Below the pieces are notes generated by a model. It had not been told where the DNA came from and did not search any database. It saw nothing but the letters and a program-made list of their open reading frames with translations. A stretch of DNA of 64,000 bases from assembly GCF_016097555.1 (NCBI RefSeq), contig NC_054712.1:54410213-54474212 (forward strand). The letters run 5' to 3'. Positions 1 to 64,000 of this stretch are shown piece after piece (positions within the stretch are counted from its first letter, which is position 1; each line of letters starts with the position of its first letter). Source of the stretch: Gigantopelta aegis (lineage: Eukaryota > Mollusca > Gastropoda > Neomphalida > Peltospiridae). A program made the translations under genes and the position numbers.

Positions 1-8
1 CACGTCCA

Positions 9-16
9 CTTGCCCG
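9..16. repeat. Target-site duplication, left copy, of the Mutator-like element
   Basis: The 8-bp direct repeat CTTGCCCG occurs here and again at 5293-5300, exactly bracketing the 5.3-kb element. Mutator-like elements usually make 8-11 bp duplications, so the length fits. Between each copy and the recognisable inverted repeat lie 7 nt that differ at the two ends. Confidence 0.75.
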
Positions 17-866
17 GGGATGCAGACGATCCGTCCTCTGGACATTTCGTCCACAGACGATTCGTCCACAGGCAAAAATTACCTTTGGACAATTCGTCCA
101 CTAGGTTTATTTTAATATATATTCCTTGCACGGCACCAATACAACAACAACAAAAAAATTATATATATATATATAACTTATTTGATATGGTAGATATTTT
201 TTTTTTTTTTTTAAATCGTTGTGTTTGATATCCCGAGGGTGGTATGTATGTCTTTATGTATGTTCACAAAATATTGTGCAAGCATGCTTGTTGTGGACAC
301 AAACGTTCGACTTTGGCAAGGCAATGTATCCAAATAAAAACAATATACTCAGGAAAATAAATTAATACCAATCCAAAAGATAAATAAAAATGTTGACGCA
401 ATTATGTTGTTAGGATTCTTAAATGTGAATAAATTTGAATCAAGAGTCCTAGATATAATTGTTCAAACATCCGTTTGACCGATGTGGTGTGGGTAGGGAA
501 TACGAGGCTTAACGGCTGCCATATATAATTACATTGTTACTTTTACAAACACATACTAAGGAAGATAATACAATATTTAATTGCTGTTCATGTTGGGGTG
601 TAAAGCCCCTAAATTAGTAAGACCGATCCTTTGATGTCTCCGCCTGCCCCGTATTTAGATAGTCTATTAAGTTGTTTTGGGTTAATTGATCAAACTAATC
701 CATTGATGTTTGATGTTTCTACCTGTTCCTGCTCACAAACTTAAACCAAATTCACTGTAAAAGATGGCACCGTTAATTATGAGTTGTTATCGTCATGACT
801 CAAGTAGACAAGCAAGGGCATAAATAGGCCTATACCATAAGGTAAAAATGTTCGGAATTGTTCACA

Positions 867-1637
867 ATGAGTAATATTTGTCTGTCATGCAAAAGGAGCG
901 TAAAGGCCACGCCAAGAAGGATTGCAATGTGAAGGTTTGTTTTAAATGGCAACATCGACGCTGTGGTACAGGTACGTTAACTTTGTCATTTATTTGTTTG
1001 TCTTTCCACTTTCCATTAAACGTTCCATTTCTTTAGTACATTTCTGTTTAGCTATATAATTAGGTACAAGCTATAAATTTGTTATTTCTATAGAAATAAA
1101 ATACGATTTTTCATATGAACAAAGAACTAGTGTTGAATTAGAATGTAACTGTAACAATAGTAAAATGCTATATTGACCGCAAACGTCTTACTATATTTAC
1201 GTACTCCCTCAATCAATTATGTTGTAATATATTGCGTTATACGGTCGCCATTTCGTCGTCCATGACTATATTGTGCCTTTTAGTAATTATTTATCTAAAA
1301 TTTCTCATTATAATCTGAGCCCTCAAAATATATATTTACGCACCATCTTTTTTATGTACAGGAATATCACGAGATATATATAGAGCAGCAGTAAAGAATG
1401 GGACGGAAATCGACTGGAAATGTGAGATTTGTGTTTGCACAACATCTGATACTCTGTCACCACCACCACCTAGCTTTTCTCTTCCTCAAAGCGACGCCAG
1501 TACTTCGTCTTCCACCTCCACCAGGTTTTTCACTTTCTACCACCACCGCCGGGATTTCTCTCTTGCCTCCTCTTCCACCGCCAACCACCAGTTCTGCTCC
1601 TCAACCACCACGACCACTGGTACAATCACATAGCGAG
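867..1637 (+). pseudogene. MULE exons 1-2: PHD-like zinc finger and Ser/Pro-rich linker
   Basis: From ATG 867 the frame reads MSNICLSCKRSVKATPRRI (first CxxC) and then shifts. In the shifted frame it continues CFKWQHRRCGTG up to a GT donor at 972. The AG acceptor at 1360-1361 restores the same frame, giving GISRDIYRAAVKNGTEIDWK followed by CEIC. The CxxC...C..WQHRxCGTGIS...IDWxCxxC spacing is that of PHD-like fingers seen N-terminal in animal Mutator-like proteins (recalled, not searched). A Ser/Thr/Pro-rich linker follows, reaching a stop just before a candidate donor at 1638. One small indel in exon 1 breaks the finger. The finger probably binds DNA or chromatin. Confidence 0.6.
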
Positions 1638-2236
1638 GTATGTCTTATTGTTATACCTTGTTTTTGTTTTAACACCGATATTAAAATATTATATACTTTA
1701 TGCAGCTTGACATTATGTATATCGATGCTATTATATGTTTCATGTTTTTACATTAGACAGAACACTTAATGACTTACAGAGGTTTTTTTTCCTGTTGTGC
1801 AATTCTATTCATTTAAAGTGTATTTTACATTTTAGAACACGTCGTCAAGGTCACAAAATTGATGTTTTGGAACGTTTGCTGTTCAACTTGATCAGTCGAG
1901 CATAAACGGTGAACCAAGAGCAGAGAGCACACGCCTTTCATTTGAATGCAATGCATCGCAGACCATCGACATTTCTGCTGTGTGCCTGAGGTGCCAGTTT
2001 TGCAACTCGACCAAATATCTCCTCATATGCATTACAAGAAGAGTAAGTATGTCATTGTTTTGTTTAGGTTTTTTTGTGGGGTTTTTTTTTTTTTTTTGGT
2101 GGGGGTGGTGGTGTATGCGGTATTTGTTTTTTGGCACTAGAAACAAAAAACAGGGGGGGTTTTGTTGAAGATTTTATCGTATTATACATGAAATATAGAC
2201 TTACAAAAGTAGTGCACTAAGTATTCTTATATATAG

Positions 2237-2698
2237 GTCACTGGTTGAAACCGCAAAAAAAAAGAAAAAAAAAAGGGCCGATGGAGATTAGTGAAACGGA
2301 GAATTACACTCCGGAGTTTGTAGTGGTAGACCAAGGAACAGATAGAGGGAACCGAAGCTGATTGAAACAATCGGTTATGCCTATACCAGAAAGGTAAATA
2401 CATGTGCATGTATTAATATAAAACAATAGATAAATATACTAGTATGTGATCTTTATTTATTAATACACAATTTTTATATTATGTATGTGTTGAAATAAAT
2501 TAAACCACGGTGTCTACCATGTATTATAGAAAGTGAATGGCGACCGAATTAACTGGACTTGCAGTGTTAAGAGGAACCCACAACTGGTGCAAAGCTACAG
2601 TTAACCAAATTTTGGGAATATCTTTTCTCGAGGCAAAGTGGAGCACAACCATCAAGCAAAACCTGGACTGCTACATCGAAACCGAAGAAAACAAACAG
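2237..2698 (+). pseudogene. MULE exons 4-5: FLYWCH zinc finger, frame-broken
   Basis: Exon 4 has KLIETIGYAYTRK running into a GT donor at 2394. Exon 5 begins at 2530 with KVNGDRINWTCSVKR, continues in another frame as THNWCKATVNQ, and ends in a third frame as SRGKVEHNHQAKPG. The order GYxY...WxC...CKA...HNH is the FLYWCH signature (a C2H2-type DNA-binding finger common in MULE transposases). At least three small shifts separate the pieces. It is presumably the DNA-recognition part of the transposase. Confidence 0.6.
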
Positions 2699-2821
2699 GT
2701 ACATTTATTCCCATTATGCAATTTGTTAATGATGTTTTATTTAAAATATTGCACTTGCTAACGTTATTTGTTTAATGTCTTATTGTGCGTAACTACATAA
2801 AACATGTTTTCTTCCATTTAG

Positions 2822-4698
2822 GTCCAAAACTCTAGCTGCGGAGCACATTTTTCGGTCGGCAAAGGAGATTGTTGAAAGTGTGAAGCTTGCTGCGACCAGG
2901 TTGAAAATATTCAGTCTGACTCGTGTACGTTTGATAGCTGGGCAAGGAAGGCCAATCGACATCGAAAGAAAATTCCGACCCGATGATCCCAAAGACCTGC
3001 AGTTTTGATGTATGTATAAACTTACACGTGTTCTATTTTAGACTTGAGGAAACTCCTGAAAAAAGTTACACAATTGGTTCATAAACCCATGGTTATAATG
3101 TGTTTAGTGCTACTCCTTTCTTCTTTCCTACCTTATGAAACAATGATTTAATATTTTACAGTTGATGTAGAGTACTTGTGCTCGTCGGTAGACTCGGATG
3201 CAGAAAAGAAACGTTTTTCCAAGCATCAGTCCGTGTCAACGAACAGCGGCATCGATTTTTGCAACGCCAGATCAAAAGTTCATCAGCTGGCCCAGGCGAA
3301 AAACATGGTACGTCGATGGAACATTTAAAATCATGGCGCCTCCTTTTGTGCAACTGTTTGGACTCCATGCATTCTTCGTCAGATCGGTGAGAGACAATGA
3401 CCCAAGTAACACTGGCGTTTGTTTGATGTCGCGAAGACAAACAATCATTATTTAGGGGTAAGTGGTTTATATTGGTATTGGTATTTATACTTTTGTACAT
3501 TTATTTTAATGTATTCATGGTAAAATACAACACGTTATACAATGGGGGCAAGTTTAAAAAAAATTTAACATTTCGCTTGGGAGAGTCCACATTCATAAGC
3601 CTTTATATACAACAAAGATTTAAAGATATTTCTTTACCGTATCTGTTGCAAAGTTATGTTATGTTTTAAGTTTTTCACTCACGATATTGACTAATTAATA
3701 TTTTTCATCATAGGTATTCAACAGTCTTCTAGAAAAAAAAAATGCAACAACAGCCACAAAGTGAGACGTGTCGTGTCGGATTTTGAAGCGGCTACCTGGG
3801 CTGCGATACGCGCCGTACTACCACATGTTGAATTGAAAGTATGTTAACTATTAGTATTATAATTATAATTTTACTGTCATCATTTTACGATTTGTTTACA
3901 ATTTTAAATTTTTTTAAATTTTATAATGTTTGTTTCGGGTTTTTATTTATATATATTTCACATTTTTGTTTGACGTTTTTCTTTTTAGGGGTGCTTATTT
4001 CACTGGACCCAGGCGGTTTTCAAAAGGATCAGACAAGAAGGACTGGAAAAATCGTACCATGACAAGGGGACGGCCATATATCTATTCCTGAAACAAGTTC
4101 TGTCTCTGCCATTATTTGCCAGCTGAGGATATTGAGGAGTCAGTTCGAGCGACTTTGTGGCTGTTCCGGAATCCCGCCAAAAGGTGGAGAACGTTCTGCA
4201 TACATGAAAAGAACATGGTTCAGGAAGTAGCGTATGGAAGGTTGGAGAATTGGTCCATTTTGGATTGCCAGTAAGTACATGTTTAGTATTGTTGTTGTGT
4301 TGTCCATGACTAATTTGTATATATATTTAGTATATTTTATGTAGTAGTGGTGGTAGTAGTAGCATAGTAGTAGTTTTTATTATTATATCTACATGGTGTG
4401 CTTTTTCACATTCAGATTCGAACTAAACAACAACACAGAAGGCTGGCATCGGAGAATCAACGCAAGGCTACCAGAGATGGAATCCAGTTTTACTTGTTGG
4501 TTCCTCTCCTTCTACGCGAAAGCGAAAGTTAGTCAAAATGACGATGGAGCGAGCGTTAGCGACGGACGGCTTGGGACGTCTACAGAGATCCAAGCAGAGG
4601 ACGAAGGCAGGGGGAAGTTTTGCCAAATATGGACACAATACCATGATGGTGAAATTCTGCCAAAACACCTTCTTCGAGCTATTGGCCATTTGTTGTAG
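2822..4698 (+). pseudogene. MULE exons 6-10: DDE transposase domain, frame-broken
   Basis: Recognisable family blocks appear in order. AAEHIFRSAKEIVESVKLAA is followed by a degraded ANRHR...RPDDPKDLQF block (2822-3009). WYVDGTFKIMAPPFVQLF (about 3300-3350) holds the first catalytic Asp. RVVSDFEAATWAAIRAVLPH (about 3760-3835) holds the second. GCLFHWTQAVFKRIRQEGL (3989-4050) contains the CxxH motif that sits between the second Asp and the Glu in MULE transposases. FELNNNTEGWHRRINAR (from about 4416) carries the candidate catalytic Glu. Introns with GT/AG ends separate the blocks. A stop at 4696-4698 ends the last exon. Internal frame shifts show decay, but the key motifs are intact, which suggests moderate age. 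Confidence 0.85.
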
Positions 4699-4957
4699 CA
4701 TAGGCTGAAACGCAATGTCCTATTGTTATGACTTAAGTTAAATTAAATTGAAATAAAAAGAATGGTTTTTTGCTTTGTTTGTGTTTGTTTATTCAAAATG
4801 TTATTATTAACATTTGTTACCTTGCTATTATATGAAGTTTACCTATTGAAGTGGGTCGGTGGTCTCAGAAAAGTTATTACTTTTCTTAATGCCAAATTAC
4901 AACGAAAAAACAAATTGATCTGATCTGGTCTGATCTGCCTACGAAAAGAAGATGCAA

Positions 4958-4959
4958 GT

Positions 4960-4995
<36 letters not shown>

Positions 4996-4996
4996 G
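4958..4996. repeat. GT/GA microsatellite inside the MULE
   Basis: A (GT)n run passes directly into a (GA)n run just inside the right end of the transposon. Confidence 0.9.
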
Positions 4997-5292
4997 GGGA
5001 TGGGAAGAACGGAAATCGGGTACAAACGAATCGTCGGTGGACGAAATGGACACGGCCAGTTAATAAATATTTTGAAAGTGTCATTGATTTGTGGTCGTAA
5101 TTTATATTTCTTTGATAAAGCAAACCACTTAATAATGATAATAATCAACTACACTGTCAAAGAAATAATTATTTATAGTTATATAGTAAATTCTGTAATT
5201 GAGTGGACGAAATGTCCGATGTGGGTGGACGAAATGTACATGGACGAATCGTCTGTGGACGAAATGTCCAGAGGACGAATCGTCTAGAAAGC

Positions 5293-5300
5293 CTTGCCCG
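5293..5300. repeat. Target-site duplication, right copy, of the Mutator-like element
   Basis: CTTGCCCG, identical to the copy at 9-16. Confidence 0.75.
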
Positions 5301-5355
5301 AAGTGTCTCAAAACGTTTTTCATGAAGACTGGGCTTATAAATGAATGGGAAAAAC

Positions 5356-5435
5356 TTCCGAACGTTCCAGCATGCATGCTAATACTATCAGTAAACCTAA
5401 ACCCGAATGAACTGAATGCTGGAATGTTCGGAAGT
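5356..5435. repeat. Hairpin-forming inverted repeat
   Basis: CTTCCGAACGTTCCAGCAT (5356-5374) pairs with ATGCTGGAATGTTCGGAAG (5417-5435) with one mismatch around a loop of about 42 nt. It may be a remnant of a small foldback element. Nothing else was recognised between the MULE and 5470. Confidence 0.55.
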
Positions 5436-5471
5436 CTTGCCAATGAATGAATGAAAGAGGGGACCGGTTGG

Positions 5472-5800
5472 ATATTTTGCCCAAAATAGAGGCTGTTAAA
5501 AATAGTTAAATTAAGTTGCGGTAACTGTTGTAAGCTGCTGAAGTATTTCTTCAGTTGCTTTTTCATACACACAATGCAGTTAGTTTTCTTTGATGTCCAG
5601 TGTGTAGACTGATCCAATTATTTTTGTGTGAAAAAAAGTGTGCATTTGGAAATAATGGAAATAGGTGCTGTAAAATACAATAGGGTGCTGGGAAATAAAG
5701 AGGGGCACAGGAAAATAAAAGACGGCAGAATGTAAAAAGAGGGTGATGAAGTGCAATGATGGGGCAGGTTGCCCCACTTAAATAGAGCAGCGAGAACAAT
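5472..5800. repeat. Dispersed repeat, copy 1 of 2 in the window
   Basis: The block AAAATAGAGGCTGTTAAAAA through TTTGATGTCCAGT to CCCCACTTAAAT and GAGCAGCGAGAAC also occurs at 15128-15420 in the same orientation with moderate divergence. The family was not recognised. On the minus strand both copies keep a GC-rich block followed by short conserved coding-like text, which resembles a promoter plus first exon. Confidence 0.6.
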
Positions 5801-6080
5801 GAATTGTAAATTTATTTAAAAAAAACATGTCTAAAAACAGCTGTTATATACAGACACGTGATCATAATATCAAGTTTCAATGCATACATGCATATTAAAA
5901 TTTGCTCTCATTATCCAATGCAATCTGTGTCGGGGTTTTTACAAAATAATAATTTTCTTTTTACTTACCTGTATTTCAGATTTTTTTTTTTAATGTTAAA
6001 CAACCAATGTACACTGCTATTACTAGTATTAGTGCTAAATAGGCAGTATATAAAAAAAAAATGGAAGAATGTTTTCTTAC

Positions 6081-6243
6081 TAAGAGATGGGTTCAGGACA
6101 TCACCACTGAAAAGAACCAGCGGATTTTCATGTCTGCAGGAATGAATGTACCCTGCAAACCGACTGGCCCCGCCCACAGGCTCATCCCTCTGTGGTTCGA
6201 TGTTGTACACATCGTTGAAATGCAGGATCAGCACTGATGACAT
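6081..6243 (-). CDS. 5'-nucleotidase-type metallophosphoesterase, first coding exon
   Basis: The minus-strand exon runs from ATG 6243 to a GTAAGA donor at 6080-6075. It encodes 54 codons plus one base. Near residues 7-14 it reads LHFNDVYNIE, followed by EPVGGASRF and PLVLFSGDVLNPSL. The N-D and G-D residues are those that bind the catalytic metals in the calcineurin-like phosphatase fold. The EPVGGA..F and FSGD.LNPS blocks match animal proteins often named mannosylglucosyl-3-phosphoglycerate phosphatase-like or 5'-nucleotidase-like, which are presumed to hydrolyse a phosphoester. The true substrate is unknown. Only the N-terminus is present. The next exon should begin with residues completing NPSLM/S and was not found before the window's left edge. 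No signal peptide is visible in this exon. Upstream (6244-6260) an AG within CTTAG could be an acceptor for a 5' UTR exon. Confidence 0.8.
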
Positions 6244-7210
6244 TCTATGCCGACCTAAGTTATACAGCTTCTTCTATTTTAACAACTCTGCCATCTGCAG
6301 ACTTCTGAAAAAAATACATGTTCAACAGATGATGCAGACACAACAGCACAAGTAGGTGTTAAGACACCTGGGTTGTTGTTTTTTTATAACCAAACCCTAA
6401 TCTAGAACTGAAAAAGTAGAACTTCTCCCTACCCATGACAAAGGGGAGAAGCTTGTTATGAATAGATGAACAATTATAATCGGCCCCACAGTGAACACCT
6501 TTTTTTCATACTATGGAATTAACTATACGTAAAACTTATTTATTTCAGAGCCAATTGTTTTCTAATTTGCACACAAGAAAAGATTACTTTTTTTTATTTC
6601 CAGAACACTATTACAACTTTTCGTCTTAAGTCAAACCAAACAAATTATTTACAAAAAAACACTTTTATAGTATGATGGGAAAAGTTCTTAATTATACATT
6701 TTGTTCAATTTGTAAAATTTCGTTATCAAATACATGATAGGGATAAATCATACAAATTACATCAATATTCAGGAGTTTAACTTCCTTGTCTTTTTTTCCC
6801 TTTTACTAGTTTTAGGTAAAAAGCAATTTTAAAGTAGGATTTTCAATAATTTTTATAAAACTAAAGAAAGCCTTTACTGGAAATAACAACATATGTAATG
6901 CCATCCCCTGATATTTGACTACAATTTGTTAATTTTTTACTTTTTGTGGGGTCTGGTTTTAACTTTATTTTGAAGTTACCCTTTAAATTTTCAATAATGG
7001 CGGGAGTGCAATTTCAAGAATTTGATGGAAGTTTGTGTTGAGGCCAGTCAGTGTCCGGTGGTTTAAGTCTGTCCTCAATGAAATTTTTACCGGCTACTCA
7101 AGTAACTTAGCATAATTATATCACTGAAATAGCAGCCACTGGAACCCACTCCAAAAGTTACTTAGTGTCCGTCAAAAGCGCATAAAAGTTACACTGTTGC
7201 CTGTGGAACC
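6244..7210. other. No gene seen; upstream region of the metallophosphoesterase exon
   Basis: AT-rich sequence without convincing coding potential. It would contain the promoter or 5' UTR of the minus-strand gene at 6081-6243. No specific promoter element could be defended. A small hairpin (CTTCTCCCTAC / GGGGAGAAG) lies near 6422-6452. Confidence 0.4.
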
Positions 7211-7213
7211 TTA

Positions 7214-7685
7214 GGTCTCACTACACAGATCACTTCCGGGTGACAGTTCATTCATCACGGTCCACTATAGTTCCTAATTGGGACACATGTTATGGGTCAC
7301 ATATTCACTTCTAGCAAATGGTGAAGAATTAAAACAATATGTATGCTTAATGGTAAGCCTTCTGGCTGTATTTTGCCCATGTTATTTTGTAATATTGTGC
7401 ATCGACCTTTTGGGACATGGGTATATAGCGCAAGTGACAGCCGGAGTGAATCGGTTAATGAACCACCTATTCGGACCGGTACTACAGCCAGATGCGGTCG
7501 TATAGCAAAAAACTGAGACGGAAATGTTCTCAATTTTGGAGTGAAAATAAATGCTTATATAATGTATGTTTGCAATGGTGTATGTTGTTAGTGCCAACGA
7601 GAACCCGTTCTATGGGCAATCTTCGCTTGAAGTTGGGCAGTTTAACATGGGTTTCAATGGCAGATGACATCTGTGTAGTGAGACC
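7214..7685. mobile_element. Harbinger-like MITE, 472 bp
   Basis: The termini are perfect 17-bp inverted repeats, GGTCTCACTACACAGAT at 7214-7230 and its complement at 7669-7685. Each is flanked by TTA (7211-7213 and 7686-7688). A 3-bp TWA duplication with GG-starting ends is typical of PIF/Harbinger. No long ORF lies inside, so it is non-autonomous. Confidence 0.75.
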
Positions 7686-7688
7686 TTA

Positions 7689-9675
7689 AACCAGCATTCT
7701 AGTTTTTCTTTCGTTTTCCTTCTTTATTTTTCTCCATTATTCGTTGACACACCACTGTACAGAGGCAAGCACAACAAAATAAAAATAAAAATAAAATAAA
7801 AAACATTTTAAAAAAGAAAGAAAGAAAGAAATAATAAGAAAATCAAATATATCAATGTACTTAGTACATATCTATTTCCAAGATGCATGCATTTTACGAT
7901 TTACAGCGCTCGCCGCACTTGCGAATAGCGTCACAAATGTGCATGTCTGTACGTGTAGGTGCGGGACGCAGTGAAATTAAAAAATAATAAGGATAACAAA
8001 TGTAATGTGTTAATCTTTGATAGCTCATAGTTATAGTTAGGACCATAGGCATATTATCTAAATGCTGCATTCGTAACAGACTGGTATTCAGGACCTACCA
8101 ACTCCAACCCAAAAATATCTTACCATTTGCTTCCACTGCTCCACAATTCCAGTAATAATATATACGACTTCGGGTATAATGTGCGTGTGCAAGAAACTGT
8201 GTGTGTTGGGTGTGTGTTGGGTGTGCGTGTGTCTAGAATGTGGCTAGCGACATTATTATGGGGTTTGAGGTCGTGCTTTCCGGAATATATATATATTTAA
8301 ATAATTTAATTCGCTTGGAGAAAGGATGGGTATTCGACACCCGGAACTCCTGTACACGCACAGTTATGATGTATCAAAACCTTTGTCATACTAGTCCGCC
8401 GACTTAGGTGATATAGTAATATTATGACATCGGCTAGTCCTCACCCATATTCAACGTCCTTTTAGGTATTGGACTCAGGGAAGTTGAGTTAATCGCTACT
8501 TCATACTGTTACTTGACAAGTCACATTGTATACTGCATGCGTGAACATCGAAATTTACCATTTTAAAGCTTAAATAACAGATATCGAGCAAAAATAAGTT
8601 ACACTTAATTTTATGATCGAAATTTAATTGGTCATGGGAAAGACAAATTTAATGCAGAAGTGTCACTTTTTCCAACTTGTTAATAATTTGGGTCTCTTAT
8701 TATGGGGCTCAATGTACAAAAAGAATATGTGGAAAGTTGACTTCCTTTTCCGGTTTTTGGTATTTGGTGAGGTGTGTGAAAACCAACGATTGTGGCATAA
8801 TTTTGTTGCATCTTAATGTAATAAACTTGTTATGACATTAATACAGGCAAAAACATTAAGTTAAATAATTTTGTAATCACACAAATATGTTATTTTTAGT
8901 TTCTATAATTATTGAAGTCGAGAAATAATTGTAAATAATACACAACAATTTTTACATTTTATTTAAATAAATATCTCAAAATAAGAATGGGATGTGGCTA
9001 ATTAAAAGTATTTTAGGGAAAATAATTATGAGCCTTATTCACTCATGCATCTGCATTTGATTTGAAATTCCCCACAATTTGTAACTGTTGATTAATATCG
9101 GTTCTTTCACAAGTACCCTTAGGGCCGCCCAAAACAGTCTGGGTCTGGAGAGAGTGGCAAAGACACCACGTTTGGTGTATTTTGACGTCTGTGTCAGTAG
9201 CTGTTAAGTGTGTTAAATATATATTAATTAGTTCACATTTTTAGATAAATTTACTTCTATAAACAATTTGTTATTAAATAAAAAAAAAAAATTAATGAGT
9301 AACTTTTTCAAACATTGTGCAACTGCCAGACTGGCAGTGTGAAAATGTAGTACATGTTCTATGACATCTATTGCCAGATTTGTAGTTGATGTCATCACAG
9401 ACCCGGTGTGTTTTGTCACATTCAATTTTAGTTGGAACTGGCACAATACTTGCCAGACACAGACCCGGTGCACATTTAAACGTTGTTTTAGGCTTAAGTC
9501 AGTAACGTCTGCCATCAATGGTTTGATATTTTATTGGATCATTCACACTACGAATCAGGTGAATGCTTTCTCAGATTTAACAAATAGTAGTATTTCACTA
9601 GCTACTGATTGCACAATTTTCTATAGTTTCCAAATTATTTAGTAGTGATCCATTTTTTCAAGTAGCCTTCACTGC
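7689..9675. other. No gene seen; AT-rich with simple repeats
   Basis: The stretch holds a poly-A/AAAT/GAAA run near 7775-7835 and a GTGTGTTGG-type GT-rich run near 8195-8235. No ORF with family signatures was recognised. A pyrimidine tract at about 8743-8756 (ACTTCCTTTTCCGG) followed by a GT at 8776 is the only TOP-like start upstream of RPL13 that I noticed; see the findings. Confidence 0.4.
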
Positions 9676-9684
9676 GTTTGAAAG

Positions 9685-10188
9685 GGGGACCAGACAACTC
9701 GGACCGGGGGACAACTCGGCCCGAGTTATTAGACTGATAGACGGGGCATGCTGTGACACATTGTATGCATGTTAAGTATGATAGTTGGCCATGTTGTAGT
9801 GTCGAAGTATTGTACTATAGTAAACAAAAGATAAAAGTCAGTGTTGTTACGATAAATAACTTTTGCATGTTTTTTCTGGGATCATCTCCAATGTTTAGGT
9901 CACCGACTGTAGAACAAAAACAAATTATTCGAACAGCGGAAACTATCTTCAAAGATAAATGGATCAGCAATTTATCAATTTAACAAAAAACAAATTCTTT
10001 TATTTCTGTGAGAAAAACGACACTTGTTCAACAATATTGTTCAATAATAGACAAGATTGTCAATGTGCCGAGTTGTCTCTGGACTCCGGGCCGAGTTGTC
10101 ACACGGTGGGCCAGGTTGTCCCAGAACTCTGGGCCGAGCTATCTCGACGTGGGCCGAGTTGTCCTCCAAGCCGAGTTGTCTGGCATTT
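9685..10188. mobile_element. Non-autonomous element with iterated GACAACTCGG termini (MULE-like), 504 bp
   Basis: It is flanked by a perfect 9-bp duplication, GTTTGAAAG (9676-9684 and 10189-10197). The left end reads CCAGACAACTCGG then GGGACAACTCGGCCC. The right end carries at least five GGCCGAGTTGTC-type copies in inverted orientation between about 10075 and 10182. A few variable bases separate the duplication from the motif array, as in the MULE at 17-5292. No transposase is present. Superfamily assignment rests on duplication length and end architecture. Confidence 0.65.
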
Positions 10189-10459
10189 GTTTGAAAGCAA
10201 GATATTATTTTGGATGGTTATAATCGCTCTGCCGTTGGATTAAATAATAAAAATACAGTATTTTTGCCTTTAACCAATTTGTCTCAGAAGACTGATGTGC
10301 ATAAAATTTGTTTTATACATTTGACCACAGCCTAACTGCAGAAATAATTATCAATTTTTAGAGTAGTTGAAACAATTTTTAAAAAGAAAAAATTGTTACT
10401 TGCAGAGACAAAATTTTATACAGACTTAAAATTGGGCCAGGGGACACCAAAACATTAAT

Positions 10460-10740
10460 GGGGCGGTACAGCTCAGTGGTGAAATGTTCGCTTGGTGCAC
10501 GGTCGGACTAGGATCAATCCTCGTCGGTGGGCCCATTGGGCAATTTCCAGCCAGGGTACCACAACTGTTGTATCAAAGGCTGTGGTATGTGCTATCCTGT
10601 CTCTGAGATGGTACATATATAAAAGATACTAATGGAAAAATGTAGCAGGTTTCTTCTCTAAGACTCAATTACCTAATGTTTGACGTCCAGTAGCTGATGA
10701 TTAATAAATCATTGTGCTCTAGTGGTGTCATTAAACAAAG
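10460..10740 (+). mobile_element. tRNA-derived SINE, head A / tail X
   Basis: The head has box-A-like CAGCTCAGTGG and box B around GACTAGGATCAATCC. It is followed by the shared body (TGTGGTATGTGCTATCCTGT, ATATAAAAGAT) and the X tail (GATGATTAATAAATCA, CTCTAGTGGTGTCATTAAAC). It lies upstream of RPL13. Confidence 0.85.
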
Positions 10741-10901
10741 CATTAGACCCGCTACACATGGTTCTCTTTTTTATTGGGAGGTGATTGACTGGACCATGTG
10801 CACAATTATGTAAGGCATTTCCTAAGTTGAGGATTTGACAGAAACACTGCTGAAAGGGTGTCCTCTAGTGTTTGCGACCCTAAAATGATATTTAACATTA
10901 T

Positions 10902-11224
10902 CAGGGCTTCTAGATTATGGTAGCCCCACTCCCATGGCTAGTGATATTCACTGCCCGATGGCTAGTGGATGTTTTGGTCAAATGTTGCAGTTAAATCTAT
11001 GTTGTAAATATGAATATCCTGCCCACACCCTAACCCCAAATTGATGTTAGTGTTTTTAAGCTCTATCTCCGTCTTTAGGTAACACATTTGATTATTACTA
11101 CTGTAGTATTTAGTGAAATTATATTAACTTTAAATAAAATAGGGCTAGAGAATTTTTAATCGTGGCTAGTAAATTTCTAAAATCACTGAGCCCATGGCTA
11201 GTGGATTTTATTAAAATTCTAGAA
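10902..11224. mobile_element. hAT-like MITE, 3'-eroded copy
   Basis: It begins CAGGGCTTCTAGATTATGG and shares its whole length with the fuller copy at 19414-19760, including repeated CCATGGCTAGTG motifs. The right end ATTCTAGAAACAT has lost the terminal CCCTG. Confidence 0.65.
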
Positions 11225-11378
11225 ACATTTTTCTATAATTTTTCTATTTGATTGTTGGCAGAAGTTCCATGTTTTCATTATAGTGTTATAGTGCTCCACA
11301 AGTAGCATATAAAAGATACCTCATGTGACTATAATCAACATGCAAACAGTTTTTTGTCTAAGGTTAATTAATTATATA

Positions 11379-12855
11379 TACTCTTCAAAAGAAGAAACGC
11401 AAAACCACATTGTCGTAACATTTGGAGAATTGATTTAATTATTGAATGGTGAGTCCGATAATTACCAAATGTTGCAGGATTGTTCACAATTCACTCTAGT
11501 CCATTGTGAGTAAGTGATAGGACACACCACCAAGGTCAAGGTCATCTGGAGTCAATACCGGGTGTGGCCTCCGCGCGTGTTGACAACTGCCTGGCACTGC
11601 CTGCCCATTGAAGCAACCAGAGTACAGATGACGTACGGGGGATGGTGGTCGGCCTAGGCCTGCCAAACGGGCAGGGTATTGTGGCTGCGGCTTCGGAGGC
11701 GTCGGTCCACTCGTCCCATAGATGCTCAATTGGGTTCAATCCGGAGATATTGGCCGAAGGACCATTAATGTTGTTATTCGTAGGAAAGCCGTTGTGAGAC
11801 GTGCTGGGAGGCCTGGCGTTGTCATGTTGGAACACTGCGTTGGCGTTGGCCATAACTGGAACGATGTGTGGCCGGAGGATCTGGTCAAATGTAGCCCTGT
11901 GCATTCAGGTTGCCCTGCACGTGGACCAGGTCAGTTCTGCCAGTGTGTGAGATGGCTGCCCACACCATGGACACTACCCCCCGCCGAATCTGTCCACTTC
12001 CTGCACGCAGTTTTGCCGCATAACGTTCACCATGACGCCTATACACCGATTGACATCTTCCATCATGACGTCGAAGCAGAAATCGAGACTCGTCACTGAA
12101 CCACACCTGTCTCCATCGCAGTTGAGGCCATTGTCGATGAATCTGGCACCACTGCAGTCGGAGTCGACGGTGTTGTGGTGTTACGATGACACCTCGAACT
12201 GGACGTCTGGCACGAATTCCTAACTCGCGTAGGCCGTTCCGTACGGTCTGGTCGGATATCCTGCGCAAACCTGGTATTGCTGCGGCTTTGGAGGTGGCAG
12301 TAGTCAATCGTTTCCGAAGGTGGCGTACCCGGATGTAGCGGTCCTGCCCGGGGGTAGTGACCCGTGGTCGACCGGATCTAGGGAGGTCACATGTTGATCC
12401 ATGTTGCTGGTAACGGTCCCACAGTCTGGAGATGGTGCTTGGGGACACATGGAATGCCCTGGCAACGGCCGTTCTGGATTCACCTGCGTCTAGTCGGCCG
12501 ATGGCATTGTTTCTCTGCGGTTCACTGAGACGTGGCATGTCCTGGATTGTCAACTGTCGGCCAGATACAGAGGCCAGGCAAGCGAACACCCTGCACTTTT
12601 ATACTGTCGGTGTTCATGTTGCATGTGCAGACAACGCACGTGCAGTGGTGACATGGTTTGCACGTGGCTGCGTTTTTGCGAATATTCACATTTTGGAACT
12701 TTATTGTACAGTAGCTGCGTTTTATCGAATGTAACCGTGGGAATGTGTTTGGGACATGCAATGACCTTATATTCACAAAGCATGAACCGGTAGGAAACAT
12801 AAAATCGGAGTTATAACCCATTTGTACCCTTTTGCGTTTCTTTTTTTGAAGAGTA
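11379..12855 (-). mobile_element. Tc1-type DNA transposon, 1477 bp, inactive
   Basis: Inverted ends TACTCTTCAAAAGAAGAAAC and GTTTCTTTTTTTGAAGAGTA are each flanked by TA, the Tc1/mariner target. The minus strand carries one transposase gene occupying nearly the whole element. The length of about 1.5 kb is normal for the group. It sits upstream of the RPL13 coding start, possibly in that gene's first intron. Confidence 0.9.
11542..12538 (-). pseudogene. Tc1-type transposase, frame-broken
   Basis: From ATG 12538 it reads MPRLSEPQRNNAIGRLDAGE, then a paired helix-turn-helix region (VARAFHVSPSTISRLWDRY) and the linker LPRSGRPRVTT. The catalytic core starts at VWFSDESRF (first Asp) near 12100. A frame change near 11890-11905 leads into a second reading with VFQHDNARP (second Asp) and LNPIEHLWDE (Glu). 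Only 31 residues separate the last two acidic residues instead of the usual 34 or so, and the usual conserved text between them is lost. Both point to small indels. It cannot encode a full transposase as read. Confidence 0.88.
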
Positions 12856-13091
12856 TATGTTAGCAGTTGGTCATAAATATTTTGGTAAATACTTAGTACC
12901 GATTCACTTTGTGGTGGAAGTGGTAAAACAAAATAACCTGCTGAATGGGTGTTGCCATAACGTTAGTGTGATCACTTTACTATGGAGCATAACAAAATTA
13001 AAACCGTCTCTAGTACTTTATGTCTAATATTTAAACTGCATGTTTTAGAAATTAGATATGACCTTTTTTTTCTTTTTTTCACTTCAGCATA

Positions 13092-13337
13092 ATGGCTCCC
13101 AAAAGAAACAATGTCATACCTAATGGGCACTTCCATAAGGATTGGCAGCGCATGGTCAAAACATGGTTTAATCAGCCAATGAGAAAGCAGCGAAGGAGGA
13201 AGAATCGAATTAAGAAAGCATTAAAAATTGCTCCCCGCCCTGTTGCTGGACCCCTAAGACCAATATGTCGATGCCCAACATTCAAATACAACACAAAAGT
13301 GAGAGCTGGCCGAGGATTTACACTTGAAGAACTCAAG
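13092..13337 (+). CDS. RPL13: RPL13 first coding exon (82 codons)
   Basis: ATG is preceded by an acceptor-like TTTTTCACTTCAG. The exon ends AAG|GTATGT, phase 0. Confidence 0.96.
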
Positions 13338-16300
13338 GTATGTTTGTTGTGTTTTGAATACTTAGTTCGGGGAATATTTAGTTTTTAAAATCTTGATTGG
13401 GCGGGATGTAGCCCAGTGGGAAAATGCTCGCTTGATGCGCGGTCGGTCTAGGATCGATCCCCGTCAGTGGGCCTATTGGGCTATTTCTCACTCTAGCCAG
13501 TGCACCACAACTGGTGTATCAAAGACACTGGTATGTGCTATCCTGTCTGTGGGATGGTGCATATAAAAGACCCCTTGCTACTAATGGACAAAATGTAGCA
13601 GGTTTCATCTCTGTGACTTAAAATGACCATACGTTTGACATCCAATAGCCAATTAATAAATCAATGTGCTCTAGTGGTATCGTTAAACAAAACAAACTTT
13701 AAAAAAAAAAATATCTTGATTAACAATATTTCTCATCAGTTGAAAATTGATTAGCAACTACTGTTTTAAAATGTTTACAAATTGTATAGCAATGTCTCAA
13801 ACTTGTGTAGCGATTTGCAACGCAAACTGAAAAATGTTTTCCCTGTACATCCGCAACATGAGACCTCAAAGCTTATATACATATTTAGTACATATTTTGA
13901 TCTCGAGATTACAGTAATTATAATTAAAAGAAGGAATTTATTTTTAAAAAGTGCTACAGCGCAAATTTCAGTAATTATAATTAAAAGAAGGAATTTATTT
14001 TTAAAAAGTGCTACAGCGCAAATTTTCCAAAAAGCTTCTAACAGTCGTATATTTAAAGTTCAGTAGATGATTTATCTTAATTTGTGAATGGGTGATGGGG
14101 TGGCACGAAAAAATAAATGTGTGAATTTTGGTCATTTTGGCATACCAGGGCCAAAAAGAGGAAAATGAAGCAAATTAAAACAAATCATCTCTACTTATAG
14201 AAATGCTATAACCAATGTAACAGTCGTGAATTTCATCATTGTTGAACCCCTTATTGTGCATTGTGAGGGATTGAAGTTGACTAGAATTGTATTTTTAAAA
14301 CTAATTTATTCACAGCTCAGTGTTTTCGCTGGGTGAAAATTAAAGGAGGGCGGCCGGTCGGCACCACACCCTTCGAAAAAACAAACAACCCACCAATAAA
14401 CGAAAAGCAAAAAAAAAAAAAAAGGGGGGGGGGGGGGGGGGGGGTGGAGTAGTTTGGTTATCATATTGTTGTGTGTTGGTAGACTTTGAGAAAAGGCATA
14501 CTCGTCTTTTAATTGAACCGAGGATGATATCGGTCTGACATTCACGGGCAGTTCCGGTTTTGCTGGACCGATCGAAATTTTAATAATATTATTTTTAATA
14601 AAGATTTCAAGATATACGAAAAACAATAAAGATGTTTGTAAAGTGATCTCCTAATGTCAGATACATTTTTGTTATTTCCATCTTCATCGAATGAATCGAT
14701 CGCTGTGATAAAATATTATCGCCAGCAGTTTCGTTTTTGTAAAGGCGGTGTATATATTATTTGGCACTCAAGATAAATGATTTTAATGATAAACACTACC
14801 ACTTCCGTTGTTTTTATAAGCGTTCATAGCCCCTCAAAATGAAAAGTTTACAATATGTTATAAAGAACTGCTGAATAAACAGAATAACAGAAAGTAAAAT
14901 CATCAGTTTCAACCAATTATATCTGCAACTGAGGACAAAATATCAAACGATAGTTAGTGGAAACAAAAGACAGAATGACCGTTATGATCACGTGACAAAT
15001 TTGGCGCCAAATAAGAGGTTTTTTTTCAGTCGGAGATTGCCAAATCCGTAAAAAATTAAATGTTTTCATTGCTTACATAAAATACAACTTTTATTGTGTT
15101 TATCAAACATACAAATGGATACAGATATTGGACAAAATAGAGGCTGTTAAAAATACTGTTAAATTACTTACGGTAACTGTCGTAAATGTTTCGTCAATTG
15201 CTTTTTCGTACACAACACGGCTTGTTTCCTTTGATGTCCAGTATGCAGACTGATTGTTGTTTTTTGTGTGGAAAAAAGTGCATTTGGAAATAGCGGAGAT
15301 AGGTGCTGGGACATAAAGAGGGGCGCTCAAAAATAAAGGAGGGCGGGGAACGTGAAAGGAGTTCGGCAAAATGGAATAGCGGGGCGGGGCGCCCCACTTA
15401 AATGGAGCAGCGAGAACACTGCACAGCTGCAAGTTCATCTACAATTAAGTTCTGTGGGATGCTTCCTTGACTCGTAAAGAAACGGGGCGAGACATAGCCC
15501 AGTGGTAAAACACTTGCTTGATGAGTGGTTGGTTTGGGATCGATACCCGTCTGTGGTCCCATTGAGCTATTTTTCGCTCCAGCCAGTGCACAACGACTGG
15601 TACATCAAAGGCCGTGGTATGTGCTATCCTATCTGTGAGATGGTGCATATAAAATATTCCTTGCTGCTAATTGAAGAGAGTAGCCTATGAAGTGGTGACA
15701 GTGGGTTTCCTCCCTCAATATTTGTGTGGTTCTTCAACCATATGTCTGATGCCATATAGCCATAAATAAAATGTATTGAGTGCATCGTTTAATAAATCAT
15801 TTCCTTCCATAAAGAAATAAAATAATTTAGTTAATCATGAAGTAGGAAAATGGGTGTTGTTGTGTACATGATGGGTCTGGTAGTTGATGTCTACAATATA
15901 TACTCTGTGATCATTTAGCTTGCTCAATGGCCTCTTGTTTGTTTTTCAGCAAGCTGGTATTAACAGGAAATTGGCAAGAACAATAGGAATTTCTGTTGAT
16001 CACCGCCGCATGAACCGATCGATGGAATCATTGCAGCAGAATGTACAGCGGTTGAAAGAGTACAGATCTAAACTGATCCTCTTCCCAAGGAAAGCCAGCA
16101 AACCCAAGAAGGGTGATGCTAATGTAAGTCGTGGCCTTTTTCATTTGTTGGTACCCTATCTGTCCAACCAGAGGGGGACTATGGGTTTCATGTATCTCTG
16201 TCTTGTCCCCCGTCTGTCCAACATATAGTTTTCCATATGTTTTTTTTAACAATACCTTAATCTTCAAACTACTGGATTAATTTTTAACAAAAAACATGTT

Positions 16301-17274
16301 GAGTGGGTACAAGTTTTGTCATTTTTACTGTTGGCTTTCCTATTTGAATAACATATTTTGGCTAATAAATATTAAAATTTACCTTCAAGTTTGTTTTCTT
16401 GTAATTCCTAAATTTGTCAGCTATTATTTCACTAGTCAACTTCATTTTATTACAAATATTGAAAAATGTTTGATACATTGTTACAAATACTGACAAATAT
16501 ATTAGACCAAGTTTTACCAATTGAATACAGTGAATGTAAGTTTTTACAAACTGTAATTTGACAGGGAAAAAATGCTTGAATTATGCATTCCAAATTGTTT
16601 AACCGGCCTCGGTAGCGTTGTGGTTAGGCCATCGGTCAACAGGCTGCTAGGTACTGGGTTCGGATCCCAGTTAAGGCATGGGATTTTTAATCCAGATACT
16701 GACTCCAAACCCTGAGCGAGTGCTCCGCAAGGCTCAGTGGGTAGGTGTAAACCACTTGCACCGACCAGTGATCCATAACTGGTTCAACAAAGGCCATGGT
16801 TTGTGCTATCCTGCCTGTGGGAAGCGCAAATAAAAGATCCCTTGCTGCTAATCGGAAAGAGTAGCCCATGAAGTGGCGAAAGCGGGTTTCCTCTCAAAAT
16901 CTGTGTGGTCCTTAACCATATGTCTGACGCCATATAACCGTAAATAAAATGTGTTGAGTGCGTCGTTAAATAAAACATTTCTTTCATTCTTTCCAAATTA
17001 TTTAAGTACCTTGAAAATGAATACTTTAACATAATATTGATTAAACAAGTACAAATGTTCTGTTTTGCAGGAGGAACAGATAAAGACTGCCACTCAGCTG
17101 AAGAGTCCGTTTATGGTGATCAGACAGAGTACGCGACACGAGAAGGCTCGCGCCATTACCGACGAAATGAAGAAATACAGTCCATTCATCGCACAGCGAC
17201 GGGCTAGAGCCAATGTCAGACTTCAAGGCATCCGAGAGAAAAAGAAACGTGAAGCAGAAGAGAAGGACAAATAA
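13092..17274 (+). CDS. RPL13: Ribosomal protein L13 (60S subunit; uL13-unrelated eL13), complete coding region in three exons
   Basis: Coding exons are 13092-13337, 15950-16123 and 17071-17274, joined at phase 0 by GT/AG introns. They give 207 aa, against about 211 in vertebrates. The start [20 protein letters not shown], the block [12 protein letters not shown], the core [14 protein letters not shown] and KLILFPRK, and the basic tail [11 protein letters not shown] are diagnostic of eL13, a structural protein of the large subunit in cytosolic ribosomes. AG at 13086-13087, five bases before the ATG, follows a pyrimidine tract. A non-coding first exon therefore lies upstream, as is usual for TOP-type ribosomal genes, but I could not place it. 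SINEs occupy both introns. No intronic C/D snoRNA was confidently seen. AATAAA overlaps the stop region at 17269-17275. The reading frame is intact and the gene is presumably functional. Confidence 0.97.
13399..13712 (+). mobile_element. SINE, head A / tail X, in RPL13 intron
   Basis: Full-length copy with an A-rich end, flanked by the 9-bp duplication ATCTTGATT (13390-13398 and 13713-13721). Box A TAGCCCAGTGG and box B GGATCGATCC are clear. The duplication is perfect, suggesting fairly recent insertion. Confidence 0.92.
13911..14027. repeat. 57-bp tandem duplication in RPL13 intron
   Basis: CAGTAATTATAATTAAAAGA through GTGCTACAGCGCAAATTT occurs twice in a row almost without change, so the duplication is young. 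Confidence 0.9.
14028..15127. other. Intron sequence without gene; homopolymer A/G tract
   Basis: The only structure noticed is an A15 run followed by a G run of about 22 at 14410-14443, just inside sequence beginning CAGTGTTTTCGCTGGG, which resembles a degraded hAT-type end. The G run is a probable assembly-unstable site. Confidence 0.5.
15128..15420. repeat. Dispersed repeat, copy 2 of 2 in the window
   Basis: Same family as 5472-5800 and in the same orientation. It keeps a very GC-rich block (GGGGCGGGGCGCCCCAC). On the minus strand the text CATACTGGACATCAAAGGAA is conserved between copies and runs into a GTAAGT donor-like site. Confidence 0.6.
15483..15809 (+). mobile_element. SINE, head A / tail Y, in RPL13 intron
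   Basis: Head ACATAGCCCAGTGG, body CCGTGGTATGTGCTATCC and Y tail (CCATAAATAAAATGTATTGA). The 8-bp duplication TAAAGAAA flanks it at 15475-15482 and 15810-15817. Confidence 0.9.
15950..16123 (+). CDS. RPL13: RPL13 second coding exon (58 codons)
   Basis: Acceptor TTTTTCAG|CAAGCTGG and donor AAT|GTAAGT. It encodes [20 protein letters not shown] through KPKKGDAN. Confidence 0.97.
16602..16992 (+). mobile_element. SINE, head B / tail Y, in RPL13 intron
   Basis: The head is CCGGCCTCGGTAGCGTTGTG with box B GGGTTCGGATCCCA, which differs from head A, but it joins the same body (GTTTGTGCTATCCTGCCTGT) and Y tail. A roughly 12-bp duplication CCAAATTRTTTA with one mismatch flanks it. Confidence 0.9.
17071..17274 (+). 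CDS. RPL13: RPL13 last coding exon (67 codons plus stop)
   Basis: Acceptor GTTTTGCAG|GAGGAACAG. It encodes [14 protein letters not shown] and ends in a Lys/Glu-rich tail followed by TAA. Confidence 0.97.
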   Translation, partial: EEQIKTATQLKSPFMVIRQSTRHEKARAITDEMKKYSPFIAQRRARANVRLQGIREKKKREAEEKDK

Positions 17275-17504
17275 AACTGTTGTAAATTGTCATTCTGCCA
17301 ATTAAAAAAAAAAAAGAGAGAAAAAAGAATACACAGAATATTTGTTCGATTGGTTTTTATTCTCATGTTTGTTCCTTCGGGTGAAGTCAAAGGAGCTATT
17401 ATGCTATGTTCATTAGGAGTCACACGTTGTGAAGAGCGTTCGTTTGGTGAAATAACCTGTGAACTGGGGTGGGATTTTCTGTGTCGATCTTCACAACGTG
17501 TTCT

Positions 17505-18035
17505 AACCAATACCACAACTGGTATACCAAAGGCCATGGTGTGTACTATCCTGTGTATGGGATGATGCATATAAAAGATCCCTTATTACTAATGTAAAAA
17601 AGGAAGTGGGTTTCCTTTCTAAGACTGGGGCGGGGCGGAGCGTAGCCCACTGATGGTGCTCGCTTGATGCGCGGTCGGTTTAGGATCGATCCCTGTCTGT
17701 GACCCCATTGGGCTATTTATTGTTCCATCCAGTGCTCCACAACTGGTGTAACAAAGGCCGTGGTATGTACCATCTTGTCTGGGATGGTGCATATAAATGA
17801 TCCCTTGCTGCTAATTGAAAAGAGTAGCCCATGAAGTGGGGATGGTGGGTTTCCTCTGTATATCTGTGGTCCTTAACCATATGTCTGACTCCATATAACC
17901 GTAAATAAAATGTCATAAAATAAAACATTTATTTCTAAGACTACATTTATGTGTCAAAATTGCCAAACTTTTAACATCCAATAGCCAATGGTTAATAATT
18001 CAATGTGCATTACTGGTGTTAAAACAAACCAACTT
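17505..18035 (+). mobile_element. 5'-truncated SINE with X tail, interrupted by another SINE
   Basis: Body text CCACAACTGGTATACCAAAGG to AAGTGGGTTTCCTTTCTAAG runs to 17626. The X tail resumes at 17943 (GTCAAAATTGCCAAACTTTT, CATCCAATAGCC). The gap is filled by the SINE at 17627-17931. Confidence 0.85.
17627..17931 (+). mobile_element. SINE, head A / tail Y, nested in an older SINE
   Basis: Flanked by the perfect 11-bp duplication TTTCTAAGACT (17616-17626 and 17932-17942), which lies inside the older SINE's tail. This dates the Y-tail copy as the younger insertion. Confidence 0.92.
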
Positions 18036-19070
18036 TTTATATGCCGATCAGTGATGGGGTTGTATTATGGTATGGCGTTCGTGGTTTGACTTTCTTGTCT
18101 GGACCATATCTTTAATACAGATGCCATTATGATGCATACAGGACTTTCAGACCTCAAATGTAGGAACAACATAGGATAGTGGTTTGTCGCATATTATTGC
18201 TAGGTCACTGATCTATTTCTAAGTCTACTGCACATAACAGTAAATCCTTGTTCTGACCTATCTTGATTACAGATGCATACAGGACCATCAAACCCTCATG
18301 TAGGAACAACTTGGGATGGTGGTTGGCCAAAACAAACTTGTCCCATTGCACATTGCAAACATTTCACATGATTTATAATTTAATCATACTCTTAACATAT
18401 TCATTAATATAGATATTTTTTTTTCATCAAACCCCTGTTGGGCGTATCATGTACCTCACCGGTACTGTTCTGTTTAGATTTGGCGGGGACAGGTGTTGAT
18501 ACTTGAATCATGTCTATCATTTATTTCAATAAGAACTGATCAAAATTTAGATAGTGTTTTTGTTTAATAAGATTTTATGGAGGACAATGTACTGTGTGCA
18601 CCTTTCTTGTCAACCATTTTCATCTTGCATTCATGCTGGGGGGATCTTCAGACTGTTGCCAACTTTACATTAAAATTAAGGTTATGCAGTTTCCTGGTCA
18701 TTGAGACTGCGATTCCACTGCATATTTTCCCAGTAGGTCGGGTCGGAGGGTTTTACGTGCACATTCAGAGCAAGCTGTTGTAGTGCATGCCTGTCATGGG
18801 TGCAGGTGTGGGCTCCTCTGAAAGGGTTGGAGAAGGGATCGCCTCCACTGACAAGAGCACCAGCAGCCAGTAATGGGCAGAGGGATGGTTTTAGTACTCT
18901 GGAATTTTGAATGCCTCGTGGGATTAAAGGGAAAGGGTGTGCAGTTTGAACGAAGGAAATTGGGCACATTTTTTAACAGTCTGCCGAAACTAAAAGAAGG
19001 GAACTACATGTTTTTGAACTTGGTATGCTAAAAGTAGCTCGTTATTGGGACCTAGGTGCTGTAGCTCCTG
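18036..19070. other. RPL13-TMEM70 intergenic part without gene; dispersed repeat pair
   Basis: Two copies of a repeat containing GCATACAGGAC and ATGTAGGAACAAC lie at about 18105-18190 and 18258-18335. Later sequence (18590-18970) has no recognised feature. The ORFs here lack family motifs. Confidence 0.45.
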
Positions 19071-19225
19071 TAGCAGCAAGAAATCTTTTATATGCACCAT
19101 CCCACAGACAGGATAGCTCATACCACAGCCTTTGATATACCAGTCGTGGTGCACTGGCTGGAACGAGAAATAGCCCAGTGGGACCATCCTAGACCAATGT
19201 ATATCATGCGAGTGCTTTACCAATG
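19071..19225 (-). mobile_element. SINE fragment, head A
   Basis: Reverse-strand body and head (ATCTTTTATATGCACCATCC, GCACTGGCTGGAACGAGAAA). The tail is missing. Confidence 0.8.
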
Positions 19226-19413
19226 CAGAGGTAGGTCGACCATCCAGTAATTGGACATCTGATAATTGACCATTTGTGTGTGTCATTTCATTTTAGCATT
19301 ATCTGTTGTGTCCATGTAAATGATGTCCTAAATTAATTGTGTGAATGAAAAAAGGTTATAAAATATGGATATAGTATTATACTTGCATAATGTCCAAATG
19401 AAAGCTCGTTCTC

Positions 19414-19760
19414 CAGGGCTTCAAGATTATGGTAACCCCACTCCCATGGCTAGTGATATTCAATGTTGGGCCAGTAAATAACTATTATTGCCATGCCAGA
19501 TGGCTAGTGAATATTGTTTTTGTGAAATGTTGCAATTAAATCTATTTTGTAAATATGAATACCCTGCCCCCACTCCAAGCCCCCAATGTTAGTGTTTTTA
19601 AGCTCCATCTGCCTCTTTAGGCGACATATCTGATTATTACTATTACTAAAATATTATATTAACTAAAAGTAGGGCTAGTGAATTTTTAATTGTGGTCAAT
19701 ACATTTTTTTTAAATCCCAGCTCATGGCTAGTGGATTTTATAAAAATTCTAGAAGCCCTG
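19414..19760. mobile_element. hAT-like MITE, 347 bp
   Basis: Ends CAGGGCTTC and CTAGAAGCCCTG are inverted, and the interior repeats CATGGCTAGTG. Flanks TCGTTCTC and GCATTCTC are similar at 6 of 8 bases, compatible with a decayed 8-bp hAT duplication. It is homologous to 10902-11224. Confidence 0.7.
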
Positions 19761-20178
19761 CATTCTCTCGCAATTTTCAGAGGTCTCTCATAGCTTGGAA
19801 GTGGCATTCCCTTTTTCTTACACTGATAAAAAAGTTAGTTTAAAACATGCATAAAAGCATTTACATTATATTAAGTTGTTTTAATTGGAGAAACCTTGCC
19901 ATATCTGACCTCTTCTGGATTCAATGCAGAGCCACCATCGTCGTATCAAGCAATGGTAAAATTATTTGCAACCAGGTAAGCTTGTGGCCGGTTCTTGATA
20001 CTAATTATTAACATTTACTTCTCCCCTCTAATGTCAAAATTATACTTTACAATTGGATATGTTTTATTAATTATAATGCATGTAATTTGGTTTTGTTACC
20101 AATTTCATGCAGAAAAAACAATTTAACAACAGTTTATAAAAGAAAGACATTTTAATAGAACATTAAATCTGATATAAT

Positions 20179-20835
20179 CTAAGATTTCTTTCTCGCTTTA
20201 TGAATCAATTCCTTCAAATCGATGTCACTAGCCTGTTCGAGAGGGGTGCCTACATCCCAACCCATGAGTCTGTTGTAATATGCTGGCTGCTTGAAATCTG
20301 TTCCCACAACAAAAAACTGCCGTCCTTTTATCTCGAGATTTCCAAGAAAACCATTCATTAAGGATGGCTTTTGATACCTGGCTTCATCGGCTGTGAATGC
20401 CAGATGACCTTTCACCATATTCCAGTTCTGCACGATGGCAATATAGTGATCTGTGTCTGGGTTGTGGTACATGCGGTGTATAGACCTCCGTCCAATAAAA
20501 TTCAGAGCTAATACTAAGAATCCATTGAACAGCAAGTACAACATTCCTCCCAGGGCAGGGCTCGTTGATGTCAGCTTGAAAGGTATGTCCTGGTAATTTT
20601 GGGCACAAAGGTACGCCGACCAAATCATTGTAGGCACCGACAAAGAGTAGATTACTATCTGAGCATAATAGTTTGTCTTTAACAAATTGTTTACATAAAT
20701 AATGGAATAGTCCTTGCTGACATTGTCGGCTGCATGCAGTGGCCGGAATCGCTGAGGTTTCCGAGAAGGTGTGATTTTTGATCTACAGAATACATAGCTG
20801 ATTTCTGGCTGTATGCTTTGTAGAATGTGTGTTTT
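20179..20835 (-). CDS. TMEM70: TMEM70, mitochondrial ATP-synthase assembly factor, last (main) exon
   Basis: A minus-strand open frame of 218 codons runs from acceptor TTTTTCAG|AAAACACAC (AG at 20837-20836) to TAG at 20179-20181. The text YSIIYVNN...YAQIVIYSLSVPTM, IHRMYHNPDTDHYIAIVQN and YYNRLMGWD aligns well from memory with vertebrate TMEM70 (VIRLYHEATTDTYKAITYN, DYIHLMGYD). Two hydrophobic segments, near exon residues 58-78 and 95-113, form the hairpin membrane anchor. The long C-terminal part lies in the matrix. In vertebrates the protein sits in the mitochondrial inner membrane and promotes assembly of the ATP-synthase c-ring. The missing 40 or so N-terminal residues (the targeting peptide) must come from an upstream exon at higher coordinates that I did not find. 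There is no in-frame ATG near the exon start. It is convergent with RPL13. Confidence 0.88.
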   Translation of the reverse strand, partial: KTHILQSIQPEISYVFCRSKITPSRKPQRFRPLHAADNVSKDYSIIYVNNLLKTNYYAQIVIYSLSVPTMIWSAYLCAQNYQDIPFKLTSTSPALGGMLYLLFNGFLVLALNFIGRRSIHRMYHNPDTDHYIAIVQNWNMVKGHLAFTADEARYQKPSLMNGFLGNLEIKGRQFFVVGTDFKQPAYYNRLMGWDVGTPLEQASDIDLKELIHKARKKS

Positions 20836-20908
20836 CTGAAAAAGTATTTAAAAAAAAGAAAGATAAAAATGGAATTATATATTACAGAAAAAAGTTCCTA
20901 TGCATCAG

Positions 20909-21058
20909 CAGGGTTTGACAAATTCACTTGCCCTCGGTCCAGGCTACTGAATTTTTGGTCTGGGCTAGCGGAAACTATTGAATGTACTACTGTAATACAT
21001 AGGGCACTAGCCAAAGCTGTGAGGACTAGCGGCTTTCTCAAACATTTGTCAAACTGTG
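20909..21058. mobile_element. hAT-like MITE, about 150 bp
   Basis: CAGGGTTTGACAAATTC on the left faces ATTTGTCAAACTGTG on the right. It lies directly upstream of the TMEM70 exon, probably in its intron. Confidence 0.6.
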
Positions 21059-21122
21059 ACATGTATGATATAAGGTACGGTATATATTTAGCAAGAACAA
21101 AGAAACATTCAAATCATCTTCA

Positions 21123-21666
21123 CAGGCTTTCAAGCAAAATTTTGTGAAAAATAAGGGCTTTTTTTAGGGCAAAATTCTTAAAAAATAAGGGCTATTTTTA
21201 GGAATTTTTTGACAAAAATAAGGACTGAAATTCAATAATCAATATATAAAAAAAACATTCTGTACTCGCCTCCAGGGAGAACATAAATACAAAAGCTAAT
21301 TACCAACTCAGAAGATCATGCCAATGGTCATCAACAGCGATATTCAGCATATCAATACAACCAGATTAAAGTAATCTGATATGGTGCAAATCCATGCTGA
21401 ATATGATGCTGATAACCACCAAGATGTCTTCTGAGAAATACATTAATTCAACATATTCATTATCTGAAAGTATACTAAGGCTAGATTTAATTAATTCCAA
21501 CACTTATTTTATGTTGCATTTATCAAAAAAATTCAAAATTTGAAAATATAGGATTTTCACCAAAAAATTGGGGCTTTTTAGGATTTTGAAGCTTTAATAA
21601 GGAATATTAGGGCTGCTGTCAAAAAATAAGGAAAATTAGGAAAATAAGGGCCCGCTTGCAAGCCTG
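21123..21666. mobile_element. hAT-like MITE, 544 bp
   Basis: Ends CAGGCTTTCAAGC and GCTTGCAAGCCTG are inverted. The interior near both ends repeats AAAAATAAGGGC-type text in opposite orientation. TCTTCA flanks both sides. Confidence 0.65.
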
Positions 21667-21712
21667 TCTTCAAGAAATTATTTATGGTCATCCATAAACA
21701 TGATGAGACAAA

Positions 21713-21880
21713 TCCCATTAGTAGCAAGGGATCTTTTATATGCAATATCCCACAGCCTTTGATACACCAGTCGTGCACTGGCTGGAATGAGAAATAGCCC
21801 AATGGGCACACCGACATGGATCGATCCCATATCAACCAAGCATCGGGTGAGCACCTTACCACTGGGCTACGTCCCGCCCC
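21713..21880 (-). mobile_element. SINE fragment, head A
   Basis: Reverse-strand copy from GTAGCAAGGGATCTTTTATA to GGGCTACGTCCCGCCCC, which is the head end. The tail is absent. Confidence 0.85.
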
Positions 21881-23244
21881 GTGAGTAGATTAAAAGTCCA
21901 TTCAACATTTTTATGAGTGTACTACACATTATCCTTTTGTTGTTGCTATTCCGACTCCTAACAGTGTAGACAAAAATGTTACAAGTACTTTGACACCTCT
22001 GATCAAGAGAGAATATAATATCACTAAAACAGTGTTTTGACAAGTGATTAACAAATGATGATATGGATTATGCTGTTAGCGTTGACAAAAAGGAGGGGAA
22101 AAGAAGGATAAAATATAAAAATTATAATGGCTGACATGATAAAAATGTCACATAAGAGTGAGTCATGTTTGCACTGCAAGATATATGAACAATATTGTTT
22201 GATTAATACTAAAAAAATTTGGACAAAATAAAAACTGCATCCTCCACTATAAATTTAACTATTAATAACGTGTCCATACAGTCAGCTGATGCATTTGTAG
22301 AATACTTGCTAAATAACCTAATGGTTAACATCATCCAGTGGGATCATGTAATTTTTGCAACATAATACTTGTAAGTTATAACACAGATAATTGCAGAAGA
22401 AACATCAAACTTTTCATTATTGTTATTCTTTACATGAAAGATGAGGGTTATGATTTGTCACTGAATACACACCTCCCTACGATAATAAAATATTATCCCT
22501 TGTTGACTAGTATTTGTCAGCGCATTGTTCAACCTCGGATATTAGTGGCTGATGTTGAAAAGAAGCCTGTTGATATTAGTGGGCCCAAAACATTAACGTA
22601 ATGTCTGTAATATCATAAATAACAAGATTCTTTGACTTACAAAGTACAAATTATTTGGCCTAAATCTGTGCATGTCAAAATTAGTATGGGAGTGGTTTAT
22701 CACTCTCCTGGACTTGTTTAACTTGGTGGCCTCCTAAGGTCGACGACAGTCACTTTTCGTACCCTTGTTTTGGCGTCGTACACAATAAATATAATATATC
22801 TTACCGTAAATTCAATTGCAATGCAAATTTCGTAAATGGTACAATTTTTTTTACAAGATTTTCTTCAAACACATTAATAATATTAAAACAAAAAAAATTC
22901 AATAGCAATTTTGCATTGGAATTTTTCCAGCATTCTGAAAACAGAAATGTTATGTACTGTGACATTATTGGAATACTGAATGAATGAATGAATGAATGTT
23001 TAACAACACACCAGCACAAAAATACACATCGGCTATTGTGTGTCACAAATGGTAAGTATATGAAAATATTATTTATATATATTTATGTAAAACCACAGTA
23101 TAATGGAATATTTATGTAAAACCACAGTGTAATGGAATATTGATGACATCCAAATTCAAAATTAGCTGTATTAGTACAACATCGTTTATAAATTATAGAT
23201 TGGTATGTTTTTATTTTTCAAAATTCTGGACAAAAAAATTAAGT
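21881..23244. other. No gene seen; AT-rich
   Basis: No family-bearing ORF was found. A short TGAATGAATGAATG run lies at about 22978-22997. A 40-bp duplication (ATTTATGTAAAACCACAGT) lies at 23081-23128. The upstream exon of TMEM70 may lie in this stretch or further right but was not identified. Confidence 0.4.
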
Positions 23245-23530
23245 TTAAAGGAAACATGTCACGTAAACCATATTTGGCACCAACCATGTACAATTAATTA
23301 TAAATTGAATCACCTAAAAAATTTGTTTATAAAAAATTAATTACTTAAAATATCTCCATAAAAGAACCCCAGATACGAGCTCTTAGCGGAAATTGCCGAT
23401 CTTTAATGAGCAGGGCAATCACGAGGTCCCTGATGTCAGAGACGCGTCGCTTGATCTGAAGCCTTACACTTAAAAGCATTAGTCCGTACCACTCGTAAAG
23501 AATCTAAGACTTGCACAGCTTACCAAAACA

Positions 23531-23713
23531 ATGAGTGTTCGTTCGCAAAACGTTTTGCCGTATCAATATGAGCTGTTAGTAAATGAAGAAAGACACACAT
23601 TTACTTACAACAGTGATACTGAAGAAAAAACCGATAGCGAGTCGGAGGGTGGAGAAACTGATGGTGCCAGACCAGACCGGTCGACCAATTTACAGCCTGG
23701 AGCCCGAAAGTAA
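23531..23713 (+). CDS. Short hypothetical ORF inside the TTAA element, interrupted by a nested insertion
   Basis: ATG 23531 opens MSVRSQNVLPYQYELLVNEE and continues through a Glu/Asp/Ser-rich stretch (DTEEKTDSESEGGETD). The last seven or so codons and the stop come from the nested element at 23693-24942. The frame beyond the nested element (24945-25133) is open for about 60 codons to TAA and is in phase with the upstream part if the insertion plus one TA is left out. The function is unknown. The N-terminal PYQYE plus acidic run vaguely recalls P2X7-like cytosolic proteins of invertebrates, but I cannot support that. Confidence 0.35.
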   Translation: MSVRSQNVLPYQYELLVNEERHTFTYNSDTEEKTDSESEGGETDGARPDRSTNLQPGARK

Positions 23714-24942
23714 CCCGGAGACAAAACCAAAACTCGGATGCTAATGCCGAGGTGTATACTGTTCATATTTAGCATAAAGATACACCTCGATATGATGTAT
23801 TTAAATATGTAAAAAATATAAATGTAGGACAAACATTTTTGGGTGTTTTTTTTTTTTAGAAAATATCGCATTTTTTATGTTCGGGCTGTACATAATGAAA
23901 TCTGTATGCACATTTTTTTTAAATTTGTTTAAAACGCTCTAATTTACGACAAGGCGCTTCACTTTCATTAACCTGGCTTGTAAAACAACATAAATGACTT
24001 GAGAGTATAATCAACTTTTAAACTAAATGTATTTCTATTTGCATCAATAGAACGAAATGGGGTTATAGTATTTTTCTCTCATAAAAAAAAGTAGCATATT
24101 ATTAGGCCTATTGGTAGGGTGCGTTAGAGTAAAAACGACCGCTCACGATACCCAAGTGATAATTTTCTTTTCTTTGGTACTACGTAATTGGTCAGTTTTG
24201 TAATTTTAGATGGGAAAGTCTACTTAATCAAGGGTTTTACAGCATTATTTACAGTAATGAAGCAGGGCGGCTGATAATGTCCATTAACATTGTACTATAG
24301 TCGCGACAGGTTACGCCACAATACCCTGTAATCTTAAAAAAACTGGCACGTATTTTGTACGCATGTCTAGACCGTGGTAATCACTTACCTGGTCGATACC
24401 CTGCAATATACACCTGCCAATCAGGAATCACATGTGCAGGCCACGGAAAGAAAGGACCAATTAACTAAAACAACACTCCGATTCTCAAGTCAGCCCGTGG
24501 ATGAAACATAATAGTTATTTCGACACAGACAGTAGTGGGTTTTTTTGTATTGAACTTCGTGTTGCTTTGAAGATTAAAAACATTATTTAAAATTATTATT
24601 GTTTTCTACACGTTTTTTAAAAACATATTTAAATACATCGTACTGAGATGTATCCTCATGCCAAATCCCATGTTTGTATATGCCATATTTAATTACTTAT
24701 TGACGTTTCCTTCTTCGGACGGTGAATACAGATTTTGTTATGTAGGCCTACAGCCCTAACATGAAAAATCTTTTTTTTTTCCAAAAAAAAATAAATAAAT
24801 AAAAAATTCTACATTTTTGTTTTAACATATATAAATACATCATGCTGAGGTGTATCTTTGTGCCAAATATGTACAATGTACACCTCGGCATTCGCAACCG
24901 AGTACTGTTTTTGTCTCCGGGTAACGTTCGGGCTCCGGGCTG
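23693..24942. mobile_element. TA-flanked foldback element, 1250 bp, nested
   Basis: Inverted arms of roughly 200 bp begin CAGCCTGGAGCCCGAA on the left and end TTCGGGCTCCGGGCTG on the right. They remain similar inward through ACCCGGAGACAAAA, GCCGAGGTGTA and AAAGATACACCTC. TA lies on both sides. No ORF of note. A Tc1/mariner-like non-autonomous element is the simplest reading. Confidence 0.7.
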
Positions 24943-25382
24943 TAATTAGGCGGACACCAAAGTACTATGCGGTGTTGGTGTCCAATCTTTCTTTTGCGAT
25001 AAATTACACGCGTCTTTCTTCGGATACAATCCTTTGGAAAACCATAAAAAAAGACAATCCCGATCGTTTAAACTGTTTATTTTTACACCCGAAGGCCGCG
25101 CAGTACGGCACTGTTGGACTGAAAAGATCGTAAGCCCCTTACTCCATATATAAACAGTTAACAACAATGGAAGAGTACAGCGGCTCTGACGTCACTTCCC
25201 TTTTTTTCCGAACGCTCACGAAGAAATATGCATAAATCGTACTTTGATACTGGTTAGCGTAATTTCTTAATTTTAAGTTAACTACACGTATTTTATTGTT
25301 ATAAAGTTATTTGTATATTATTTTTATATCATTTTTCTTTTAAAATGAGCTATAATATGGTCTCGTGTCATGTTTCCTTTAA

Positions 25383-26024
25383 GTTTAAAAAGATTAAAGA
25401 AAAAAAACAAAAACTTTTGTTAAATATAATATACCATATCAAAAAATTAATGTCAGAGCCAAAACTAGGGTGTGAAAAGTGACTATCGTTGACCTTGGTT
25501 GAAAATAAACCATACTAAAGTATTAGGTGCAGATGTTCTTACAACTAATTACCTAACATAGTAACAACAAATAAAAAAATTACCTGACAACAGGTGTTCA
25601 GAAATCTGGTAGCACAGACTGCACCTCTTGTAAATAACAACATTGTCTGCATCAGTGTGAAACACAAGATGTCAGAGTTCCATTACGGTGTAGGTTCAAC
25701 CAACTTGACATAGATCTACACTTTCAGGTGATTCTCAAAGATAGATCTGCAAAATAATACTTGTATGTTCAGTTAAATAGCAAGCTGATTAAGGATGTGT
25801 ATTACCAGTACTGTTGCTTCAGCATTTGTTTTTGCCAATGCAATTTTCTGACATGCAAAGTATGTAATACAACATACATGATTATTTGTCCCACATATAG
25901 TTTTCCAGAAGGGTTTTTTCACAATGCCTCGAGATACCGAGCTAACATGTAGCTTTATCATGTACTGAACATAGTTTGACACCCAATAGCCCATGTGTTT
26001 TTTGTGCTGGGGTGTTGTTAAACA
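25383..26024. other. No gene seen; fragment of a dispersed molluscan repeat
   Basis: CCCACATATAGTTTTCCAGA with ATGCCTCGAGATACCGAG (25888-25945) resembles text near 16200-16240. A SINE-tail remnant (TTTGACACCCAATAGCC) lies at 25975-26020. Confidence 0.45.
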
Positions 26025-26038
26025 TTCATTCATTATCA

Positions 26039-26349
26039 GTGTGGGCCGTAACCCAGTGGTAAAGTGCTCGCTTGATACGAGGTCGGTTTAGGGTCGATCC
26101 TCCTCGGTGGCCCCATGGGTTATTTCTTGTTCCATCCAGTGCTCCACAACTGGTGTAACAAAGGCTGCGGTATGTACTATCCTGTCTGTGGGATGGTGCA
26201 TATAAAAGATCCCTTGCTGCTAATCGAAAAAAGTAGCCCATGAAGTGGCGACAGCAGGTTTCCTCTCTCTATATCTGTGTGGTCCTCAACCATATGCCAT
26301 ATAACCGTAAATAAAATGTGTTGAGTGCATTGTTAAATAAAACATTTCC
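26039..26349 (+). mobile_element. SINE, head A / tail Y
   Basis: Full copy flanked by the perfect 14-bp duplication TTCATTCATTATCA (26025-26038 and 26350-26363). It inserted at the end of an older SINE tail. Confidence 0.92.
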
Positions 26350-26363
26350 TTCATTCATTATCA

Positions 26364-27002
26364 TGTACTGTTGTACATATTAAGTTTGATTTTTATGGTG
26401 ATTTACCTATTTTAAACAGAGCTATTGTACTTGAACTTTGAAAATATGAAGAAAAAAATTCAAACTTTTTTGCAATACCTGAAGCTATTGAATTGATATA
26501 TATACATATAGCTTTATCGCATACTGTTACAGCTAAATCAAGTTTAACTTATATAGCCCTTGACTTTAGGAGGCAGTACTCTAAAAATGCTTGTTAAAAT
26601 GTAAAACAAAATTACGAAAATAGTTTTCAGTATTCCCCTCTCCCCATCAATTAAGTCTTGGATCCTTGAGTAACCGTGAACAGGCTTATTAATGGAAAAT
26701 GGTTTCTGTACACGCGTTTACATGTGTTTACCTTGTTATCTCAAAATCAACCAACATATGATAATATTAATGCCATTTTCTGATGTGAAGAGATGTCGTA
26801 GTCTAATGTTGACATTCTTCAATAAACTGGGCTATTGTTTTCAAGAGTGATATGTGTAACATGACTTCACCAAAACTCTTAGTCAATGAATCTGTGATAC
26901 AGACAAGACTTTGACAATGACAGCAGTGTAAAACTGTTGTTTATTTAGGTTTGTTTAATATTACACACCATTTAATTTTAATATAGGGCGCAGAGTGCAA
27001 AA
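26364..27002. other. No gene seen
   Basis: AT-rich unique-looking sequence without motifs that I could assign. Confidence 0.4.
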
Positions 27003-27015
27003 TGGCGGTCTTGTA

Positions 27016-27410
27016 AAGTAAAGTTTGTTTTATTTAACGACGCCACTAGAGCACATTGATTTTTAATCTTATTATCGGCTATTGGACGTCAAACATATGG
27101 TCATTCTGACACTGTTTTTAGAGGAAACCCGCTGTCGCCACATAGGCTACTCTTTTTTACGACAGGCAGCAAGGGATCTTTTATTTGCGCTTCCCACAGG
27201 CAGGATAGCACAAACCATGGCCTTTGTTGAACCAGTTATGGATCACTGGTCGGTGCAAGTGGTTTACACCTACCCATTGAGCCTTGCGGAGCACTCACTC
27301 AGGGTTTGGAGTCGGTATCTGGATTAAAAATCCCATGCCTCGACTGGGATCCGAACCCAGTACCTACCAGCCTGTAGACCGATGGCCTGCCACGACGCCA
27401 CCGAGGCCGG
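27016..27410 (-). mobile_element. SINE, head B with Y-type middle and X tail
   Basis: Perfect 13-bp duplication TGGCGGTCTTGTA (27003-27015 and 27411-27423). Read on the minus strand it is head B, then the shared body, then the GTGGCGACAGCGGGTTTCC block seen in Y copies, then the X tail (CCAATAGCC-like text, CTAGTGGCGTCGTTAAATAA). It is therefore a composite of modules. Confidence 0.9.
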
Positions 27411-27423
27411 TGGCGGTCTTGTA

Positions 27424-28246
27424 TACATTTCTCTATGTATAAAAATATTTTGATGTCTACTTGTCTTTTCCTCATTTGTGCACTTTGTTTTGGGGAAAGT
27501 TTTCTTAATTCAACAAAAGTATTTTGATGTCAGGGTTCAATCATATGCAGATTCCTTAAAAACAAGTCTGGTTCACGATGTTGTTTGGTCACTACAAAAT
27601 GAATTAATCTGTATTTTAGTGAAACAACAATAAATTATTGTTAATTTTGTATTGTGCTGTATAGTTTATATCTTATTCTTCATTTTCTTTTTTAAAAACC
27701 CCAAATTATATTTAAAACAAAGGCATACAGTGTTGTGAGTGGGGTTAGGGAATTGACTAACAAATTGACTAATGCGCAATGTCAAATATGAAAACTTGTC
27801 AACTTTGCAGTACCAGTCTACCGATTTCTCGAGCCCTGTCAACTTGTTTTTACTAACTGTGACGAACTTGTTTATGTCGATGAATTAAAAAATTTCATAA
27901 GAATACCACTTATAGTAGTACATACGCTACGCGTATATTTATGCCATACACTATCTAAACCAATACAAACCATAGAAATTATAAACGCAACACGTTCAAG
28001 TACACCGGATGTAGCGCCCTCTTGTGTGTAAACGCGAAACTATTTCCCGGAAGAGGTTTGGTCATCGTAGCAGATTTGACACGGTTGTCAACTGAAATAT
28101 GGATATTTATCACGTTTTATATTTGAAATCTACATACCGAATATACTCGATGGTAGACTGAAGTTTGATAAACCATTATGAGTCAAGCTAAGGTTTAATG
28201 AGGGTCCCGCTATCTAACTGTGCTTGTGAAAAGTTTACAAATAACC
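27424..28246 (+). promoter_or_regulatory. Upstream region of ELMO; promoter presumed, not defined
   Basis: The stretch ends at the ELMO start codon. It is less AT-rich after 27960 and contains CpG-bearing text (GTAGCGCCCTC, AACGCGAAAC, TTTCCCGGAAGAGG) near 28010-28060, which is plausible core-promoter or 5' UTR sequence. No TATA box at a fixed distance was identified. Confidence 0.3.
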
Positions 28247-28369
28247 ATGTCGGGGGAACCAGGAAGGGGTTTGGTTCCAACAAGAGCCTCTCGAGAAAAC
28301 ATGGATAATATAAAGAAAGTGGCTATTACCAGGGAAGGACAACAAACACAGTTCAAGGAACTAGATCAG
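28247..28369 (+). CDS. ELMO: ELMO coding exon 1 (41 codons)
   Basis: ATG in context ACCATGT. The exon ends GATCAG|GTTCTC, a weak donor (GT followed by TCTC), chosen because the next exon continues the family alignment exactly at DQ|NRPL. Confidence 0.82.
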
Positions 28370-31300
28370 GTTCTCTTTTCAATAGTTTTTTCTTCTTCAA
28401 ATGTTGTACAAAAGTTATATCTATAGATGGCCTAAAGGCTAAATAAGTTATTTAATATTATAACAATATTAATAATAGTGTCATGTGCAAAAACTGGATG
28501 TTGTGTAGTCTGACAGCAGGTGTTTCAGACTAGATCTTGTGGCACTGTCATTTTAGCTCTGTACATCATAAATATATATTTTAGAAGCTTAATAGCCATT
28601 GATTCAAGGGTCAATTTACTTGTGTGGACTTGTTTAAAATACAAAACTAAAACAACAAATAAACAAAATAACATAACTTGGTTTGAGTGCCCTTTAATAG
28701 TTGATGGATCATAGTCAGTGCTCTACAAAGCAAGTAAAATACTCGCCATAGCGACTAAAAAAAATCCCTGGCGTCTAAAAAATAAAATCACATTCGTCAG
28801 TAGGCGACTGTCCAATAATTTTACTATAATCTGTAAACAAAACTGGACATCGGAAAACACAGTGGACCTGTAGCAATTTATCTTCTATAAAACTTGTTTT
28901 CTATTGGTCATTTGTTTGAAAAAGAAAAGTTTGAGACATGTTATATCAGACTGAATAACGATTTTCTAGTATTCAATAGTAAACATGTTAAGGGAGGTAA
29001 TACTTAGTTATGATGTTATCTCCCTTAACTTGAATCTTTACATGTCTGTTTGAAACTCAAACGTTAATTATTTTAAATGTCGACTTATATATGTGTTATG
29101 CTGTGCTCCAATCGTCTCGTGCTTATCGCGACAATGGGTCTCTCCACGATAACGACTTCTCCAGTCGTGAATGTCGTTTTAATGACGTCGGAAGTCATGT
29201 TCACCAGTGCAGGATGAAAACATGTTTCTATTTTTATGACTCTACTTTAAAGACACAACTATTTACAAAATAGTATTTATGGATTTACAAGGAAGTATGT
29301 GACGAAAATAAATATTATTTAAACCAAAATGTAAGGTAACCGATTGGTAGCTACTAGTAACATGGTAGATATTATCACAATGCTTTTATTTAACTTTTTT
29401 TGAGTACTGCAATTTAAATGCATATCTTAGCAGTGCCATTAAAATATTAATTTTGTTTAATAAAATTATTGGGTACAGAGTTTGCTAATGATAGTTAATA
29501 GTCGTTCACTGTTTTAGTGGAACCGGACACAAACAGTTGTAATTACTATAATTACTATTTAACAACTAAGAATTACCCTTTCACGAGTTCATTCATAACA
29601 ATTACGACATTAGTAATGTGCCGTAAAATGGCACTAAAAGCACATGGTTTATATATTAGCTGGCTACTAAATGTAAGTGGCTGGCGACGAAAATATTATA
29701 CTTTACTGACCAGGGAAGAGTAAATTTGAACTTGCTTCGTAGAGCACTGATAGTCATTTCGTACAATCCATTTCATACCATACTGCCTGGTCATTTCATA
29801 CGCTAGGTAGTACCCTAGTCATTTTGGAATGTTGGTCAATTTGCCCCAAAACCATCTCACCCCTACCAACTCACCCCAGCATTTGGTCAACTCGCACCAA
29901 ACTTTACTGTCCGTAAATAATTGTGACAAAATTAAAAATGGACATCTACAACTTTGGAGTCCTTATGGGCGAGTACCAGTATATAAATTATATACCAAGC
30001 AAATGGATCATATCATACAAGCAGTTTTACTGCATTTTTGCCACAAAGATACAATTAATTTTTTTAAACTTTATTTTGACAGTTGGAAATTCAGAACACA
30101 TCATTTCCATTTATCTGAGTTGGCCAGACCCTCAATTGGTATTTACTACTAACTGCCAACTTCTACTGATTGCCACCTACGTCAGTCATGTAGCAATGTC
30201 CTGATAATTAATATAGCTGTCAAAAACAATGAACCAACATAATGGACCAAAAAAATATTTTTTATTTATTAGGCCTTCTTTTAAAAAATTTAACTTGTTT
30301 CTTTTTTGTTAACAGTTACAGTTTGCAAGTAGTCGCACATGCACACTCACACACACACACAATGACCAAAACAGTATGGTGTTTTCAGACGTAGATTTCA
30401 TATTTGTTAATTCACAAAATTAAATGGTTTTGTAAAGTAAAAGAAATATAAATGAAAAAAAGTCAGTTGCAGGTGATGTTTGAAATGTAATGTTATTTTG
30501 TAAAAGACACTACCGGGGTGATATCACATCTGACATTACACCTTTTTTTTTAATGGTACAAAATGACTTTCAGTTATAGTACAAAATGACCAAAGTACGG
30601 AATGACTAGGGTAGGAAATGACTTTTTGTAATTGTACAAAATGACCAGGGTACGAAATTATTAAATTAGGCATGAACTGACAATGATACAAAATGAACAT
30701 GGTACAAATTGACTAGCAGCCAGTCCGATACATCTGCCATCAAACTGAATTTGTCAAATTATTTGTTACTTCTTTTACTCTCATCGGGGTATGCACCAAA
30801 AAAAATCTGTGTGCATCGGCAAATGTAAAAGATGAACATAAAAGAAATAACAGACAATCCTTATATTATTAAATTTGAATCATGCTTGCTAATAAGGAAA
30901 AATATCCGCCCGGTCCCCCCCTCCCCTAACCCTAACCTTAACCCCAACCCCAACCCCAACCCCAACCCCAACCCTAACCCTAACCCCTAACCCTAACTAA
31001 AAATAATAATGGAGGGGACCGGGCAGATATTATACCACTAATAATAACACTCAAACTTCACACATTATTTTGCATTATTTTGAATTATGTTTTGTCCATA
31101 AACAATAATGCTCAGTAAGACAACTTACCCATATAATTTATAAATTTGACGTTCCCTGATAACATAATTTTTACATTCATCAAGAATTGAACGAACTCCT
31201 GTTGCTACGTCTGGACCAATGGGATCATGAATTTATGTGGTACTGAATGTAACGGCACATGTATCAGACTACCTCTAACCTTACCCTGTTTATTTGTCCT

Positions 31301-34034
31301 TTTCATAGGTGGATGCAGGATTATTCTAGGGAGGGGTTTAACATTTAAAGAAAAGTTTGGTTGCCTGGTAGACATTTTCAACAATATTTAATGTACATTA
31401 TTGCTTAATATCAACAAGTACATTGGTTTATTTAATTAATTAAAAAAAAGTGCTATAATGGGGGCAGCATTTTTCTTCCATGTACATGGTGAAAAACGCA
31501 TCGTGTCAGGAATGAGTGAATGCTGAAGCATATGAGCTTCAACAAGTGTCAACAAACAAACATGCCGGAATGCTGTTCCACCATTTTCTGTGACAACACT
31601 AGATACACAAATAAAGCAAATTAATAAATACATGTTTACATTATTATTTGTGCAAATCATGTTTATTACTCTTTCATTTACAATTCTGGGCAAAGTCTCC
31701 GTCATCTTGTATTTTCTTCTTTTGTGTTTATGATTTCTTGTTATTTACACTTATTGTGTGGCAGATTTAATTAATCCGTATTAATGACGACAAACCCTTT
31801 TAATTTCATATAGTATGTATGACCATTTCGATCCAATGGCAATACTGACATTGTCGAAATAATTTATTTTACGTCCGATAGGAGTCAGGACGGTGAGACA
31901 CGCAGAGTTTTGGAAGGAAATTGCATTCATTATTTATTTTGATCAGACTATTTATATAAACCTGTGGTTTATTATTATTATTATCGTTATTATTATTACT
32001 ATTATTTTATTGTTATTATTTGTATTATTTATTTATTTATTTATTTATTATCATTAATAGTTGTTTAATGTGACTGATTGCTACAGACTTCATTGCTACA
32101 AAGTAGGCCTACTAATGTATCTACTAAGTTCGCGTCTTGCCGATACTTAGTAATTTTTCTGACATCAAATGGTAATCTTAACAGAAATATCAAGCAGAAA
32201 ACCAATAAATTCATCTGCTAAACACAGGATTTTTTTTGGCACTTAGAATTGGGAAGTGGTGCATATCCCATCCCAGCATCCTCCCCTTGGATCCATGCCA
32301 GCTGTTTATATGTTGGGTCAGGGCTAAAAAAAAACCCATCTAATGTTAAAAACTGTCATTGTCAATTTCAATAAAAAGTTGTTAAATAGAACAAGAAATG
32401 CAATCTTTAATATATTTGTAAGTTAATGTCACTTATCATTTACAATTTATCCTGTGATATTTGTATGTTTATATTTCTATTAATAGAATGAGTTTACACT
32501 GGTGAAGGATAGATTTCAGGGCTAGCTCTGGATGAGCAAAACATTTCCACAAATCATCTTCCAAAATGCTAAATCAGTTATTTTCCAGCAACATACCATT
32601 TGTTCGCCAAATCAAAATAAAATTTGCCAATTGTTCCCAAAATTTGCAGTTGCCAAATGTGGCGAGTGGCAGAGCTAGCCCTGTGTTTAATAAATTACTA
32701 CGTCCATGTTAAAAAAAAAAATGTTTGTTTTATCTTTTTCATGTTAGAATCGACCCTTGGCTGCTATTATTCAAGATATATGTGCAGAGTAAGTAAATAT
32801 TATTATTATAATTTTACTCTAAAGAAAAGTTTAGATATATATATATTCATCAGGCTACAAATTTAACAGGATTCCATGCTTCCACGAATACAAGATTTTG
32901 GGACAGAATGAGATGGAGTCGCAAAATACATGTATCCATATTACATAATTTTTATGATTCCAGCAGAATTGTACAAAAAAATCTCTAGAAACTTCAAAGC
33001 CTTTTTGAGAATATGTGAACGTGTCACATATTCTTGGTCCATTGAATGGATACATTTTATTTTATCATTTATATGTTTGATGTGTATGGTAGTGAAACCT
33101 GTGTTAAGCAAGCACGCAAGTTGGATTTTATCATTTATATGTTTGATGTGTATGGTAGTCGAATCTGTGTTAATTAAGCAAGCACGCAAGTTGGATTTTA
33201 TCATTTATATGTTTGATGTGTATGGTAGTCGAACCTGTGTTAATTAAGCAAGCATGCAAGTTGGATTTTATCATTTATATGTTTGATGTGTATGGTAGTC
33301 GAACCTGTGTTAATTAAGCAAGCACGCAAGTTGGATTTTATCATTTATATGTTTGATGTGTATGGTAGTCGAACCTGTGTTAATTAAGCAAGCACGCAAG
33401 TTGGATTTTATCATTTATATGTTTGATGTGTATGGTAGTCAAACCTGTGTTAACCCAGCACGTAAGTTGGGCATCAAACTAAGCCTAGTGATGCTACAAT
33501 TATGATCTAATACAACCAAGTACGGTATGACACAGAGTTACCTGTCTTATACTTCTGTAATCCTTGAGATGAACAGTTGTTTCTCGACCTAACTGAGAGC
33601 CCCACGACTGGTATATCATAGGCCAGAGCATGTGTTGTCTGTGGGAAAGTGCATATAAAAATTCCATTACTGTTAACACAAAAATTTAGCGGGTTTCAGA
33701 AATTCCTCTGAAGACTTTGGTACATGTCAGAATTATCTAATTTTCACTCTGTATTTTTGGTACATGTTCCGAATTATCTAATTTTTAGTCTATATTTTTG
33801 TTACATGTCCCGAATGATCCAATTTTTTGTCTATTTTTTTTTGGTACATGTCAGAATTATCTAATTTTTAGTCTTATTTTGATCTATGACGACAAATAGT
33901 TGCTGAGTATAGTTGATTGTAGATGATTGCTTGGTCTAATTTTTATTTTATTTTGTAGATGGAAGCTTGCGGTTCCAGATAATTACAGTCTGCAGTTTTC
34001 GGAACCCAACCGACAGATGTACATTACAGATGCT
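28247..34034 (+). CDS. ELMO: ELMO (engulfment and cell motility) protein, first three coding exons
   Basis: The exons at 28247-28369, 32748-32788 and 33959-34034 join in frame (phases 0, 2, 0) to give the first 80 residues. They read MSGEPGRGLVPTRASRENMD, KKVAITREGQQTQFKELDQ, NRPLAAIIQDICAEWKLAVP and ...SLQFSEPNRQMYITDA. This matches the start of ELMO1/2 (VKVAIEWPGAYPKLMEIDQ, KKPLSAIIKEVCDGWSLA, NFYITEK) from memory. It is the ubiquitin-like Ras-binding domain that binds RhoG/Arl-type GTPases. ELMO pairs with DOCK proteins to activate Rac in phagocytosis and migration. The N-terminal 18 or so residues are longer than in vertebrates. The armadillo repeats, ELMO domain, PH domain and PxxP tail are not in the window. 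No exon continuing NRxEIKNG was seen up to 64000, so intron 3 would exceed 29 kb. Confidence 0.85.
28716..29749. mobile_element. hAT-like non-autonomous element, 1034 bp, in ELMO intron 1
   Basis: Ends CAGTGCTCTACAAAGCAAGT and CTTGCTTCGTAGAGCACTG are inverted, and CAGTG is a hAT-type terminus. ATAGT is repeated on both sides, shorter than the usual 8 bp. Several short ORFs inside have no recognised domain. Confidence 0.65.
29750..30722. mobile_element. Element with iterated GGTCATTTYGTAC termini, about 970 bp, in ELMO intron 1
   Basis: The left 100 bp holds AGTCATTTCGTAC, TCCATTTCATACC, GGTCATTTCATAC and AGTCATTTTGG. The right 200 bp holds the same motif inverted at least six times (GTACAAAATGACC, GTACGGAATGACT). 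The layout recalls 17-5292 and 9685-10188 but with a different motif. No convincing target duplication was found. No transposase. Confidence 0.5.
30901..31031. mobile_element. Mini-element with telomere-like repeats between inverted ends
   Basis: AATATCCGCCCGGTCCCC on the left and GGGGACCGGGCAGATATT on the right are inverted repeats (19 of 21 bases over the longer match). They enclose about 80 bp of CCCTAA, CCTTAA and CCCCAA repeats. CCCTAA is the complement of the animal telomere repeat TTAGGG. Purine-strand G-runs could form G-quadruplexes. Confidence 0.7.
31040..32510. other. ELMO intron 1 remainder; ATT microsatellite, one unassigned minus ORF
   Basis: A (TTA)n/(TTAT)n run lies at about 31970-32050. 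The minus-strand open frame at 31436-31705 contains TENGGTAFRHVCLLTLVEAH with no family I recognise, preceded by an AG at the exon-like start TGTTGTCACAG. I treat it as unproven. Confidence 0.35.
32517..32683. mobile_element. hAT-like MITE, 167 bp, in ELMO intron 1
   Basis: CAGGGCTAGCTCTG at the left and CAGAGCTAGCCCTG at the right form a perfect 14-bp inverted repeat. The interior is AT-rich and ends about 65 bp before ELMO exon 2. Confidence 0.78.
32748..32788 (+). CDS. ELMO: ELMO coding exon 2 (41 nt)
   Basis: Acceptor CATGTTAG|AATCGACCC and donor GCAGA|GTAAGT. It encodes NRPLAAIIQDICA plus two bases. It is short but aligns to KKPLSAIIKEVCD of vertebrate ELMO. Confidence 0.85.
33054..33463. 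repeat. 70-bp tandem repeat, about six units, in ELMO intron 2
   Basis: The unit starts TTGGATTTTATCATTTATAT and ends TTAATTAAGCAAGCACGCAAG. It recurs at 33121, 33191, 33261, 33331 and 33401, with a slightly shorter first unit. Near-identity between units indicates recent expansion. Confidence 0.95.
33597..33706 (+). mobile_element. SINE fragment (body only)
   Basis: CCCCACGACTGGTATATCAT through GTGCATATAAAAATTCC. Head and tail are missing. Confidence 0.65.
33707..33885. repeat. About 45-bp tandem repeat, four diverged units
   Basis: TTGGTACATGTCAGAATTAT followed by CTAATTTTTAGTCTATATTT recurs four times with indels, just upstream of ELMO exon 3. Confidence 0.8.
33959..34034 (+). CDS. ELMO: ELMO coding exon 3 (76 nt)
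   Basis: Acceptor TTTTGTAG|ATGGAAG and donor GATGCT|GTAAGT. It encodes WKLAVPDNYSLQF...QMYITDA after completing the split Glu codon. Confidence 0.85.
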
Positions 34035-34486
34035 GTAAGTCTTTTCCCCACATCTAGTAAAACTGCATGACATTTGTATACTAATTAAGTGGTGTGTGAT
34101 GACACTTAGAGCTAGCTCTGGGCAGTGGCGGGGCATGTGCAGGGCCACCGAGGCGGTTACCCATGGCACAAAACAATATGTCTGAAAAGTTTTACTAAAT
34201 CCTGAATGGCTGATTTTTGCCCAAGCATTTATGTAGCATAAGATGACTTAAAAGTTACAGAAACTGATGACATACACATAGCCAACACTTAACTCACCTC
34301 AGGCAATAAAAATCCCCAAAGAATACAGCGGATCAAAATATCTGTCCTAAAATGTTTTTGCATTTGCCCAACTCCCCATTTCATTGGCATAATAAGTTAC
34401 ATGGAAGTCACTCCAAGCCTCATGGTTATAAAACTTTTTTCCTTTTTTTGTGTGTTAAAATTAATAATTAACATAAATCATATAAA

Positions 34487-34788
34487 GTACATATAAAGAT
34501 ATCAAGTATGAATAAGTAAGTAATGTTACCAGTCTACACATATAAAGATATCAAGTGTGAATAAGTAAGTAATGTTACCAGTCTACACATATAAAGATAT
34601 CAAGTGTGAATAAGTAAGTAATGTTACCAGTCTACACATATAAAGATATCAAGTGTGAATAAGTAAGTAATGTTACCAGTCTACACATATAAAGATATCA
34701 AGTGTGAATAAGTAAATAATGTTATCAGTCTACACATATAAAGATATCAAGTATGAATAAGTAAGTAATGTTACCAGTCTACACATGT
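34487..34788. repeat. 49-bp tandem repeat, six units, in presumed ELMO intron 3
   Basis: The unit ACATATAAAGATATCAAGTG, with AATAAGTAAGTAATGTTACC and AGTCTAC, recurs about every 49 bp with few changes. Confidence 0.95.
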
Positions 34789-34877
34789 GAAAGGCGACAT
34801 CATGCACTCATGATTAAAAAACTTCACAATTTAGGCTCCAGGCTTTAATAAAGTCTCGCCCATACAATAAACTGCTG

Positions 34878-35000
34878 TTTAAAAGTTTGAAGACTTTACT
34901 AAAGTATTAAGTCAGGACTTTAAAAGTTTGATGACTTTACTAAAGTATTAAGTCAGGACTTTAAAAGTTTGAATACTTTACTAAAGTATTAAGTCAGGAC
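34878..35000. repeat. 41-bp tandem repeat, three units
   Basis: TTTAAAAGTTTGATGACTTT followed by ACTAAAGTATTAAGTCAGGA recurs three times. Confidence 0.9.
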
Positions 35001-35329
35001 TTTTCGGTTTTTTAATTATTATTCAATTTTTTATTTGGAGCTTCAAACATATTATCACAGTGCATAATGAAACGTTACATTTTTTTTGGTGTTAAAACAT
35101 ACAATTATTAATTAACACAAGAAGATATGTATTACATCTGAAGTACGCTTTAAAAGTTGACCACATCGTACAAATGCTTGTCTTCAAGTCATTAGGCGCA
35201 GTATTTTAAAGGAATACTAAATTAATGCTTTTGAATCACTACAGATTTAAATTACTATAACAGTAAAAATAATTGCATATTTAATTAAACAATGGTCGCT
35301 ATTGAGTAGATGCAGCCATTGTTTTAGCC

Positions 35330-37530
35330 TTTTACGACAAACGCCACCCAGTGAGCTGGTGGCGCATTAAGTTCTTTGATGTCGGACAGCTAGACAAAGG
35401 TTTTATAGTCAGTATGTTTTAATCCCACATGTTTTCCTCTCTCAATTTTAGTCAGCATAGAGGCACAGTGACAGCATGAACACATTTCATGTTGTCCAGT
35501 AGTCTCGTTACACTTGCAGTGTCTTCAACACACATGGAGTTTTTCATAGGAAAAATTAACATTTATTACCTTTTTGCAACCAGCTAGGTTTTTTCGGGCT
35601 TTTATTTCAACAGCTGTGAATTGATGCTTAAACTGAATCGCCTGCAGTTTATTGCCCATATAGTTTATTTTTACAGCAAATTCACTGCAGTCGCTTTTGC
35701 AGGTGAAATCCGTCTGGGAATCAATTTTTGTAAGTGGCTTCCTTGTCATTCTGCAGGTCAAGTAATCATATTCTGTCAGTCACATCACATTCGATTATGA
35801 GGAGACAATTCTTCTTCTTCAAAGTTGGTTCTGTGTATTCTGATGTGTTTAGTTATTAATAAAGTGACTACTGTGAGTCTGTCTGTTGTTATATTTGAAA
35901 TGTGTAAAAGCTGGGAGATAATTCTGGATATGACACTTAAAACCTACACCCACTAGTGGTAATAAAATACAGTGAAAAGCATAGGTAGCTGTTAGTGGTG
36001 TTGAAACCAGCTTGGCTGACTGACTTAAATGCATATTGTTATGAAAGCGGTCTTTGTTGGATAGATACCTATCCAAAGTTCCTATATCAACATGTATATA
36101 CATTTAAAAATAGAAAGAAACAGATACCAGAATCAATAAAAAATCTTCAGGGAAGTGGTCATTTTTACAGAAATCAGCAATGTCATCCTGTTAATAACCA
36201 CATTCTTTTTCAGTGATAAAATTAGTTGTTGACCAGTGCGTGGTGTCACTGACAATGCGAGCTATTTTTAGAGCTTCCATTTCATAATCTTACACTTTCG
36301 ACCCAAAATCAGGAATTCGCAGCACAGATTTCTGCTTGATAAATATGTAAATAAATTAATAAAATTACCTTTTGTCAATGTATGTGAGTATTTGTTGCAT
36401 CATATCATCAAGGAATACATCTCCATTGAAAGTGAATGTCTCTGGATAGCCAACCTCCCTTCACAGAATCTCTTATGGTTAGAGTTGAAATGTTTGCAGA
36501 ATTTGTCCTTGTTCTCACCCACTACTGTTGAATTCAGTTTTAGGGTCTCCAGCTGTAAAGGTGTCCATCAGTATCCATCTCTTACAAGTAGGTCATCTTT
36601 CTGGAATATCTGAAATTGTATCAAAGCAGACACAATGGATCATCTTATCCATTTTCGTGAAGTCATCTACTCTTGTGTTATGATCAGCAAACAAAAACCA
36701 TTTCACTGGGATAAATAAAATTAATAACAAGTAAAATAACTGATAATTATTACATCAGCTTTAGTTTAACATATTATATTTATTGAATAATCTTCTCTTC
36801 TTGTTTTTTAAAGTCACCCCAAACCTAGAACACAAAGACAGAGCCATTTGTTGTTGTTGTTCTTGTTAAATGGTGATACTGAGATGAATGGTAAAGCTGC
36901 AATATTTCCTGTCGGTTTGGGCTGTGTTCCACACTTCCTATCAGTTAAGCTATCTCGGTATCCTTTGATCATTCGAACCTGGGGTACATGGAACCTGCAG
37001 TACCTGCTTGGTAATCATCCCCCATTTGGCGTCATACACTAAGAGGAGACATGCTCATACCTGCATCCTAGAGGTGGATGAAACTCGGTGTCTGTGGCCT
37101 TCATCTCCCCATTGAACCTAGCAGTGCACTCACTGAGAGTTGGACTTGGTATTGGAAAGAAAAATCTCCAGTGAATCCAGTATCTACCAGCCTCAAGATG
37201 CTTGTCTTGTTGGTTTTAGCATGATATCTACAGTCTTTACAAACTTTCACTCTCTTTGGTAACAGTCTGAGTTTTATTGGTGGTAGTTCCCTGTTCAGAG
37301 TTTGGAAAGTTTTGCTAATACATACATGTTATGTTGAACAACTTTGCCATGCTATCTAAACTCATCTTATCCATTTCTGTGAGGAGCATGCCATTTGAAG
37401 TGTCTTCAAATAGTTTTCCACCCACTTTTGTACTCCTAGTTTTAGATTTTTTTCATCTTTTTCGTCCATTACAATGCATTCCCCATGAACTGAACAAGTT
37501 TTCTGTGTCTTGATGGAGTCTTAGAAAAAA
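35330..37530 (-). pseudogene. Possible decayed protein-coding remnant, unidentified
   Basis: On the minus strand several open patches read like protein rather than random sequence: around 36600-36680 DHNTRVDDFTKMDKMIHCVC, around 35525-35760 FTCKSDCSEFAVKINYMGNK and KARKNLAGCKK, and around 35400-35520 QHEMCSCCHCASMLTKIER. Stops separate them. I do not recognise the family, and the pieces need not belong to one gene. Confidence 0.25.
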
Positions 37531-38400
37531 TGGTTTCGACCATGAATCTTTGTGTTTTGTCCTTTCAGTTTCAGTTTGTTTAGCTGAGCCGAAATAGATG
37601 GAAATATTTAGCAAATTTTATTAAAGATTTCATCTTCATTTTCTGAGTAAGCAAGTTTTTCCCATGTTGGTACCAGGGCATGCCCCTGGATTTTACTGGA
37701 AAAAACATTGATCCTGGAAAGTCCTTGAATATATTCTGAAAAATCGTTATATCTCATGGAATACCCTGGAAAAACAATAAAATATGTTTAATAAAATAAA
37801 TAAATAGTTACATCAAAATGTTAGTGAATTTGTCCAAAACATGAACAGGGAATACATTTTTGTTCTTCAATGTTTGTCACATGTATCATCTTGATAATTG
37901 CAACATTTCTGTCGGTTCCCGTATAAGCCACAATTTTACTGTTCTATATTTTTTGGCAATTAGTCTTTAGCCTTGATATGAAAGATAATTTCTCTGTACT
38001 AAAGTACACTTATACTGAGTGTTGATTATATCACAAATTAACCAATTTAAATATGGATTTAATTTGACTTCGTATTAACTTGTATGAGCTACTAATATAT
38101 GTAGTTATTTTGAATGCTGATAGCATGGACATGTCTCAGAACCAAAATCCAGAGAATTCTACTCTGGATAAAATGAAAACTGACTATGTCAGGAGTTTTG
38201 CAATAAACACTCACATCGAAGCGATCCTGTGTTCCTGATGTGACCAAATAGAAAAATATACAAAAATTTAATTTCTCATATGAGCCCATGGCCACATATA
38301 GGATTTTGCTGTATTGGCCTGATATGACATGTATGAGGTGGGGTCATTACATTTCTGTGAGAATCTGAGATATTATTTTGGTTTAAGGTGTTGAAGCACA
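37531..38400. other. No gene seen
   Basis: AT-rich sequence without recognisable repeats or coding signatures. Confidence 0.4.
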
Positions 38401-38404
38401 TTTA

Positions 38405-38709
38405 CCGGCTTCGGTGGCGTCATGGTTAGGCCATTGGTCTACAGGCTGGTAGGTACTGGGTTCGGATCCCAGTTGAGGCATGGGATTTTTAATCCAGATA
38501 CCGACTCCAAACCCTGAGTGAGTGCTCTGCAAGGCTCAATGGGTAGGTGTAAACCACTTGCACCGACCAGTGATCCATAACTGGTTCAACAAAGGCCATG
38601 GTTTGTGCTATCCTGCCTGTGGGAAGTGCAAATAAAAGATCCCTTGCTGCTAATCAGAAAGAGTAGCCCACGAGTGCATTGTTAAATAAAACATTTCTTT
38701 TCTTTTTCT
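38405..38709 (+). mobile_element. SINE, head B, with internally deleted Y tail
   Basis: TTGAAGNACATTTA (one mismatch) flanks both sides. The copy keeps head B and the body but jumps from GAGTAGCCCACG directly to AGTGCATTGTTAAATAAAAC, so about 80 bp of the usual tail is missing. Confidence 0.9.
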
Positions 38710-38723
38710 TTGAAGAACATTTA

Positions 38724-40435
38724 TTATGAGCAAATTGTCTATACAGACTGAGTAACCTGCATCTTTGTATTTTCACTAATCCAGTTATTTTTCAGTCTGT
38801 GAACGATAACACCAAGTACATGTCACAGAATTGTATTAATTCAAATAAACCCATTTAAGATCATTCTTCTTATTTTCAAGATAACAAAAGATATTTGAGA
38901 AACTGTTGTTTCTTTTACATACATTTGTATGAACAAACAAATTGTCTGAAACTGTTTACAGATGGGTGTTTTTTTATCATGCCCGATAACAATCCTTATA
39001 ATTAAATTTTAAACATACTTATTAATAATAACATTAAAAGTTCGTGTTTTATTTTATTTGTTTCTTGAACTTTAATACAAGATATAAATATAAATTAGAA
39101 TAACGTCATCAGATGTTTGTGATATTTCAAAGTTCAATGCACTCAGTGTTCAGTAAACAATTAACACTTAATTTAATTATTGCCAATTGCCACCAAAATG
39201 GAAAGTGTAATTTGATTTGAAATTGTGCGAACTTGATTGAACTGTTGGATTTTCAAACGGAATGTGCATTTGAGGCACCGAAATGGTAGTCGGGACAAGT
39301 TTCTGGTTGATGGAAGATTCACTTCAATGCTCATTCATACATATTATGTGCCTCATTTCAAAGTGAGCATCGCTCATTATCTGAATGCTTGTTGCTGGGT
39401 AGTATGTGCATGTTTACTAATAATATGTTTTAATTTGTAAAGTTACTACAGGTATTTATGAATTTGATACCCAAAAATATATATCTCTTATAAAACACTT
39501 AGTGTGTATTAGACCAGTTATTTATTTTCATTTCATATTATTGATATATAAAACTAGTTCCCTGACATCCATAGTCTAAAAGTAGTTTGTAAACAGTTGT
39601 AAGAAGTAGTTCCTTTTTGATGTAATGTTTTTATGTTCATAGAGGAATGAACAAACTCACATTGCAAACTGGAATCCTGTCAATACCAGCCAAATTTATT
39701 GGTTCCAAATTTTCTAAATAGAAACAATGTGACCCTCTAAGCACCGGATCTTGTGTAAATCGGATAAATATTAGGTCTCGAACATGATCCGTTTTAGACA
39801 GGTTCCACTGTCACAGAACTCCTGGGCAATTCCACAGTAACTGACCTGACAGTTTTCAGCCATTTTTTATTATTTTAAATACCTGTAGTTTGGACAATAA
39901 TGTATCCAAGCATAAGCTTCTTAAAACTAGAGTAACATTTTGAAGCCTACCTTATGTAAACTTTGGTAACCATTCAAGTGAACTTGACTGACATTACCAA
40001 AAACAGTTTATCTTTTTGTAATGTCAGTCACAATCAATAAATTAACTGAATTTAAGCTAATTTTAGATATAGCATCTTTAATGAGCCTTATATGTTGTTG
40101 TATTTTGTTTAGCTACATCAAACTCAATTTAGCTATGTGTTTACAAACAAAAAATTTCAAATAGCTAATAGTATAAGTGTGCTATTTTTGGGTCCACTGA
40201 TTGACTATTTCAATAATATGTAGTAGTGGTGATTATAAAAAAAAAATGTTTGACAGTGACGTATGAGGACAAAGCTTGTGTATGTCACATACGCAATTAA
40301 GACTTGCCCACTATAAATGTAAGTGCTAAAGTACCGGTACTCTTTGCATATCACTAACACTAACACTAAACAGTGGCTCATTCATTCATTCATTTATTCA
40401 CTTATATTTATTACCTTGCTTCATTCAATTATGGT
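38724..40435. other. No gene seen; one possible old MITE fragment
   Basis: Near 39660-39825 the minus strand begins ACAGTGGAACCTGTCTAAAA, similar in style to the CAGTGAAACC mariner MITE at 44039-44214 but without a matching second end. The rest is unassigned AT-rich sequence. Confidence 0.4.
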
Positions 40436-40437
40436 TC

Positions 40438-40622
40438 AAGCATGCTGTCCTGGGCACACACCGGCAGCTATCTGGGCTGTTTGTCCAGGACAGAGAGTTA
40501 GTGATTAGTTTGTTAGTGGTTAGTGAGAGAGAAGTTGATGTGTGTGCGAGCCGGTACTGGGATGCAAACCCAGTATCTACCAGCCTAAAGTCTGGTGGCT
40601 TAATCACTATACCAATGATGCC
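40438..40622 (-). mobile_element. tRNA-derived SINE-like repeat of a second family, fragment
   Basis: ATGCTGTCCTGGGCACACAC on one side and GGTACTGGGATGCAAACCCA with GTATCTACCAGCC on the other form a tRNA-like head when read on the minus strand. A second partial copy (TGCCGTCCTGGGCACACACC) follows at about 40675-40750. Confidence 0.55.
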
Positions 40623-40757
40623 AATATTAATTATTTACTTTGATTTATTTTACTGTTTGTTTATTGAGGTTGAAGCATGCCGTCCTGGGCACACACCTCA
40701 TCTATTTGGACTGTCTTTCCAAAACAGGTTAATACTGAGTTGTCGATGGTTAATGAA

Positions 40758-41062
40758 CAGTGGTGGATCCAGACAGGGGTTACAGGGGTCCTTTGAACCC
40801 CCAATCCATTTGAAGTGCCCTTTTTAATTACTTTTTATTTATAAAATTCAACATCCACAACATTAAACATAAAATTTCCCTGAAACTGTGTCTCTAAGCA
40901 TCTTTATTTCAAATATTTCTGAGGTAAAATGCCCTAGAACTCGTCTTTAGATCTTGGCTCTATTGGAAGCTTGGCTGATGCATATGCTTTCAACAAACTC
41001 AGTTTGCTTTTTTCAGCATTTTGTGACCCAACCTTTACAAAAGCCTAGATCTGCCCCTAGTG
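40758..41062. mobile_element. hAT-like MITE, 305 bp
   Basis: CAGTGGTGGATCCAGAC on the left and CTAGATCTGCCCCTAGTG on the right are imperfect inverted ends of a CAGGGGCGGATCCAGG-type MITE. Confidence 0.6.
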
Positions 41063-41162
41063 AGAAACAAGTTGGAATATGATAGTGGCTTAACACATCT
41101 GCACTGAGCTATTAAGTTAAAACTCTGTGGGTTAGAGTCGCTACTGTTGAAAGAAGAAGGAA

Positions 41163-41368
41163 CAAATTATTTATTTAACAATACACTCAACACATTTATA
41201 TTTATCATGGTTATATGGCTTTGGACATTTAAAATTAAGGACCACTCAGATAATGAGAGAAGAAACCTGCTGTTGCCATTCCTTGAGCTATTGTTTTCCA
41301 CAGACAGGACAGTACATAACATGGCCTTTGTTACATGGGTTGTGCTGCACTGGCTGGAATGAGAAAAA
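41163..41368 (-). mobile_element. SINE fragment with Y tail
   Basis: Reverse-strand text TTATTTAACAATACACTCAA, CCATTCCTTGAG and CACTGGCTGGAATGAGAAA. Diverged. Confidence 0.7.
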
Positions 41369-41634
41369 GCCCGATACTAGGATGTATATGAATATATTAT
41401 TAGTAGAGATGAGTATTGCCAAAATGTTTGTATTAGTGCTCTAATTTCGTATACATTTTCTATAACTTAATAAAATGATACACTGATTAATCATGAAGCT
41501 ATTGTTTCTTTTCTTAAACTGGTAGTTTTTGTTTGAAAATATAACATGTGTGCACTAACGCACATACAATTTATATATATAAAGTACAGTATTCCAGTAT
41601 GCTAAAAAAAATATTGTGGTACGTATTGCTATTC

Positions 41635-41795
41635 TGTTTGGAAAAGTGCATATAAAAAGATCCCTTGCTGCATTAGGAAAATGTAGCAGGTTTCCTCTGA
41701 TGACTACGAGTCCAAATTACCAAATATTTGATATCCAATAGCCGATGATTGATTAATCAATATGCTCTAGTAGTGTTGTTAAACAAAAAAAACAT
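41635..41795 (+). mobile_element. SINE fragment with X tail
   Basis: GAAAAGTGCATATAAAAAGA to CAATAGCCGATGATTGATTA and GTGTTGTTAAAC. Head missing. Confidence 0.8.
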
Positions 41796-41842
41796 TTTTA
41801 TTTTAAAATATTTATATTGCGGTATACTGGTTATACCGTGCA

Positions 41843-44064
41843 TCTGTAATCAGTAGTGTGAGTACCCTTACATGTGCTTTATAATGCATGGCATGATCAG
41901 CTGATAATAGTAAATTACAGTGAAACCTCTCAAAACTGGACCCTCTGTAATCAGTATTGTGAGTACCCTTACATGTGCTTTATAATGCATGGCATGATCA
42001 GCTGATAATACTAAATTACAGTGAAACCTCTCAAAACTGGACCCTCTGTAATCAGTAGTGTGAGTACCCTTACATGTGCTTTATAATGCATGGCATGATC
42101 AGCTGATAATAGTAAATTACAGTGAAACCTCTCAAAACTGGACCCTCTGTAATCAGTAGTGTGAGTACCCTTACATGTGCTTTATAATGCATGGCATGAT
42201 CAGCTGATAATAGTAAATTACAGTGAAACCTCTCAAAACTGGACCCTCTGTAATCAGTAGTGTGAGTACCCTTACATGTGCTTTATAATGCATGGCATGA
42301 TCAGCTGATAATAGTAAATTACAGTGAAACCTCTCAAAACTGGACCCTCTGTAATCAGTATTGTGAGTACCCTTACATGTGCTTTATAATGCATGGCATG
42401 ATCAGCTGATAATAGTAAATTACAGTGAAACCTCTCAAAACTGGACCCTCTGTAATCAGTAGTGTGAGTACCCTTACATGTGCTTTATAATGCATGGCAT
42501 GATCAGCTGATAATAGTAAATTACAGTGAAACCTCTCAAAACTGGACCCTCTGTAATCAGTATTGTGAGTACCCTTACATGTGCTTTATAATGCATGGCA
42601 TGATCAGCTGATAATAGTAAATTACAGTGAAACCTCTCAAAACTGGACCCTCTGTAATCAGTATTGTGAGTACCCTTACATGTGCTTTATAATGCATGGC
42701 ATGATCAGCTGATAATAGTAAATTACAGTGAAACCTCTCAAAACTGGACCCTCTGTAATCAGTAGTGTGAGTACCCTTACATGTGCTTTATAATGCATGG
42801 CATGATCAGCTGATAATAGTAAATTACAGTGAAACCTCTCAAAACTGGACCCTCTGTAATCAGTATTGTGAGTACCCTTACATGTGCTTTATAATGCATG
42901 GCATGATCAGCTGATAATACTAAATTACAGTGAAACCTCTCAAAACTGGACCCTCTGTAATCAGTAGTGTGAGTACCCTTACATGTGCTTTATAATGCAT
43001 GGCATGATCAGCTGATAATACTAAATTACAGTGAAACCTCTCAAAACTGGACCCTCTGTAATCAGTATTGTGAGTACCCTTACATGTGCTTTATAATGCA
43101 TGGCATGATCAGCTGATAATACTAAATTACAGTGAAACCTCTCAAAACTGGACCCTCTGTAATCAGTATTGTGAGTACCCTTACATGTGCTTTATAATGC
43201 ATGGCATGATCAGCTGATAATACTAAATTACAGTGAAACCTCTCAAAACTGGACCCTCTGTAATCAGTATTGTGAGTACCCTTACATGTGCTTTATAATG
43301 CATGGCATGATCAGCTGATAATACTAAATTACAGTGAAACCTCTCAAAACTGGACCCTCTGTAATCAGTAGTGTGAGTACCCTTACATGTGCTTTATAAT
43401 GCATGGCATGATCAGCTGATAATAGTAAATTACAGTGAAACCTCTCAAAACTGGACCCTCTGTAATCAGTATTGTGAGTACCCTTACATGTGCTTTATAA
43501 TGCATGGCATGATCAGCTGATAATACTAAATTACAGTGAAACCTCTCAAAACTGGACCCTCTGTAATCAGTATTGTGAGTACCCTTACATGTGCTTTATA
43601 ATGCATGGCATGATCAGCTGATAATAATAAATTACAGTGAAACCTCTCAAAACTGGACCCTCTGTAATCAGTAGTGTGAGTACCCTTACATGTGCTTTAT
43701 AATGCATGGCATGATCAGCTGATAATAGTAAATTACAGTGAAACCTCTCAAAACTGGACCCTCTGTAATCAGTATTGTGAGTACCCTTACATGTGCTTTA
43801 TAATGCATGGCATGATCAGCTGATAATACTAAATTACAGTGAAACCTCTCAAAACTGGACCCTCTGTAATCAGTATTGTGAGTACCCTTACATGTGCTTT
43901 ATAATGCATGGCATGATCAGCTGATAATAATAAATTACAGTGAAACCTCTCAAAACTGGACCCTCTGTAATCAGTAGTGTGAGTACCCTTACATGTGCTT
44001 TATAATGCATGGCATGATCAGCTGATAATAATAAATTACAGTGAAACCTCTCAAAACTGGACCC
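41843..44064. repeat. 101-bp satellite, 22 exact-length units, seeded by a MITE end
   Basis: The unit runs from one TCTGTAA to the next. About 66 bp of local flank (ATCAGTAGTGTGAGTACCCT ... GCTGATAATAGTAAAT) is followed by the first 33 or so bp of the mariner-type MITE (TACAGTGAAACCTCTCAAAA, CTGGACCCTCTGTA). The distance 41843 to 44065 is 2222 bp, exactly 22 x 101. Units differ almost only at two sites: AGTAGTG or AGTATTG, and AATAG, AATAC or AATAA before TAAAT. Confidence 0.96.
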
Positions 44065-44214
44065 TCTGTAAACCGGAATTCCCCCAAAACCGGACATTTT
44101 TCATGGTCCATTTTTCAAAACCAGTACAGAACTTAACCTCTCTAAACTGGATACCTCTTATAACCAGGCATTTTACTAGGTCCCTTGGGTGTCCGGTTTA
44201 GAGGGGTTTCACTG
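44039..44214. mobile_element. Tc1/mariner-type MITE, 176 bp, at the end of the satellite
   Basis: CAGTGAAACCTCTCAAAACT at the left faces GTTTAGAGGGGTTTCACTG at the right, with TA on both sides (44037-44038 and 44215-44216). It is the only complete copy. The satellite upstream repeats its left end. Confidence 0.85.
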
Positions 44215-44637
44215 TATATGCAAATGCACATGTATGAAATCTACTCAACGTATTTACCTCAATGAATTTTATGAACTAGTATATCTCAGTATATAGACAC
44301 CACCTGTCTATTAAAGCCATATTCAATAATTTTTATAAGTTTTACTGTAAACACCATTAACAACTTCATACTCAAAGCATTTTTATTTTGTGTTGAGTAT
44401 ATATTTATTGTATATGATGAGTTCATTAAGAAATTCTCATGTTAAATACAAAACATTCTATTTATGTGAGTGGTCAGTTTTGACAGTTTTGGCTGTAAAT
44501 AACAACAACAAATTTACACACACAGATATTTTTGTTGTGCGTTGGATATACATATTATATGTTATGAGTCTATTAAGACATTCTAATACATGTATATATA
44601 GACAAAAATCCTATTTACATGAGTGACTCTTGTTGAC

Positions 44638-44679
44638 AAGTTTACCTGTAAATACCAATTTACACACATACACACACAC

Positions 44680-44724
<45 letters not shown>

Positions 44725-44740
44725 CACACACACACAGACA
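44638..44740. repeat. (CA)n microsatellite
   Basis: A long CA run with a few interruptions. Related sentences containing TACATATTATATGTTATGAG and TTTACCTGTAAATACC recur at about 44390-44990, so it sits within a diverged roughly 210-bp duplication. Confidence 0.9.
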
Positions 44741-45134
44741 GACATTTTTGTTGTGGCTTGAATATACATATTATATGTTATGAGTCTATTATGAGTCTGT
44801 TAAGACATTCTAATACATGTATATTGAGAATTGTTTAAAATTTATTTACATGAGTGACCCTTATTGACAAGTTTACCTGTAAATACCAATTAACAAATTT
44901 ACACACACACAGACACTTTTGTTGTGGGTTGAGTATACATATTGTATGTGATAAATAAGTTCATTAAGAAATTCCACAATGTTGAAAGGGAAAAAAATCC
45001 TATTTACTGACCTTAATTGCTTGTGGGTAGGCTGGTTGACCGTTTTCATGAGTTATCAGTGAGCTTGAGGCGGACGATGCACACATCTGATTGCAGAGAT
45101 CAACACATCGGACATGATCAGGCTCGTTGATTAC

Positions 45135-46030
45135 ACTATATTCCAGGTAAAGTACTCTATACTACAGGTAAAGTAGACTATACTACAGGTAAAATACTTT
45201 ATACTACAGGTAAAGTATTCTATACTACAGGTAAAGTACTCTATACTGCAGGTAAAGTACACTATACTGCAGGTAAATTCTCTATACTAAAAGTAAAGTA
45301 TTCTATATTACAGGTAAAGTACTCTACTAAAGGTAAAGTACACTATACTACAGGTAAAGTACTCTATACTACAGGTAAAGTACACTATATTACAGGTAAA
45401 GTATACTATACTACAAGTAAAGTACACTATACTACAGGTAAAGTACACTATACTACAAGTAAAGTATACTATACTACAGGTAAAGTATACTATACTACAA
45501 GTAAAGTACACTATACTACATGTAAAGAAGACTATACTACAAGTAAATTAGTCTATACTACAGGTAAAGTATACTATACTACAGGTAAAGTATACTATAC
45601 TACATGTAAAGAAGACTATACTACAAGTAAAGAAGACTATACTACAAGTAAATTAGTCTATACTACAGGTAAAGTACACTATACTGCAGGTAAATTCTCT
45701 ATACTAAAAGTAAAGTATTCTATATTATAGGTAAAGTACTCTACTAAAGGTAAAGTACACTATACTACAGGTAAAATACTCTATACTACAGGTAAAGTAC
45801 ACTATACTACAAGTAAATCACACTATACTACAGGTAAAGTACTCTATACTACAGGTAAAGTATACTATAAAACAGGTAAAGTACACTATACTAAATGTAA
45901 AGAAGACTATACTACAAGTAAATTACTCTATACTACAGGTAAAGTACTGTATACTACAGGTAAATTACACTATACTACAGGTAAAGTACTCTATATTACA
46001 GGTAAAGTACACTATACTACAGGTAAAGTC
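45135..46030. repeat. 21-22 bp minisatellite, about 42 units
   Basis: The unit is TATACTACAGGTAAAGTACAC with many single changes. A block around 45295-45560 is repeated with variants around 45690-45930, which suggests block duplication within the array. An open frame on the minus strand is a by-product of the 21-bp period. Confidence 0.95.
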
Positions 46031-46640
46031 TAATTTACCTACCGCAATTTTGTACTGAAACTGAAACAATGAAAGTTTTTTTCAAATGGTCACACTGTTC
46101 GTGTGTTGTATTGTTTCCCGTTAGAGTCATTAGGGCAGTGTGAACAAATGCATTAATATGAATGCAATTTTTATTGACATATTGTCTACTGTGACATATG
46201 TACAAGGAAGTTTAGTATTGACTGTTTGAACTCTGATACCAGCTGTGAAATAAACGAGGATGTATATATATATAAAATTCTAAACTTTAAATAAACGAGG
46301 ATGTATATATATATAAAATTCTAAACTTTAAATAATTAATTGGCATACCATTGTACTTGTTTTTTGTTTTTGTTTTTTTTGTTTGACTCAAGTATTAATA
46401 TGTTTTATAAATGCATTTTTTATGGTTTTATTGAGTGATGCTGCTATTTTTGTGTTTTTTTGTATTATTAGTTTTGTAAGTTCCTAATTCATTGTTTACT
46501 TATTAAGTGAAAACCAAAATGTAAACAAGCTGTAACTGGCTGTAGCTGTAGGTGTGAAGTTAATCTGTACAGCATGATATATATATATATATATTGATAC
46601 CTGATACCTGATACCTGATACCATCTGCTTTTTTAACCAC
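46031..46640. other. No gene seen; short duplications
   Basis: AAATAAACGAGGATGTATAT with AAAATTCTAAACTTT is tandemly duplicated at 46250-46333. GATACCT repeats lie at 46596-46621. Confidence 0.5.
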
Positions 46641-46654
46641 TGCTTTTGTTGAAG

Positions 46655-46961
46655 TATAGGGGCGGGACGTGACGTAGCCCAATGGTAAAGTTGTCACCTG
46701 ATGCGTGGTGGGTCTGGGATCAATGTCAATCGGTGGACTCGTTGGGCTATTTCTTGTTCCAGCCAGTGCACCATGACTGGTTGTTGTATCCTGTCTGTGG
46801 GACGGTGCATATAAACGATCTCTTGCTACTAATGGAAAAATGATCATGGGGTGGGGTGGGGGTTTCTTTCTAAAACTATGTGTTAAAATTACCAATTTGT
46901 TTTACATTCAGATGATTAATAAATCAGTATGCTCTGTGTCGTTAAACAAAACAAACTTGAA
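46655..46961 (+). mobile_element. SINE, head A / tail X
   Basis: GGGGCGGGACGTGACGTAGC through GTGTCGTTAAACAAAACAAA, flanked by CTTTTGTTGAAG (46643-46654 and 46962-46973). Confidence 0.88.
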
Positions 46962-46977
46962 CTTTTGTTGAAGGAAG

Positions 46978-47240
46978 GAAGAAAAGAAATGGTTTATTTA
47001 ATGACACACTCAACACATTTTATTTACAGTTATATGGCATCGGACATAATGTTAAGGACCACACAGATATTGAGGGAGGAAATCCGCTGTTGCCACTTAG
47101 CAGCAAGGGATCTTTTATATGCACCATTTCACAGACAGGCTAGCACATACTACAGCTTTTGATGTACCAGTTGTGGTGCACTGGCTGGAGCGAGAAATAG
47201 TCCAATGGGCCCACTGATGGGGATCAATCCCAAACCAAAC
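46978..47240 (-). mobile_element. SINE, head A / tail Y, inserted next to the previous one
   Basis: Reverse copy from GAAAAGAAATGGTTTATTTA to GATCAATCCCAAACCAA. It is flanked by TTTTGTTGAAG and ATTTGTTGAAG, the same target used by the neighbouring plus-strand SINE. Confidence 0.85.
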
Positions 47241-47379
47241 ATTTGTTGAAGTATATATATCACATATACTACAAAATAAATACTATGCTTCATGATATAC
47301 TAACATTACTTAGGGAAATAAACAGAGGTCAAATGTTTAAGATTAACATGGAAAGAAAGGGAATGTTGAGTCATACTCC

Positions 47380-47475
47380 AAAGTGGGATCTAACTCAAGT
47401 ACGCTCACCTCAGGTATGTGGGTCATAGGATCGAATACTCTCAGTGGACCCATTCTCGGATTGGGTTTCTTCCTG
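47380..47475 (+). mobile_element. Diverged SINE head fragment
   Basis: GCTCACCTCAGGTATGTGGG followed by TCATAGGATCGAATACTCTC matches the head-like text at 62066-62110 (GCCTGAGGTGCTTGCGTCAT, AGGATCGAACC). It is probably a third head type. Confidence 0.5.
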
Positions 47476-47623
47476 TCTCAACCTGAATAGCTGTTAGGTT
47501 GTAACTGACACATAATTGGAGAAAATCCTACCATGATACAGGCTAAACAAATTAAATATTAATAACAGAATAAAAATAATAATTTAAAAAAAGATGAAAA
47601 AAAAAGACTGCAGCTTAAAAGTA

Positions 47624-47657
<34 letters not shown>

Positions 47658-48839
47658 TAAAGAAAAGAAAATAACAGAATAGAAAATGTAAACACATTCA
47701 AATAAATAAAAAAATAAAATACTGTTTAGTATTTTAGAATTGTGTAGTGATCTCTGAAACTTGCATAGCAAATTATGATACAATACTGAACAAAATATTC
47801 GCTTCATACAGGTTGTGAATTTCCATTTAGTTTTTAAGTTTTAAGGTCAGTATTTCCGATAATGATGTTTAATAATTAAAAATACTGTGTGGTTCACAGC
47901 AATTGTTATTACTTCTTTATCTCCTGGTAGGTATTCAATTGTTGTACACTTACATTGAGATAAGCATAAAGTAAAACAGATCACATGACAGGAAGATTTT
48001 AGTTGAGTGTAATAAAACACTCCATGTGTTAAGGTCCACGGTTAATATCCAATGGAGTAGATATACTACGTATAATATGGCCAGGTAGAAATCCAAAGCT
48101 CTTCCTTTTAGAAAAGTATTGTATCAAATCATGACATTCTATGGAAACAGTCAGTTTTTCTATGAGGTAGGTACGCATCTGTGTTAATCAGCCACTCAAG
48201 GTGTTCGGTAAGTGGGTGGGTGGATGGGTTAAGAATACGAAGTGACCTTTTGTTTAATGTATTAGATTATTTGGATATGTATTAAGTTATCTCTTAAGAC
48301 TGATGTCTGTTCAGTAAGGTCAATATTTATATAAGCCGACAACACTCAAAAGCTATCACCAGAGTACGAATGTTAGTTTTTACTCAGCTGCTAGCTCTGT
48401 ATGCCGGCAAGAAAATTTTTTGTTTAATGTTTTAGTGATTGACAGCTAAATACAGACTTTGATGTTTTAGGGGAGCTATCACTCTCGCTCCTCATCACTC
48501 ACCTGAGACTAGATCAGGAAGAGTAATCTTTAGCTTCCCTTAGCATGTGAATTTATATCGTATCAGTTTGGTAATATCTTAAATGGCTCTCCATAATCTA
48601 AGTTAGGGGAGCAATCAGTCACTCCCTCAATTTATTTTTCGTGACGAGTTCTGTTTAACATAGTGATTGTGGCACTTGGTTTTGCAAAATAGAGAAGAAA
48701 CCTGCATCGTCATGATAGAGCACTATTTAGGTGGAAACTTAGGTGAAGGTGGGGGACTGTCAATCCAATGGCCTTGGGAGAGGGAAATGTAAGGGCTCAA
48801 AGAGGTTGGATTTGTTTGGGGACATTGTATTTCAAATTT
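47476..48839. other. No gene seen; AAT microsatellite
   Basis: (AAT)n at 47618-47656 and AT-rich simple sequence. Two related phrases, GGGGAGCTATCACTCTC (48470) and GGGGAGCAATCAGTCACTCC (48606), may mark a small duplicated repeat. Confidence 0.4.
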
Positions 48840-49471
48840 CAGGACCCATTTTCGTGAAAAGGTGTAAAGTTACATCTACGACTAGCACTTACGTCTGCCG
48901 TAGATTTATGTTTACATGTAAACGTAACTTAGTTGGATGTAAATCTATGATTTAGCTCTCTGACAGGAGAAATTAAAAACAAAACATTAGAAACGATGGC
49001 TACCGGGTAAATAACAAATGCGCAAAACACAATTTCATTTAACGTCTGCTAACAATAACATCACGAATGGCGAACCATGGCATTTTGGTATTGGTGAGGA
49101 TCCACGTTTTGGTACGAACTTTAGGACATTCTTAAAAAGGAAAAGATAACTCAGGAGAAATGTGGCCGAGTCGAAAACATCCGTTTGATCACCAAAAAAA
49201 AGAGTTCAGTCTGTGGGCTTTCGCCATCGCAAACTGCTTCAGTTATTGGAAATGCTGCCATTTTCCACAACTAATAGTAAATAACGGCGATCGTGCTTGA
49301 TTTATTATATGTACACAACTTACGTGCAGCGGTAGTTGTAACCGGAGGAACTCTTATATTTACGTCCAACTTTACACTTATGTTTACATTGTTTCGTGAA
49401 TAGATCTTCAGTCATAGATTTACGTTTACATGTAAAACTAGACTTACGATATTTTGTGAATATGGGTCCTG
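48840..49471. mobile_element. MITE with CAGGACCCATNTTCRYGAAA ends, 632 bp
   Basis: CAGGACCCATTTTCGTGAAA at the left and TTTTGTGAATATGGGTCCTG at the right are inverted. Inner text on both sides contains TTTACATGTAAA palindromes and GTAAATCTATGA / TCATAGATTTACG. The superfamily is uncertain. No ORF of interest. Confidence 0.65.
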
Positions 49472-49713
49472 GTGTTCATATACAGCATTGTGAGCACAAT
49501 AATAGAAAAAGTGCCCCCTCCCCCTCCCCTTGTTCTGCAGCCAGAATACTGGGCCCCAGTTATTTGTTCAATTTAAACTTTAAGGTTATGGATAGGGTTA
49601 GTTTTAGACTAAAATAAATATATATATATATATCTTAGTGTAATTTATATCCTTGTGTATATATATATAGCATACAACAGAATACATATTCAGGGGGACT
49701 TGGTATGCAGTGA

Positions 49714-50040
49714 GGGTGGGACGTAGCCCAGTGGTAAAGCGTTCGCTTGATGTGCGGTCGGTCTGGGATCGATCCCTGTCGGTGGGGGCATTGGGCTATT
49801 TCTCGCTCTAACCAGTGCACCATGACTGGTATATCAAAGGTTGTGGTATGTGTTATTCTGTCTGTGGGATGGTGCATATAAAAGATCCCTTGCTGCTAAT
49901 CGAAAAGAGTAGTCCATGAAGTGGTGACAGCGGGTTTCCTCTCTCAATATCTGTGTGGTCCTTAACCATATGTCCGACACCATATAACCGTAAATAAAAT
50001 GTGTTGAGTGGGTCGTTAAATAAAACATTTCCTTATTTCT
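49714..50040 (+). mobile_element. SINE, head A / tail Y
   Basis: Near-complete copy, close to the consensus I infer from the window. The 11-bp duplication GTATGCAGTGA (49703-49713 and 50041-50051) is perfect. Confidence 0.94.
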
Positions 50041-50119
50041 GTATGCAGTGATATATGTCAATTGTTGGGAATTTGTTGCATAACCCATTGCGATTACAAG
50101 TGTCATTTGTCCTACTAGA

Positions 50120-50222
50120 GGGAGTCTAGGTAAACTGCTTGCCTGACGTGCAGTTTGACATCCAATAGCTGGCGATTAGTAAATCAGTGTGCTCTAATAG
50201 TGTCGTTAAACAAAACAAACTT
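50120..50222 (+). mobile_element. SINE X-tail fragment
   Basis: TTTGACATCCAATAGCTGGC to GTGTCGTTAAACAAAACAAA. Confidence 0.7.
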
Positions 50223-50224
50223 TC

Positions 50225-50605
50225 ACAATATACTGTGATACATCAGTTGTTGCGAATTTATTCCATGACCAAGTACCATTACAAGAAGTGTTATTCATCC
50301 CATCAGCGTGTTGTGTAAGAGAAGTTGTACCAGTATCATTGCTTCATATTTTCCGATTACAAGAAGTGTTATTCGTCCCACCAGTTCCTACATCATGTGT
50401 ATTTATAAGTGAAGTTGTATCACTGCTTCATATTTTTCCATTACAACAGGTGTTATTTGTCTGACCAGCTCCTATTAGTGTGTTGTTTAAGAGAAGTTGT
50501 ACCATTACAACAGCTTCATATTTTCCCATTACAACAAGTGTTATTTGTCCCACCATCTCCTATCAGTGTGTTGTGTAATACCACTGCCCCATATTTTTCT
50601 ACACC
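50225..50605. repeat. Diverged tandem repeat, about 95-bp unit, four copies
   Basis: ATTACAAGAAGTGTTATTCG, CCCACCAGTTCCTATCAGTG and GTAAGAGAAGTTGTACC recur with indels. Confidence 0.75.
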
Positions 50606-51039
50606 TCCTCCTACATAGAGGAAGTAATATATTCTGTTTCCTTCTTGTACTTGAACTAACTACTGTAAGACTCATTAATGTTCAGTCATTTTCACAGCTT
50701 ACATTAACTTACATGTAGCTTGCCATATACCAAAGCTTATCTTGTAGGTGATAATGTTACCATTTAAAAGTGAAACTGATACAGGCAGAGTAGCCACTCA
50801 TTTAAGTAGTACATGTACATGTACATTGATAAAGAGTATGTGCTAATCTTGCATTTAATCTCCTCAAACTTCAGAGTGTGGGTCACTGGGTGTCACGTTG
50901 CAGTGAAATGATTGAAAGAATGTTTCATACTAAAGTTTCTTATGGTTAACACCATCACTGGAGAACTTTCTTATTTTTTGCACATTGATTTATTAATCAT
51001 CAGCTATTGGATGTCAAACATTTGGTAATTTTTATATAA

Positions 51040-51318
51040 AGTTATGACACCACTAGAGCACATTGATTTATTAATCATCATTACATTTGGTAATTTTTAC
51101 TTATTCTTAGAGAGGAAACCTGCTACATTTTTCCATTAGTAGCAAGACATCTTTATATATGCACCATCCCACAGACAGGATATGACATACCAGTCTTTGA
51201 TATACCAGTCGTGGTGCACTGGCTGCAACGAGAAATAGCCCAAAGGGCCCACCCACAGGGATCGATCCCAAACTGACCACACTTCAAGCGAGCACTTTAC
51301 CACTGGTCTACGTCCCAT
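51040..51318 (-). mobile_element. SINE, head A / tail X
   Basis: From ACACCACTAGAGCACATTGA to CACTGGTCTACGTCCCATCC on the reverse strand, missing part of the tail. Confidence 0.85.
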
Positions 51319-51321
51319 CCA

Positions 51322-51537
51322 CTTTTGACGTATAGTCTTAGAAAAGAAACCCGCTACATTTTTCCATGAGTAGAACCATTGCACAAACAGGATGGCACAT
51401 ACCATGACCGTTGATATACCGGTCGTGATGCTCTGGCTTGTATAAGAAATAGCCAATGGGCTCACCGACAGGGATCGATCCAAGACTAAACGTGCATCAG
51501 GCATGTGCTTTGCTACTGGACTAAATCCCACCCCTGT
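51322..51537 (-). mobile_element. SINE, head A, abutting the previous copy
   Basis: TCTTAGAAAAGAAACCCGCT to CTACTGGACTAAATCCCACC on the reverse strand. It is more diverged than its neighbour and joined to it head to tail. Confidence 0.8.
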
Positions 51538-51783
51538 TTTATACTGATGCTGACACCAACATAAGTTCAGGTCATTTAGGTCAACAGGAGCCTGGAGGTT
51601 TCTCATAATATTGTAAACCAGGAGGGGGGAAAAGTGTGCATGTCAATTTTGTGTTGTTCACTCCTAACCTCAAGTCGTGGAATTTATACACAAGCATTAT
51701 TTTCTTTGCACATATACATTGCTGATACAAACCAGGAATAGTACTTGGAAGTCGTCTTACCTTTATCTCATACCCAGTATAGT

Positions 51784-52523
51784 CCGGGAGCCCAGAGAGG
51801 TTTAATTAGCATTGCGAGTACAAAAGGTCTGAGGCCTGGAATATGTAGGTGTGGGCTGTGTGACCCCCAAACGGGTACCCTAAGGAATATTTTGGCATCA
51901 GTTTTGTTGATGTACTCGGTCATGCTAAGTAATCTTCTAATTAGTGCTAATTAGGGGCGTTCTTAAGTGGACTAAGTACAGGAGATGACACTTAAGAATG
52001 GTAGATCTTAATTAGTACATCAACAGAGAACATTTTAACGTTAGTTTCGTTGATGTACTCGATTGTGCTAATTAACCTGAAATTGGGTGGATTGTGACCT
52101 TTGACCCGTTAAGTGGATTCGGTACAGGTTTTGACACTTAAGAATCACTGATCCTTAGTCAGGGTACCCTAAAGAATATTTTGGCATCAGTTTTGTTGAT
52201 GTACTCAACCATGCTAATTAAACTTCTAATTAGTGCTAATTAGGGGCGTTCTTAAGTGGACTAAGTACAGGAACTGACACTTAAGAATGGTGGATCTTAA
52301 TTAGTACATCAACAGAAAACATTTTGGTGTAGGTTTGATTGGTGTACTCAACCATGCTAATTAAACTTAAAATTTGGGGTATTTTGAGGGGCGGCCCCTC
52401 GGATTGGTACAGGAGATGACACTTAAGAATGGCCGTTTGGGGGGCCCACAGCCCACACCTACATATTCCAGGCCTCAGACCTTTTGTACTCGCAATGCTA
52501 ATTAAACCTCTCTGGGCTCCCGG
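51784..52523. mobile_element. DNA element with 80-bp inverted ends and internal repeats, 740 bp
   Basis: CCGGGAGCCCAGAGAGGTTT through GAGGCCTGGAATATGTAGGT at the left is inverted almost perfectly at 52440-52523. The interior repeats a block of about 130 bp (GGCATCAGTTTTGTTGATGT, GTGCTAATTAGGGGCGTTCT, GACACTTAAGAATGG) at least three times in alternating states. No ORF of note and no clear target duplication. Superfamily unknown. Confidence 0.75.
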
Positions 52524-52826
52524 TTTAATAGCCATTTTTTCATTTGTATTTTCTGTGCTGTTGTGTCAATGAACATTCGTTTGTTCATTTGTTCATTCAT
52601 TCGTTTGTTCTCCACAACATCAGATTATAGAAAAAACAAAACTAAATACACTTCAATCAATTTGGTTTTTAAAATTTTAAATATAAGATACACATAAAAG
52701 TATCCGTACAGTTAGAACTGATGACCATGAGATAAATGCTCACTTCATTGTACATTAAGTTTTTTTAGTTTTTTATTTCCACTATGATGTTCATCAGAAG
52801 AGCTTTTCTGATAACAATTTGTCCAT

Positions 52827-52837
52827 TGTTCATCCAT

Positions 52838-52873
<36 letters not shown>

Positions 52874-52890
52874 CCATCCATCCATCCGTC
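52827..52890. repeat. (CATC)n microsatellite
   Basis: CATCCATCCATCC with two CGTC variants. Confidence 0.95.
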
Positions 52891-52899
52891 TGTACTTCA

Positions 52900-53091
52900 A
52901 CTTTTCCTTCAAAGTTTGTCTTTGACAGTTTCAATTGAATTGTTCTGAAACTTGGTACAATGATCCTCTGGGGTATGCTCCACAAACTAATAGAGAAATA
53001 TTTTAGAAATTTTCAAATTTCAATTGAAAATTTTAAGGTTGATCTTTTCCTAGAGTTTTGATCGGATAGTTCTGAATCTTGGTATAATTAT
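52900..53091. repeat. Diverged dispersed repeat, two partial units
   Basis: TGTTCTGAAACTTGGTACAA and its variant AGTTCTGAATCTTGGTATAA recur with CACAAACTAAT. This is a style of repeat common in molluscs but not assigned. Confidence 0.45.
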
Positions 53092-54183
53092 TTTTTTGGG
53101 AAATCTTCACAAACTAATTATTGAGAGATATTTTGGAATTTTTTCTCTTCATTGTTTTCATGCATGTTGGTCATATTAAATTTCTCCTTTGTACAGAGCA
53201 TTAGATTTTAGTCATCCACAGAATTAATATGCAAACACACAGTAATGAGTAATTTTGCATAATTTACAGAAAACCATAATGCATGCACATTAAAAGTTTC
53301 AAAAATAGACATTTTTATTGCAGTGGTTGCATGCATGTCTGCTTTTAATGTGGGAGTTGGCTTGTAAAAGACATTAATATTCAAGGTCTTCATTCTTGTA
53401 AACAAATTCAGATTTAATGTATTCTTCAGCTGTGTTAGTTTTCTATGAATAACTTTCACTTAATAGACTGAAGGGAAAAATATCCAGATGGCTCTGTCAT
53501 TGGTGTCCTGTGTCAGTTACATTGTCAGTCTCTCGTTACATTGTCAGTCTCTCATTGGTGTCCTGTGTCCATTACATTATCAGTCTATCATTACATTGTC
53601 AGTCTCTCATTGGTGTCCTGTGTCCGTTACATTGTCAGTTTCTCGTAACATTGTCAGTCTCTCATTACATTGTAAGTCCCTCATTACATTGTCAGTCTCA
53701 TATTACATTGTCAGTCTATCGTTACATTGTCAGTCTCTCATTACATTGTCAGTCTCTCATTGGTGTCCTGTGTCCATTACATTGTCAGTCTCTCGTTACA
53801 TTGTCAGTCTCTCGTTACATTGTCAGTCTCTCATTACATTGTCAGTCTCTCGTTACATTGTCAGTCTCTTATTGGTGTCCTGTGTCCATTACATTGTCAG
53901 TCTCTTATTACATTGTAAGTCCCTCATTACATTGTCAGTCTATCGTTACATTGTCAGTCTCTTATTACATTGTCAGTCTCTCATTGGTGTCCTGTGTCCA
54001 TTACATTATCAGTCTATCATTACATTGTCAGTCTCTTGTTGGTGTCCTGTGTCCATTACATTGTCAGTCTCTCGTAACATTGTCAGTCTCTCATTACATT
54101 GTCAGTCTCTCATTGGTGTCCTGTGTCCATTACATTATCAGTCTATCATTACATTGTCAGTCTCTTGTTGGTGTCCTGTGTCC
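53092..54183. repeat. 1.09-kb segment, copy A of a tandem duplication (flank plus minisatellite)
   Basis: The unique-looking flank starting TTTTTTTGGGAAATCTTCAC (53092-53510) runs into minisatellite. The same flank begins again at 54184, giving a 1092-bp repeat distance. Confidence 0.85.
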
Positions 54184-56385
54184 ATTTTTTTGGGAAATCT
54201 TCACAAACTAATTATTGAGAGATATTTTGGAATTTTTTCTCTTCATTGTTTTCATGCATGTTGGTCATATTAAATTTCTCCTTTGTACAGAGCATTAGAT
54301 TTTAGTCATCCACAGAATTAATATGCAAACTCTCAGTTGAGTAATTTTGTACAGAAAACCCATGCACATTGTCCATTACATTGTCAGTCTGCTTTTAATG
54401 TGGGAGTTCTTGTACATTAATGTCAAGGTCTTCATTCTCGTTACATTGATTTCAGTCTCTTCAGCTGTGTTAGTCTATGAATAACTGTCACATGAAGGGA
54501 AAAATACATTGTCAGTCCTGTGTCAGTTACATTGTCAGTCTCTCGTTACATTGTCAGTCTCTCATTGGTGTCCTGTGTCCATTACATTATCAGTCTATCA
54601 TTACATTGTCAGTCTCTCATTGGTGTCCTGTGTCCGTTACATTGTCAGTTTCTCGTAACATTGTCAGTCTCTCATTACATTGTAAGTCCCTCATTACATT
54701 GTCAGTCTCATATTACATTGTCAGTCTATCGTTACATTGTCAGTCTCTCATTACATTGTCAGTCTCTCAGTCCTGTGTCCCTACATTGTCAGTCTCTCGT
54801 TACATTGTCAGTCTCTCGTACATTGTCAGTCTCTCATTACATTGTCCTCTCTCGTTACATTGTCAGTCTCTTATTGGTGTCCTGTGTCCATTACATTGTC
54901 AGTCTCTTATTACATTGTCATTCATTGTCAGTCTATCGTTACATTGTCAGTCTCTTATTACATTGTCAGTCTCTCATTGGTGTCCTGTGTCCATTACATT
55001 ATCAGTCTATCATTACATTGTCAGTCTCTTGTTGGTGTCCTGTGTCCATTACATTGTCAGTCTCTCGTAACATTGTCAGTCTCTCATTACATTGTCAGTC
55101 TCTCATTGGTGTCCTGTGTCCATTACATTATCAGTCTATCATTACATTGTCAGTCTCTTGTTGGTGTCCTGTGTCCATTACATTGTCAGTCTCTCATTAC
55201 ATTGTAAGTCTCTCATTACATTGTCAGTCTCTCATTACATTGTCAGTCTCTCATTGGTGTCCTGTGTCCATTACATTGTCAGTCTCTCATTACATTGTCA
55301 GTCTCTCGTTACATTGTCAGTCTCTCGTTGTTGTCCTGTGTCCATTACATTGTCAGTCTCTCATTTACATTGTAAGTCCCTCATTACATTGTAAGTCCCT
55401 CATTAGATTGTCAACATTGTCAGTCTCTCGTTACATTGTCAGTCTCTCATTGGTGTCCTCTGTCCATTACATTGTCAGTCTCTCATTACATTGTCAGTCT
55501 CTCATTACATTGTCAGTCTCTCATTGGTGTCCTGTGTCCATTACATTATCAGTCTATCATTACATTGTCAGTCTCTTGTTGGTGTCCTATGTCCATTACA
55601 TTGTCAGTCTCTCATAACATTGTCAGTCTCTCATTACATTGTCAGTCTCTCATTGGTGTCCTGTGTCCATTACATTGTCAGTCTCTTGTTGGTGTCCTGT
55701 GTCCATTACATTGTCAGTCTCTCATTACATTGTCAGTCTCTCATTACATTATCACTCTCTCATTGGTGTCCTGTGTCCATTACATTGTCAGTCTCTCATT
55801 ACATTGTAAGTCTCTCGTTGGTGTCCTGTGTCCATTACATTGTCAGTCTCTCATTACATTGTAAGTCCCTCATTACATTGTAAGTCCCTCATTACATTGT
55901 AAGTCCCTCATTACATTGTCAGTCTTTCATTACATTGTCAGTCTCTCATTGGTGTCCTGTGTCCATTACATTGTCAGTCTCTCGTTACATTGTCAGTCCC
56001 TCATTACATTGTCAGTCTCGTTACATTGTCAGTCTCTCATTACATTGTCTGTCTCTCGTTATATTGTCAGTCCCTCATTACATTGTCAGTCTCGTTACAT
56101 TGTCAGTCTCTCATTACATTGTCAGTCTTTCATTACATTGTCAGTCTATCGTTGGTGTCCTGTGTCCATTACATTGTCAGTCTCTCATTACATTGTCAGT
56201 CTCTCATTGGTGTCCTGTGTCCATTACATTGTCAGTCTCTCGTTACATTGTCAGTCCCTCATTACATTGTCAGTCTCGTTACATTGTCAGTCTCTCATTA
56301 CATTGTCTGTCTCTCGTTATATTGTCAGTCTCTCGTTACATTGTCAGTCTCTCATTGGTGTCCTCTCTCGATTCTACAATGTTAA
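53510..56385. repeat. 19-bp/17-bp minisatellite, about 2.9 kb
   Basis: ATTACATTGTCAGTCTCTC (19 bp) alternates with ATTGGTGTCCTGTGTCC (17 bp). The interruption at 54184-54500 is the second copy of the left flank. Long open frames in all three plus frames are a by-product, since the units carry no stop in these registers. No gene should be annotated here. Confidence 0.97.
54184..54500. repeat. Copy B of the duplicated flank, altered
   Basis: The first 150 bp match 53092-53240 almost exactly. The remainder is shortened, and several stretches are replaced by minisatellite words (ACATTGTCCATTACATTGTC, TCTCGTTACATTG) where copy A has unique text. Confidence 0.85.
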
Positions 56386-56489
56386 ACTATTCTGTGGTCC
56401 AAAATAACCTATTGAATATAGTTTTCCTCATGTCTGTATTGACATTATATCTATTGAATTCTCAGGTCCGTCTTAATTAATTTTTATTT

Positions 56490-56512
56490 TCGGGGGGGGG
56501 GGGGGGGGGGCA
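56490..56512. repeat. G homopolymer of about 21
   Basis: Uninterrupted G run followed by CAGGTGGG. Its length is likely uncertain in the assembly. Confidence 0.9.
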
Positions 56513-56659
56513 GGTGGGTTGTTTGGGTGTGAGTTAGTGAGTGGGATTTGAAGGGAGTAGCTTGGTAGGTAGTCACTAGTCTGCTACAGTGTAATTGACC
56601 AAACATTCCTTTCCTTTCTTTCTATCCACACCATATGATCTTTTTCAGCAATAGCTATA

Positions 56660-56938
56660 TAACAGTACTCTAATCAGAGATCGGTATAGGATCGATCCCC
56701 GTCTATGGTCCCATTGGGTTATTTCTCAATTGAGCCAGTGATCCATAATTGATATAACAAAGGCAGTGGTATGTAGTATCACGTCTGTGGGATGGTGTAT
56801 ATAAAAGATCCCTTGCTGCTAATAAAAATAAGTGGTGGCAGTGGGTTTCCTCTCTCATTATCTGTGTGGTCCTTAATAATATGTCGATGCCATATAACCA
56901 TAATTAATATGTGCTGAAAGTGTTGTTAAACCAGCCAT
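56660..56938 (+). mobile_element. SINE, head A partial / tail Y
   Basis: GGTATAGGATCGATCCCCGT to CATATAACCATAATTAATAT. Diverged copy lacking box A. Confidence 0.85.
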
Positions 56939-57074
56939 TGTGAAAAAAAACATTCAGAAAAATATATGTGGGATGGACAGACAGATGGATAGAAGAATGG
57001 AGATGAAACCTACAGTCCCCTTTGGTTGGACCAGTAGGGAACTAATAAAAAACATTTCTTCCTTTGTCCAAATC

Positions 57075-57357
57075 AAGGGTGGAACGTAGACGGGGGGAAA
57101 GTGCTCGCTTGATGCACGATCAGTTTAGGATTGATTCCTGTCGGTGGGCCCATTGGACTATTTCTCGTTCTAACCAGTGCACCATGACTAGTGTATCAAA
57201 GGCCATGGTATGTGCTATCCTGTCTATGGGATGGTGCATATAAAAGATCCCTTGCTACTAATGAAAAATGTAGAGGGTTTCCTTCTTACCAAATGTTAAC
57301 ATCCAGTAGCTGATGATTAATAAATCAATGGTGGTGTTAAACAAAAACAAACTTGAA
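57075..57357 (+). mobile_element. SINE, head A / tail X
   Basis: GGTGGAACGTAGACGGGGGG through CAGTAGCTGATGATTAATAA and GGTGTTAAACAAAAAC. Confidence 0.88.
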
Positions 57358-57374
57358 CTTTAATTTTGTTCAAA

Positions 57375-57530
57375 TCAGGAAGGTATTAAGCAGAGATCTA
57401 TAACCATATGTAATTCATATTCAAAACTGCTGTTAAAGATTGCAACGGCACTCAAATCAGGAAGGTATTAAGCAGAGATCTATAACCATATGTAATTCAT
57501 ATTCATAAATGCTGTAAAAGATTGCAACCC
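57375..57530. repeat. 78-bp repeat, two units; related to 60160-60455
   Basis: AAATCAGGAAGGTATTAAGC, AGAGATCTATAACCATATGT and TTAAAGATTGCAACGGCAC occur twice in tandem. The same words recur about four times at 60160-60455. Confidence 0.9.
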
Positions 57531-57639
57531 AAACAAAAATTGCAAGCTTAATAAATAGCTGGTAACTAGCTGGTAACTACCTTGCGACAATGTTGTACAA
57601 GCATATTTTACACGGTAGTAACTACTGCGTTTCGAGCTA

Positions 57640-58345
57640 GTATTTGGAACCTTTTTACAACCTTGTGACAAGCTTCCTGCATGCTTGCTACGAGCTTCCC
57701 GCAAGCTTGCGACTAGCTGCCCACACGCTTGCGACGAGCTTCCCACAAGCTTCCGACGAGCTTCCCGCAAGCTTGCAACGAGCTTCCTGCACGCTTGTAA
57801 CGAGCTTCCTGCCTTGTTCAGTTTAAGCTAGTATTTGGAACCTTTTTACAAACTTGTGACGAGCTTCCCGCATGCTTGCAACAAGCTTCCCGCAAGCTTG
57901 TTCAGTTTAAGCTAGTATTTGGAACCTTTTTACAACCTTGCGACAAGCTTCCTGCAAGCTTGCGATGAGCTACCCTCATGCTTGCTACGAGCTTCCCGCA
58001 TGCTTGCTACGAGCTTCCTGCAAGCTTGCGACTAGCTTCCCGCAAGCTTGTTCAGTTTAAGCTAGTATTTGGAACCTTTTTACAACCTTGCTGCAAGCTT
58101 GCGACGAGCTTCCCGCAAGCTTGCGACGAGCTTCCCGCAAGCTTGCGACGAGCTTCCCGCAAGCTTGCGACGAGCTTCCCGCAAGCTTGCGACGAGCTTC
58201 CCGCAAGCTTGCGACGAGCTTCCCGCAAGCTTGCGACGAGCTTCCCGCAAGCTTGCGACGAGCTTCCCGCAAGCTTGCGACGAGCTTTCCGCAAGCTTGC
58301 GACGAGCTTCCTGCAAGCTTGCGACAATCTACCTACAAGCTTGCA
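57640..58345. repeat. 22-bp GC-rich minisatellite with interspersed 40-bp spacer
   Basis: The unit AAGCTTGCGACGAGCTTCCC plus GC (HindIII site in each unit) is near-perfect for about ten copies at 58096-58325. Upstream, shorter runs are separated by four copies of GTTTAAGCTAGTATTTGGAA CCTTTTTACAACC-type spacer (57630, 57828, 57906, 58057). The unit has no stop in five frames, so long overlapping ORFs on both strands are artefacts of repetition. Confidence 0.96.
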
Positions 58346-58585
58346 TCAGTGGCAGCCATCTTGCATCTTGTATAATTCTTTTAAAAAAACAACAATGGTT
58401 TTAAAGTGAAAAACATGAACAGTTAAAACAAAAAAATAGGTGCTACATGTTGTCAGATCAGATACTTAGGCTACAAAATTAGTTTACCTGTCTGATAGAC
58501 ATGTTCCATAGGATAGTCTTGACTAAACTAATATGCTAAAAAGCTCCTGGTCCTATATTCTTCTTCTTCTTCTTGTTTTAGGTTA

Positions 58586-59212
58586 CCGTATACGCAAATA
58601 TGTTCGCAAATAAAATATACCGCGAAAATCGCAAACACGTTGATAGCACCGCGAATTTAATTACGCGCGAACTTATTTCCGATTTGGTAAAATAATATTT
58701 CCCTTATAATATATAGTCTTATCTCTACATGCCCAACCCATATCAGAATCAAGCAGAGGTCCGTAAAGTCACGTAATTCTGTAAATCTGCATGGTCACGT
58801 GGATTTGATCGAAGTGACACACAGTTGGGGTGTAAATCTGTTGTTACGTAATATCAGTTTTCTTTGTTTTCTTTGTAACTTTGAATGGATGTTTGTGGGT
58901 ATCACCAATAATTAAGTTATTTCTTGTGATATTTGCGTTTTTCAATTTTCTGTATCACATGTGCGTGTTCCATCGATAACATGACAATAGTCTTATCAGA
59001 CATACATACAACATTGACGTTTCACTGACAGCATGGTGAACATGTCCAAGTGTGTGCGTGAAATTGTTATTGAAAAGAGTTTGGCAAATGAAATATGGGT
59101 AATTTTGATTTTATTATTGGGGGACACAGTCGTGAAAATAATTCCTCGCGAAAATGTAAAATGAAAGCCCGATCGCTAATTATTTTAGCCGCGAAAATAT
59201 TTGCGTATACGG
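58586..59212. mobile_element. TA-flanked MITE with CCGTATACGCAAATAT ends, 627 bp
   Basis: CCGTATACGCAAATAT at the left and ATATTTGCGTATACGG at the right form a perfect 16-bp inverted repeat, with TTCGC / GCGAAAA continuing inward and TA on both sides. CpG-rich words (CCGCGAAAATCGC) lie near both ends. Confidence 0.82.
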
Positions 59213-59264
59213 TATACACTGTGGTGTAAAGTCATTTGTTTGTTTCTTCTTGTTTTCTTTTTTC

Positions 59265-59805
59265 TCCTGTTCCACCAAGCAGGATTCAACCAAACTTGGT
59301 CCAAATGATCGTCTTATAGACCTGACCAAGTGTTGTTATTTTTCAGGCCAATAAAAATTCCAAGATGGCCGCCCTGGCCTCTGAATAACTGAGACATTTT
59401 TAACTTTTACTAAAGTTCCACCATGCAAATTTAAACCATATGTATTCCTAATGATCCTCTCATGGCCCTGACCAAGTTTGTTATTTTTCGGGCAGATTTA
59501 AAATCAAGATTGCTGCCCTGGCCTCTGATTGACAGAGACTTTTTTTTTGCTTCTTTTCAAGGTCCACCAGGCAGGTTTCAATCAAACTTAGTCCAAATGA
59601 TTCTCTCATGACTTACTAAGTGTTGTTATTTTTGTGGCTGATTCAAAATCCAAGATGGCCACCCTGGCCTCTGATTGGCTCAGACATTTTCAACATCTTC
59701 TCAAATTCCACAAGGCTAATTTTAACCAAACATGGCCCATGTCATCCTCTCATGGCCATGCATATGTTATTATTTTTGGGGCCAATTGAAAATCCAATCA
59801 TTACA
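59265..59805. repeat. About 145-bp tandem repeat, 3.5 units
   Basis: Each unit contains CCACCARGCAGGATTCAACC, GTGTTGTTATTTTTC, CCAAGATGGCCGCCCTGGCC and TCTGATTG. Units are diverged, so it is an old array. Confidence 0.85.
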
Positions 59806-60019
59806 AGATGATTCTGTTTTAACTATATTGTAGTATCATTCGTATGTATTAATATTAATTTTGTTTTATTATTGTAAATACTATCTAAATCTGTTACATG
59901 TATGTTTGGTTGTTTAGCCACTGTTCCCACTGAATTTGATAAATCATATGAGAAGTTATGAATTAAAAAAAAATAACCATGAAAATGATTTGGACTTTTT
60001 CTCTACAAGTGTAGACATG

Positions 60020-60455
60020 CTTTCACAGTTGAAGATATACATGCAGCAAGCTTGCAAAAATGAAAACATGCTTGCGGGAAGCTTGCACATTTGAAGATAT
60101 GCTTGCAGCAAGCTAGCAAAAATTAAAACATGCTTGCAGGAAGCTTGTAACAGTTGAAGATATGCATACAGGAAAGTTTTAAGTAGAGGTCTGTAACCAT
60201 GTGTAAAGATATTCAAAACTGCTGTTAAAGATTGCAATGATATTTGAATCAGGAAAGTTTTAAATGGAGGTTTGTAACTAAATGTAAAGATATTCAAAAC
60301 TGCTGTTAAAGATTACAACAGCTGAAATCAGGGAAGTTTTAACCAAATGTAATTCATATTCAAAACTGCAGTGAAAAATTGCAACGGCACTCAAATCAGG
60401 AAAGTTTTAACCAAATGTAATTCATATTAAAAACTGCTGTGAAAGATTGGCTGTT
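60020..60455. repeat. Repeat cluster sharing words with 57375-58345
   Basis: AGCAAGCTTGCAAAAATGAA, AACATGCTTGCGGGAAGCTT and TGAAGATATGCTTGCAG repeat every 66 bp or so up to 60172. Then about four copies of the CAGGAAAGTTTTAACCAAAT / TTCAAAACTGCTGTTAAAGA unit follow. Confidence 0.85.
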
Positions 60456-60801
60456 TTACAGTACATCCTTTACTGGTCGACAACAATAACTGAATGCAGT
60501 GACTTGCGCACTTGGTGACAGGATGTACATGTAGTTTATTTCACAACTTGGATTAGCTGGATGCAGAGGAAACATATGTACAATAGTACATACGTTAGAT
60601 ACGTTAGATACGTAATACAGGCTGATGCTCGTTCAGAGGGGAATGTAGTACACGGGCATGCTGTTCTGAGTTGTCAGGGTTTACAGCTGCACAAATGAAG
60701 AGAAAACAGCAAGTAAAGAAATATTCTAAATATTACAGCCATGCATTAGTTCATTAGATTGTGGTCTTCAGTTTTAACATGTCATGGTTTGTGTGCATGA
60801 A

Positions 60802-61012
60802 GTAAAGTTTGTTTTGTTTAAAGACGCCAGTAGAGCACATTGATTTATTAATCATTGGCTATTGGATGTCAAATGTTTTGTAAGTTTGACTTCAAGTCTT
60901 AGAGAGGAAACTGCTATATTTTTCCATTAGTAACAAGGGATCTTTTATATGCATCATCCCAAAGAGAGGATAGCACATACCACAGTTTTTGATATACCAG
61001 TTGTGTTGTGCA
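60802..61012 (-). mobile_element. SINE fragment, tail X and body
   Basis: AAGTTTGTTTTGTTTAAAGA, TTGGCTATTGGATGTCAAAT and GATAGCACATACCACAG. The head is lost. Confidence 0.85.
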
Positions 61013-61448
61013 TAAAGTGTGTTTGCTAGATGTGACGAAGTCATTTTATAATTAATGTTTTTGCATGTTATTTCACGAATGTTGGTTGGTTGCATTTTTT
61101 GTGGTTATTTCAAGAAGAATTTTTTTTTTTTCATGTATTTAAAAATTTATATTTACATGTTACATGTTAATCTTAAAGTGATTAATATCTATATTTTTAT
61201 TAAAAAACATTTTTACAGTTATAATTATAGTATATTTTACAAAATAGTATAGCCCATGATAAATATATAGTTAATAAATAATAAGGTAATTAATGTTGAT
61301 TGCTAATAATAATGAAGACCATAACAGTGACCATAGTGAATGCTGGTAGTAACAATCACATCTGTGGAACAGTGGACTTAAAAGAGAAATTCTTGTCCAA
61401 GGAATGATTTTCAAGTCCTTATTACAAACTTGTAATACTTTACACAAA
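61013..61448. other. No gene seen
   Basis: Very AT-rich. No signatures. Confidence 0.4.
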
Positions 61449-61833
61449 CCGGCCTCAGTGGCGTTGTGGCAGGCCATCGGTCTACAGGCAGGTAGGTACT
61501 GGGTTCGGATCCCAGTCGAGGCATGGGATTTTTAATCCAGATACCGACTCCAAACCCTGAGTGAGTGCTCTGCAAGCCTCAATGGGTAGGTGTAAACCAC
61601 TTGCACCGACCAGTGATCCATAACTGGTTCAACAAAGGCCATGGTTTGTGTTATCCTGCCTGTGGGAAGCGCAAATAAAAGATCCCTTGCTGCCAATCGG
61701 AAGAGTAGCCCATGTAGTGGCGACAGCGGGTTTCCTCTCAAAATCTGTGTGGTCCTTAACCATATGTCTGACGCCATATAACCGTAAATAAAATGTGTTG
61801 AGTGCGTCGTTAAATAAAACACTTCTTTCTTTT
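61449..61833 (+). mobile_element. SINE, head B / tail Y
   Basis: Complete copy with the perfect 13-bp duplication TACTTTACACAAA (61436-61448 and 61834-61846). It is close to the copy at 16602-16992 and to the head of the one at 27016-27410. Confidence 0.94.
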
Positions 61834-62054
61834 TACTTTACACAAATAAATGAATACATTTAAATTGTACATGATTTATAGCAAAAGTTTGTTTTATTTA
61901 ATGACACCACTAGAGCATGTGTTCATGCAATTTTTTAATGATTTACTTAATTAAGGGGTTGTTTATTTTTGGAATTATTGTCTCCAAATCACTGCAATCT
62001 GTATACTTTATGATTTGATATTTCTCACCAAATTAAGAAAAGATTGAATAACTG

Positions 62055-62296
62055 ACTGGTTAAGTGTTCGCCTGAGGTGCTTGCGTCATAGGATCGAACC
62101 ACTTTGGTGGATCCATTAAGCTGATTGCGTTTTTTTCCATTCCAACCAGTGCACCACAATAGGCTGCTGATGGAAAAATGTAGTAGGTTTCCTCTGATGA
62201 CTACGTGTCAGAATTGCCAAATATTTGACATCCAATAGCCGATGATTAATTAATCAATGTGCTCTAGTGGTGTTGTTAAACAAAACAAACTTTTTT
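62055..62296 (+). mobile_element. SINE with divergent head (C) and X tail
   Basis: The head GTTCGCCTGAGGTGCTTGCG TCATAGGATCGAACC-type differs from A and B. The body is shortened, and the X tail (GACATCCAATAGCCGATGAT) is complete. Confidence 0.75.
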
Positions 62297-62329
62297 ATCA
62301 AGGGGCAGTAAGCAAAACTGGGTACAAAA

Positions 62330-63085
62330 ATGAAAATAGCATGTTTCCTCTGTTAGAATTACCAAATGTTTGACCTCCATTACTGATGATTAATTAATCA
62401 ATGTGTTGTAGTGGTATTGTTAAATAAAACACTTTTTTCCCCTCTATTAGACTGTTAAAATTACCAAATGTTTGACGGCCATAGTCGATGATTAATTAAT
62501 CAATGTGCTTTAATGGTGTCAAATAAAACAAACTTTTTCCTCCCTCTGTTAAACTATATGTCAACATTTTCAAATGTTTGACATCCAATAAGATCTGATG
62601 ATTAATTAATCAATGTGCTCTAGTTGTGTCATTAAATAAAACAAACTTTTTCCTCCCTCTGTTAAACTATATGTCAACATTTTCAAATGTTTGACATCCA
62701 ATAAGATCTGATGATTAATTAATCAATGTGCTCTAGTTGTGTCATTAAATAAAGCAAACTTTTTTCCCCCTCTGTTAAACTATATGTCAAAATTGCTAAA
62801 TGTTTGACATCTAATAGCTGATGATTAATAAATCAATGTGCTTTAATGGTGTCGTTAAATAAAACCTTTTTTTTCCCTCTGTTAATCTATATGTCAAAAT
62901 TGCCAAATGTTTGACATTCAATATCTGATGATTAATAAAACAATGTGTTCTAGAGGTGTCGTTAAATATAACACACTTTTGTCCCCTCTATATGTCAAAA
63001 TTGCAAAATGTTTGACATTCAGTATCTGATGATGAATAAAACAATGTGTTCTAGAGGTGTCATTACACAAAAAAATACTTTTCAA
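62330..63085 (+). repeat. Tandem array of SINE X-tails, seven units of 101-113 bp
   Basis: GATGATTAATTAATCAATGT recurs at 62241 (parent SINE), then 62385, 62487, 62597, 62710, 62820, 62927 and 63028. Each has upstream CAAATGTTTGACATCCAATA and downstream GTGTCATTAAATAAAACAAA. No head or body accompanies the units. Confidence 0.93.
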
Positions 63086-64000
63086 AACAAACTTTGATGG
63101 TCATGCACAGCTTGCACTTGGTGAAATGATCATGCAGCACGAATAATTGTGAACCGTGTGTGTGTTATTGGAGGGATCAGTTCATTGCATTGTGAGGGAA
63201 ATCAGTCTTTAGGCCATGGATCAGAGGCTGAAATAACAAACACACGGAGAACAATAGACCGATGACAGCGTCATATCATACTGGTTATTTTGAGTTACGT
63301 TTCTGAAAACTATAAAATGTTGGAGAAATAGTCATTACGGTAGTACTCGGTTTGACTATGACATGGTACATGGTATATTTCAGTTTTCCAAAATAACACA
63401 TTTGTTGATTACCATGAATACTACTACTAGGAAACGACGGTCATTATTTTATGACCAGGAGCCAATTTCACAAAAGATCGTAAGTTATACCGATCATACG
63501 ATTTCATGTGTTTGGCATCTGTTTCACACAGAAAAGAAATATCATAACGGAAGATGAAGATAAAATAGGTATAGTTCAAATCACAGTGGAGCACCGTTGT
63601 ATTGAACTTGCTTAAGTCGATATATCGTTTATGTTGATATGACTGGCTGGTCCCGGCCAGAATGTGTATTAATTATCATGTTTTTTTGTCTCGGTTCAGT
63701 CAGTACAATTAAATCGATAGTACGTTTGTGTCAATATATTTTTTGGTCCCAACTTAGACTTTTATATGGAAAAATGTCTTTATGTGTCAATATTTATATT
63801 ATGTGTTAAAAATAAATAAAATATTTTAAAAGGTAGATATGAATTGTGTGATATGAAAACAATGCTGTACCCTTGCTGTGAACACGTAACCAACAATAAA
63901 AACAGTTGCCGGCTTTTGACTGTAAACAAATAATGATTTGTAATTACTGTAACAGTTCACATGTTCAAGTATTGAGCAATATATTAAATGGTTTCATCAA
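63086..64000. other. No gene seen; possible MITE pieces at the window edge
   Basis: GCCAATTTCACAAAAGATCG (63461) resembles one end of a common molluscan MITE, and CAGTGGAGCACCGTTGTATT (63585) another, but no partner ends were found. Confidence 0.4.

Follow-up and report, generated by a model that had tools for sequence, protein, structure and literature searches.

An origin of minisatellites by way of flanking direct repeats of 5-10 bp was proposed by Haber and Louis (1998; as cited in PMC3389668 and PMC4232551). Among human transposon-derived tandem repeats, 300 of 7,276 are reported to have direct repeats of 5-20 bp at their flanks, in most cases 7 bp long, and in 136 further ones part of an Alu element is duplicated beside a full or nearly full Alu (PMC3389668). 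Satellites derived from MITEs include Xstir and miDNA4 of Xenopus and the repeats linked to Pearl and CvA in bivalves (PMC9659126, PMC12628747). The monomers of such satellites are described as lying inside the element or as derived from it (PMC9659126, PMC12628747, PMC8268682), and microhomology has been named as a possible cause (PMC9659126, PMC12628747).

The array analyzed here lies in a window of 64,000 nucleotides (the whole stretch of DNA that was studied, C14:54410213-54474212) of the Gigantopelta aegis genome, whose assembly comprises 1.15 Gb in 5,216 contigs. Like Xstir, miDNA4 and the Pearl- and CvA-linked repeats as described in these sources, it is tied to a MITE, but its monomer straddles the edge of the element and is confined to one locus, whereas theirs lie in the element or derive from it. 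Two thirds of its unit consist of flanking sequence, unlike the human transposon-derived repeats as reported in PMC3389668. No array straddling a MITE edge was found in the literature searched by title and abstract, which is weak evidence of absence. With the Haber-Louis route as cited, the array shares a duplication by slippage or unequal exchange between short direct repeats that leaves a number of whole units plus an extra word, and it has both a boundary repeat within the range of 5-10 bp and whole units followed by the word. It differs in that a MITE supplies one of the two words; the MITE family thus reveals half of the ancestral sequence. The slippage model based on separated short repeats likewise concerns minisatellite birth by slippage but, as outlined in its source, predicts an incomplete terminal unit, whereas the excess observed here is exactly the shared word.

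By itself the locus is ordinary, and the array illustrates a known process clearly, as one of several in this genome. The birth route of arrays is usually erased; here other MITE copies give independent knowledge of the ancestral half, and no outgroup is needed to score the birth words. A genome with more than one tenth of its sampled sequence in tandem arrays could allow the short-direct-repeat model to be tested quantitatively.

Anatomy of the array and of the MITE that closes it

TRF reported the array with a period of 101, 22.1 copies, 98% matches and no indels (Table 1). As counted from the assembly, the periodic stretch measures 2229 bp, that is 22 x 101 + 7, and the 7 extra bases read TCTGTAA. 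A reading of the sequence alone had described the array as exactly 22 x 101 bp; its 22 units of 101 bp are borne out by TRF and the period count, while the extra 7 bp had been missed. With the common heptamer assigned to the MITE, the flank contributes 68 bp to each period and the MITE 33 bp, close to the roughly 66 and 33 bp given in that reading, and the first 33 bp of the MITE are present in 21 more identical copies within the array. Both copies of the proposed junction word TCTGTAA could be read, one ahead of the first unit of the array (GCATCTGTAATCAG) and the other at bases 27-33 of the intact MITE (CCCTCTGTAAACCGG). The right end of the array falls exactly on the MITE-internal heptamer with an excess of 7 bp; breakpoints without homology would produce an apparent excess of at least 7 by chance with a probability of about 6e-4. 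Variation among the 22 units is restricted to position 14 (G/T) and position 68 (G/C/A). The bases at these two positions read GG TC GG GG GG TG GG TG TG GG TC in units 1-11 and GC TC TC TC GG TC TA GG TC TA GA in units 12-22, and all four combinations of G/T at position 14 with G/C at position 68 are present.

Table 1. Features of the array and of the adjoining MITE (positions in the window)
Feature	Position	Strand	Basis or remark
Tandem array, 22 x 101 bp + 7 bp	41843..44071	+	TRF, period analysis
TCTGTAA, flank copy	41843..41849	+	putative left breakpoint at the founding event
Local flank segment, first copy	41843..41917	+	75 bp including the heptamer, TA at its end; in its own genome at this locus only
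MITE left end, first duplicated copy, 33 bp	41918..41950	+	
Three-unit block (GG TC TA), twice in succession	43358..43963	+	trace of a later whole-unit duplication
TA, left target-site duplication of the intact MITE	44037..44038	.	TA also precedes the MITE end in the units
Intact MITE, 176 bp	44039..44214	+	imperfect 24-bp inverted ends CAGTGAAACC...
TCTGTAA, MITE copy	44065..44071	+	putative right breakpoint at the founding event
TA, right target-site duplication	44215..44216	.	

To place the unit within its own genome, a 100-bp flank query (25 bp of pre-array sequence and 75 bp of the unit) was searched and gave 22 matches at E <=0.001, all of them inside this array. When two units served as the query, further matches of about 37-52 bases appeared on other chromosomes, with the MITE part at their centre. 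In the 1.15-Gb assembly the flank part of the 101-bp unit was not found outside this locus, and the unit does not behave as one monomer in arrays at many loci, as a dispersed satellite would. The search for the flank elsewhere, which the sequence-only reading had suggested, thus returned nothing resembling the widespread MITE-free unit that it had named as its rival. Its term satellite is too generous for one single-locus array of 2.2 kb, for which minisatellite-like array is nearer.

The array is closed, as proposed, by a TA-flanked MITE of 176 bp. Its inverted ends of 24 bp are 87.5% identical and TA stands on both sides; together with its short length and high copy number it has the inverted ends and TA duplication of a TA-targeting MITE. 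TA followed by the 14-base MITE end gave 4,433 exact matches genome-wide, compared with 2 for the reversed control. Ends of the family were sampled at 52 fetched loci (L028-L079, 66 ends), 12 of which (L028-L039) had been picked by similarity, and TA precedes 62 of the 66. An exact TCTGTAA stands at the expected place in 18 of 35 left-type ends, with 7 of 24 at the C1 loci taken in list order versus 11 of 11 at the similarity-picked loci. In both sets alike it is part of the majority left-end word, and for this reason the MITE half of the common heptamer is probably older than the array. Kinship of the MITE with pogo/Tigger is only hinted at by a 1.5-kb relative with the same ends (L059), in which a 103-aa ORF matches CENP-B_N weakly, at 18.9 bits against a Pfam cutoff of 21.2; the noise level is illustrated by a second, unrelated sub-cutoff match to Colicin at 16.6 bits. 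A 33-bp repeat inside the MITE follows 4 of the 52 exact ends at the 40 list-order C1 loci, in up to 32 copies. The MITE left part with this internal tandem repeat, in about 2.6 to 32 copies, is seen at L046 (1542-2604), L045, L049 and L070.

Arrays at other MITE ends and their lengths

Genome-wide, direct repeats of MITE ends at gaps of 27-87 gave 355 matches and the reversed control none. Left-type MITE-end repeats gave 93 matches, and 82 were obtained at gaps of 88-148. The gap of the window array is 87 bases. The 27-87 patterns cover it only when a particular fixed base is A or T, and the second set starts at 88; the window array is in neither complete left-type listing. The terminal bases of the left end were found tandemly repeated in 13 unit families at 17 places, the window included, these counts being lower bounds and the families on C7, C9 and C12 being assigned to the MITE family by terminal bases alone. 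The places (in Mb) are C2:15.57, C2:46.07, C4:104.56 and C4:105.64, C6:99.84, C7:12.32, C9:72.03, C10:49.98, C11:0.24, C12:27.92, C12:28.02, C1878 and C3710 (one family), C13:38.96, C14:3.44, C14:54.45 (the window) and C15:2.94. Right-type cases among the matches listed include C2:0.78 and C3:63.03/63.11, and L052 from the C1 sample is a further one. The array continues straight into the MITE interior in the window and at 11 loci (L009, L020-L024, L080, L082-L084 and L089); at L090 it does not.

Two of these places deserve separate description. A very homogeneous 91-bp array of more than 5 kb lies on the MITE right end at C3:63107688-63113360, and the same unit forms another array 78 kb off in the opposite orientation (C3:63028457-63029479). 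The locus L009 (1427-1805; C2:46066926-46067304, minus strand) holds an edge-straddling array of 4 x 95 bp. Its flank part begins at an apparent exon end (AAG/GTAAAT, after a reading frame of 28 residues), and every unit therefore repeats a splice-donor-like word.

Eight junctions, read partly by eye, could be scored for the bases shared between flank and MITE, and gave 7, 5, 4, 3, 2, 1, 0 and 0. The highest value is that of the window, followed by L052 (5 bases, in a related right-type element), L083 (4 with one MITE mismatch allowed, 0 by the strict script), the C3 arrays (3, with the left edge taken from L086 and the right edge from L084, two distinct arrays that have their unit in common), L089 (2), L024 (1), and L009 and L082 (0 each). 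Outside this count stand L020 and L021 (no flank ahead of the first unit), L022 (truncated left edge and a unit almost all MITE), L023 (ambiguous, with readings from 0 to 5), L080 (N on the left side), L081 (a stretch without edges), L085 (the other end of the C3 array, closing in an A run), L090 (right edge outside the MITE interior), L025-L027 (simple-repeat units) and L087 and L088 (TRF array across the ends absent). Blunt joins are expected to share at least 3 bases in 6.2% of cases. At least 3 bp were shared at 4 of the 8 junctions (P 8e-4 under blunt joins), at 3 of 8 with the strict value for L083 (P 0.011) and at 4 of 7 without L089 (P 4e-4). Judged from these sequences, short homology at the birth of an array appears to be favoured but not required, because two of the eight readable junctions share 0 bp.

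The length signature of whole units plus a few bases was also looked for in 30 clean arrays from the window and from 40 MITE loci taken in list order from one end of C1. An excess of 0-12 bp over whole units was found in 16 of the 30 unfiltered arrays (8.2 expected), in 14 of the 25 without indels (7.3 expected) and in 12 of the 16 that have a period of at least 40 and lack indels (3.4 expected, P 4e-6). This last set is small and partly from one end of C1; the filter removed 14 of the 30 arrays for a period below 40 or for indels, and those remaining include the window and L052 arrays. Nine of the 12 small-excess arrays have at least 3 bp, for which blunt joins predict 6.2%. The calling of array ends affects the excess, and one array (13908-14025) has an excess of 4 by one method and 0 by another. 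A bias of TRF towards small excess was not detected in 300 planted arrays (48 found, 51.6 expected). The 7 bp of the window array are the largest excess among the 12 and follow the pattern of the sample. A flanking-repeat signature is carried by about 4% of the human set as reported in PMC3389668, compared with 12 of 16 in the small filtered sample here. The view that the birth of an array is rarely this legible, expressed in the sequence-only reading, is not supported here, as many clean arrays of a small sample carry a like signature.

Proposed origin and its alternatives

Insertion of the MITE, a 101-bp duplication between the two TCTGTAA words and subsequent growth by homologous exchange very probably account for the array. 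A TA-targeting MITE, perhaps of the pogo/Tigger type, would have inserted into single-copy DNA. The 101-bp segment from the TCTGTAA of the flank to the TCTGTAA of the MITE left end would then have been tandemly duplicated at the 7-bp direct repeat, for which replication slippage, unequal sister exchange and microhomology-mediated break repair are candidate routes. As far as sequence is concerned, slippage, unequal exchange and microhomology-mediated repair are inseparable. From two units on, homologous unequal exchange and conversion may have expanded the array to its 22 units and kept them nearly identical. The order of these events is derived from the anatomy of the array and its single-locus nature; the pre-array state, the enzymatic route and the mechanism of growth are inferred. 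Birth by duplication between the two heptamers followed by growth, as the earlier reading had it, fits the length of 22 x 101 + 7, the single-locus flank and the family heptamer.

It is unlikely that several units were instead born in one step, from a rolling-circle template or by repeated template switching in repair, without gradual growth. The near-identity of the 22 units, with two variable positions only, would agree with such an event. The four variant combinations and the repeated three-unit block, however, indicate exchange or conversion after birth; they would be compatible with a one-step origin that was followed by exchange.

A causal role of the MITE, with tandem duplication of its end and the flank triggered either by transposase nicks or breaks at that end or by hairpins formed from the inverted ends, is distinctly improbable. 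Arrays do recur at MITE ends, as the left-end families and the right-end cases demonstrate, and the sub-cutoff CENP-B_N match in L059 leaves room for a DNA-binding transposase of this kind. Against this, the readable breakpoints lie about 18 to 75 bp inside the element and thus away from the cut site, and other arrays of the sample carry a like length signature. MITE ends are also not enriched in arrays. The 40 list-order loci from one end of C1 amount to 126.5 kb, of which 12.4% is in arrays of period 30-160; an array crosses 1 of these 40 loci (2 of 52 ends) versus 13.6% of 100,914 background positions. MITE ends as array hot spots, and with them a promoting role of the MITE in the birth, are accordingly unsupported; a rate below background is itself unsurprising because the ends may be younger than their surroundings. 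Inverted words of 7 bp (CTGTAAT/ATTACAG) are found around the MITE edge. Hairpin-driven slippage was rejected, as the 101-bp unit folds no better than its shuffles (z -0.08). The MITE looks like a bystander in the birth of the array, and under the proposed insertion, duplication and growth it would most likely have lain across the breakpoint by chance in an array-rich genome.

An older 101-bp satellite into which the MITE inserted later, with the MITE end then spread by conversion, would explain the bare adjacency of array and MITE but is hardly tenable and was rejected: the flank part is confined to this array in its own genome, the MITE end is joined at TA in 22 of 22 units, and the array stops at the MITE-internal heptamer with its 7-bp excess.

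Possible dispersal and other repeats of the window

Two of the left-end arrays, L020 (C4:104.56 Mb) and L021 (C4:105.64 Mb), lie about 1.1 Mb apart, have a common 79-bp chimeric unit and are about 98% alike. Both start at most about 5 bases from the MITE end with no flank segment before them, and their surroundings are unrelated. Each array passes into a MITE copy, and the right parts of the two copies resemble each other less; TA precedes the outer CACAGTG of L020 but not that of L021. Of 1,458 candidates 40 were scored, and among these no further place closely matches the whole 79-bp unit; about a dozen places match it over more than 90 bases at 70-78%. This pattern would be accounted for if the array had transposed together with the MITE, or if MITE copies had undergone ectopic conversion with one another. 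It is possible, though doubtful, that edge-straddling arrays become mobile in this way, the array and the captured host flank moving inside a longer element; the outermost copy could act as a new terminus because every unit carries the MITE end. If arrays do move like this, two ordinary steps would suffice to make a dispersed satellite out of a local array.

TRF also reported further repeats in the window. An interstitial telomere-like repeat (CCCTAA x 12) is found at 30924-30997, and a degenerate 2.8-kb array with a period of about 19 bp (TTACATTGTCAGTCTCTCA) at 53517-56356. A 113-bp tandem array at 62357-63082 resembles repeated SINE tails.
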